Of a stretch of 30,635 nt of DNA, positions 1-30,635 are shown piece by piece. Below the pieces are notes generated by a model. The model saw only the letters and a list, made by a program, of their open reading frames with translations. It had not been told where the DNA came from and did no database searches. Made by a program: the position numbers and the translations under genes. Within the stretch, counting starts at the first letter, position 1. Each line of letters starts with the position of its first letter. Source of the stretch: a virus; IMG/VR virus record IMGVR_UViG_3300010149_003499, positions 1 through 30,635 of that record; one strand, given 5' to 3'.

Positions 1-870
1 AATACCCAAAATTTGAGCACCACAGGTACTGAACTGAGCGTTTGTGAAGGTTCCGCCCTTTTGGAATCCGGGAGGACACCTAAACTTATTACGCACACCA
101 CCAGTGCTACGGCTACCACGACGCCCTAGCCCACCAATCAAACGCCTAGCGCTAGGAATACCCGGACGACCACGACCGCCACCGGGTGTTAGTGTTTCAT
201 AAATTTGTGATCGGATTGGGCTACGAATATCTGAAATGTCGCCCGGAAGAATAATACTACCAGCCGCTTGAGCGGCCTGGCCTGCACGAGAGTTAGCGCC
301 AAAAATGCCCACTCGTTTTTCATTTACCGCCTCGTTGACAGGGACTTTTAAGGCATACGTAGAAAACATCGCAGCCTTCATATCGACTGCGCCCTGGCGA
401 CCCGCAATAGGCTGAACCAGCACGCCACCAAAGTCTCTAGACTCCCGAATTGCGATACGCAAAGGAGACACTTCAATCACCTGATTATGTGAAGAGAGTT
501 CCCCAGACTTTCCCCTACGAGCCGCACTGCTAACACGCCGTACACTACGGCCACGACGCTTACGGCTACCCTTGCCCTTGCCTTTGCCTTCGTTGGGCCA
601 CTTGCCCGTGATCTCGTGGTGCAACCAAGCGCAGATTCGCTGAGGCTTGCCGCCAAACTGAGGCTTATCCATGAGGATGACGACACAACGGCGAAAACCG
701 CCAGGCTTCTTCATGATCGGACGCCAGTACTTCAAGAGGTCTTCTAGGTTACCCCTACGTGGCCCTCGTCCACGAGTAAGACTCGTCAGAGCATCAGCGT
801 TAGGCCCGACTTCAGGTCCCACTTTAAGGGTAAAGGCTCCAACCTCTGCTCTTTCAATTTCAGTCAGCAT
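1..870 (-). CDS. Partial phage protein of unknown function, running off the left edge
   Basis: An uninterrupted minus-strand frame of 290 codons opens at the ATG at 870 and reaches base 1 without a stop, so the 3' end is missing. The ATG overlaps the stop of the preceding 59-aa gene (ATGCTGACTGA), as expected for coupled genes in this operon. The product has an N-terminal domain with the motifs LEDLLKYWRPIMKKPGGFRR and ICAWLHHEITGKWPNEGK. A Lys/Gly/Arg-rich basic stretch follows (about residues 94-120), then a second domain, a Gly/Arg-rich segment, and near the break a Cys motif, RCPPGFQKGGTFTNAQFSTC. I recall similar paired-Cys motifs in marine phage proteins but cannot name the family. Its position downstream of protease and capsid genes suggests a virion or assembly role. 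It is not recognisable as a major capsid protein. Confidence 0.72.
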   Translation of the reverse strand, partial: MLTEIERAEVGAFTLKVGPEVGPNADALTSLTRGRGPRRGNLEDLLKYWRPIMKKPGGFRRCVVILMDKPQFGGKPQRICAWLHHEITGKWPNEGKGKGKGSRKRRGRSVRRVSSAARRGKSGELSSHNQVIEVSPLRIAIRESRDFGGVLVQPIAGRQGAVDMKAAMFSTYALKVPVNEAVNEKRVGIFGANSRAGQAAQAAGSIILPGDISDIRSPIRSQIYETLTPGGGRGRPGIPSARRLIGGLGRRGSRSTGGVRNKFRCPPGFQKGGTFTNAQFSTCGAQILGI

Positions 871-1039
871 CAGAATCGCCAAACCTCTCTAACGGTCTAA
901 ACTCATAAATTACGCCATCGTCCTCTAGGTATTCTACCGCTTCGATGTCTACCGTGGAGCCTAAAACAATCCTGGACCCTACATTAAGTAAGGCTTCGTT
1001 AGCGAGGCTAATCCTGCTTCCCACTTCTGCGGGTCTCAT
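860..1039 (-). CDS. Small 59-aa hypothetical protein in the structural operon
   Basis: The frame starts with ATG at 1039, 17 nt after the stop of the acidic DUF6582 protein, and ends with TGA at 860-862, overlapping the next start by 11 nt. The product begins MRPAEVGSRISLANEALLNV and ends in an acidic tail (FGDSDAD). It has no membrane segment, cysteines or recognisable domain. Support comes from continuous frame, operon position and coupled overlap. Repeated VGSRI segments (about residues 6-10 and 20-24) suggest a small beta-rich fold, but this is only an impression. A small head accessory protein is possible. Confidence 0.6.
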   Translation of the reverse strand: MRPAEVGSRISLANEALLNVGSRIVLGSTVDIEAVEYLEDDGVIYEFRPLERFGDSDAD

Positions 1040-1056
1040 AATAGCCTAACCCCCAA

Positions 1057-2895
1057 TCAGGAAAGATCGTCTCCCATCAAACTGCGGAACTCATCTAGAG
1101 CGGAAAGCAACTCGGAGTCGTCAGACTTTTCGCCTTCAACCGCTGCCTCGGCTTCTGGCTTCTCAGCTTCAGGAGCTTCGGGAGCTTCATCCTCACTGGA
1201 AGCAAAGCCCTCAGGAAGCATTTCCTCAAGACCCAACTCCTTTGCTCGCTTAGCAATGTGGGCTTTAGCAGCGTCAACATCCTTAGCACGCTGGAAAGCG
1301 GCCAAGGCATTCTTGAGGTCAGCCTCGTCAGCAATCGGGAATGATCCATCCTCCATAGCTTCACCAGACTCAGCCATTGCCTCACGTTGCTCACGTGAGT
1401 ACATGCGCTTGATTTCAAGCTCGGCTTCAAGTGCCTTGATCTCTTCCTCTTCGCTCATGTCATAAGCAAAGTCCTCAATCGTGTCGTACTCGTCGTAGCC
1501 TAAGACTTTACCCTCTACAGAAACGTAGAAGTCAAAGCTCTTCTTATCGGAGTCAAGTTCAACAACGTACACATCTTCATCAGCGAATACGTCCACCATG
1601 ATGCCCATTACTTCAGCCAAGGTGTCAAGCTCCATATCATCAAAGGCTTTGACCGCAACGGCTTCTGCGTCAGATGAAGAAATGATGTTCAGTTCCTCGG
1701 CTGACTTACCTTCTACCAGGCTCTCGTCAACACGCAACCAACCAAGTTCGTCGCCTTCGCCTGTCAGGAACACTTCAATGCATGTTCCATCCTCGCACTT
1801 AACGTCAATGACAAACATATCATCCGTGGATGAATAACCCGATCCAACAATTTCACCAGGGTGCGCAACTTTAACGACTGACTCAACCTCTGCCAAACCG
1901 GGCAGACCGTCTTCTGGAGCGCAACCACCCTGACAGAAATCGCACGGCTGAGCAACAGACTTACGTTGGAACCCGCACAGGAAGTCGTCTGACTTCTCAG
2001 CAGCCTCAGGAGCCGCTTCAGGAGAAGCTTCCGGCTTATCTTTAGGCTTAGCGGAACTCAGCTTATCCCACTCGTCATGAGTTGAACAAGGCATGAACTT
2101 ATCGCCAGCACCATGAGTGCCCTCACAACCTAAGTCGGCAGCACGCTTAAGTGCCTCTTCTTCCGTGTCAAACATGTCTTCGGGGGCCATCTCGCCCTTT
2201 TCCTCAACTTCAACAACGTTCTCCTCTAACGGAGTCTCATCGGCCTTCTCTAACGCCTCACCCTTACGCATGGCGCTAACTTCAAGCGGGCTACGGCGGC
2301 GATACCGCTTGCCATATCCCTTGCCAGAATCTTCATCAACAACTTCTACTGCCTCGTATGAATCCTTGGCGTCATCGTCAAGACCTTCATACTTTTCTTC
2401 GTTAATAAGGTCGTCGTCATCTTCCATCTGCTTCAATCGGGAATCAGTCATGACCATTTCTGGCATTTTCTCTTCGTCATCAGCAACCATCTGCATCATG
2501 ATTGAGGCGGTCTTCTCGTCAACCGAGTCTGTAATCTCCTCAACGGACTCACCGTCAGTCTCATCAGCAACGACTTCTGCCTCTGCGTCTTCCTTGACTT
2601 CGACATCTTCATCTACATCGTCAGCCTTGTAACGGAACATCCAGCCCAAAGGCTCTTTAGTCTCTTCGTTAACAACGTTGATCATCTCATAGCCCTTTTG
2701 ATCCTCAGGATCAAGCGCAGAAAATGCAGTCTCGTCTAGCAGGTCGCCTGTTTCCACAGCCTCTTTAAAGAGAACTTCAGTCATAAAGACAGGAGCATCG
2801 TCCTTCTCGTCTTCAGCAGCATCCTTTTCCTCAACAGAAAGAAGTGCTTCAATTTCTTCAAACTTGTCAAGGTCGTCATTGATATTTTCACTCAT
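1057..2895 (-). CDS. Large acidic structural-operon protein with DUF6582-like and Cys/His mini-domains
   Basis: 612 aa, very rich in Asp and Glu. The start at 2895 is preceded by AGGAG seven bases upstream. Near residues 255-280 there is a Cys/His motif (LGCEGTHGAG then FMPCSTHDEWDKL) that is repeated in the neighbouring protease protein. A Cys cluster (CGFQRK, CDFCQGGC) follows near residue 310. Next come segments resembling PepSY-type folds (ending VSVEGKVLGYDEYD). At about residues 498-564 is a domain I recognise from actinophage capsid and protease proteins as DUF6582-like: REQREAMAESG, DGSFPI, DLKNALAAFQRAK, KRAKELGLEEMLPEGF. The Ala/Glu/Pro-rich linker and acidic tail suggest a scaffold or head accessory protein. 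Downstream of the protease one would normally expect the major capsid protein, but this does not look like an HK97 capsid fold. Function unproven. Confidence 0.75.
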   Translation of the reverse strand: MSENINDDLDKFEEIEALLSVEEKDAAEDEKDDAPVFMTEVLFKEAVETGDLLDETAFSALDPEDQKGYEMINVVNEETKEPLGWMFRYKADDVDEDVEVKEDAEAEVVADETDGESVEEITDSVDEKTASIMMQMVADDEEKMPEMVMTDSRLKQMEDDDDLINEEKYEGLDDDAKDSYEAVEVVDEDSGKGYGKRYRRRSPLEVSAMRKGEALEKADETPLEENVVEVEEKGEMAPEDMFDTEEEALKRAADLGCEGTHGAGDKFMPCSTHDEWDKLSSAKPKDKPEASPEAAPEAAEKSDDFLCGFQRKSVAQPCDFCQGGCAPEDGLPGLAEVESVVKVAHPGEIVGSGYSSTDDMFVIDVKCEDGTCIEVFLTGEGDELGWLRVDESLVEGKSAEELNIISSSDAEAVAVKAFDDMELDTLAEVMGIMVDVFADEDVYVVELDSDKKSFDFYVSVEGKVLGYDEYDTIEDFAYDMSEEEEIKALEAELEIKRMYSREQREAMAESGEAMEDGSFPIADEADLKNALAAFQRAKDVDAAKAHIAKRAKELGLEEMLPEGFASSEDEAPEAPEAEKPEAEAAVEGEKSDDSELLSALDEFRSLMGDDLS

Positions 2896-2922
2896 TTTGA
2901 ACTCCTATTGCTCTTGAGTATT

Positions 2923-4539
2923 TTACTCAACACCGGCAGCAGTGTCAAGGTCCTCGGGCTTGGATACTGAAATATTAGGCTCAAAAGAAAGCACAGCAAG
3001 CGCTGAAGCTACCTTCTCAAGCAACTCTTGATGCTCAACCTTTGCCGAGAAGTGCAAGTCAACGCCGTCTTCCGACTTGAACGCAAACACCGGCACTTGT
3101 GCAACAGCACTGCTAACATCAAACGACTCCACCTCTGAACACTTAACATGCACAATAAACCCTGAAGTCGCCTTCTCCCCTTGCTCCATTGGGCGAGACA
3201 TGGGAGCCTCCGTCAAAAAGTTCTCAACTTCGCTAATTAAGCTCAACGTTGCTTCCCGCAAATCGCCTGCTCCACGAATCTTTAGCATCTCATTGTAAGC
3301 CATAAGCAATAACGCCATTGGGTCCTTCAAGTAGTCAGGCTTCTGATAACGAATCATGCTGCCCTTCTCCTCCAAGGTATCGCAAGCACATGCGTCCTTC
3401 TCTGACTCGCAACCGCAAGCAGCATCCTTGGCTTCATCAACATCCACACCTGCTAAATAGTTATTGTGTGAGTTGATGTTAGCATTCCCATCAAACTTCT
3501 TCAATGCTTCCTCATACTCTTCGTGCGTTTCGCACGGCATGTAGCCTCCACCGTGGGAGTGATACCCTGAGCACCCTAGAGTCTTCGACCATGCCAGCGC
3601 AATGTCTGGCGTAGCCCACGTCCCCTGCTCGTCGTCATCAGCACGGACCCCCTCAGGCTCTTCAGCGTCTTTTTCGTCCGGGTCTTTAACCATCATTGCT
3701 GGTGGGGCCTCATCACCAACGGGGGTGTAAGAAGTCGTCGGCTTTACACGAGTCGGCTTGCCTACCATAATACGGTCGCCCTCACGAGTGAAAGTAGCCA
3801 TCCACGTCATGTCCTCACCCGTTTGGAACACAACAGAGTTACCAGTGATCTCTACAATCTGAACTGGCTTTTTGAGCGCTTGAGACAGCATACGTCCCAT
3901 CATCGCTGACAATGCGTCCACCCGGTTAGAAGGAGCGTCTTTGTCGTCATCCATGCTATATACTCCCCCCTTTTCAACAGTGCCCTCACTGTCGTCTTTG
4001 ACAGAAATTGTCCCAGTCAGTTGGTTAGCTCCATGCAGAACAGGAGACATCTCGTACAACTCAACTTCTTTAAGCATATTTGCTTGACGCCCAGCATCAA
4101 AGTCGGCTGTAATTGTCTTGTAACCGATTGACCACTCTTGGTCCATACCGTAAAAAGCTACGTTAGCGAAAGCTTCACGACCACGCTCGGTGTTGAGGTT
4201 GAACTGAACCTTGGCAAATAGCCCGCCGATGCCTGCCTGCTTCATCTTTTCTGGGAGGCGAGGATCACTCTTGGGAACTTCATAAATTTCCAGAACCTTA
4301 CCGATAGGCTGGTTCCAATCGTGGCCCCACACAACACGAGGCTTACGCCGTTTAAGAGAGCCATTAAACGCACCGGAAACCACCACGTCACCGACTGAAT
4401 CTTTGTTACCAATACCAGACACAAACGCTTCAACCACGCCTTGTGCTTTGTCAATGCCGATTTGACCGGAAATTGCCTTAAAATCAAAATCGGGATCAGT
4501 GTTCTCAGCAACATCTGACTGCTCAATTAAATTGGTCAT
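2923..4539 (-). CDS. Prohead protease (HK97 type, S78) with long C-terminal extension
   Basis: The chosen ATG at 4539 (MTNLIEQSD) is preceded by AAGGAG six bases upstream; an in-frame ATG at 4578 has no such site. The N-terminal 190 residues match the HK97 prohead protease family. Visible features are VVEAFVSGIGNKDSVGDVV, the catalytic-His region VVWGHDWNQPIGK and the catalytic-Ser region EWSIGYK, followed by LYEMSPVLHGAN. These proteases cleave scaffold and capsid N-termini during head maturation. The rest (about 350 residues) is atypically long: an acidic linker, a Cys/His mini-domain (LGCSGYHSHGGGYMPC then ETHEEYEE), a Cys-rich stretch (CGCESEKDACACD) and a helical-plus-beta C-terminal domain. 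Whether the extension is cleaved off, acts as scaffold or stays on the virion cannot be seen. Gene order portal, MuF, protease is the usual one. Confidence 0.9.
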   Translation of the reverse strand: MTNLIEQSDVAENTDPDFDFKAISGQIGIDKAQGVVEAFVSGIGNKDSVGDVVVSGAFNGSLKRRKPRVVWGHDWNQPIGKVLEIYEVPKSDPRLPEKMKQAGIGGLFAKVQFNLNTERGREAFANVAFYGMDQEWSIGYKTITADFDAGRQANMLKEVELYEMSPVLHGANQLTGTISVKDDSEGTVEKGGVYSMDDDKDAPSNRVDALSAMMGRMLSQALKKPVQIVEITGNSVVFQTGEDMTWMATFTREGDRIMVGKPTRVKPTTSYTPVGDEAPPAMMVKDPDEKDAEEPEGVRADDDEQGTWATPDIALAWSKTLGCSGYHSHGGGYMPCETHEEYEEALKKFDGNANINSHNNYLAGVDVDEAKDAACGCESEKDACACDTLEEKGSMIRYQKPDYLKDPMALLLMAYNEMLKIRGAGDLREATLSLISEVENFLTEAPMSRPMEQGEKATSGFIVHVKCSEVESFDVSSAVAQVPVFAFKSEDGVDLHFSAKVEHQELLEKVASALAVLSFEPNISVSKPEDLDTAAGVE

Positions 4540-4600
4540 GACTCTCCTTAAGAATACTGCGACACTCATATAGTACACTCTGCAACTGAACCATTAGAGA

Positions 4601-4635
4601 GGGTTTATATAAAAAGTGTGCGTTGGGTTTATATA
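4601..4635. repeat. 11-bp direct repeat between MuF and protease genes
   Basis: GGGTTTATATA occurs at 4601-4611 and again at 4625-4635, 24 bp start to start, in the 96-bp gap between the MuF stop and the protease start. Read on the coding (minus) strand each copy is TATATAAACCC. It could be an operator or part of a promoter for the protease operon. No convincing -35/-10 pair was found here. Confidence 0.5.
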
Positions 4636-5430
4636 TTATCTCGTAAACTTTAACACGCAACGACAATTAATTGTCAAGCCCGGAGGGGCCAATGGGTCTT
4701 TCGGAAATCTAATCGGAGTCCCATCCACATAAAAGGCACTACTAACAGGGACTTTATCACCGTGTAACTGTCGATGACTGATCCGCACGCTCTCGTCCTT
4801 CAACGAAATCCACTCTTTGTTCAGACCAGTATCGGCACTAGCAGCAGAATCATACAGTCCTTGGTTATATGGGCCAAGAACAGCCGAGTCTACAATCATA
4901 GATTTGCGATTACTTCGCAATTTATTGAAAACTGCTTTAATAAGCACCGTAGCCAAAATAATCTTGAAAGTAATGTTTAGATCATTACCGTCCTTGTCAC
5001 GCCCTAACGATGCAGAGGCCAAGGAAACTTCAACTTGATCCTGTGTCGTGGAGTTGAAATTGTTTACCGTGGCTAGGTGCTCAGAGATTGCGGCATCTGC
5101 CTGCTCTGCGGTTACAGATTCCCCATAACCTTCTTCTATATTGTCAGAAATCGCCTGCTGGTAAATGTCTTTCATTGAGTCTGTGAGAGGGATGGTACTT
5201 ACAGCTAAAGCCGACATGGGGACAATTGAAGCGAAGTTGGCGTCTTCCCCTAATGTCAGTAAAGCTGATGTGGCCTGCGTGTTAATGGCATCAAGAACTG
5301 TCTGCTCTTGAGCGTCAATAATAACGTCTAACTGCTTAGACAGTTGATCTTCTAACGACTCAACCCTGTATAGAGCTTTTTCTTCCCAAGTTGTGTATCT
5401 ACCTAGGTCACCAAACTTTAGACCTGCTGA
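4636..5430 (-). CDS. MuF-type head morphogenesis protein, probably made as a portal-MuF frameshift fusion
   Basis: The C-terminal part matches the phage Mu gpF / SPP1 gp7 head morphogenesis domain: KEWISLKDESVRISHRQLHG, the PxDPxAPPG region and the terminal INCRC. This protein is usually a minor head component associated with the portal. An ATG exists at 5217, but the same frame is open for 71 further codons upstream. That upstream part reads like genuine protein (RYTTWEEKALYRVESLEDQL, DAQEQTVLDAI) and contains no ATG, GTG or TTG. It overlaps the end of the portal gene in the -1 frame, where CCCTTTT sits. I therefore give the start as the first codon after the proposed shift. The fusion would be about 749 aa (485 portal residues plus 264). 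The alternatives are initiation at ATG 5217 (193 aa), which lacks a good ribosome site, or use of a rare start codon. Confidence 0.82.
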   Translation of the reverse strand, partial: SAGLKFGDLGRYTTWEEKALYRVESLEDQLSKQLDVIIDAQEQTVLDAINTQATSALLTLGEDANFASIVPMSALAVSTIPLTDSMKDIYQQAISDNIEEGYGESVTAEQADAAISEHLATVNNFNSTTQDQVEVSLASASLGRDKDGNDLNITFKIILATVLIKAVFNKLRSNRKSMIVDSAVLGPYNQGLYDSAASADTGLNKEWISLKDESVRISHRQLHGDKVPVSSAFYVDGTPIRFPKDPLAPPGLTINCRCVLKFTR

Positions 5431-6884
5431 AAAGGGGCACTCTTCTTACCCTCCGCTTCATCGCCTTCTAATTCGCTTGGAACTTGTGATGCAGAAGCTT
5501 CAATATTTTCAGTACCTGTTACAGTACCTGCTTCAACAAAGCCGCCCTCTTCTGGGCTAAACTCTGTGACCACGGACTGTTGAGCATTTTGTGCCTGAAC
5601 ATCTAACGGCACACCCTCTTCGACAGTACCCTGATCATTCATGGGCTTTTCTGTATTTGCAATTGGGGTCTGGTTCGGGTTAGAAAGGAGAGAGTCCGCA
5701 ATGTCAGAAACAACCTTTTTCCTGCCGGACGCTTCACGGTATTCATTGGCACTAATCAAGCCAGTCTGAAACTCTGTCAGATGGTGACGCTCACGCTCTT
5801 GCTTAGCGAGGACAAGAATGGGAACGTTGTTCACATCAAAATCCACAAAGAAAGAGTCGTCAATCTTATCAAAGGAACGAGCAATCAAGTCAAGGTGCGG
5901 AGACATGGTTTCCATCCAGAAAACCTTACCTTCCTCCATAGCGTTAGAGAAAGTCCTACCAGACGAGTTACCGATGATAGACTCAGGTACACCAAACGCA
6001 GCAAGAATCTCTTCTTTTGTAATAGTACGCATCTGTACGTAAGCAGCATCTCGTGGACTCGCAGCAGTGTCTACGAAATCTGCACCGTCATCCGATGAGA
6101 TGACACCAACCGACCCTGCACGACCAATATTGCCACGGAACCGGGAACGAAGTTCCTCTTTATCTTCGTCAGCAATCTCACTACGAAGAACCAACAGCCC
6201 GCCCGGTCGTCCATCGTTAATCAAGAAGTTACGGTTATAAATCTTAGCCAAGTTCTCTAGCTCAATAGCAACACCCGCTGCCTCCATCGGAGTCATAGAT
6301 AGATAAGGGTCTAGTGGATGCGGGCGGCGAATCCAGATAACGTTCTCGGGTTTAATAGTACGCTTCTCCATCGCACTAATCTGAACCTCAAACCCCTTCA
6401 CAAACTTGTTTACATCGGGAATGGGCGAAGTGTTCTGTGGGGGTAGCAGATGTAACGCAATAGGCTTACCGCCACGTCCTCTAACAATCTCAACAAAGAC
6501 ACCACGGCTACTAATCAGCAACTGCGAAGATAAACGATACCTGAAGGCAAAAGCGTTCTCTCCGTCATTTGCAGTGTTGTTGAACAATTTCAACATAGAG
6601 TGATCCCCGACAACCTCACCAAACGGATTGTTGTCTTTGCGGAACATCATAGGTAGACGTGCCTGGTTTGATGAAATAACATCAATACAGCGGAACACCC
6701 AAGTAACCTTAGACACACCCTCTTTATAAGCCTTAGTGATATCCCAACCATCGTGATACCCACGATCATTGCCGGTCAACGACGGGCTGTACGAGACTGG
6801 TGCGCCTACCGAAACAGAAGCAGCCTTTTGCTGCCCCGAGATTGCATCTTGAAGAGATTTATTTGAACTTGAGTTCCACGCCAT
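5418..6884 (-). CDS. Portal protein (HK97 type)
   Basis: 488 aa. The region VTWVFRCIDVISSNQARLPM near residue 60 is typical of HK97-family portals, as are the following elements ending in EEILAAFGVPESIIGNSSGR, the segment that precedes the portal stem and wing. The portal forms the dodecameric ring through which DNA is packaged, and it binds the terminase. The start ATG at 6884 overlaps the stop of the upstream 52-aa membrane protein (TAATG), indicating translational coupling. The C-terminal 90 residues are a Glu/Gln-rich low-complexity tail (EEGVPLDVQAQNAQQSVV) that leads into a likely -1 frameshift onto the MuF frame. Terminase is divergent rather than adjacent in the same operon, which is less usual. 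Confidence 0.92.
   Translation of the reverse strand: MAWNSSSNKSLQDAISGQQKAASVSVGAPVSYSPSLTGNDRGYHDGWDITKAYKEGVSKVTWVFRCIDVISSNQARLPMMFRKDNNPFGEVVGDHSMLKLFNNTANDGENAFAFRYRLSSQLLISSRGVFVEIVRGRGGKPIALHLLPPQNTSPIPDVNKFVKGFEVQISAMEKRTIKPENVIWIRRPHPLDPYLSMTPMEAAGVAIELENLAKIYNRNFLINDGRPGGLLVLRSEIADEDKEELRSRFRGNIGRAGSVGVISSDDGADFVDTAASPRDAAYVQMRTITKEEILAAFGVPESIIGNSSGRTFSNAMEEGKVFWMETMSPHLDLIARSFDKIDDSFFVDFDVNNVPILVLAKQERERHHLTEFQTGLISANEYREASGRKKVVSDIADSLLSNPNQTPIANTEKPMNDQGTVEEGVPLDVQAQNAQQSVVTEFSPEEGGFVEAGTVTGTENIEASASQVPSELEGDEAEGKKSAPFQQV
5430..5454 (-). promoter_or_regulatory. Candidate programmed -1 ribosomal frameshift signal
   Basis: On the coding strand, CCCTTTT occupies 5436-5430 and fits X_XXY_YYZ in the portal frame (C CCT TTT). 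Slipping back one base gives CCC TTT and enters the MuF frame. The zero-frame stop TAA lies 9 nt downstream (5420-5418). GGAGGG at 5454-5449 lies 12 nt upstream, the spacing at which an internal Shine-Dalgarno sequence is known to stimulate -1 shifting in E. coli dnaX. The -1 frame is closed upstream by TAA at 5448-5446, so MuF has no start of its own there. The recoding event itself is inferred. Confidence 0.65.
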
Positions 6885-7042
6885 TATTCAGCCCCTAAGA
6901 GATAGCCGTAAATTCCACAAGCAAAGCCAGCGCTTGCCAGACCCCACCCCAAACTGAGTATACTAATACCAAAGCCTATTAGTAGTATACCAGCGCCCAT
7001 CATGATATGAGCAGCGCCAGAACGATTTAGAAGATTCTTCAT
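6884..7042 (-). CDS. Small membrane protein (52 aa), first gene of the portal operon
   Basis: ATG at 7042 (MKNLLNRSGAAHIMMG) to TAA at 6884, overlapping the portal ATG by one base (TAATG). The product is mostly hydrophobic, with two probable membrane segments (about residues 13-31 and 33-50) separated by a short Gly/Trp turn, and an acidic C-terminal end (GAE). No family recognised. It has no Shine-Dalgarno sequence. Instead a -10 hexamer lies six bases before the ATG, so the mRNA is probably leaderless. Two-helix phage proteins of this size can be holins or superinfection-exclusion proteins, but nothing decides between these. Confidence 0.68.
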   Translation of the reverse strand: MKNLLNRSGAAHIMMGAGILLIGFGISILSLGWGLASAGFACGIYGYLLGAE

Positions 7043-7048
7043 AGGTAT

Positions 7049-7077
7049 ACTGTACCGTTTATTTGTCTAGGAGACAA
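7049..7077 (-). promoter_or_regulatory. Promoter of the portal operon, leaderless type
   Basis: On the minus strand TTGTCT (7077-7072), 17 bp, TACAGT (7054-7049), then exactly six bases to the ATG at 7042. It overlaps the ribosome-binding region of the divergent terminase gene. A plus-strand TATACT at 7046-7051 overlaps this -10 and may serve terminase. Confidence 0.6.
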
Positions 7078-7083
7078 GCAGAT

Positions 7084-8400
7084 ATGTCCACAGAGACTCC
7101 CGACTGGGAAAAAATCAAAGCATATTTAGAACCAAAGCGATCTGAATACTGGGTTGAAGAACCCTCGCTAACTCAAAAAGTTTTTCTCCGGTCAGAAGGA
7201 CAAGAAGTAATGTTTGGTGGAGCCGCAGGTGGGGGCAAATCCTCGGCACTGATTATGGCCGCTCTACAATACGTGGACATCCCAAACTACAGTGCTATCT
7301 TGTTTAGGCGCACATACGCTGACCTTGCCCTACCTGGCGCTCTAATGGACCGTTTCAGAGAATGGATTATGCAGTTTGATGATGTACACTGGAACGCAAA
7401 TGCGTACACTGCAACGTTTCCCAATGGGGCACGAATAACATTCGGTTACCTAAATAACATCAACGACTATCTGCGATACAAGGGTTCAGAGTTTCAGTTC
7501 ATCGGAATGGATGAGGTTACCGAAATCAGAGAAGCAGATTACCGGTACATGTTCTCACGTTTACGCCGCCCCGCAAGTGGTCCGCTAGCTTCAGTCCCTC
7601 TCAGAATGCGCTGTGCAACTAACCCTGCACCTAACTGGGTCCGTCAGCGTTTCCTAGTTGAAGGTAAAACCAAGGGACGTATCTTTATTCCCTCAATGCT
7701 AACTGATAACCCCGGAATTGACCCAGACTCCTACCGCACCATGCTCGCAGAGCTAGACCCCATCGAACGAAAGCGCCTAGAGTTTGGTGACTGGTGGGCA
7801 ACCACACTCGGATCAATGTTTGACCGTGGTAGCTTTGAGGTCATTGAACCAAGCGAAATGCCGGACTTGAGTAAAGACACAACTGTGGTGCGCTTCTGGG
7901 ACTTAGCCGGAACTGAACCGTCTAATTCTAATCCTGATCCTGACTGGACAGTTGGATGCCTCGGAGCATTTGATAACGGTGTCTTTTACATCCTAGATGT
8001 ACGCCGCATTCGTGCGAAAGGTGAAAAAGTTGAAAAGTTTATTAAAGAAACTGCTGAAGAGGACGGGCCTGAGATAACAATCCAGATGGAGCAAGAACCA
8101 GGATCAGCAGGTAAAAACTTAGTGGACCAATACGCTCGGTACGTCCTGCCAGGCTACACCTTCTCAGGGCAACGAGCCACAGGCGACAAAGTAACAAGAG
8201 CAAAGCCATTTGCGGCGGCTGTAGCTAACGGTAACGTGCGTCTAATACGAGGCGACTGGACCACAGACTTCATTGATGAACTGTCGTCCTTCCCCGAAGC
8301 ACGAGTCCACGACGATCAAGTTGACGCCGCCACCCACGCCTTCAACCTGTGCGCCGGACTCGGTATGGGCATTCGCCGCAAGATTGAAATCATCATCTAG
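7084..8400 (+). CDS. terL: Terminase large subunit
   Basis: 438 aa. The ATG at 7084 is preceded by AGGAG; an in-frame TTG at 7063 is less likely. The N-terminal ATPase has Walker A GGAAGGGKSS (residues 45-54), FRRTYADL (adenine-motif or arginine-finger region), Walker B QFIGMDEVTE, and a coupling motif (CATNPAP). The C-terminal RNase H-like nuclease begins VVRFWDLAGTEP (first catalytic Asp) and ends RVHDDQVDAATHAF (last catalytic Asp). It cuts concatemeric DNA and powers packaging through the portal. The length is normal. No small subunit gene is recognisable nearby. The 3' end overlaps the convergent methyltransferase gene by four bases with no terminator visible. Confidence 0.96.
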   Translation: MSTETPDWEKIKAYLEPKRSEYWVEEPSLTQKVFLRSEGQEVMFGGAAGGGKSSALIMAALQYVDIPNYSAILFRRTYADLALPGALMDRFREWIMQFDDVHWNANAYTATFPNGARITFGYLNNINDYLRYKGSEFQFIGMDEVTEIREADYRYMFSRLRRPASGPLASVPLRMRCATNPAPNWVRQRFLVEGKTKGRIFIPSMLTDNPGIDPDSYRTMLAELDPIERKRLEFGDWWATTLGSMFDRGSFEVIEPSEMPDLSKDTTVVRFWDLAGTEPSNSNPDPDWTVGCLGAFDNGVFYILDVRRIRAKGEKVEKFIKETAEEDGPEITIQMEQEPGSAGKNLVDQYARYVLPGYTFSGQRATGDKVTRAKPFAAAVANGNVRLIRGDWTTDFIDELSSFPEARVHDDQVDAATHAFNLCAGLGMGIRRKIEIII

Positions 8401-8987
8401 AGAACTTCCCACCTCAACTGCTGCCTGTAGATATCTGGCTGAATAACAGTAGGATCAACCCACCAGTCTTCGTGTATAGTCCTAACAACTAATGTGTAGC
8501 CTAAGGCGTCTAGAATCTCTCGCTGTGCATCACGAATAGATTGGTTCCGAAAGTACATGTTAGCATCATGCTCAAACGTGATAACCGAAAACCGATAAAC
8601 AGTAAGAGGTAAAGAAATTAGCCCAAGCAGAGAAGTGTACGGACTTCCCTCAGGTCGCATAGCTTGATCATACCCGTTGTCGATATCAACTTGCAGAAAG
8701 TCAATCTGCTTAGGCCACTCCTGTGACTTGAAATACTCTGTATAGTCAAAGCTCAACGCATCACCAAAACAAGGGTTCTTTCTATTGGAAGTAAACTGCT
8801 CCTTACGTTCAGGGTCAATTTCAAACGACACACCGTTCCAATTGAAATCCTCTTCAAGAATACGGGTGTTACTACCCTCGTGGGAATTGAAAGCACCTAG
8901 TTCGACATAATGCCCACCCTTCTTTAGTTGGGTCATTGCAATAACAAAGTTTTCTTGCTCGCTAGGACTAAACTGCTGATTCTGCAT
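8397..8987 (-). CDS. FkbM-like SAM-dependent methyltransferase
   Basis: 196 aa. The ATG at 8987 has GGAGA upstream and lies within the end of the preceding gene (20-bp overlap). The SAM-binding motif I is VELGAFNSHEGSNT. Motif II ends SFEIDP, a catalytic-type region is FLQVDIDNGYD, and TFEHDANMY follows. This pattern fits FkbM-type methyltransferases, which O-methylate sugars or small molecules. With the glycosyltransferase and dioxygenases in the same transcription unit, a glycan or surface-modification role is plausible. A nucleic acid target is not excluded. Last gene of the long leftward run. Confidence 0.75.
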   Translation of the reverse strand: MQNQQFSPSEQENFVIAMTQLKKGGHYVELGAFNSHEGSNTRILEEDFNWNGVSFEIDPERKEQFTSNRKNPCFGDALSFDYTEYFKSQEWPKQIDFLQVDIDNGYDQAMRPEGSPYTSLLGLISLPLTVYRFSVITFEHDANMYFRNQSIRDAQREILDALGYTLVVRTIHEDWWVDPTVIQPDIYRQQLRWEVL

Positions 8988-9531
8988 TTTTATCTCTCCA
9001 AAATTTAGTGGACGACATTTTAATGCCGTTTGTTGCCGGGTTGCCCCTGTGCTTGTAGCGACATGCAAACAATAACAATAGGTTTTGCTCAGGGGTGATG
9101 GCAATATCCATCTCTGGGAAAACTAACTCGCCCCCGTCGTAGCCGCTGTTCAAGTAATGGACCGAACTAAAGACATGAACGTTTTCCCGCTTTTCAGGAT
9201 CATCCGAGTTATGATACAAGTCATCGTGTAAACCCATATCGCACCCCTCGGGATAGATCACAGCAGGTAGCGAACTATTCACCACAGCATCAAAGTCAAA
9301 CGCCTCTTTTAACGCATCAGCTATAGACTGCGAATAAGTCAAGATGATCTGATCTTCCAGACTGTCAGGATTGCCACCATTGATAAGATGCCGAGTAAAG
9401 AAATTGTAGCACCGATCAGGCATCTCCATAATCTCACCGTCACGAGGATTCTCAACCATATGTAAAAGGCTTTCGCAGTCTGGTGAGAAATTGTGTATAA
9501 GAGCAAAGTCGTCACTTATGAACTCAAGCAC
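8968..9531 (-). CDS. 2-oxoglutarate/Fe(II) dioxygenase, prolyl-4-hydroxylase-like
   Basis: 187 aa. The start is GTG at 9531, chosen because GGAGG lies seven bases upstream and the frame overlaps the previous gene's end by 16 bp. The double-stranded beta-helix core shows the iron motif H-x-D (MGLHDDLYH), VHYLNSGYDGGELVFPE, the distal His in YKHRGNP and the 2OG-binding basic residue in IKMSSTKFW, in the normal order for the 2OG-FeII_Oxy_3 / P4H family. These enzymes hydroxylate protein side chains, sugars or bases. The substrate is unknown. Related enzymes are common in marine phages. It is one of three different dioxygenases in this window. Confidence 0.85.
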   Translation of the reverse strand: MLEFISDDFALIHNFSPDCESLLHMVENPRDGEIMEMPDRCYNFFTRHLINGGNPDSLEDQIILTYSQSIADALKEAFDFDAVVNSSLPAVIYPEGCDMGLHDDLYHNSDDPEKRENVHVFSSVHYLNSGYDGGELVFPEMDIAITPEQNLLLLFACRYKHRGNPATNGIKMSSTKFWRDKNAESAV

Positions 9532-10475
9532 TTATGCACCTCCAGTTTTAGTCGATGGCTAAAGTTATCAATCTCTAAAGCGTGCTGCGCCGCCTCCCTA
9601 TCAGGGATGTTTCTATGGAAATCAATATACTCAGTCATGGCGTTAAATAAAGCCCACTTACTAGGCCCATAAGAACCACTGTTGTGCGAAGACGAATAAA
9701 GCGTTTTAACCCTACTGTGAACTGACTCAATGTGTTCCCGCTTCTTCTCTGTGTTTGCAGTCTTAAGAGGCCACACAGTTTCCAGTGCGCTTTCAATATA
9801 AGTCTGCGAAACCGGAACAGACATATGACTTATATTGTTCACAACATGCTGCGACCACGAAGCACGCATATTCAATACCTCTCTAGCTTCGCCATCTAAG
9901 TCAGCCTCACTGGGCGTATGGCGCTTACGGACACTGAACTCGTACTCTTTAGAGGCGTTAAATCTGTAGACAATGTGAGTGTTGCGCCGAGTGTCAAGAT
10001 TGTAGTAGCAGATTGGGATGCTACCATCATGTGATGACATGACGATCACGTATGAATCAACTACGTCTGTATCATTGTTAGCTGTGGTAATAGAGAGTGA
10101 CCCCGTGTGAACCACCGCAAAAAACTTACGGCCGTCGTCTAACACACCGCAGCCCATTAACTTAGCAGCATCACCATACTTGTTGACTAAAGAAATAGCC
10201 CGAGACAAAATCTTACGGTTTTGCTCAACCTCGTAACGATCTTTGACAACTTCCCAACTGTCTAAACGACAGGTTGCGCCACACGCTACTTCACGTCCAG
10301 TAGCAAAGCGATTGGGAATCTGTACATAAGCGTCCTGAAAGCGGTCATATACGAAAATAGGGTTAGTAACTACTAAGTAGTCGGCTAGCCCCTTCCGTAA
10401 AATATCATCAACTTCGTATGTACCGTCGTCCGCTGCCCTACCAGTTACAAGGGTGGACCATGCCTTATCGGTCAT
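9516..10475 (-). CDS. DUF932-family phage/plasmid protein
   Basis: The ATG at 10475 (MTDKAWSTLV) has GGTGG eight bases upstream and overlaps the MazG stop by 11 bp. An in-frame ATG at 10505 would add ten residues. The product is about 319 aa. The pattern of a central beta-rich region ending in SYVIVMSSHDGS, then RFNAS, and the C-terminal SKWALFNAMTEYIDFHRN fits DUF932 (phage/plasmid-like protein family). These proteins are widespread on mobile elements and have no established biochemical role. A link to DNA binding or anti-restriction is only suggested by context in other phages. Confidence 0.72.
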   Translation of the reverse strand: MTDKAWSTLVTGRAADDGTYEVDDILRKGLADYLVVTNPIFVYDRFQDAYVQIPNRFATGREVACGATCRLDSWEVVKDRYEVEQNRKILSRAISLVNKYGDAAKLMGCGVLDDGRKFFAVVHTGSLSITTANNDTDVVDSYVIVMSSHDGSIPICYYNLDTRRNTHIVYRFNASKEYEFSVRKRHTPSEADLDGEAREVLNMRASWSQHVVNNISHMSVPVSQTYIESALETVWPLKTANTEKKREHIESVHSRVKTLYSSSHNSGSYGPSKWALFNAMTEYIDFHRNIPDREAAQHALEIDNFSHRLKLEVHKCLSS

Positions 10476-10791
10476 CTCCCGATCCACCAATCTTACCCCG
10501 GTCATATCTGCTGGACAACTTTGCGATATTAGCGTCTGCTACCTGATCCAGAGTATACCCAAGCTCCCAAGCAAGACCAGAAACGTACCACAGCACATCA
10601 CCCAGTTCTTTCATGATGCTATTCTGAACCTCTTCCGAAAAAACACTATCCTTATCTCGGATTGCCTTTTTAACTTTGTCTGCCACTTCGCCCGCTTCGC
10701 TAGCTAGACCCAAAGCAGTATACACAATACCCTGATCCGGGGGGAATACTGCTGTTTCCCGTGCTGCCGCTTGATATGCATTCATTTCCAT
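10465..10791 (-). CDS. MazG-like nucleotide pyrophosphohydrolase
   Basis: 108 aa. The ATG at 10791 has AGGAG six to seven bases upstream. The all-alpha NTP-PPase motifs are present: EAGEVADKVKK (the metal-binding ExxE part) and KELGDVLWYVSG (the second acidic motif ExxD). Single-domain phage MazG proteins hydrolyse nucleoside triphosphates or modified nucleotides such as dUTP, or may alter the host stringent response. The neighbouring ParB/PP-loop genes raise the possibility of removing an unwanted or modified nucleotide, but that is inference. Confidence 0.85.
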   Translation of the reverse strand: MEMNAYQAAARETAVFPPDQGIVYTALGLASEAGEVADKVKKAIRDKDSVFSEEVQNSIMKELGDVLWYVSGLAWELGYTLDQVADANIAKLSSRYDRGKIGGSGDDR

Positions 10792-10800
10792 GTTAGTCTC

Positions 10801-11322
10801 CTAAGCTTGCTCGGAATGACCCGTGGGCCGTTCGATGTGAAGGTCTTCACCGTTTTTGGATTCAATAGGAACCCACGCAGGGGAATACGTGTGCTGTTTA
10901 ATTTTACGCATCTTGATCAGTGTCCCATCCAGCAACACATCAAACTCGTCGTAGGTCATGCCTAACTTTGTGCGTAATTCTTCTTCGGTATAGCGCTGTG
11001 ACTGCATAACACGCTGCATCAACCTAGACAAATATTTGGCAATCACAATCCCACGGTATCTGTTCATGTCAATGTGTAGCAGTACAGCTTCCACGTCGTC
11101 ACACTTCACTACAGCAACAGGAACCTTTTTAATCTTCAACTCGTTTGCAATAATCCAGCGATGGTACCCGTCAATGATTGTACCATTCTTCTGAATTACA
11201 ATTGGACTGAGAATACCGTATGTGTCTATAGACGATAATAGCCGCTTGTAGTCGGGTGCAACAATGTAACACGCAGACGACCACTTCGCAGGGGTTAACT
11301 CAGAGGTTTTACAATAATCCAT
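10801..11322 (-). CDS. ParB N-terminal-domain protein (downstream of PP-loop gene)
   Basis: 173 aa from the ATG at 11322 (MDYCKTSELTPAKW), 10 bp after the PP-loop gene's stop. The alternative ATG at 11370 overlaps that gene by 38 bp and lacks a ribosome site. It has a ParB/sulfiredoxin-like fold: LLSSIDTYGILSPIVIQ, the conserved turn GTIIDGYHRWIIANEL, and KVPVAVV, then MNRYRG. The C-terminal half (SQRYTEEELRTKLGMTYDEF) resembles a helix-turn-helix-containing region. ParB-domain proteins bind DNA or nucleotides (CTP/ATP). The pairing with a PAPS reductase-like protein resembles the IbrA/IbrB pairs of enterobacterial mobile elements. Exact role unknown. Confidence 0.78.
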   Translation of the reverse strand: MDYCKTSELTPAKWSSACYIVAPDYKRLLSSIDTYGILSPIVIQKNGTIIDGYHRWIIANELKIKKVPVAVVKCDDVEAVLLHIDMNRYRGIVIAKYLSRLMQRVMQSQRYTEEELRTKLGMTYDEFDVLLDGTLIKMRKIKQHTYSPAWVPIESKNGEDLHIERPTGHSEQA

Positions 11323-11332
11323 TACCGTTACT

Positions 11333-12505
11333 CTACCGAGTGTCGTCTTGAATGTCAAGACTGTCCGCATCCATTAACTGCTGAGTCTCTTCGTCTAATA
11401 GCGCAACACGTTTATTGTGCGCCTTTGTTTTAGGGCCAACCGGGCTAGGGGAACCCATGAAAGAGTTTAAAAGCAAAGTTCTAATCAAATGATCTACTGG
11501 ATACCCGTATGAATCTGTGGCGTGCTTCTTCTTGAAGTTGTTGGCATACACCAATGCAGCCCTATGAAGACCTGGTGTTAGCACATTATCATCAACGCAG
11601 TGCTTGACGCCCTTCCATCCTTCGGCAGCGTAAAAGTCAATAGCCGCCTCAATATCGTACTCTGCCCACAACTGACGCTGTGCCTCAATACTAGGGAAGC
11701 ATCTATACAGTTCATCATAGAAGTCAGGTTCAGTGCGCAAAACATCCGACAGACGGCGAGCAGCCACTGAATGAAGAGGGATACCCACCCGCTGATTAGC
11801 CCCACTCATCGCTGCGTAATCGTAATAGTCGCAGTACTCCCCGTCATGCTCTTCGTGGATGAACTTAAGAACATCGTCAGATGTCCAGTCATAGATTACC
11901 TTAGCGAACCGCATTGGGATGGCCTTGGAAAGTTTGAAAGGTCGGTTGATATAGTTTTCATTCAACTTCTGTGTCACTGTCCGGTAACGGATCATAGACT
12001 CATTAGCCCGGATTCCAGTGATAAATGCCGTTCGCCCTTTCTTACCGTGCATGGTATACTCGTCAATCTTACGGGGAATTGCCTTCTCTGGGTTTAACCC
12101 AAAGTGCTCTGCCCTAAGTGACCCTTCAGGAAAAGGTCTGAACAAGCGCCCACTACGCTCTCGCTTCTTTGACCACAACAATACATATTGTCTGCGCCCC
12201 AGCACCCACAACTCTTGACCTTGAGGCAAACAGTACCACTCCATGTCAACCCAGTCGTAGTTGCTGACACGCTTTACATAGTCCTCTACCGCAGGAGAAA
12301 GCATTTCTTCATCCCGGAAGATTACTTTAACTGGCCCAAGCCCACGTTCTTCATGAATCTCTTTTGCAAGATACAAACATGCAGTAGAATCCTTGCCACC
12401 ACTGAACTGAACACAGACTGTATCAAACGTGTCATAGACATGGCGCATCCGCTCTCTCGCAGCCTCAACACAATTTATGTCTAGAAACATTCGACGCCGT
12501 GCCAT
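11333..12505 (-). CDS. PAPS reductase-like PP-loop protein (IbrA-like)
   Basis: 390 aa. The ATG at 12505 (MARRRMFLDINC) follows the upstream ParB stop by one base (TGA-C-ATG) with GAGG ahead of it. An in-frame ATG at 12565 would overlap by 59 bp. The PP-loop is VQFSGGKDST near residue 35. FRDEEMLSP follows, then ITGIRANESMIRYR and VIYDWTSDDVLKFI, all in the arrangement of CysH/IbrA-type adenine-nucleotide alpha-hydrolases. The family activates substrates with ATP and may transfer sulfur or reduce sulfonucleotides. The IbrA/DUF3440 branch has no settled reaction. DndC of DNA phosphorothioation is a related PP-loop enzyme. It lies between two ParB-domain genes. Confidence 0.85.
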   Translation of the reverse strand: MARRRMFLDINCVEAARERMRHVYDTFDTVCVQFSGGKDSTACLYLAKEIHEERGLGPVKVIFRDEEMLSPAVEDYVKRVSNYDWVDMEWYCLPQGQELWVLGRRQYVLLWSKKRERSGRLFRPFPEGSLRAEHFGLNPEKAIPRKIDEYTMHGKKGRTAFITGIRANESMIRYRTVTQKLNENYINRPFKLSKAIPMRFAKVIYDWTSDDVLKFIHEEHDGEYCDYYDYAAMSGANQRVGIPLHSVAARRLSDVLRTEPDFYDELYRCFPSIEAQRQLWAEYDIEAAIDFYAAEGWKGVKHCVDDNVLTPGLHRAALVYANNFKKKHATDSYGYPVDHLIRTLLLNSFMGSPSPVGPKTKAHNKRVALLDEETQQLMDADSLDIQDDTR

Positions 12506-12506
12506 G

Positions 12507-13301
12507 TCAGCCTCGTGGAGAGTGTTGAGCAATAAAGTCCAGAAGACGCTCTGAAGTGGTGTCACCGTCGTAAGCAGGCTGATCCTTTAACCACCGTAAA
12601 AAGGAATACCACTTTGACTGCTGATCAGCATTCTCAAACACGAGAGTGAACTGAATAGCAGCGTTCTTTGTCCCTGAACTACCTGTAACAGTGCTGCCCT
12701 GTGTGACAATACTCTCTGTCGATGCAGTTGGGGTTAACGTAGTCGGGTCGGATGCAGGACGGTCAACACTCGTCGGAGTCTGAACTGGTTCTGTGGAAGT
12801 AATATCATTAATAACAATCTCGGGCGGAGTCCAACCCCCATTCGGATCAATCACTTCTCCAAGCTGATCAGCAATTACACTGTTTTCAATAGCAGCAACT
12901 GAAAAGTCGTCCCATCCTAGAACTTCAAAAAAGTCTTCATGATCACCGATGGCATCTGTTAGCATTTCGTAGAGTAAGTCGTTGTCGGTTACACCCAACT
13001 CTGAAATCCGGTTGTCTGCCAGAGCAAACGCCAACGCATCTGTTGTTGACATATCAACAACAGACACCGCAATCTGTTGCCAGCCCAATCGCTTTGCTGC
13101 CTCTAGTTGGTGGTTGCCCGCAATCACCGTAAGTTCACCGTTATCGCCCGTAACAGCGACAATAGGCTTCACCTGCCCGAACTTAGAATACGACGCCATA
13201 ATTGCGTCTACGTCTCCTCGTCTTGCATTGTTTTCCAAGGGAATAAGTAAGTCGATGTCTACAGCAAGCCCCTGAATGTTCTCAGTAATATTGTGAATCA
13301 T
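12507..13301 (-). CDS. ParB N-terminal-domain protein (upstream of PP-loop gene)
   Basis: 264 aa. ATG at 13301 with AAGGA seven bases upstream, directly abutting the methyltransferase stop. It has a classic ParB/Srx domain: LIPLENNARRGDVDAIM, SKFGQVKPIVAV, the LTVIAGNHQLEAAKRLGW turn, then FALADNRISELG and a Glu/Asp-rich helix. A Ser/Thr/Pro-rich linker (about residues 165-215) leads to a C-terminal domain (FTLVFENADQQSKWYSFLRW, SERLLDFI). This architecture is found with phage and mobile-element methyltransferases and PP-loop proteins. It is not a partition ParB because there is no ParA nearby and no central HTH module. It may bind DNA to direct the adjacent enzymes, but this is inference. 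Confidence 0.8.
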   Translation of the reverse strand: MIHNITENIQGLAVDIDLLIPLENNARRGDVDAIMASYSKFGQVKPIVAVTGDNGELTVIAGNHQLEAAKRLGWQQIAVSVVDMSTTDALAFALADNRISELGVTDNDLLYEMLTDAIGDHEDFFEVLGWDDFSVAAIENSVIADQLGEVIDPNGGWTPPEIVINDITSTEPVQTPTSVDRPASDPTTLTPTASTESIVTQGSTVTGSSGTKNAAIQFTLVFENADQQSKWYSFLRWLKDQPAYDGDTTSERLLDFIAQHSPRG

Positions 13302-13916
13302 TTATACATCCTTAATCTTTTTAGCAACAATACTAACGTGTAAAAAGTTTCGATGAGCCGCTGCATACTCGTCCCATACCGGAAGGCCCTGTTGATTTCC
13401 TGAGAAAACTAGAGAAACGGGCCAGTAGTGGTCACACGCCATAACCTTGAAGCCGAAACTATCATCAAATAACGACACTAGGCCATCGGTAGTAAACCTA
13501 AAGTAGTCATTAGGGTAACCATGTATCGGGAACGTAAGATGCGTGTCAATATGTGCCAGACCGCCAAGCTTGAGAACTTTATTGATAGAAGCAGAAGCTA
13601 CCCAAGGCTTTTCTACATGCTCGTAGACAGACCTTGCTAATACCCCATCAAACGAGCTTGTATCAAAAGTATCTTCCAGGCGATGTATGTCACTAACAAT
13701 ATCTACATCAATACCGTCGTCTTGAAAGTCCGTCTTTACGTAAGACTTAACGTTAGTAAACAACGCTTCGTGGTGCGTGCATACGTTGGGGTTTGACCTT
13801 GCTACGCCAACCTCAAGAATCTTCTTAGGTTCTCCAGCGTTCATCTTGTCTTGAAATACTTGAAACTCAACAGTGTCTTTGTATTTGGGGTCGCCTCTGT
13901 AATACTCGGTAGACAT
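13302..13916 (-). CDS. Class I SAM-dependent methyltransferase (Methyltransf_11-like)
   Basis: 204 aa, start ATG at 13916, stop immediately before the next start. The SAM motif I is KILEVGVARSNPNVC, an acidic motif follows (VDIVSDIHRLED), then FDGVLARSVYEHVEKPW (motif IV region) and LKLGGLAHIDTHLTFPIHGYP (motif V region). The pattern is that of small-molecule or glycan methyltransferases often called Methyltransf_11. It has no DNA methyltransferase motif such as DPPY or NPPY. The target is unknown. It sits directly before the ParB / PP-loop / ParB trio. Confidence 0.8.
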   Translation of the reverse strand: MSTEYYRGDPKYKDTVEFQVFQDKMNAGEPKKILEVGVARSNPNVCTHHEALFTNVKSYVKTDFQDDGIDVDIVSDIHRLEDTFDTSSFDGVLARSVYEHVEKPWVASASINKVLKLGGLAHIDTHLTFPIHGYPNDYFRFTTDGLVSLFDDSFGFKVMACDHYWPVSLVFSGNQQGLPVWDEYAAAHRNFLHVSIVAKKIKDV

Positions 13917-13918
13917 AA

Positions 13919-14269
13919 TTAAAACTTTGACTGTGATCGAACATTTGCCGCAATCGTGCGTAGAGAGTCACACGCCGTGCGTAAGGAATGTAACTTTTCT
14001 CGTTTAGCCTTAACGAGCGCTTCAGCGACCATTGCATCATAATATAACTCGCTGGTCTTGTACCCTGCCCAACTCTCTTTCTGCTTAACAGCCCCTTCCG
14101 ACGCAAGGTATTCTTTAAACCATTGCTTCTTGTATGCAGCCTCTTTCTGGGCGTGGTCTTTCGCCAGAACTTCAAACGCTTCTGTCTCATGCTCAATCTC
14201 ACTTGTAAGGCGCAGTAACTCGCTCTCAACCTCTACAGGGGTAATTGGCTTGTTGCGTACAGTGTTCAT
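13919..14269 (-). CDS. Small helical phage protein, function unknown
   Basis: 116 aa, almost entirely helical and charged (VEVESELLRLTSEIEHETEA, then LVKAKREKLHSLRTACDSL), ending TIAANVRSQSKF. Short coiled-coil proteins with this plan are common in actinophage and other phage genomes near recombination or HNH genes, but I know no assigned activity. The start at 14269 is 9 bp after the HNH stop, and the stop lies 2 bp before the methyltransferase start. No metal or nucleotide motif is visible. Confidence 0.65.
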   Translation of the reverse strand: MNTVRNKPITPVEVESELLRLTSEIEHETEAFEVLAKDHAQKEAAYKKQWFKEYLASEGAVKQKESWAGYKTSELYYDAMVAEALVKAKREKLHSLRTACDSLRTIAANVRSQSKF

Positions 14270-14278
14270 AAGGGTAGT

Positions 14279-14659
14279 CTACTTACTATCAGGCAAAGCG
14301 TCAAGGGCGATTTTCAGTCGGTCAACTTCATCATTCCAGTCAACCTTAACACCCGGAACACCTCGCTCAAGTAACTCGTCTAAAAACTTACGCCCCAATT
14401 CGTTTTCCAACCACCGTGCCCAAACAAGTGGGTTCTTCGACTGCGCCCAGTGGCACGAGGCACACAGCGCCAAGGCGTTTCTCTCATCAGTCCTAGTCGC
14501 AGAAATGCTACGAGAAATAATATGAGCGCACTGAATTTGCTTTCCACTCTCCTTAGTGACACCACACCAACGACAAGTAAAGTTGTCCCTAGTGCGTACA
14601 TACAGGCTATGTAGCTTAGTGGCTTTTGCCTTTGCGCTCTTACCATAGTCCGCAGGCAT
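14279..14659 (-). CDS. HNH endonuclease (first)
   Basis: 126 aa. The ATG at 14659 overlaps the stop of the dioxygenase gene by one base (TAATG). Zinc-knuckle cysteines in FTCRWCGVTK pair with LALCASCHWAQSKNP. The catalytic His lies in QCAHIISRS, and Asn in ERNALALC, giving the H-N-H order. The C-terminal part (GRKFLDELLERGVPGVKVDW) is helical and charged. Free-standing phage HNH proteins can be homing nucleases or packaging-associated nickases. The distance from terminase argues against a packaging role here. Position inside an operon suggests either a resident mobile nuclease or a recombination helper. Confidence 0.85.
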   Translation of the reverse strand: MPADYGKSAKAKATKLHSLYVRTRDNFTCRWCGVTKESGKQIQCAHIISRSISATRTDERNALALCASCHWAQSKNPLVWARWLENELGRKFLDELLERGVPGVKVDWNDEVDRLKIALDALPDSK

Positions 14660-15558
14660 TAAAAGTCAATGTCCTGATAAATTGGAAAGAACCAGCCTCC
14701 GTCGTTATACTGTTCAGCCTCCGGCATATCTGGTCGATGAGAAATCCCAGAATAATGCAAAATGACAGCCTCTCGCCAAAGATCAGGATTGTTGGGTACA
14801 GTACCACGATGCATTAAGCGGGAGTGCCAAATAAGAACGTCGCCCTTGCTGGCAATAAACTTTTCTTTCTCTAGCCCGCCACGAGTCAGAATGTCTTCAA
14901 ACATGGGAGTAAGGAACTCTTCCGAATACCTCGGCCACGCTGGATCGTCACGTAAACTAACCGGAATCCTCTGCTTAGCTCCCTCTTGTGTGATACGTGG
15001 TAACACATGACTGCCCCGAACAAACTCAAAAGGACCAGAGTCTTCATGAATGTCATCCAACGCAACCCATACCGCAAGATAATGATCGTTGTTAGAATCA
15101 GGGTTCAGGTATCCGTCTTGATGCCAGTTACGGGTGGTAGACTTCCACCCGGTAAGATTCAAATGAATCCCCATTGGATCACCGATCAGTTGTTCCAGAA
15201 CGTCGTGAAGCGGCTTGTAAGTAGCCAACTCCATTAGGCTAGGGACTTGATAGTATGCACATTCCCCTGGATAGCCCATTGGCCTGTCATAGTTGACACG
15301 GTTATGCTGAACCCATGCCTCTTTGTACGTGTCGATAATATCATTAGGCATGAACGACTCCAACACCAAAACTCCATCAGTACGCCAAGTCTCCGCTACC
15401 TGACTTAAAAGTGAGTCGCCAACGCTTTCTCTATCAAGCCAAGGTAAGTCCTTGTCAGCAAAGCCGCCTGACAATAAGTTAATATCATTTAATAAGTCTG
15501 GATGTGCTTCAGTTGCTGAACCAATAAGGTTTTGCAGCAGTTCCGTTTTTCCATTCAT
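14659..15558 (-). CDS. Phytanoyl-CoA dioxygenase (PhyH)-family 2OG/Fe(II) oxygenase
   Basis: 299 aa. ATG at 15558, overlapping the second HNH gene by 50 bp with a GAGTGAG-like site ahead. N-terminal GVLVLESFMPNDIIDTY is typical of PhyH proteins (a hydrophobic strand then the helix start). The iron triad is H-x-D in RNWHQDGYLNP and a distal His in RLMHRGTVPN. The 2OG-binding Arg is in WREAVILHY. The middle segment VALDDIHEDSGPFEFVRGSH is also conserved in the family. Such enzymes hydroxylate small molecules, lipids, glycans or bases. The phage substrate is unknown. A related gene lies truncated at the right end of the window (30289). Confidence 0.88.
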   Translation of the reverse strand: MNGKTELLQNLIGSATEAHPDLLNDINLLSGGFADKDLPWLDRESVGDSLLSQVAETWRTDGVLVLESFMPNDIIDTYKEAWVQHNRVNYDRPMGYPGECAYYQVPSLMELATYKPLHDVLEQLIGDPMGIHLNLTGWKSTTRNWHQDGYLNPDSNNDHYLAVWVALDDIHEDSGPFEFVRGSHVLPRITQEGAKQRIPVSLRDDPAWPRYSEEFLTPMFEDILTRGGLEKEKFIASKGDVLIWHSRLMHRGTVPNNPDLWREAVILHYSGISHRPDMPEAEQYNDGGWFFPIYQDIDF

Positions 15559-15967
15559 TTCTCACTCTTTTCGCTTCATGAAAGTGCTGATCAGTATTGC
15601 ACCAGCTTTCTAAATGTAGGCCAAGTAGCTCAGCCTCTTTGGGGTTAACTGTTATTCTAGTATGACAAGGCCGACACACTGCTAGTAGGTTGATGCGCTG
15701 TAGAATGCTTCCACCTTGAGAACGATTAACTAACTCGTGGATGTCCATAGAGTGATTGACTCCAATCACCCCCGGCTTACCGTCCTTTACTGCAAAGATT
15801 AAACACGCTTCGCAGTAAGGTTGATCGCTCAATAACTCTTTAACTAGTGACCGACGCTCCACATACTTATCGCTCATTTTCTTTGAACGGTTATTCAAAG
15901 GAGAGCGCTTCAACTGACTGTCTCCCCGCTTGAGGGGAGTGCGCCGAAGCGGTTTACCCCTTTTCAT
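15509..15967 (-). CDS. HNH endonuclease (second)
   Basis: 152 aa, start ATG at 15967 overlapping the glycosyltransferase end by 14 bp. The N-terminus is strongly basic (MKRGKPLRRTPLKRGDSQLK), a common DNA-binding leader in phage HNH proteins. Then come the zinc cysteines YCEACLIF and VCRPCHTRI, catalytic His in SMDIHELVNRS and Asn in RINLLAVC. The overall plan resembles NinG or recombination-type HNH nucleases as well as homing-type HNH enzymes. Two HNH genes flank the PhyH gene, which may mean the cassette moved as a unit; this is inference. Confidence 0.85.
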   Translation of the reverse strand: MKRGKPLRRTPLKRGDSQLKRSPLNNRSKKMSDKYVERRSLVKELLSDQPYCEACLIFAVKDGKPGVIGVNHSMDIHELVNRSQGGSILQRINLLAVCRPCHTRITVNPKEAELLGLHLESWCNTDQHFHEAKRVRNEWKNGTAAKPYWFSN

Positions 15968-17072
15968 GACGCCAATAGTTCTTATGAATCTTCAGAATCT
16001 TTTTGTACAAGTGCGCTGCCCCAACATGAATATCAAACTTCTTTACCTTTTTGCGGATATCTTTAGAAGTATCTCTTAGGTAGTCATGATCTCGGAAGCG
16101 CTCAAGCATCTCAGGGTACTCTGACGGATCATTGACCATCAACCCTATCCCATGTGCTGAAGTTAGTTCTTCATACTGTGGCGAGTAAGAACACACAAAA
16201 GGAATACCCGCTGCGGCGTACTCCAGCCCCTTAATATAGGACTTGGCGTGATTGAACGGGATATTTGTAAGTGGGACAATCCCAACTTGAAATAAAAATC
16301 CATCCTGCAACTCATACGGTGGGAGGAACGGCGATGTTTCAACAATACCAGCGCTCACCCCAATTTCCCTATTGAAGCGGGGAACATTAGGAATTTTGAT
16401 ATCACCCGTGTGATGAAAGGACGCAAAGCTAGTTATCTGAGCACTATACGGTTTAAGTATCTCTAAGTCACCGCTTCTGTGGGCAGTCGAACCCATCCAA
16501 CCTACAACCAGTTTGTGAGGGTTCGGTGACTCAAACGGAGGAACATCCTTATACTGTGCAGTAGTGACATAGTTTGTATGAAGCCACACATTATCATTCC
16601 AGTCCAATAACTTTTTCTCAAGAAAAGGAGTAGACGCAAAAATTGCATCAGACTCTTGTAAAATAGTTTTGTACCACTCAATGTTTTCGTCAGGATTCAA
16701 CTTAGGATTAGACGCAGCAAACGCTGCATTCTTTTCGCTTAAACCCCAATACCAATCGTCAACATCATTGATAATAATCTGACCCGCATCCTGCGCCCTT
16801 TTCATATCAGGTAACACCTGCTTATGCATGTACCGCTGCATCACAATCACATCACAATCAAAGTGATCTCCAGAACCATCAAAGGCATGAATCCCAAACG
16901 TTCCAGTCATAGAGTTGTGTGCAAGAATCCCCACAGCAACGTCAATACCCTTTTTACGCAAAGGTAAAATATACTGCCCAATCCGAATGTGCCCCGACCC
17001 GCCCATGACAGGCGTCTGATCACGAGAAACCATAGAGCGTGACCAGTCATTAGATGCAAAGCCAATTTTCAT
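15954..17072 (-). CDS. GT-B-fold glycosyltransferase
   Basis: 372 aa from ATG at 17072 (MKIGFASNDWSRSM), which overlaps the preceding stop by one base (TAATG). An in-frame ATG at 17084 is less likely. The N-terminal Rossmann half includes GGSGHIRIGQY. The C-terminal half has VVGWMGSTAHRSGD (start of the nucleotide-sugar domain) and AKSYIKGLEYAAAGIPFVCS, the usual GT4-type donor-binding region, followed by YEELTSAHGIGLMV. It probably transfers a sugar to a glycan, protein or DNA base. No nucleotide-sugar synthesis genes are present here, so the donor would come from the host. The adjacent PhyH and methyltransferase genes fit a modification pathway. Confidence 0.85.
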   Translation of the reverse strand: MKIGFASNDWSRSMVSRDQTPVMGGSGHIRIGQYILPLRKKGIDVAVGILAHNSMTGTFGIHAFDGSGDHFDCDVIVMQRYMHKQVLPDMKRAQDAGQIIINDVDDWYWGLSEKNAAFAASNPKLNPDENIEWYKTILQESDAIFASTPFLEKKLLDWNDNVWLHTNYVTTAQYKDVPPFESPNPHKLVVGWMGSTAHRSGDLEILKPYSAQITSFASFHHTGDIKIPNVPRFNREIGVSAGIVETSPFLPPYELQDGFLFQVGIVPLTNIPFNHAKSYIKGLEYAAAGIPFVCSYSPQYEELTSAHGIGLMVNDPSEYPEMLERFRDHDYLRDTSKDIRKKVKKFDIHVGAAHLYKKILKIHKNYWRHEKG

Positions 17073-17530
17073 TAGAACTTCCACACCCCATCAAGCGCAG
17101 CGTACAGGCAGTCGTCAGCCGCTGAAGTAGACAAGTCATTTGACTCAATCATTTGCTTATGTGCCAAAATAGCATCTCGTAAGAACGTAGCTAATGAAAG
17201 AGAGGGATCAGCAGGCTGACCTAGAGCCGTCAATCGCTCTACTTCGGCCAATCGCTTTTCAGCATAAAACCTGAACCGCTCTGACTTACTTTTTTGATCT
17301 TCCATCCCCGCAGCCGGATCAGTGACAAAATCTGGATACGATGAACGCAAAGACTTGATGTCTCTTTCCAGTTCGTTAATCTTTTCTGAAACCGTGCTGA
17401 TGATTTCTAACAAGCAGTCTTTCCACATTGAAAGGTTTTCGGGCAGGCGAATAAAGTCCCTATCATGCTGTGACGCACTGTTTTTGATATCTTCGGATAC
17501 AATAATTGCAAAGTTATGCATCTGGGACAT
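17072..17530 (-). CDS. Hypothetical helical protein
   Basis: 152 aa, start ATG at 17530 with GGGAG seven bases upstream. Residues 45-60 (ISTVSEKINELERDIKSLR) and 75-100 (KSERFRFYAEKRLAEVERL) form predicted coiled-coil helices, followed by a helical C-terminus ending AALDGVWKF. No catalytic motif is visible. It sits between the Cas4-like nuclease (3-bp gap) and the glycosyltransferase (TAATG overlap), so it is co-translated with both. Function unknown. Confidence 0.7.
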   Translation of the reverse strand: MSQMHNFAIIVSEDIKNSASQHDRDFIRLPENLSMWKDCLLEIISTVSEKINELERDIKSLRSSYPDFVTDPAAGMEDQKSKSERFRFYAEKRLAEVERLTALGQPADPSLSLATFLRDAILAHKQMIESNDLSTSAADDCLYAALDGVWKF

Positions 17531-17533
17531 AGA

Positions 17534-18322
17534 TCATCTCCCGCCGAATTCAGGACAAATTGACTGATAGTCACACCAGTTGCACAGGGGACCAGTCCGA
17601 GTTTCAAACTCGCCAGAATCACACATTGTCCTAACTTCATCCCACGTCTTACGGACCTCCACACGGACAGCGTTCTCAAGCTCCTCGTCTACATTGTAAC
17701 GTGCGAACTTGCCCGACTTAACGTACAACAACTCTGCCCGCTCAACCTCCAACCCAGTCTGTGCCTTAAGAAGAATGCTGTAGATAGTGATCTGCATCTT
17801 CTTTTCCCACTCGTACTGCTTGCGAGGCTTTTTGCCAGTCTTGTAATCAGAAATGACTAACTTGTTGTTTTCAATTGTGTAGCGGTCAATGATCCCGAAC
17901 AATGGTACTCCGTCGATATCTCCGTCCATCTTTGCTTCAATGCCTTCGGCATCAAACGACGTAGGGTCTTCCATACCGAAATAGTTCTCAATGCACCACC
18001 ACGCCTTCCAACGGAACTCGTTTTCATCACACTTTTCTGTAAGTGCATGAAACTCTGCCGACCACTTGTTGTCCCACTGCTCACGGGCTAACTTACGGGC
18101 AGTAGATTCTGTTCTCTCTTCCCGTGGATAAGTGAAAAGTTCTTCAAGCACCTCGTGAACGAAAGAACCTAAGTGCTGCGCTTCAGTTGACTCTGTAGGT
18201 AACCTATCCAGTTTGTAAAACTTGAACTTCAAAGGGCACTGCTGGAACGTGCTGATAGAACTAGGGGACATGTACTTCGGGTAGTCGTACTTAAGTGGCC
18301 CCAAGTCGAAGCTATCCTGCAT
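17534..18322 (-). CDS. Cas4/RecB-like PD-(D/E)XK exonuclease
   Basis: 262 aa. It begins with SPSSISTFQQCPLKFKFY, whose Cys is the first iron-sulfur ligand in Cas4/AddB-type nucleases. The active site follows in order: His in GSFVHEVLEELF, Asp in FGIIDRYT, D-x-K in LVISDYKTGKKP, and the QxxxY motif in MQITIYSIL. Three more cysteines lie at the C-terminus (PLCNWCDYQSICP). These enzymes resect double-stranded DNA ends. Next to a Rad52-like annealing protein it probably forms an exonuclease/annealase pair for phage recombination. Its start overlaps the Rad52-like end by 11 bp. It is not linked to a CRISPR array. Confidence 0.88.
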   Translation of the reverse strand: MQDSFDLGPLKYDYPKYMSPSSISTFQQCPLKFKFYKLDRLPTESTEAQHLGSFVHEVLEELFTYPREERTESTARKLAREQWDNKWSAEFHALTEKCDENEFRWKAWWCIENYFGMEDPTSFDAEGIEAKMDGDIDGVPLFGIIDRYTIENNKLVISDYKTGKKPRKQYEWEKKMQITIYSILLKAQTGLEVERAELLYVKSGKFARYNVDEELENAVRVEVRKTWDEVRTMCDSGEFETRTGPLCNWCDYQSICPEFGGR

Positions 18323-18989
18323 CGCCTTCTGGTTCTACTTCTGTGCCCTCTGTCGTGGCCTGCTCTGATGCCGACTTAACAAAGGTCAACATCTCCTTAA
18401 GCAAGTCACGAGTCACATGCTCATTAGCAAACTCAACTCCGCCTGAAACCTCCACCCAATGCGCACGGCACGCCTCAATGACATTCTCCGCCTGATTGTT
18501 TAGAACTTCTCGGAGTTTTTCAAAGTGCTCCGGTGAGATAGGCTGATCAGCCATATCCTGTTCATGCTCCAGACTCATGGACTCTTCAGAACGAGCAAGA
18601 TACAGGCCAACACCAAAGTGTTGCGCCGCCTTCTTCAAGGCATCTGAAACAGCGCCCTTCATCTCATCACCAAGATCAAGAATGTCGCCAGCCTTGGTGC
18701 GCTTAATCTTCTGCCCACCGATACCGTCCTTGACGATGGTTAGGGCAGGTGCCTCGTTTGTAGGAACAAACGTAGCGCTAAGACGAACGTGGGCAACAAT
18801 AAAATCAGGATCAAGGCTATCACGCTCACACGAGACAATCTCATAGGACCACATGTCCACACCTAGCACCCTATTCAAACGAGTAATAACCTCGCTGACA
18901 GGAATATACGTGAGACTAGCCCCACCCTTCTTCAATTGCCGTTCAACCGCAGGATCAAAAGGCTCCGATAGCTGTTCAAATAATGTCAC
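18312..18989 (-). CDS. Rad52-like single-strand annealing protein
   Basis: 225 aa. The start is GTG at 18989 (GTGA overlap with the previous stop) with AGGAGA five bases upstream. The N-terminal 140 residues match the Rad52/22 superfamily: LTYIPVSEVITRLNRVLG, the Trp-containing MWSYEIVSCER, then RLSATF, IGGQKIKR and the signature DEMKGAVSDALKKAAQHFGV ending in GLYL. Such proteins anneal complementary single strands and drive RecA-independent recombination. RecA is also encoded in this phage (21164), so both routes may exist. The C-terminal tail is acidic, which can bind partners such as SSB. The downstream neighbour is the Cas4-like nuclease. Confidence 0.88.
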   Translation of the reverse strand: MTLFEQLSEPFDPAVERQLKKGGASLTYIPVSEVITRLNRVLGVDMWSYEIVSCERDSLDPDFIVAHVRLSATFVPTNEAPALTIVKDGIGGQKIKRTKAGDILDLGDEMKGAVSDALKKAAQHFGVGLYLARSEESMSLEHEQDMADQPISPEHFEKLREVLNNQAENVIEACRAHWVEVSGGVEFANEHVTRDLLKEMLTFVKSASEQATTEGTEVEPEGDAG

Positions 18990-19498
18990 TTGTCTCTCCT
19001 AATAACTAGACTCTTTTTGGCTTCGCCAACTTCACAATAATCATCAGCATCTAAATGAAGCTCTTTTAACTTAGATACCTTCCAATAAGAAATACCTGCA
19101 AACTCTAGCGCCTCACGAATCATATCCGTGGGAGTCTTAACGACTTCGCCTGTCGTCAAATCGACACTACTGTCCACAAGCCGCTTGCTAACATCGTCAA
19201 TGAGCGACTTATGGTCCCACGTCTTACGAGGTGACCCCGACTTAATCTCAACCGTTGCCCCGTCTACATCAACGGGAATCGTCAGGTTCCCAACATGCTC
19301 CGTAACGATAGACTGTAACTCGTTGAACAGTAGGGTACCAAACGACTTAACAGCGTGCAGGTCAGTAGCGAACTGCAATAAGTCAGTGGTGTCAGCGGAT
19401 TCAATATCATCGCTGAGTTTAATGATGCTACCATCAAGGGTACGCAACAAAGACTGAACCTCGTGTAGTATTGACATAGGTTCAGATAAATCTGACAT
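18986..19498 (-). CDS. Conserved phage protein upstream of the annealing protein, function unknown
   Basis: 170 aa, start ATG at 19498 with AAGGAG five bases upstream. The N-terminal half is helical (LHEVQSLLRTLDGSIIKLSD). The centre has RKTWDHKSLIDDVSKRLVDS and the C-terminal end has SYWKVSKLKELHLDADDYC. I recognise this W-D-H ... S-Y-W-[KR]-V ... D-[ED]-Y-C pattern from actinophage genes next to recombination nucleases, but know no activity. It is first in the recombination operon, behind a TTGACC-N17-TAAACT promoter. Overlap with the next gene is four bases (GTGA). Confidence 0.75.
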   Translation of the reverse strand: MSDLSEPMSILHEVQSLLRTLDGSIIKLSDDIESADTTDLLQFATDLHAVKSFGTLLFNELQSIVTEHVGNLTIPVDVDGATVEIKSGSPRKTWDHKSLIDDVSKRLVDSSVDLTTGEVVKTPTDMIREALEFAGISYWKVSKLKELHLDADDYCEVGEAKKSLVIRRDK

Positions 19499-19529
19499 CT
19501 GGTCTCCTTAATAAATAGTAACTACGGCT

Positions 19530-19558
19530 AGTTTACACGATTTAACACCGCAGGTCAA
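19530..19558 (-). promoter_or_regulatory. Promoter of the recombination operon
   Basis: TTGACC (19558-19553), 17 bp, TAAACT (19535-19530) on the minus strand. The transcript would start near 19522 and lead into the AAGGAG site of the gene at 19498. No terminator is visible between here and 8397, so this promoter could serve the whole leftward run. Confidence 0.6.
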
Positions 19559-19560
19559 GG

Positions 19561-19953
19561 CTATGATTCTGGATCAATCAGCAGTTGTTCTAAGGCATAG
19601 TCAACGCTGAACTCTAAAGGATTCTTAACCGACGAAATCGCCTCTTCCGACACCATCGTCAGCTTCTCCGAAAAGAGCCGGATAGCATTGTCTTTGACGG
19701 CCTCTTGCATTTCATCATCAGAAGCTTCACTCCCCAGCATTTTATAAATACCGCTAGCGACAAACTCATCTATTTCATTATTAAGATACTGGTCCGAAAT
19801 AGCAATAGTCAGATGATCCATAGTCCAGGAAATAACAGAGAAGTCTTTGCCGTCAATACCTGTCTTCGGTGCATTAACAAACGTAATCTTGATATCACCA
19901 CGTTTTAAAACCGCTAATACATCGGGATCAAAATCGTCATACCCGGTGAACAT
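19561..19953 (-). CDS. Hypothetical protein downstream of WhiB
   Basis: 130 aa. ATG at 19953 with AGGGG seven bases upstream; overlaps the WhiB end by 17 bp. The product is acidic, with an N-terminal segment FTGYDDFDPDVLAVLKRGD, then ITFVNAPKTGI and a helical C-terminal half (DEMQEAVKDNAIRLFSEKL). No recognisable domain. Because it is co-transcribed with WhiB it may take part in the same regulatory switch, but there is no direct sign of that. Confidence 0.65.
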   Translation of the reverse strand: MFTGYDDFDPDVLAVLKRGDIKITFVNAPKTGIDGKDFSVISWTMDHLTIAISDQYLNNEIDEFVASGIYKMLGSEASDDEMQEAVKDNAIRLFSEKLTMVSEEAISSVKNPLEFSVDYALEQLLIDPES

Positions 19954-20185
19954 CTTCAGACCCCTCTAGCAAACGAACTAGATCAGGACCCGTTTGACCT
20001 CCCCAAACTCCAATTGTTAACTGATTGTCTAATGCAAACTGTAAACACTGTTCTCTGACACCACAAACTTTATCGCACATAGAAATAGCCTCTCTACGTA
20101 ACGTGGGCTTCGACGAAAAGAACAACCTATCCTCTCCGACACAAGGAGTCTCCTTAAACCACTCGGGCGCTTTGACGTTTAACAT
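19937..20185 (-). CDS. whiB: WhiB-family iron-sulfur transcription factor
   Basis: 82 aa from ATG at 20185 (MLNVKAPEWFKETPC) with AAGGA six bases upstream; an in-frame GTG at 20221 is upstream of the likely transcript start. The family signature is present: Cys in TPCVGED, three Cys in MCDKVCGVREQC and the GVWGG turn, followed by a short acidic end. WhiB proteins bind a 4Fe-4S cluster through four Cys and contact the principal sigma factor. Phage copies can shut down or redirect host genes. Here the middle spacing is Cys-x3-Cys rather than the usual Cys-x2-Cys. A WhiB gene strongly suggests an actinobacterial host. Confidence 0.88.
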   Translation of the reverse strand: MLNVKAPEWFKETPCVGEDRLFFSSKPTLRREAISMCDKVCGVREQCLQFALDNQLTIGVWGGQTGPDLVRLLEGSEDVHRV

Positions 20186-20208
20186 GCTGTATCCTTCATC
20201 ACAAGCAT

Positions 20209-20237
20209 ATTGTATAAACACAGTGTCAAGGTATCAA
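20209..20237 (-). promoter_or_regulatory. WhiB promoter
   Basis: TTGATA (20237-20232), 17 bp, TACAAT (20214-20209) on the minus strand. The transcript would start about 20 nt before the WhiB ATG at 20185. The -35 elements of this promoter and the divergent plus-strand promoter at 20251 are only 13 bp apart. Confidence 0.65.
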
Positions 20238-20250
20238 CCCAAAACCACAC

Positions 20251-20279
20251 TTGACACAAACAGCGCAGAGGACTACCCT
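20251..20279 (+). promoter_or_regulatory. Promoter reading into the non-coding region
   Basis: TTGACA (20251-20256), 17 bp, TACCCT (20274-20279). The -10 fits the TANNNT pattern seen at other promoters here. A transcript would begin near 20286. No gene with a normal start follows for over 450 bp, which is why a non-coding RNA is proposed. Confidence 0.55.
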
Positions 20280-20285
20280 ATCAGC

Positions 20286-20713
20286 AAACCTACAAAGGAG
20301 AAACCTGCCACAAGACTGAAACCGGGGAACCCCGATGACATAAACGTTCACTGAAGGACCGGAGGGTAACACTCGTTACGCAACTGGTTAACTACTGATA
20401 AGACGGGCACGTCTGTATCACAGAGTAAAGATTTGGATCGCACGATACACTGGAACACCATTCTTGACGGAATGCCAGTCACTGCACGGAGAGCATCAAG
20501 ACTTGAGATACAGATTCGGAACAAGCAAGCGCCCACGCAGTTCCGGCACACGGGCTACTAGAGCCATATCTAGGGAGAGTGGGCATCGCTGAAAAAATAG
20601 GCGGTGTTTGGGGTCCATGAAGTGAACAGTACTTATATAACACTACGGGAATTGCCTAAGGCTATCGTGGGGCGGCGTCAACCTCCACACGATAGGGTAG
20701 GTGTTCTATACCC
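20286..20713 (+). ncRNA. Candidate large structured non-coding RNA
   Basis: The 553-bp gap between WhiB (start 20185) and the next minus-strand gene (stop 20739) has no gene with a start and ribosome site. On the plus strand it contains a chain of perfect local hairpins. GTAAC/GTTAC (20366-70/20375-79). AGACG/CGTCT (20401-05/20410-14). CATTC/GAATG (20459-63/20470-74). CGGAAC/GTTCCG (20517-22/20540-45) with GCG-CCCA-CGC nested inside. GGCT/AGCC (20553-56/20562-65). CTATCGTG/CACGATAG (20662-69/20688-95). GGGTA/TACCC (20695-99/20709-13). A promoter precedes it. Large ornate phage RNAs such as GOLLD or ROOL are one comparison, but I see no specific motif of either. An open frame without a start codon (20370-20561) overlaps it and is an alternative explanation for part of the region. 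Confidence 0.5.
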
Positions 20714-20738
20714 AAACACATACACCGACAGGCTGAGA

Positions 20739-21107
20739 CTAAGCAGAGGAAGACTTCAACATCTTCACTTGCTGAGCGTCCAAGAAGACAGTAGCTGTGC
20801 CATTGACAATCTCCACCTGATCCAAGGGGACTCCAACCTTAGACGCAATTACTGCCTTCGTCTTTATTTCGTCCATAGGTTCGTATGGCTCAAAAAACTC
20901 TCCATCCTCTGCTAAAACCTGCATCAAAGGAACAGGCGCTGGCGGAGCGCCACACGTTTTACAGCATAGACGATCTTCATTGATCTTGGGCTTACGGGAG
21001 CTTTCCACGGAATGCCCACAGTCAAGTTCGATGTGCCACTTAGTTTTCCCATACTCACCCAAACGAACAGCTTGAGTTACCATCCGCTTCGGACCACGTT
21101 TACTCAT
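20739..21107 (-). CDS. Hypothetical protein with putative zinc-binding cysteines
   Basis: 122 aa from the ATG at 21107 ([12 protein letters not shown]); a longer frame to 21152 exists but runs through the promoter region. A -10-like TACGAT ends six bases before the ATG and no ribosome site is present, so the message is probably leaderless. Residues 25-55 contain [11 protein letters not shown] and [12 protein letters not shown], a possible C/H zinc site. The C-terminal part ([20 protein letters not shown] then [14 protein letters not shown]) looks like a compact alpha/beta fold. The basic N-terminus would suit nucleic acid binding. No family recognised. Confidence 0.7.
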
Positions 21108-21113
21108 ACAAAT

Positions 21114-21119
21114 ATCGTA
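21114..21119 (-). promoter_or_regulatory. -10 element of the leaderless minus-strand gene at 21107
   Basis: TACGAT on the minus strand, followed by exactly six bases and the ATG. No good -35 is seen at 16-18 bp. It lies back to back with the recA promoter. Confidence 0.4.
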
Positions 21120-21128
21120 CCAGCACCC

Positions 21129-21157
21129 TTGACTCAAGACCAGCGAAAGCATACAAT
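21129..21157 (+). promoter_or_regulatory. recA promoter, leaderless type
   Basis: TTGACT (21129-21134), 17 bp, TACAAT (21152-21157), then six bases to the recA ATG at 21164. The expected transcription start falls on or next to the ATG, and no Shine-Dalgarno sequence is present. Confidence 0.7.
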
Positions 21158-21163
21158 ACGCTT

Positions 21164-22138
21164 ATGGACAAATCTAAACTTCTTGAAGACGCACTGGGCC
21201 AGATTGAAAAACAGTTTGGGGAAGGTGCAATCATGCGCCTCGGGGACAACGCCTCAATGGCCGTAGAGACCATTTCAACAGGATCAATCGCCCTAGACTT
21301 AGCGCTCGGTGTTGGTGGCCTCCCACGAGGGCGTGTCACTGAAGTTTACGGTCCAGAGTCGTCAGGCAAGACCACGGTAGCTTTGCATGTGATTGCTGAA
21401 GCACAAAAGAACGGCGGGCAGTGTGCATTCATCGACGCTGAGCACGCCCTTGACCCAATCTACGCAAAAGCAATCGGATGCGACGTAGACTCTCTACTCG
21501 TTGCTCAGCCAGACACCGGGGAGCAGGCGCTGACCATCACGAACAAGTTGATTGAATCAGGTGCCCTAGACGTTGTAGTCGTGGACTCGGTAGCAGCCCT
21601 TACACCCCGTGCCGAGATTGAAGGCGAAATGGGTGACAGTCATGTTGGACTACACGCACGACTCATGTCTCAAGCTATGCGTAAGATTGTTGCAAACTTG
21701 AACAACTCAAAGACCACACTAATCATGATTAATCAGTTGCGAGAAAAAATTGGTGTCATGTTTGGGTCACCCGAAGTGACCACTGGCGGTAAGGCTCTAA
21801 AGTTCTACGCATCTGTTCGCCTAGACATTCGACGCATTGAAACACTGAAGGACGCTTCCGAAGCAGTCGGTAACAAGACCCGTGTTAAGGTTGTGAAGAA
21901 CAAGGTCGCTCCCCCATTCAGGCAGGCAGAGTTTGAGATTGCTTACGGTGAAGGTATCAGCCGAACCGGGGACATTGTAGATATCGCTGCACAAATGGGA
22001 ATCCTTGATAAGAAGGGTGCGTGGTACGCCTACGAGGGCACGAACATTGGACAGGGGCGGGTTAATACCAAGGCGTACCTTGATGAAAACGAAGATGTAC
22101 GGGAAACAATTGCGAAGGCAATCTACGCTTCGATTTGA
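21164..22138 (+). CDS. recA: RecA recombinase
   Basis: 324 aa. Walker [10 protein letters not shown] (residues 63-71), the core [14 protein letters not shown], Walker [13 protein letters not shown], loop L2 region [17 protein letters not shown] with [19 protein letters not shown]. These are all full-length RecA features, and the sequence is cell-like rather than a divergent UvsX type. The C-terminal domain ends early (AKAIYASI) and lacks the acidic tail common in bacterial RecA. It forms filaments on single-stranded DNA, promotes strand exchange and could also trigger LexA cleavage. It has its own leaderless promoter and ends within the -35 of the next promoter. Confidence 0.96.
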
Positions 22139-22163
22139 CAGACCGTAGGATATGTGGTAGCCT
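22135..22163 (+). promoter_or_regulatory. Promoter for the small basic protein gene
   Basis: TTGACA (22135-22140), which includes the recA stop codon, 17 bp, TAGCCT (22158-22163). The transcript starts near 22170 with an AAGGAGG ribosome site before the ATG at 22188. Confidence 0.6.
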
Positions 22164-22187
22164 TCCTATTCCAAGGAGGAAACCACT

Positions 22188-22490
22188 ATGCCTAAAAAAG
22201 CAAAAACAACCGAACCCGTAGGCCCGCCTAAAGGATGGGTTGTGTGTGAGACATTTCAAATGTCGCCACAAGTAACGCTATCCAAAGGCGATGAATGCCG
22301 AGTAAAAGGAGAGCAAGGCAAGTTCGTATTCTTACGACATGTCTGGAACACCAACACCAACAGTGAGTGGGTTGACGTTTGGGGAGGCTCAGCCGGTCAT
22401 AGTCAATGGAGGTCTGTCAGGATCGAACGGCTGAAGCACATTCCGAAAAAACGCTCCCGTAAAAAGAAAGAACCCCGGTCACATCAGTAA
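22188..22490 (+). CDS. Small basic phage protein, function unknown
   Basis: 100 aa, ATG at 22188 with AAGGAGG eight bases upstream, one of the strongest ribosome sites in the window. The core is a small beta-rich domain (VTLSKGDECRVKGEQGKFVF, then GHSQWRSVRIERLKHI) with an SH3-like feel. The C-terminal tail is Lys/Arg-rich (PKKRSRKKKEPR), suggesting nucleic acid binding. I have seen similar short QWRS-containing proteins in actinophages but know no function. Confidence 0.75.
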   Translation: MPKKAKTTEPVGPPKGWVVCETFQMSPQVTLSKGDECRVKGEQGKFVFLRHVWNTNTNSEWVDVWGGSAGHSQWRSVRIERLKHIPKKRSRKKKEPRSHQ

Positions 22491-22505
22491 CCAGGGAACT
22501 CTCCA

Positions 22506-22546
22506 GTTAGGGGGTTACACAAAAGGAGTAAAACTCGTCCCCTAAC
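22506..22546. terminator. Inverted repeat, possible bidirectional terminator between convergent genes
   Basis: GTTAGGGG (22506-22513) pairs perfectly with CCCCTAAC (22539-22546) across a 25-nt loop. It lies between the convergent ends of the small basic protein and the holin-like gene. There is no strong T-run on either side, so termination is uncertain. A second small perfect stem, CGCTTG/CAAGCG, is at 22572-22585. Confidence 0.4.
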
Positions 22547-22599
22547 AGTTGTATTCTACAGCATCACTTCACGCTTGTTCAAGCGATCTGTGTGCTACC

Positions 22600-22797
22600 T
22601 CAGACTACCGAGGCAGTTGAGTGGTCGCCAACCTTTGTAGCGGCAAATGACTTCACCACTGAAAGAGCGGCGGCAACTGCTGCGGTGGCAGCACCCTTAG
22701 CTGACGCCATGTCAGTCACGACAAACATTGCCAAAAACGTCTGAGCAAATGTCATGAGGGCACGTTCTGCAACCTGCTTGTAAATACTAACTTCCAT
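22600..22797 (-). CDS. Holin-like small membrane protein (r1t type)
   Basis: 65 aa, ATG at 22797 with AAGGAG seven bases upstream. The segment AERALMTFAQTFLAMFVV (residues 10-27) resembles the first membrane helix of r1t-family phage holins. An Ala-rich second helix follows (GAATAAVAAALSVVKSFAA) and a short polar tail ends STASVV. Holins open the cytoplasmic membrane to release or activate the lysin. No endolysin gene is recognisable in the window, so the lysis assignment rests on this gene alone. Confidence 0.7.
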   Translation of the reverse strand: MEVSIYKQVAERALMTFAQTFLAMFVVTDMASAKGAATAAVAAALSVVKSFAATKVGDHSTASVV

Positions 22798-22893
22798 ACT
22801 GTTCTCCTTGTTAGGGGACTATGACCAAGACAATCTGTCTCTCTTATATTGTACCATACCTCATATAACATGATAGGAGGACAATTATAAAAG

Positions 22894-23151
22894 TTATTTA
22901 ACTTTATCTGGTGCGAGTCTGAATGCGGCATCAATTTCGTCCGCAGTAACCACCCCATCATCAGCATAAGCCCCAGCCAGCTTCTGCAAAACAGTAGCGG
23001 TTGCTGTAACGCCAGCGAGAAACGCAGCTTTCCACGGCTCAATACCACCGATAAAGCTTGCACCGCCAATGATAGCCATAGCATTCATAACAAAAACCGC
23101 AAAGATGCGGCCTATGGTGTTAACAATCAGTTTACGTGTTTCATTCTTCAT
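22894..23151 (-). CDS. Small membrane protein, second holin-like candidate
   Basis: 85 aa from ATG at 23151 (MKNETRKLIVNTIG), chosen over 23175 because it fits the 11-bp overlap with the upstream gene. A long membrane helix (IFAVFVMNAMAIIGGASFIGG) is followed by WKAAFLAGVTATATVLQKLA and then an acidic turn and helix (YADDGVVTADEIDAAF) that looks like half an EF-hand. Proteins with this plan occur in phage lysis or membrane modules. Between it and the next minus-strand gene there are about 96 bp with no gene. Confidence 0.65.
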   Translation of the reverse strand: MKNETRKLIVNTIGRIFAVFVMNAMAIIGGASFIGGIEPWKAAFLAGVTATATVLQKLAGAYADDGVVTADEIDAAFRLAPDKVK

Positions 23152-23365
23152 TTTTATCACTTTCCTTTTCATCATCTATGTAATCCAATACAGTTCCTAG
23201 TAGGTGCAGCCCTAGCCCTGCAACAGAGATATAAATACCTCTATGTAGTGTCGTGGACGATAGGGTGACGAGAACCAAGCCTGTTCCCGCCAAGGTCCAG
23301 CCGAGGTAAAGCATTTCCCGTCCCATTCGTTTGACAGCACCAATTAATTTTTCAACCAACTTCAT
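23141..23365 (-). CDS. Small membrane protein with two helices
   Basis: 74 aa, ATG at 23365 with AAAGGAGG five to six bases upstream. Two hydrophobic segments, MLYLGWTLAGTGLVLVTLSS and IYISVAGLGLHLLGTVLDYI, flank a short polar loop. The basic N-terminus and acidic C-terminus (DDEKESDKNEE) suggest both ends are in the cytoplasm. It lies 11 bp after the large secreted protein and overlaps the next gene by 11 bp. It could be a holin partner or a membrane anchor; no family recognised. Confidence 0.65.
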   Translation of the reverse strand: MKLVEKLIGAVKRMGREMLYLGWTLAGTGLVLVTLSSTTLHRGIYISVAGLGLHLLGTVLDYIDDEKESDKNEE

Positions 23366-23376
23366 ATCGCCTCCTT

Positions 23377-25302
23377 TCAGCGAGTCTTTCTTCTTGAACT
23401 TTTTCTGTCGCCGCCAGAGTCGCTGCTACCGCCGCCTCCGCCTCCGCCACCGCCACCTCCGCCACCTCCGCCAGCAGGACCAGATGGGCCGGAAGATGCT
23501 GCCGCTGCAACAACAGTGGCCGCTGCCGTAGCTGCAACAACGGTACGCCGAGTTTCCGTATCGACGGTAGACCCATCTGCTACGTACTCGTTGTAAGCGT
23601 CATCCTCAAAGATGTTAACTGAGTCCTCAAACTCTTCTTTGACTTCCCCTCCAGCGTCATTCAGGGCGGTGACAAGAATCTTTTTACCGTCGTCAGAAAT
23701 TTCATCAAAGTTTGCTTCTGACACAAGTGCGCTAACCTCTTCGACTGTGACTTCACCGTCAACAACATCCAAGAAATCTTCAGCTAGCTGCTCGTCTATG
23801 GCGTCAAGTGCTTCAACAACTTTTTCTTCAGCCTCGTCAACCTCAGACAGTTCTACGCCCTCAATATCAATACCAAGACTGTTGAGGTCTAATGCTAGCT
23901 CTTCGTACTCTTCTTCAACGGCGAACTCTTCAAAGAAATCTTCAACGTCAACTTCTTCACCGTTGATGGTGACGACTTCCGGCTCAGGTTCCGGCTCAGG
24001 TTCGGGTTCCGGCTCAGGTTCGGGTTCCGGCTCAGGTTCGGGTTCCGGCGCAGGCTCGGGTTCGGGTTCGGGTTCTGGCTCAGGCTCAGGCTCAGCAGGA
24101 AGAGTCGTCGGTGGTGGGGGCGTCGTCGTCGTCGTCGTCGTAGTAGTAGTGGTCGTAGAAGTAGTTGTAGTTGGGATTACCGTAGTAGTCGTAGGGGGTA
24201 CGGTTGTCGTCGTCGTCGTTGATGGCGGAACCTCCGTTGTTGTAGGCGGCAACGTCGTTGTTGTCGCTACAGGTATTGTAGTTGATGTAGTAGTCGTGGG
24301 CGGTGAGGATGTTGTGGTAGTAGTCGGAGGTACGGTCGTAGTAGTCGTCGTTGTCGTAGTCGGAGGTACGGTCGTAGTTGTAGTCGTCGTTGTCGTAGTC
24401 GGGGGAACCGTAGTAGTGGTAGTCGTCGTAGGCGGCGGTCCCTCAACTGTTAAAGTGACCTCATTCGACCAGCCTGAGTACATCCCCTCTGTATCATTAT
24501 CAGAACGCACACTAAACACATAGTCAGCACCAAAACCACCAGTTGAAACAATTTGATCATAACTAATGACCGCATCAGTGGTTTGAGAAGATACAGCCCA
24601 CCCGCCTTCAGTTGGAAAACGCCAACTGACAGCATAGCGTTCAGGTTGTACGTTACCCACGTTTGGCTCATCCCAGTCCAATACAATTTGTTCGCCATCG
24701 TCCACCACCGTAAGACTCATCGGGGGTCCAATAAAGGGCGGCTCAGTTGTAGTTGTAGTTGTAGGGGGAAGAGTGGTAGTTGTTGTTGTCGTTGGCGGTA
24801 TGGTTGTCGTAGTTGGGGGCAGCGTAGTGGTAGAGGTAGTGGTAGTGGTAGTCGGTGCGGTAAGTGTGGTTCGTAAATTGACTTCAGAAATCAAATCAAA
24901 GGAACCGCCTCTGTTCCCCCCATTAAATCCGATACCCTGTATGGATGGATAGTAGCCAGCACGCAACCGATAAGTCCCATCAGACAGGTATACGGTCAGC
25001 TTAGCAGACACACACTGAGTCTGGGGGTTGTGGTTACCGTCATCATTATGGCCTACATACGCACCATCGGCCCGGTACAGCCACAAATAAGGGTCAGTGA
25101 CCTGAGATTGGTAACAAGAGTCGTTTGAGTTTCCGTAGAACACCACAGTTTTAGCGGTATCAATATCAAAATACCAGTCGGACTCTGCGCTCACTACATA
25201 GGTGGTGGCCGATACCTGAGCAGGGGCGAACCACGCCAGCAAAAATACCCAAACCAGCGCTAATTTAGCCAGCTTTTTATACAGTTTACCCTTATGCAGC
25301 AT
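23377..25302 (-). CDS. Secreted low-complexity protein with PPC-like and fibronectin III domains
   Basis: 642 aa. ATG at 25302 has GGAG seven bases upstream. A signal peptide follows ([20 protein letters not shown], then APAQVSA as likely cleavage site). A beta-sandwich resembling bacterial pre-peptidase C-terminal domains comes next ([31 protein letters not shown]). Then Thr/Pro linkers flank a fibronectin type III domain ([19 protein letters not shown] to [12 protein letters not shown]). After it come a very long Thr-rich tract, a Glu-Pro dipeptide repeat, an acidic helical domain, and a poly-Gly run ending in a basic tail ([10 protein letters not shown]). A hydrophobic Ala/Val segment precedes the Gly run, so it may be membrane-anchored. 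Surface adhesion or a cell-wall role is plausible. It is probably transcribed with the three membrane proteins. Confidence 0.82.
23977..24096 (-). repeat. Glu-Pro dipeptide repeat
   Basis: A run of GAR-CCN codons (GAG/GAA then CCT/CCG/CCC) encodes about 20 Glu-Pro units inside the secreted protein, broken by a single Ala-Pro. Synonymous codons vary between copies, so the tract is maintained at protein level and is not a recent DNA expansion. Confidence 0.9.
24104..24446 (-). repeat. Long Thr-rich repeat tract (Thr runs with Val-Pro-Pro breaks)
   Basis: Mixed ACN codons encode runs of 5-12 Thr separated by VPP or similar, after the fibronectin III domain. A shorter Thr tract lies before it at about 24742-24866. 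Such tracts serve as extended, possibly O-glycosylated stalks. The phage also encodes a glycosyltransferase, but a direct link is not shown. Confidence 0.88.
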
Positions 25303-25355
25303 AAGACCGCTCCACCTACCACTAACACCTATTAATATTGTACAGTGATAAAGAC

Positions 25356-25383
25356 TTGCCAACTGTCAAACAAGCGGTATAAT
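25356..25383 (+). promoter_or_regulatory. Promoter of the FmdB-like/thymidine kinase operon, leaderless type
   Basis: TTGCCA (25356-25361), 16 bp, a perfect TATAAT (25378-25383), then seven bases to the ATG at 25391. No ribosome site is present. Confidence 0.7.
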
Positions 25384-25390
25384 AAGACAC

Positions 25391-25624
25391 ATGCCAACAT
25401 ATACCTACAAATTTATCGAGACAGGCGAAACGATTGACACTCAGCAGTCGTTCTCTGAGGATGCACTCACAGAAATGACGCACCCCAAGCTCGGTAAAAC
25501 CATGTCGGTTAAGAAGGTCTTCCACGCTCCAGCAATAACCGGCTTTGAAAACGTACCAAAAACAGTGTCACCCACATACAGGCACGACCGGTCAACTACA
25601 TGGAATAGCGCACAACAGGAATGA
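25391..25624 (+). CDS. FmdB-like small protein that has lost its zinc cysteines
   Basis: 77 aa. The start MPTYTYKFIETGETID and the later KKVFHAPAITGF match the FmdB zinc-ribbon family layout (MPTYxYxC...C then C..C and a short hydrophobic end). None of the usual four Cys remain, and residues at their expected places are not Cys or His. The C-terminal part is polar (PTYRHDRSTTWNSAQQE). It is leaderless and abuts the thymidine kinase gene (TGA-C-ATG), so the two are co-translated. It could bind an RNA or protein partner; the function of the family is poorly known. Confidence 0.7.
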   Translation: MPTYTYKFIETGETIDTQQSFSEDALTEMTHPKLGKTMSVKKVFHAPAITGFENVPKTVSPTYRHDRSTTWNSAQQE

Positions 25625-25625
25625 C

Positions 25626-26258
25626 ATGGCCCGCTTAACTTTCCTCACAGGTACAATGTCGTCAGGCAAAACGACGCACCTGCTACAATCTCATTTCAAT
25701 GTCGAAGACGCCTTCCCCGGACAGGTTATGTTAATCAACAAGCACGACCGTTCAGGTGACTCTGTGTGTAGCACCAGAATGGGCGGCATGAGTCTTTCAA
25801 TAGGGGTTAACGACGACGTGAACCTAATTGATTTAATTTCGGAGCAAGAGAAAACCACCGACGCCAAAGTCAAATTCATTTTTGTAGATGAAGTCCAGTT
25901 CTTTACCGTAAAACAGATTGAACAACTAGCACATCTGGTAGACGTAAGCGATATCGAAGTAAACGCATACGGATTACTCACCTCGTACAAAGGTGAACTG
26001 TTCTCAGCAGCCAAACGACTAATAGAACTAGCGGATCGTATTATTCAGATTAGCAATGGAATGCGATGCTGGTGTGGCGCACGGGCTACACACAACGCTC
26101 TTTACTTAAATGGTAAAAGCGTAAGTAGCGGGAGTGAAACAATGGTTGATAACGCCGACGATATTGACTACAGAGTAATGTGCAGGCGGCATTTCATGGA
26201 GCACATCTCCTGCGGCTCACATAGCTACTTGAATATTCAGCACTCCAGCCTCCTCTGA
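25626..26258 (+). CDS. tdk: Thymidine kinase (type II)
   Basis: 210 aa from ATG at 25626, one base after the FmdB-like stop. Walker A is FLTGTMSSGKTTHLLQ. Walker B is FIFVDEVQFF, with the catalytic Glu included. The substrate-binding lasso region begins EVNAYGLLTSYKGELF. Zinc ligands are present in RCWCGARAT and YRVMCRRHF. It phosphorylates thymidine to dTMP in the salvage route, complementing ThyX further right. Length is normal. The 3' end overlaps the short opposite-strand gene by 42 bp. Confidence 0.93.
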   Translation: MARLTFLTGTMSSGKTTHLLQSHFNVEDAFPGQVMLINKHDRSGDSVCSTRMGGMSLSIGVNDDVNLIDLISEQEKTTDAKVKFIFVDEVQFFTVKQIEQLAHLVDVSDIEVNAYGLLTSYKGELFSAAKRLIELADRIIQISNGMRCWCGARATHNALYLNGKSVSSGSETMVDNADDIDYRVMCRRHFMEHISCGSHSYLNIQHSSLL

Positions 26259-26423
26259 CATAACATTCAGACTAAGCCCCTCAAACAAAATCGTAGTAAC
26301 CTGGATCATGTCATCCACCGCCAACTCTCTGTCTGCATCGTCAGGATCGGACAAGTCCACGAGGGTGTCCACAAAGTAGTCAAATAACGCCATTCTTGCT
26401 TGTTCAATATTTTCTTCAGACAT
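26217..26423 (-). CDS. Small acidic protein on the opposite strand
   Basis: 68 aa, MSEENIEQARMALFDYFVD then DLSDPDDADRELAVDDMIQV, acidic and helical. Two points support it: it fills the space between thymidine kinase and SSB, and a -10-like TAGACT ends six bases before its ATG, matching the spacing at other leaderless genes here. It is antisense to the end of the thymidine kinase gene and divergent from the ssb promoter. No family recognised. Confidence 0.55.
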   Translation of the reverse strand: MSEENIEQARMALFDYFVDTLVDLSDPDDADRELAVDDMIQVTTILFEGLSLNVMSEEAGVLNIQVAM

Positions 26424-26429
26424 GCTGTT

Positions 26430-26435
26430 AGTCTA
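26430..26435 (-). promoter_or_regulatory. -10 element of the small acidic gene
   Basis: TAGACT on the minus strand with six bases to the ATG at 26423. The -35 region is poor. Confidence 0.4.
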
Positions 26436-26469
26436 ACCTGTCCTAAGAAAAAAATCTAGCAATTCAGTC

Positions 26470-26498
26470 TTGACACACTATCAAGATGACAGTAAGAT
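26470..26498 (+). promoter_or_regulatory. ssb promoter
   Basis: TTGACA (26470-26475), 17 bp, TAAGAT (26493-26498). The transcript starts near 26505 and includes the AGGAG site ahead of the ATG at 26536. Confidence 0.7.
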
Positions 26499-26535
26499 AC
26501 ATACATCTGTACATCGACAAATGATAGGAGAACTA

Positions 26536-26973
26536 ATGAGCAATGCAGATATCACAGTAACAGGTAACCTGACAGCCGACCCCGAGTTGAAGTTCGGTGC
26601 CAATGGCAACGCACGGCTATCCTTTTCGGTAGCATCAAACAAGCGGTTCAAGGTGGGCGACGAGTGGCAAGAAGAAACATCATACTTCAACGGTGTGGCT
26701 TGGCGAGGAATCGCAGAGCAAGCCGCCAGTGTTCTTGAGAAGGGAATGCCTGTAATTGTTAAGGGCCGTCTTGAACAGCGCTCGTGGGAGAATGCAGAAG
26801 GTGAAAAGCGTTCAACGGTAGAGATCGTTGCAGACGCAATCGCCGTCAACACGTTTGGAATTGAGAGCCTTGAGCGCCGCCGTGGTGGTGCAGGTGGTGG
26901 AGGAGGCGCAAGCCGTCCTGCCCCTCAGAAGAAGGCCACAGTTCCTGACCGTGACCCCTTTGAAGACTTCTGA
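26536..26973 (+). CDS. ssb: Single-stranded DNA-binding protein
   Basis: 146 aa. ATG at 26536 (MSNADITVTGNLT) with AGGAG five bases upstream. The OB-fold shows ITVTGNLTADPELKF, ARLSFSVASNKRF, SYFNGVAWRGIAEQAASVLE and GMPVIVKGRLEQRSWE, as in bacterial SSB. A Gly-rich linker (RRRGGAGGGGGASR) leads to the acidic C-terminal tip DRDPFEDF that recruits partner proteins. It coats single-stranded DNA for the primase-helicase, RecA and Rad52-like protein. Gene is monocistronic: own promoter, and a hairpin terminator follows. Confidence 0.95.
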   Translation: MSNADITVTGNLTADPELKFGANGNARLSFSVASNKRFKVGDEWQEETSYFNGVAWRGIAEQAASVLEKGMPVIVKGRLEQRSWENAEGEKRSTVEIVADAIAVNTFGIESLERRRGGAGGGGGASRPAPQKKATVPDRDPFEDF

Positions 26974-26982
26974 TTAAGGTTT

Positions 26983-27047
26983 TACTAGAGTTCAGAATCA
27001 AGTATACTTATGTTTCTTGTTGTTTATCCATAATTGAACTCTAGTAG
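26983..27047 (+). repeat. 12-bp perfect inverted repeat downstream of ssb
   Basis: TACTAGAGTTCA (26983-26994) is the exact complement of TGAACTCTAGTA (27036-27047), with a 41-nt loop containing the palindrome AAGTATACTT (27001-27010). It lies just before the ssb terminator. It may protect the mRNA 3' end, be an operator, or form part of a small RNA. Confidence 0.6.
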
Positions 27048-27058
27048 ATTGGAAGACG

Positions 27059-27082
27059 GCCCCCCGAAAGGGGGGCTTCTTC
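27059..27082 (+). terminator. Rho-independent terminator after ssb
   Basis: A GC-only stem GCCCCC/GGGGGC (27060-27065/27071-27076) with a GAAAG loop, followed by TTCTTCT. It separates ssb from the next promoter at 27093. Confidence 0.8.
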
Positions 27083-27092
27083 TATTATGGGA

Positions 27093-27121
27093 TTGACAAG
27101 TCACCAAAAAGGGGTTATGCT
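27093..27121 (+). promoter_or_regulatory. Promoter of the primase-helicase operon, leaderless type
   Basis: TTGACA (27093-27098), 17 bp, TATGCT (27116-27121), then six bases to the ATG at 27128. No ribosome site. Confidence 0.7.
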
Positions 27122-27127
27122 TACCGT

Positions 27128-27589
27128 ATGGAAAAGACCGAATGCAAAGCAATCGTTGAACTGCTCAGCGTCACTTGGGACAAATCCCTAGACACCGCTT
27201 CCATAACAGTTCGCTCAAAGGGCTACTGGGAATTCGTCCACGACCTACCCTTTGAAGAAACCAAAACAACTATTAAGCGTATGGGCATGGCTGGACGCAA
27301 GTGGCTCCCCAAGCCCGGAGAACTTCGCATCGCTGTTCTGTCTGACATGAACGAAGAACCACTACCTCCCGAACCTGAAGAAGCCTGGACGATCCTGCAA
27401 GCCATTGGGCAAAAAATTTACAGCGGCACATACGACTATCCCAAGCCCCACGCTGTGCTAGCCCAAACCATTAAACGGTTAGGCTCAGGCGCTACCGCCT
27501 TGACAACCAACTCAGATCGTGCTATGTTTACGTCCTTGTACGAGAAGACTAGAGAGGCATACATTTTGGAGCACTATGGAACCGATTGA
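27128..27589 (+). CDS. Possible replisome organizer / helicase-loader-like protein
   Basis: 153 aa. The N-terminal part (IVELLSVTWDKSLDTASITV, WEFVHDLPFEETKTTIKRMG) and the motif RKWLPKPGELRIAVLSD resemble small phage proteins that precede replicative helicases and have been proposed as loaders. A helical acidic linker and a C-terminal domain (GSGATALTTNSDRAMFTSLY) follow. The gene is leaderless and overlaps the primase-helicase start by 14 bp, so the two proteins are made together. Assignment rests on position and a loose pattern only. Confidence 0.7.
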   Translation: MEKTECKAIVELLSVTWDKSLDTASITVRSKGYWEFVHDLPFEETKTTIKRMGMAGRKWLPKPGELRIAVLSDMNEEPLPPEPEEAWTILQAIGQKIYSGTYDYPKPHAVLAQTIKRLGSGATALTTNSDRAMFTSLYEKTREAYILEHYGTD

Positions 27590-29390
27590 TAACGTACTCG
27601 CCCGAATCAACCACAAATCATCAGGCAAAAATCAGTGGGACGCTTCATGTCCCTGCCGTAGTGACGATGAGAACCCATCGCTGCGAGTCTCTGTAGGAAA
27701 GCAAGGCCAGGTGCTGATGAAGTGCCTTCGTGGTGGTGGATGTGAACTGAGCGAAATCTGCGAATCTATCGACCTTGAGCTTGGCGACCTGTTTCCAAAA
27801 GACACGCCCAAGCCACAAAAGTCTAAGCTGGAGCTTGTAGACACATACAAATACTTCTACGAAGACGGGACCCTTGCTATGGAGGTCTTACGCTTTGTAG
27901 ATGATCGGGGTAAGAAAACCTTTAGACAGCGCCGACCCGAAGAATCAGGTGGGTGGAACTGGTCCACGTCAGACATTGAAAAGCCACTCTACCGCTTACC
28001 TCAAGTCATTCACGCTAGAGAAGAAGGACGCCCAATCTACGTCGTTGAAGGTGAGAAAGATGTACACTCCCTTGAAGCGTTAGGAAAGACTGCAACCACC
28101 AACCCCGGAGGCGCAGGTGCAGAAGGACAAAACAAGTGGATGCCCCACCACACCGAAGCTTTAGCAGGCGCAAACGTTATCATTATTTGTGATAACGACG
28201 AAGCGGGATACCTTCATGCACGAGCAGTCAACAAGGTTCTTACTGCTGCCGACTGCAACGTTAAAGTTTTTAAGCCTGGAACACACAACGATGTTTCCGA
28301 CTTGCTTGATGCGGGTGAAGAGTTAGCGTCAGCGCTTGTGCCCTTCGATACTACGGCCATGCCGGAACCAGAACTTGATCTGGAAGAAACCGAAGTCTCG
28401 GCGCTGGACAAACTGATCAGCGGTCTTTCTGATCTAAAAGGCAAGGATATGAGCGACAACCTTCTTCTAGGTAAAGTCGCATCGCAGTTTGACTCTTTCA
28501 TTAGCGTCAGGGACAGAGAACAAGAAAGCGGCGGAAACCTCGTTGAATGGTCACCGTTCTTAGAAACTGACGTAGACCTCTCATACGATTGGGTCATCCC
28601 TAACGTGTTAGAGCGTCAAGAGCGAGTCATTGTCGTAGCCGCTGAAGGCGCAGGCAAAACTACACTTGCCCGACAGGTAGCGCTAATGTCGTCAGCAGGC
28701 ATACATCCCTTCCGTCGTGATGTTATGCCAAAGGTCAGAACACTGATGATTGACCTAGAGAACCCTGAGCGGATCATCCGGCGCACGTCGGCACGCATTT
28801 ACGACAAGATCAAGTGGTTCGGCAAACATGAGGAAATGGATGCACACCTGCTTATGAAGCCTGACGGTGTAGACCTCATGTCGGCAAAAGACAAAACGCT
28901 TATTGAAGAGTATGTAGCCACAGTCCAGCCTGACATCATTTTCTTTGGGCCTCTCTACAAGGCATTCATTGACCCCGGTGGGCGTACAGCAGAATCTGTG
29001 TCACTAGAGATTGCTAAATTCCTAGACTACATTCGACACACCTATAACTGCGCTTTGTGGATTGAGCATCATGCGCCGCTTGGGTCAGGGGGGCAACGTG
29101 ATCTCCGCCCATTCGGTTCAGCCGTTTGGTCAAGGTGGTCAGAGTTCGGCCTTGCGCTTGCGCCAGACCCAACCGACCCCGAACTTATTGAATTCAAGCA
29201 CTACCGTGGTCAGCGAGAAGCCCGAGAATGGCCTGCCCTTTGTAAGCGGGGAGAATCATGGCCGTTTGAGGTTGTTGAGTTTTCACAGTACCAGAACGCT
29301 GTAGCACCTCAAGGATCAGGGCGAACCGATGAAGAATTAAACGAGGCTTACCAAAATGAAGAGTTTGATGACGAAGTTACCCCCTGGTAA
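27576..29390 (+). CDS. Bifunctional primase-helicase (TOPRIM plus RecA-like ATPase)
   Basis: 604 aa from ATG at 27576 with GGAG five bases upstream. A CHC2-like zinc ribbon sits at the N-terminus (ASCPCRSDDENP, LMKCLRGGGC). A TOPRIM domain follows (PIYVVEGEKDVHSLEALG, IIICDNDEAGYLHA). Near residue 350 a RepA/AAA_25-type ATPase begins: Walker A VVAAEGAGKTTLARQ, then LMIDLENPERI, a Walker B-like IIFFGPLYKAF and CALWIEHHAPLG. It primes DNA and unwinds the fork in one polypeptide, as in other phages. The C-terminal tail is acidic. Downstream a promoter and hairpin separate it from thyX. Confidence 0.9.
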   Translation: MEPIDNVLARINHKSSGKNQWDASCPCRSDDENPSLRVSVGKQGQVLMKCLRGGGCELSEICESIDLELGDLFPKDTPKPQKSKLELVDTYKYFYEDGTLAMEVLRFVDDRGKKTFRQRRPEESGGWNWSTSDIEKPLYRLPQVIHAREEGRPIYVVEGEKDVHSLEALGKTATTNPGGAGAEGQNKWMPHHTEALAGANVIIICDNDEAGYLHARAVNKVLTAADCNVKVFKPGTHNDVSDLLDAGEELASALVPFDTTAMPEPELDLEETEVSALDKLISGLSDLKGKDMSDNLLLGKVASQFDSFISVRDREQESGGNLVEWSPFLETDVDLSYDWVIPNVLERQERVIVVAAEGAGKTTLARQVALMSSAGIHPFRRDVMPKVRTLMIDLENPERIIRRTSARIYDKIKWFGKHEEMDAHLLMKPDGVDLMSAKDKTLIEEYVATVQPDIIFFGPLYKAFIDPGGRTAESVSLEIAKFLDYIRHTYNCALWIEHHAPLGSGGQRDLRPFGSAVWSRWSEFGLALAPDPTDPELIEFKHYRGQREAREWPALCKRGESWPFEVVEFSQYQNAVAPQGSGRTDEELNEAYQNEEFDDEVTPW

Positions 29391-29424
29391 CAAACATAAA
29401 TAAAAAGAAAACCCTTTGTAGGGG

Positions 29425-29454
29425 TTGACCATTGTGTGCTGCATTTAATAGAGT
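29425..29454 (+). promoter_or_regulatory. Promoter upstream of the thyX leader hairpin
   Basis: TTGACC (29425-29430), 18 bp, TAGAGT (29449-29454). The transcript would begin near 29461, before the terminator-like hairpin at 29509. Confidence 0.5.
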
Positions 29455-29508
29455 AGCGCTAAGAGCGATTTCACTTACCACTAACACCTAAGGTTTGTCA
29501 AGCGCTCC

Positions 29509-29543
29509 GGTTAGCCCCTCACCCGAGGGGCTGGCCTGTTTCT
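29509..29543 (+). terminator. Strong hairpin with T-rich tail, terminator or thyX attenuator
   Basis: A 12-bp stem (29509-29520 with 29525-29536, two G-T pairs) with core AGCCCCTC/GAGGGGCT and ACCC loop, followed by TGTTTCT. It lies after the primase-helicase and before thyX. Because a promoter precedes it closely, it may define an ~80-nt small RNA or attenuate thyX. Confidence 0.7.
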
Positions 29544-29585
29544 AAGGTCAGTTTTGTAAACACACATACTGATAAAAGGAGCAAC

Positions 29586-30266
29586 ATGAAAGATCAATTA
29601 GACGTACTAGATAACGGCTTTATCCGCCTAGACGCCAGCGATGCGACTGACCTCAGCGTAGTAAACGCAGCAAGAGTAAGCTTCGGCATCCATACTGAAG
29701 AACTGTCAGAAAAAGACAAAGGACTCATTGGATTCCTGATGCGAGAAAAGCACGGAACCCCATTTGAGCACAACTTCTTCAGATTCCACGTCAAAGCACC
29801 TATCTTCGTAGTACGGGAATGGTTCCGGCACCGCATCGGATGGTCATACAACGAATACTCAGGAAGATACGCAGAACTAAACCCCGAAGCATACCTCCCG
29901 TCGTCCACAGAAATGCGGACTCAAGTAGGAAAGCCAGGCGCATACGAATTTGAGCAGATGTCAAACTATCAATTCTCGAAAGATCGCATCAAACTCTCAT
30001 ACATGCAAAGCTTCGGCACATATCACAAACTCTTAGAAGAAGGCGTAGCCAAAGAAGTAGCCAGATTAGTCCTCCCCGTTGGAACCTACACCGAGTTTTA
30101 CGCCACAACAAATGCACGGGCACTGATGAACTTCATCAAACTTCGTGGAGATGAGACGGCTCAATGGGAAATCAGACAGTACGCTAACACACTGGAATAC
30201 TTCTTACAAGAAAACATGCCCGTCACCTATTCACACTTTGTACAAAACGAGAAGGTAGCTCCCTAA
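29586..30266 (+). CDS. thyX: Flavin-dependent thymidylate synthase
   Basis: 226 aa. ATG at 29586 with AAAGGAG five bases upstream. The ThyX core is present: GFLMREKHGTPFEHNFFRF, the signature RHRIGWSYNEYSGRY (residues 81-95), LPVGTYTEFYATTNARALMN and FIKLRGDETAQWEIRQYA, the last with the conserved Arg-x-x-x-x-AQ element. It makes dTMP from dUMP with FAD, NADPH and methylene-tetrahydrofolate. The signature has one more residue between RHR and the later Ser than the classical RHRx7S spacing. With thymidine kinase this gives the phage two dTMP routes. The 5' leader carries a strong hairpin. Confidence 0.95.
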   Translation: MKDQLDVLDNGFIRLDASDATDLSVVNAARVSFGIHTEELSEKDKGLIGFLMREKHGTPFEHNFFRFHVKAPIFVVREWFRHRIGWSYNEYSGRYAELNPEAYLPSSTEMRTQVGKPGAYEFEQMSNYQFSKDRIKLSYMQSFGTYHKLLEEGVAKEVARLVLPVGTYTEFYATTNARALMNFIKLRGDETAQWEIRQYANTLEYFLQENMPVTYSHFVQNEKVAP

Positions 30267-30276
30267 TAAAGTATGC

Positions 30277-30282
30277 TATAGT
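30277..30282 (+). promoter_or_regulatory. -10 element of the leaderless PhyH-like gene
   Basis: TATAGT ends six bases before the ATG at 30289 and there is no ribosome site. The -35 region is weak. It sits 11 bp past the thyX stop. Confidence 0.45.
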
Positions 30283-30288
30283 AGCAAT

Positions 30289-30635
30289 ATGGAACAAATA
30301 GTCATTATTGATAATTACGAATACAACGGTGAACGCACCGACACTCCCGAGTTCTACGAGAAATACGGTTTTGCAGTCATTCCAAATGCAGTACCCAACG
30401 AACCTCTAGACATGTACGGAGACCGCTGGGACGCCGAATTCGACAACCCTGACAACCCTCATTTCGTTGGATGGGAAAACGACAAAGCCTACATGAATGT
30501 CCCCGAACTTAAAGAAGTACTATGCCACAAAGGCGTCAATAATTTCTTTAAAGAAATCGACATCGCTGTAGCGCTCCACGTCACAAAAACAAGAATGACT
30601 GTACAACACACCGGATGGCACCTAGACGCCACACA
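30289..30635 (+). CDS. PhyH-type dioxygenase, truncated at the right edge
   Basis: The frame opens with ATG at 30289 and runs off the window end after 115 codons. The N-terminal EFYEKYGFAVIPNAVPNEPL matches the usual PhyH start (a helix, then GFxVIxxAVP). Then GWENDKAYMNVPELKEVL, and at the break TVQHTGWHLDAT, which contains the H-x-D iron motif. Distal His and the 2OG-binding Arg would lie beyond the window. It is a third, separate 2OG/Fe(II) oxygenase of this phage. It appears leaderless. Confidence 0.75.
   Translation, partial: MEQIVIIDNYEYNGERTDTPEFYEKYGFAVIPNAVPNEPLDMYGDRWDAEFDNPDNPHFVGWENDKAYMNVPELKEVLCHKGVNNFFKEIDIAVALHVTKTRMTVQHTGWHLDAT

Follow-up and report, generated by a model that had tools for sequence, protein, structure and literature searches.

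How is the MuF protein of this virus translated, when its reading frame emerges from the 3′ end of the portal gene and continues for many codons before its first possible start? The sequence concerned is a 30,635-base viral record from IMG/VR (IMGVR_UViG_3300010149_003499), analysed over its whole length and called the window here. On its minus strand the portal gene, which defines the zero frame (5418..6884; 488 aa and a stop), matches Pfam Phage_portal PF04860 (E=8e-53), with portal residues 62-385 aligned to positions 2-319 of the 321 in the profile, and phrog_2662 (E=7e-57); the profile of this portal family has 717 positions and toward its C-terminal end matches MuF as well. MuF is in the −1 frame of the same strand (4636..5436; 266 aa from the slip site and a stop). 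It is recognized by Pfam Phage_Mu_F PF04233 (E=1e-8; 36.1 bits against a curated cut-off of 29.6) and by the head morphogenesis family phrog_2468 (E=1e-23), and its C-terminal motif RFP.DP..PP.LTINCRC is conserved in the alignment. No toxin domain C-terminal to MuF, as in the MuF polymorphic toxins, is present; the protein ends a few residues past the RFP...CRC motif and has no more Pfam domains.

Portal and MuF are placed between terL (7063-8400, plus) and the gene for a prohead serine protease (Peptidase_S78; 4539-2923, minus), which is adjacent to that for an acidic 612-aa protein (2895-1057, minus). A DUF3721 domain is present twice, in the C-terminal region of the protease and in the acidic protein. 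Elsewhere in the window (10801-13301, minus), a PAPS-reductase-like gene (11333-12565) is flanked by two ParB_N-like genes (10801-11370 and 12507-13301), a set that recalls ibrA/ibrB-type pairs and adjoins MazG, DUF932 and 2OG-Fe(II) oxygenase genes.

The MuF frame overlaps the end of the portal gene in the −1 register and is open from 5445 to 4636. Read in the zero frame, the portal ends ...GCG GAG GGT AAG AAG AGT GCC CCT TTT CAG CAG GTC TAA, and in the −1 frame the junction reads ...GGA GGG TAA GAA GAG TGC CCC TTT TCA GCA GGT CTA AAG.... In the direction of translation, and all on the minus strand, there is an internal Shine Dalgarno-like GGAGGG (5449..5454), then a −1-frame TAA (5446..5448) which closes the MuF frame between GGAGGG and the slip site, then the slippery heptamer C_CCT_TTT (5430..5436), and finally the zero-frame TAA of the short portal (5418..5420). 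The first ATG of the MuF frame (5215..5217, minus), the start that a gene caller would pick for a product of 193 aa, is not conserved and is probably not the real start. It lies 71 codons past the two codons of the heptamer (PF), with no ATG, GTG or TTG earlier. From these features a sequence-only reading had proposed a programmed −1 frameshift, and what it had listed is confirmed in the letters: the 71 open codons without a canonical start, a CCCTTTT in X_XXY_YYZ phase with the portal frame, the GGAGGG 12 nts upstream of it and the zero-frame stop 9 nts downstream. The heptamer alone proves nothing, because CCCTTTT is common in the window (9 occurrences against 4.3 expected). Conservation carries the case.

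Relatives were sought in several ways. A search with the MuF protein gave 11 loci, down to 55% identity, and the DNA pattern GGAGGGTRRGAAGAGYNNCCCTTT was found at the portal-MuF junction, with MuF in −1, in 50 of 50 contigs. Alignments of both proteins yielded a further 80 + 80 loci, for which portal and MuF frames were assigned by HMM only. By these assignments the −1 arrangement is by far the commonest class among the IMG/VR relatives, many of whose contigs are fragments and whose related sequences are not independent. Among the −1-type junctions, for which frame was the only criterion, 39 are distinct; every one of these has an in-phase CCCTTT[T/A/C], and in all 39 a −1 stop (TGA in 24, TAG in 11, TAA in 4) stands just before it. 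The base that follows CCCTTT is T in 28, A in 7 and C in 1 of 36 distinct junctions, and GGAGGG or GAGGG ends exactly 12 nts upstream in 35 of the 36 (L141 has GGAGGA at 12 nts). The zero-frame stop is less regular, being 1 to 13 codons past the heptamer, and because of this variable distance it is probably not itself a stimulator. Comparison of the junction across related phages thus argues strongly for a programmed −1 frameshift. A scan of prokaryote genomes (GTDB contigs) found no portal relative, hence no prophage or host link, and the cultured-phage collection contains no close phage, the best portal identity being about 43%.

That it is the nucleotides which are selected is indicated by synonymous codon choice in full-length portals, of which 45 distinct ones were collected through protein similarity and assigned to a class only by frame. 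They share 271 conserved degenerate columns, of which only 4 never change codon (GAG, GGT, AAG and CCT), and all 4 belong to the five such columns nearest the end, within GGAGGGTRRGAAG...CCCTTT. For four random invariant columns to fall in the last five the chance is about 2e-8 (5 / C(271,4), a calculation that does not model relatedness). This codon invariance can be explained by a nucleotide signal, but not by protein function. Loci found by protein and loci found by the DNA pattern give the same result, and the protein-only, frame-only repeat rules out a bias of the DNA-pattern search as cause of the constraint. The zero-frame AAG next after the −1 stop is also codon-invariant, though it is outside both the Shine Dalgarno sequence and the heptamer.

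By its sequence, its presence in relatives and its synonymous invariance, the GGAGGG is a probable frameshift stimulator. Shine Dalgarno sequences stimulate −1 shifts at a spacing of 9-14 nts and +1 shifts at 3 nts (PMC5009743), so the 12-nt spacing falls in the range for −1, as the comparison with dnaX made at the outset had supposed, and fits a −1 shift. No 3′ stem-loop or pseudoknot was detected, the 80 nts downstream folding no better than shuffles in 8 relatives (z-scores −0.54 to +0.84). A 5-bp stem in the window (AGGTC/GACCT) was discarded as a candidate, as the alignment shows that it is not kept in relatives. A 3′ stimulatory RNA structure, which is frequent but not obligatory in the Shine Dalgarno-stimulated bacterial type of −1 frameshifting, was therefore not found, while four other marks of that type (the heptamer phase, the Shine Dalgarno spacing, a −1 overlap without a usable start and synonymous constraint) are present. 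With no 3′ structure and a variable distance to the zero-frame stop, the Shine Dalgarno sequence alone is likely the stimulator, and since no conserved or unusually stable 3′ structure assists it, the efficiency of frameshifting may be modest.

We consider it very probable that Shine Dalgarno-stimulated −1 frameshifting gives rise to two proteins, a portal of 488 aa and a portal-MuF fusion of 749 aa. Its purpose would be to build rings in which a minority of subunits bear MuF. Pairing of the anti-Shine Dalgarno of 16S rRNA with GGAGGG would hold back ribosomes on portal mRNA, and at C_CCT_TTT both tRNAs would slip one base back onto CCC_TTT. The majority of ribosomes would keep to the zero frame and terminate three codons past the heptamer, at the TAA, yielding the 488-aa portal; a minority would shift to −1 and continue through MuF, yielding a fusion of portal residues 1-485 and 264 MuF residues (at the junction, ...KSAPF is followed directly by SAGLKFGD...). 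Portal rings assembled with a minority of MuF-bearing subunits would then carry few MuF copies into the head. What the sequences show is the signal, its conservation, the synonymous constraint and the selected, startless −1 frame; the slippage itself and its rate we infer. The fusion is a sensible product, since outgroups as well as cultured actinophages have it as an in-frame gene. The frameshift probably both limits MuF copy number and tethers MuF to the portal; covalent tethering is not universally needed, as some relatives have a separate MuF or none that is detectable. The dosing role, for which the likeness to SPP1 gp7 discussed below is the ground, is less certain than the slippage.

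On function, not mechanism, there is a rival: the frameshift may be real and yet serve mainly to vary the portal C-terminus between short and long, the dose of MuF being incidental. In L084 (IMGVR_UViG_3300005805_008308) portal and MuF are fused in frame with GGAGGG-N12-CCCTTTA retained. A −1 stop comes 7 codons later, and −1 slippage there would yield the short form, with roles reversed as in E. coli dnaX; the layout is known from a single contig, which may contain an indel error. A lineage in which no MuF is detectable continues to make a short portal. In L096, L100-L111, L123 and L125 the portal (73-77% identical to that of the window) ends ...PSES(A)L and a stop, the prohead protease following directly, and no MuF was found in eight contigs of this type (36-66 kb) searched whole. 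Both points would suit selection for the portal end as such, but the tail that the zero frame adds after the heptamer is short and variable (the 1 to 13 codons mentioned above), and the short form therefore has no conserved extra domain. As the main function, variation of the C-terminus seems rather unlikely to us.

A different product altogether would be expected if MuF were an ordinary separate gene, translated from a start codon within the overlap, by coupling or re-initiation from GGAGGG, or from the ATG at 5217 (193 aa). A GGAGGG near a gene end is typical of coupled starts, and one related lineage (L089 and L163) has a real MuF ATG overlapping the portal stop. However, the first 17 MuF-frame codons past the heptamer contain no ATG, GTG or TTG in any of the 39 junctions, and 29 of the 39 lack even a near-cognate start there. 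The first canonical starts are scattered 17-77 codons in, and an SD-like run precedes them in only 2 of 39, so that across the 39 junctions there is no conserved MuF start, canonical or near-cognate. A non-ATG start was considered and rejected, the near-cognate codons being scattered as well as absent from those 29. The frame ahead of the ATG also behaves as coding sequence. From the portal stop up to the first ATG the ratio of summed pN to summed pS is 0.26, against 0.22 downstream; this stretch is under purifying selection, and its conserved residues are predicted to be helical. In an AlphaFold2 model of MuF (mean pLDDT 82, pTM 0.82) helices 17-51 and 54-65 precede the ATG (residue 74), and the 193-aa product would lack both of these predicted helices. 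The early impression that the region makes good protein sense is thereby upheld. (No relatives of MuF with solved structures were found by sequence, and there was no significant fold match.)

Re-initiation would, in addition, leave the invariance of the heptamer CCT codon unexplained. As for the lineage with its own start, L089, L090, L091 and L163 have all lost the signal and have MuF in another frame with its own ATG. The ATG-started MuF of L089 and L163, where heptamer and Shine Dalgarno are both gone, is best taken as a replacement and not a contradiction, because MuF there is in a different frame and the signal is missing. A normal MuF start codon inside the overlap in relatives had been named in advance as the finding that would count against frameshifting; in the frameshift-type group it is excluded, no start being conserved. 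A separate MuF gene we judge very improbable.

Known sites of transcriptional slippage are longer homopolymers. Slippage of the polymerase at the C/T run, giving some mRNAs with portal and MuF in frame, would yield the same fusion protein; the run is only CCCTTTT here, though, and is often CCCTTTA or CCCTTTC in relatives, and a Shine Dalgarno sequence conserved at a fixed 12 nts would be left unexplained. This origin of the fusion is harder still to credit than a separate gene. That the break between the frames comes from faulty sequencing or assembly, or that a gene in frame, such as the outgroups have, was split by a recent mutation, deserves practically no credence and is already refuted for the group, as the same break and signal, with synonymous constraint, are shared by 39 distinct junctions from many independent metagenomes, which occur in each of the three main branches of the portal clade (47 rows).

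Ribosomal frameshifting being the preferred reading, its history can be followed on a portal tree (made by a quick method and with long outgroup branches), on which the frameshift type occurs in all three main branches of that inner clade and in-frame fusions lie outside it. The outside set consists of L209-L215 and the cultured actinophages Gilgamesh, GMA6, Hanem and DalanDe, in keeping with the earlier remark that some actinophages have portal-MuF fusions. Cantare also has one long ORF but without a match to the MuF profile. By parsimony the distribution suggests that an in-frame fusion changed once to a frameshift fusion. At the in-frame junction of L212, L213 and L214 a perfect inverted repeat of 8 bp (TATCAGCC...GGCTGATA) is closely followed by an in-phase CCCTTTC, and a −1 stop comes 5 codons later; this is possibly another site for making a short portal, or chance.

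The signal is also found beyond the family. A looser pattern gave 77 contigs, the new ones being mostly of the same family; in three others the zero-frame tail is short and the −1 ORF long. One of these, L224 (IMGVR_UViG_3300043331_001325), has GGAGGG-N12-CCCTTTT in a distant portal that the family HMM had missed (phrog_2662 E=7e-61). The stop is 11 codons past the signal, and the −1 ORF of 212 aa has, by eye, a cysteine-rich MuF-like C-terminus but no PHROG match. In the relatives of L224 that were examined (up to 60% identical) the signal is absent, so that the case is one sequence. Two large phage contigs, L234 (9208-9230) and L239 (3001-3023, minus), which measure 187 and 189 kb, carry this signal (GGAGGGTGAGCAGCG..CTCCCTTTA) where an ORF of about 390 aa without assigned function ends, and a conserved 126-aa extension is in −1. 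This ORF is a candidate for another frameshift gene.

A close mechanistic counterpart is E. coli dnaX, which likewise combines an in-phase X_XXY_YYZ heptamer with an internal Shine Dalgarno sequence at −1 spacing and makes a short and a long product from one gene (PMC5009743). It differs in that the zero frame at portal-MuF leads to the short product and the shift to the long one (reversed in L084, and a reversed dnaX arrangement is known in a few bacteria; PMC5009743), in that no 3′ stem-loop was found at portal-MuF, and in that the gene is for a phage portal and not a polymerase subunit. Tail assembly chaperones of the lambda G/GT type also have a −1 shift that joins a phage morphogenesis pair into a short and a long form (PMC7911831, PMC7302621), whereas portal and MuF belong to the head module, where terL and the prohead protease are their neighbours. 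The capsid-protein frameshifts of T7/T3, Lactobacillus phage A2 and Listeria phage resemble the present one in producing a minority of C-terminally extended virion protein (PMC5009743), but there the major head or tail protein is extended by a domain, Ig-like or other, and not the portal by MuF. The in-frame actinophage fusions (Gilgamesh, Gordonia Bendigovirus, Microbacterium clusters EA3/EA5/EA8/EB) have the same two domains in the same order (PMC7302621); there every portal subunit bears MuF, and here only the frameshifted fraction would.

For function, a close comparison is SPP1, where the portal, gp6, and the MuF protein, gp7, act together; a few copies of gp7 enter the procapsid through portal binding, and gp7 is dispensable for assembly but raises infectivity (PMC6316719). 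In SPP1 the genes are separate and the binding non-covalent. A minority-subunit model would match SPP1 gp7, and would agree with the existence of relatives whose MuF is separate or undetected. The likeness to retroviral Gag-Pol, where a structural protein acquires a minority cargo by frameshifting and the packaging ratio is set in this way (PMC5009743), is one of logic only, the viruses, signals and proteins being unrelated.

Shine Dalgarno-stimulated −1 frameshifting, frameshifts in phage structural genes and in-frame portal-MuF fusions are thus already known (PMC5009743, PMC7302621). The PRFect paper mentions that its unexpected calls in SEA-PHAGES genomes include MuF-like genes, but the portal-MuF case is not described there (PMC10885494). 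Our literature search, of open-licence full texts, turned up in-frame portal-MuF fusions and other phage frameshifts, and no frameshift at portal-MuF, which accords with the expectation that a fusion made in this way would be unusual.

The usual picture of a portal is a ring made of 12 identical subunits. If a conserved frameshift gives MuF to only some of them, rings should be mixed and translation should set the dose of MuF that a head receives, and the role and copy number of MuF become directly testable. More tentatively, and as a proposal that may well not hold, two portal forms in a set ratio could be what is kept, by different routes: most members would shift to −1 to reach the long form, L084 to reach the short form, and L224, from a portal family far removed, would make use of the same signal, the ring being a mixed oligomer with few MuF-bearing subunits and the cargo dosed in the manner of Gag-Pol. 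In the window, automatic gene calling would report a MuF cut down to 193 aa and overlook the fusion. With in-frame fusion, frameshift, separate gene and loss among its members and neighbours, the clade offers a natural series.

Follow-up and report, generated by a model that had tools for sequence, protein, structure and literature searches.

The role of the large, ornate RNAs encoded by phages is a long-standing open question. The covarying loop contacts of GOLLD and ROOL proved to be intermolecular, GOLLD is reported to bind ribosomes and raiA, an RNA of similar interest, is a monomer; many GOLLD RNAs exceed 800 nt and they often lie near tRNA islands, while the ROOL RNA studied measures 659 nt (PMC12286853). 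A Shine-Dalgarno feature within a large RNA is known from OLE, in which bS21 binds a mimic of the Shine-Dalgarno/anti-Shine-Dalgarno duplex (PMC12054373). A strong Shine-Dalgarno sequence without a start codon can also stabilise RNA in Bacilli (PMC3997798).

The phage RNA described here is of this known kind, being phage-encoded, hundreds of nucleotides long and folded into a covarying structure with loop contacts; its family, its fold and its orphan Shine-Dalgarno sequence are new to what could be searched. With ROOL it shares pseudoknots, a covarying kissing contact, a linker of variable length and an unknown function, but it has no Rfam similarity to ROOL and is shorter at about 430 nt, and few tRNAs were seen near it in the short loci compared. 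It resembles GOLLD in its covarying loop contacts and in a link to ribosomes, reported for GOLLD and only suspected here from the orphan Shine-Dalgarno sequence; again there is no Rfam similarity, and GOLLD is often longer and lies near tRNA islands. OLE, too, is large and ornate and has a feature of the Shine-Dalgarno type, but it is cellular and its Shine-Dalgarno sequence sits in an internal duplex, whereas here the sequence is free in the leader of a phage RNA. The STAB-SD leaders of Bacilli have a Shine-Dalgarno sequence near the 5' end and no start codon, both of which hold for the present leader, but they stabilise messenger RNAs, whereas here the body is noncoding and structured.

The DNA analysed, called the window below, spans the 30,635 bases of a virus record in IMG/VR and has genes that include head protease, portal, terminase, primase/helicase, Rad52-like, PDDEXK, WhiB and RecA. 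The WhiB gene presumably points to an actinobacterial host, and the viruses that bear the RNA probably infect aquatic actinobacteria. A search of the window for tRNA and tmRNA genes found none. Promoter and RNA lie in the interval 20222-20738, between the divergent WhiB gene and a convergent gene for which we use the label ZnF137, whose product has conserved cysteines and a histidine and no match in Pfam or PHROGs. Three conserved neighbour proteins encoded on the minus strand (18986-19498, 19561-19953 and 20739-21152) lack Pfam and PHROGs matches, and in the third some Cys and His residues are invariant.

An initial annotation, made from the sequence alone, had placed a large structured RNA at 20286-20713 behind a promoter TTGACA-N17-TACCCT. 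The promoter is borne out: it can be read directly, and the motif TTGACN-N17/18-TANNNT is kept in all 30 aligned copies, with a spacer of 17 in 27 and 18 in 3, while a divergent homologue (L285) reads, by eye, TTGACA-N17-TAGTCT. A generic promoter scan did not list it; by our count the -10 box has three of six consensus bases and falls under the cut-off. Both ends of the RNA are inferred, from the promoter and from the point where conservation stops; since conserved letters extend to about 20716 in the alignment, the annotated boundaries were correct to within a few bases. Back to back with this promoter stands a conserved TTGACA-like box on the reverse strand (20222-20250), probably the divergent WhiB promoter. 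The promoter of recA (TTGACT-N17-TACAAT, 21129-21164) ends 7 bases before the ATG, so the recA mRNA may be leaderless.

Related contigs were fetched by similarity to RecA and ZnF137. With blastn, positions 20221-20740 matched 41 of 89 related loci at 73-100% identity, the locus that is the window itself (L001) being left out. Three pattern scans of IMG/VR returned 46, 40 and 33 stretches; the first found the RNA in 46 contigs, every one confirmed by a sequence profile, and the other two gave no new contig, L138 coming from a contig already in the set. Two divergent homologues were recognised by models built without them, L073 by the profile (E 6e-22) and L285 by a covariance model (E 1.6e-14). 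When 43 sources were searched with a covariance model of the P4-P8 core, the window and L073 were recovered; a further match at E 2.2 (L053) was taken as chance. A looser fourth pattern scan (at least 120 stretches) yielded, among the matches listed, no new family contig by profile beyond that of L073; one of its stretches (L171, profile E 0.059) resembles part of a coding gene by eye. The alignment A1 holds 30 sequences, 37 distinct ones minus 7 near-duplicates; it was made automatically, and its columns fall out of register in the leader and around the P10 base.

Where RecA is at least 82% identical, 34 of 38 loci carry the RNA, and the four without it (L005, L012, L015, L016) have just 0.9-2.1 kb before recA. 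The stretches of L005 and L015, when read, stop inside cargo; L012 and L016, with 0.9 and 1.8 kb before recA, were not read, and L058, with a partial RecA on its contig, was excluded from the count. Within its phage lineage the RNA is distributed as a core gene would be. Among 75 loci fetched through the neighbour gene g170, the profile matches 45, and one more (L310, E 0.27) was taken as chance. In 11 of the other 30 no more than about 1.05 kb separates the g170 match from the start of the locus; the RNA was not found in the 19 more distant loci (21-49% identity), which offer at least 1.8 kb, so it is either limited to one lineage or elsewhere diverged beyond recognition. Of the 75 loci, 33 were also searched with a covariance model, which matches L279, L300 (the L073 contig) and L285. 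In five distant loci (L286, L288, L294, L298, L301) an ORF of 434-437 aa stands at the place of the RNA. A DNA search of named phages with 19900-21200 and with a divergent copy (L028) gave no match, and the sole pattern match in cellular genomes (L137) had no profile match and was taken as chance.

Mechanically called ORFs overlap the interval. Stop codons interrupt every one of the six frames in 26 of the 27 homologues scanned (the 27th, L031, missed a script landmark and was left out), A1 contains many one- and two-base indels, and no open reading frame conserved across the scanned homologues was found. The annotation had held that no conventionally started gene lies here and had named a conserved coding frame as what would refute it; the former is upheld and the latter was looked for without success. 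The RNA (20323-20697) averages 78.5% identity to the window, against a mean of 33% at fourfold-degenerate recA sites of the same 18 phages. These include L031 despite its low recA identity (0.639), which is probably due to a recA indel that the coordinates ignored.

Folding energy of single sequences is too weak as a proof of structure. The window reaches z -1.47, with 9 of 100 shuffles equally good, the opposite strand reaches z -0.58, and the 30 homologues folded singly average z -1.25 (range +0.25 to -2.88; 40 shuffles each). The comparison with shuffled sequence that the annotation had proposed is thus weakly favourable without being convincing, and alone would have misled. Covariation, by contrast, is decisive evidence against chance, and it is virtually certain that the stretch of about 430 nt is a structured RNA. 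RNAalifold on A1 predicts 68 pairs, of which 37 show one or more both-side changes. A pseudoknotted model of 84 pairs, drawn from covariation on a near-identical alignment and then counted with controls, is paired in 95.8% of cells (86.1% when shuffled), with both-side changes in 50 pairs and 244 cells (26.0 and 57.3 when shuffled) and a covariation score of 0.334 (0.154 when shuffled); none of 500 shuffles reaches any of the five measures. When partners are slid, only 30-41% of cells pair, with 17-34 both-side cells, a control that flatters the model because the structure was drawn from the same sequences. G-U fills 215 cells and A-C 38, which marks the plus strand as the transcribed RNA. As an outside check, the model core was fitted to L285 without a broken pair in the alignment, and new versions of helices can be read there by eye: P1 as CCAUAAAC/GUUUAUGG, P8 as CUGGA/UCCAG and P9 as GGCUAG/CUAGUU.

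In the resulting compact fold (Table 1), P1-P3 form the stack that closes the core, P4-P6 make up a long arm, P7, P8 and P9 are hairpins, and P10 is the hairpin at the 3' end. The compensatory changes that the annotation had called for are therefore present and its large structured RNA is supported; its 8-bp stem CTATCGTG/CACGATAG exists as the upper stem of P10, but the most informative pairings, long-range (P1, P2 and P3) or pseudoknotted, were absent from it. In the automatic alignment the base stem of P10 scores poorly (9-27 of 30 per pair); its only support comes from the sequences when they are read in other registers. The linker joining P3 to PK2 measures between 23 and 70 nt, the one joining P1 to P10 between 22 and 26 nt. 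In L030 (4083-4558; contig shared with L088 and L124) the P3-PK2 linker carries an insert of about 35 nt that nearly repeats the GUUAC...CUGGUACU stretch.

Table 1. Positions of the promoter, the RNA and its structural elements in the window
Feature	Position	Strand	Evidence
-35 box TTGACA	20251-20256	+	Read directly; TTGACN in 30/30 homologues
-10 box TACCCT	20274-20279	+	17 nt from -35 box; TANNNT in 30/30 homologues
Noncoding RNA, ~430 nt	20286-20716	+	Alignment A1, covariation; ends inferred from promoter and end of conservation
Orphan Shine-Dalgarno AGGAG, unstructured 5' leader	20296-20300	+	AGGAG in 30/30
Hairpin Pa	20323-326/331-334 (20323-20334)	+	Both-side changes in 3/4 pairs
Invariant unpaired AUGACAUA	20335-20342	+	Invariant in 30/30
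Helix P1, closes core	20346-351 with 20622-627	+	Both-side changes in 4/6 pairs
Helix P2	20357-360 with 20612-615	+	Both-side changes in 3/4 pairs; 90.8% of cells paired
Helix P3	20370-374 with 20577-581	+	Both-side changes in 2/5 pairs; 97.2% of cells paired
Pseudoknot PK2	20405-408 (GGGC) with P7 loop 20531-534 (GCCC)	+	98.3% of cells paired
Arm P4-P5	20411-415/511-515, 20418-419/507-508, 20423-426/501-504, 20430-432/495-497 (20411-20515)	+	Both-side changes in 8/14 pairs
Hairpin P6	20449-453/475-479 and 20459-463/470-474	+	Both-side changes in 9/10 pairs; shortened in L285
P6 loop UUGACG, kissing contact side 1	20464-20469	+	Covariation
Hairpin P7	20516-522/540-546	+	100% of cells paired; both-side changes in 4/7 pairs
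Hairpin P8	20558-562/569-573	+	100% of cells paired; both-side changes in 2/5 pairs
Hairpin P9	20582-589/601-608	+	Both-side changes in 5/8 pairs; 93.1% of cells paired
3' hairpin P10	Base 20654-658/698-702; upper stem 20662-20669/20688-20695	+	Upper stem 89.2% of cells paired across 30 homologues
P10 loop CGUCAA, kissing contact side 2	20676-20681	+	Both-side changes in 5/6 pairs

Two loop contacts complete the model. In PK2 the pairing changes to GGAC/GUCC in four sequences, and two of the four pairs show no variation; a possible GGGU/ACCC pairing can be made out by eye in L073, though the automatic alignment scores two cells as unpaired. A pairing of the P7 loop with a GGG near 20647 was dropped, as 20405-408 covaries better. 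The kissing contact joins the loops of P6 and P10, which vary in sequence yet keep five or six complementary bases, as in these variants, paired by eye: CUGCUA/UAGCAG, UGGACG/CGUCUA, UUGGUA/UACCA, UAGGCA/GCCUA, GUAGUG/CGCUAC, UAGCG/CGCUA, UGAGCG/CGCUUA and UUGGAG/CUCCA. Counted alone, it is paired in 91.0% of cells against 76.2% when shuffled, with 25 both-side cells against 5.1 and a covariation of 0.444 against 0.162, each reached by none of 500 shuffles. As a caveat, its five changed pairs are reached by 18 of 500 shuffles and its nine pair types by 98; slid by -3 it still pairs in 65.4% of cells with 10 both-side cells, and its outermost pair fails in 7 of 29. Nor is the contact universal, as L285 lacks the P6 arm, and with it the kissing hairpin, while its P10 seems to carry a large insertion.

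A covarying loop-loop contact, one per molecule, could suggest a DNA-packaging ring like that of phi29 pRNA, which is also built through loop-loop contacts; pRNA has only 174 nt, the new RNA is much larger and lies away from the packaging genes (terminase 7063-8400, portal 5418-6884), and such a ring is scarcely to be expected here. The chief rival to the reading preferred below is a scaffold or homo-oligomer made of RNA alone, after the manner of GOLLD and ROOL, in which the P6-P10 contact would be intermolecular and AGGAG would do no more than block 5' decay, as in the STAB-SD type. Covariation cannot separate pairing within a molecule from pairing between molecules. The covarying kissing contact itself speaks for such an assembly; loop contacts of this kind are intermolecular in GOLLD and ROOL, their cages also have a variable linker, as the P3-PK2 linker is here, and the stabilising effect known from Bacilli would account for the leader (PMC12286853, PMC3997798). 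On the other side stand the smaller size of the RNA, the narrow range of the P1-P10 linker, which suits an intramolecular contact, the monomeric raiA and the missing contact in L285. An oligomer remains possible, if doubtful, on this balance.

Searches with all Rfam 15 models found nothing at gathering score in the window (best AniS, E 4.4, other strand). At E up to 5 L073 gave a match to DdR7 (E 1.2, other strand), L033 gave matches in or by its tRNA plus one at E 4.5 on the other strand of the leader, and L028 gave none. The tRNA next to the RNA in L033 was thus detected, and GOLLD, ROOL, OLE, HEARO and group I introns all have Rfam models; the absence of a family match means that the RNA is not GOLLD or ROOL. 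Membership in these families, which the annotation had considered, finds no support, as nothing in the RNA of the four members searched came near gathering score, while its alternative of a new class holds as far as Rfam 15 and the literature searched can show. The RNA was not described in that literature, from which most subscription journals were missing. Many invariant unpaired bases would fit a catalytic RNA or an intron, but the RNA is intergenic with its own promoter rather than inside a gene, and with no Rfam match within it at E up to 5 this idea deserves very little credence. Genes for tRNA occur in 5 of 90 RNA-bearing loci, which are short stretches, from 3 contigs: in L033 a tRNA-Arg(TCT) gene (3760-3833) starts 45 nt past the aligned RNA end, and in L073 seven tRNAs lie about 6 kb downstream.

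The RNA occupies one syntenic locus. Among 40 neighbourhoods, some cut by contig ends and with small ORFs called crudely, the opposite strand upstream carries g170 in 33, g130 in 32 and WhiB in 20 (extra ORFs separate WhiB from the RNA in L011 and L098), and downstream ZnF137 is encoded opposite to the RNA in 33, while recA shares the strand of the RNA in 31. The gene directly 3' varies between ZnF137, recA (L021, L023, L024) and same-strand cargo. A cis-acting leader or attenuator controlling a downstream gene would accord with the many phages in which a same-strand gene, cargo or recA, directly follows. In the window and a number of other phages, however, the gene that comes next is encoded on the other strand, the identity of this gene differs between phages, and several downstream starts have their own promoter-like sequence just past the RNA (TTGACT-17-TAGAAT in L023, by eye). 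No constant same-strand downstream gene was found across the neighbourhoods compared, which argues for action in trans; a cis-acting role is very improbable, and action in trans is inferred with good confidence. The cargo region is variable, lies on the strand of the RNA between it and ZnF137/recA (L008, L019, L085, L087, L104, L106, L109, L119 and others) and has its edge at the 3' end of the RNA. Its genes include PhyH, glycosyltransferase 2, LicD, cytidylyltransferase, DUF3307, polysaccharide deacetylase and a DNA methylase, as well as a methyltransferase-like protein scoring below its Pfam cut-off.

When the leader is anchored on AGGAG, little else in it is conserved. AGGAG precedes 6 of the 35 ORFs listed in the window (by eye) and is therefore taken as a Shine-Dalgarno sequence used by the phage. 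In the RNA no ATG, GTG or TTG follows it at 3-12 nt in 29 of 30 sequences, the exception being L033 with an ATG 3 nt after; if CTG, ATT, ATC and ATA are allowed, 13 of 30 have some candidate at 4-12 nt, with an inconsistent codon. In L285 AAAGGGG stands in place of AGGAG. The complement CTCCT is absent from the RNA in all 30 sequences, so no perfect partner within the RNA sequesters the leader, and no aligned internal five-base partner of AGGAG exists in 20 or more of the 30. A four-base partial complement of GGAG at 20541 (26/30) was set aside, as it sits inside helix P7. Ribosomes bound at AGGAG might instead read a minigene AUG-ACA-UAA, for AUGACAUA never varies and UAA follows in 28 sequences; this was rejected because L031 and L073 have UAC in place of the stop, and AGGAG, 30-35 nt off, is too far for ordinary initiation, leaving a short peptide gene with hardly any standing. 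AGGAG could also be a protein site instead of a Shine-Dalgarno sequence.

The preferred reading is a stand-alone, trans-acting phage RNA of about 430 nt that is docked on, or shielded by, the 30S subunit through its Shine-Dalgarno sequence. As a joint claim it is given a probability of roughly 0.42, and docking on the ribosome, inferred from sequence alone, is put slightly short of an even chance. The AGGAG leader would pair with the anti-Shine-Dalgarno end of 16S rRNA, and in the infected cell the host's 30S subunits would bear or shelter the folded core; this may serve to tilt translation in favour of the phage or to sustain enough of the RNA for a scaffold role. Precedents for such docking are the reported GOLLD-ribosome association and the Shine-Dalgarno mimic of OLE bound by bS21 (PMC12286853, PMC12054373). 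In favour of the docked RNA were counted the covariation, the ratio of G-U to A-C, the invariably kept promoter, the lack of a frame, the conservation relative to recA, the lack of a fixed downstream gene, the AGGAG kept throughout and mostly without a start codon, the otherwise unconserved leader and the absence of CTCCT. Counted against it were L285 on both its altered leader and its missing hairpin, the ATG of L033, the rarer start-like codons and the partial complement at 20541. Between docking and an oligomeric scaffold with a merely protective Shine-Dalgarno sequence, sequence cannot decide.

It is conceivable, but unlikely, that the family represents a new class of phage RNA machine, its core held on host ribosomes by a free, non-initiating Shine-Dalgarno sequence that captures or reprograms 30S subunits while the loop contact builds an RNA-only assembly. 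The family has no Rfam counterpart and is short enough for routine biochemistry, and the kissing contact and pseudoknot of the structure model are open to swap-mutation tests. For the role of large ornate phage RNAs, the orphan Shine-Dalgarno sequence is a concrete functional lead, one that would tie such RNAs to ribosomes.
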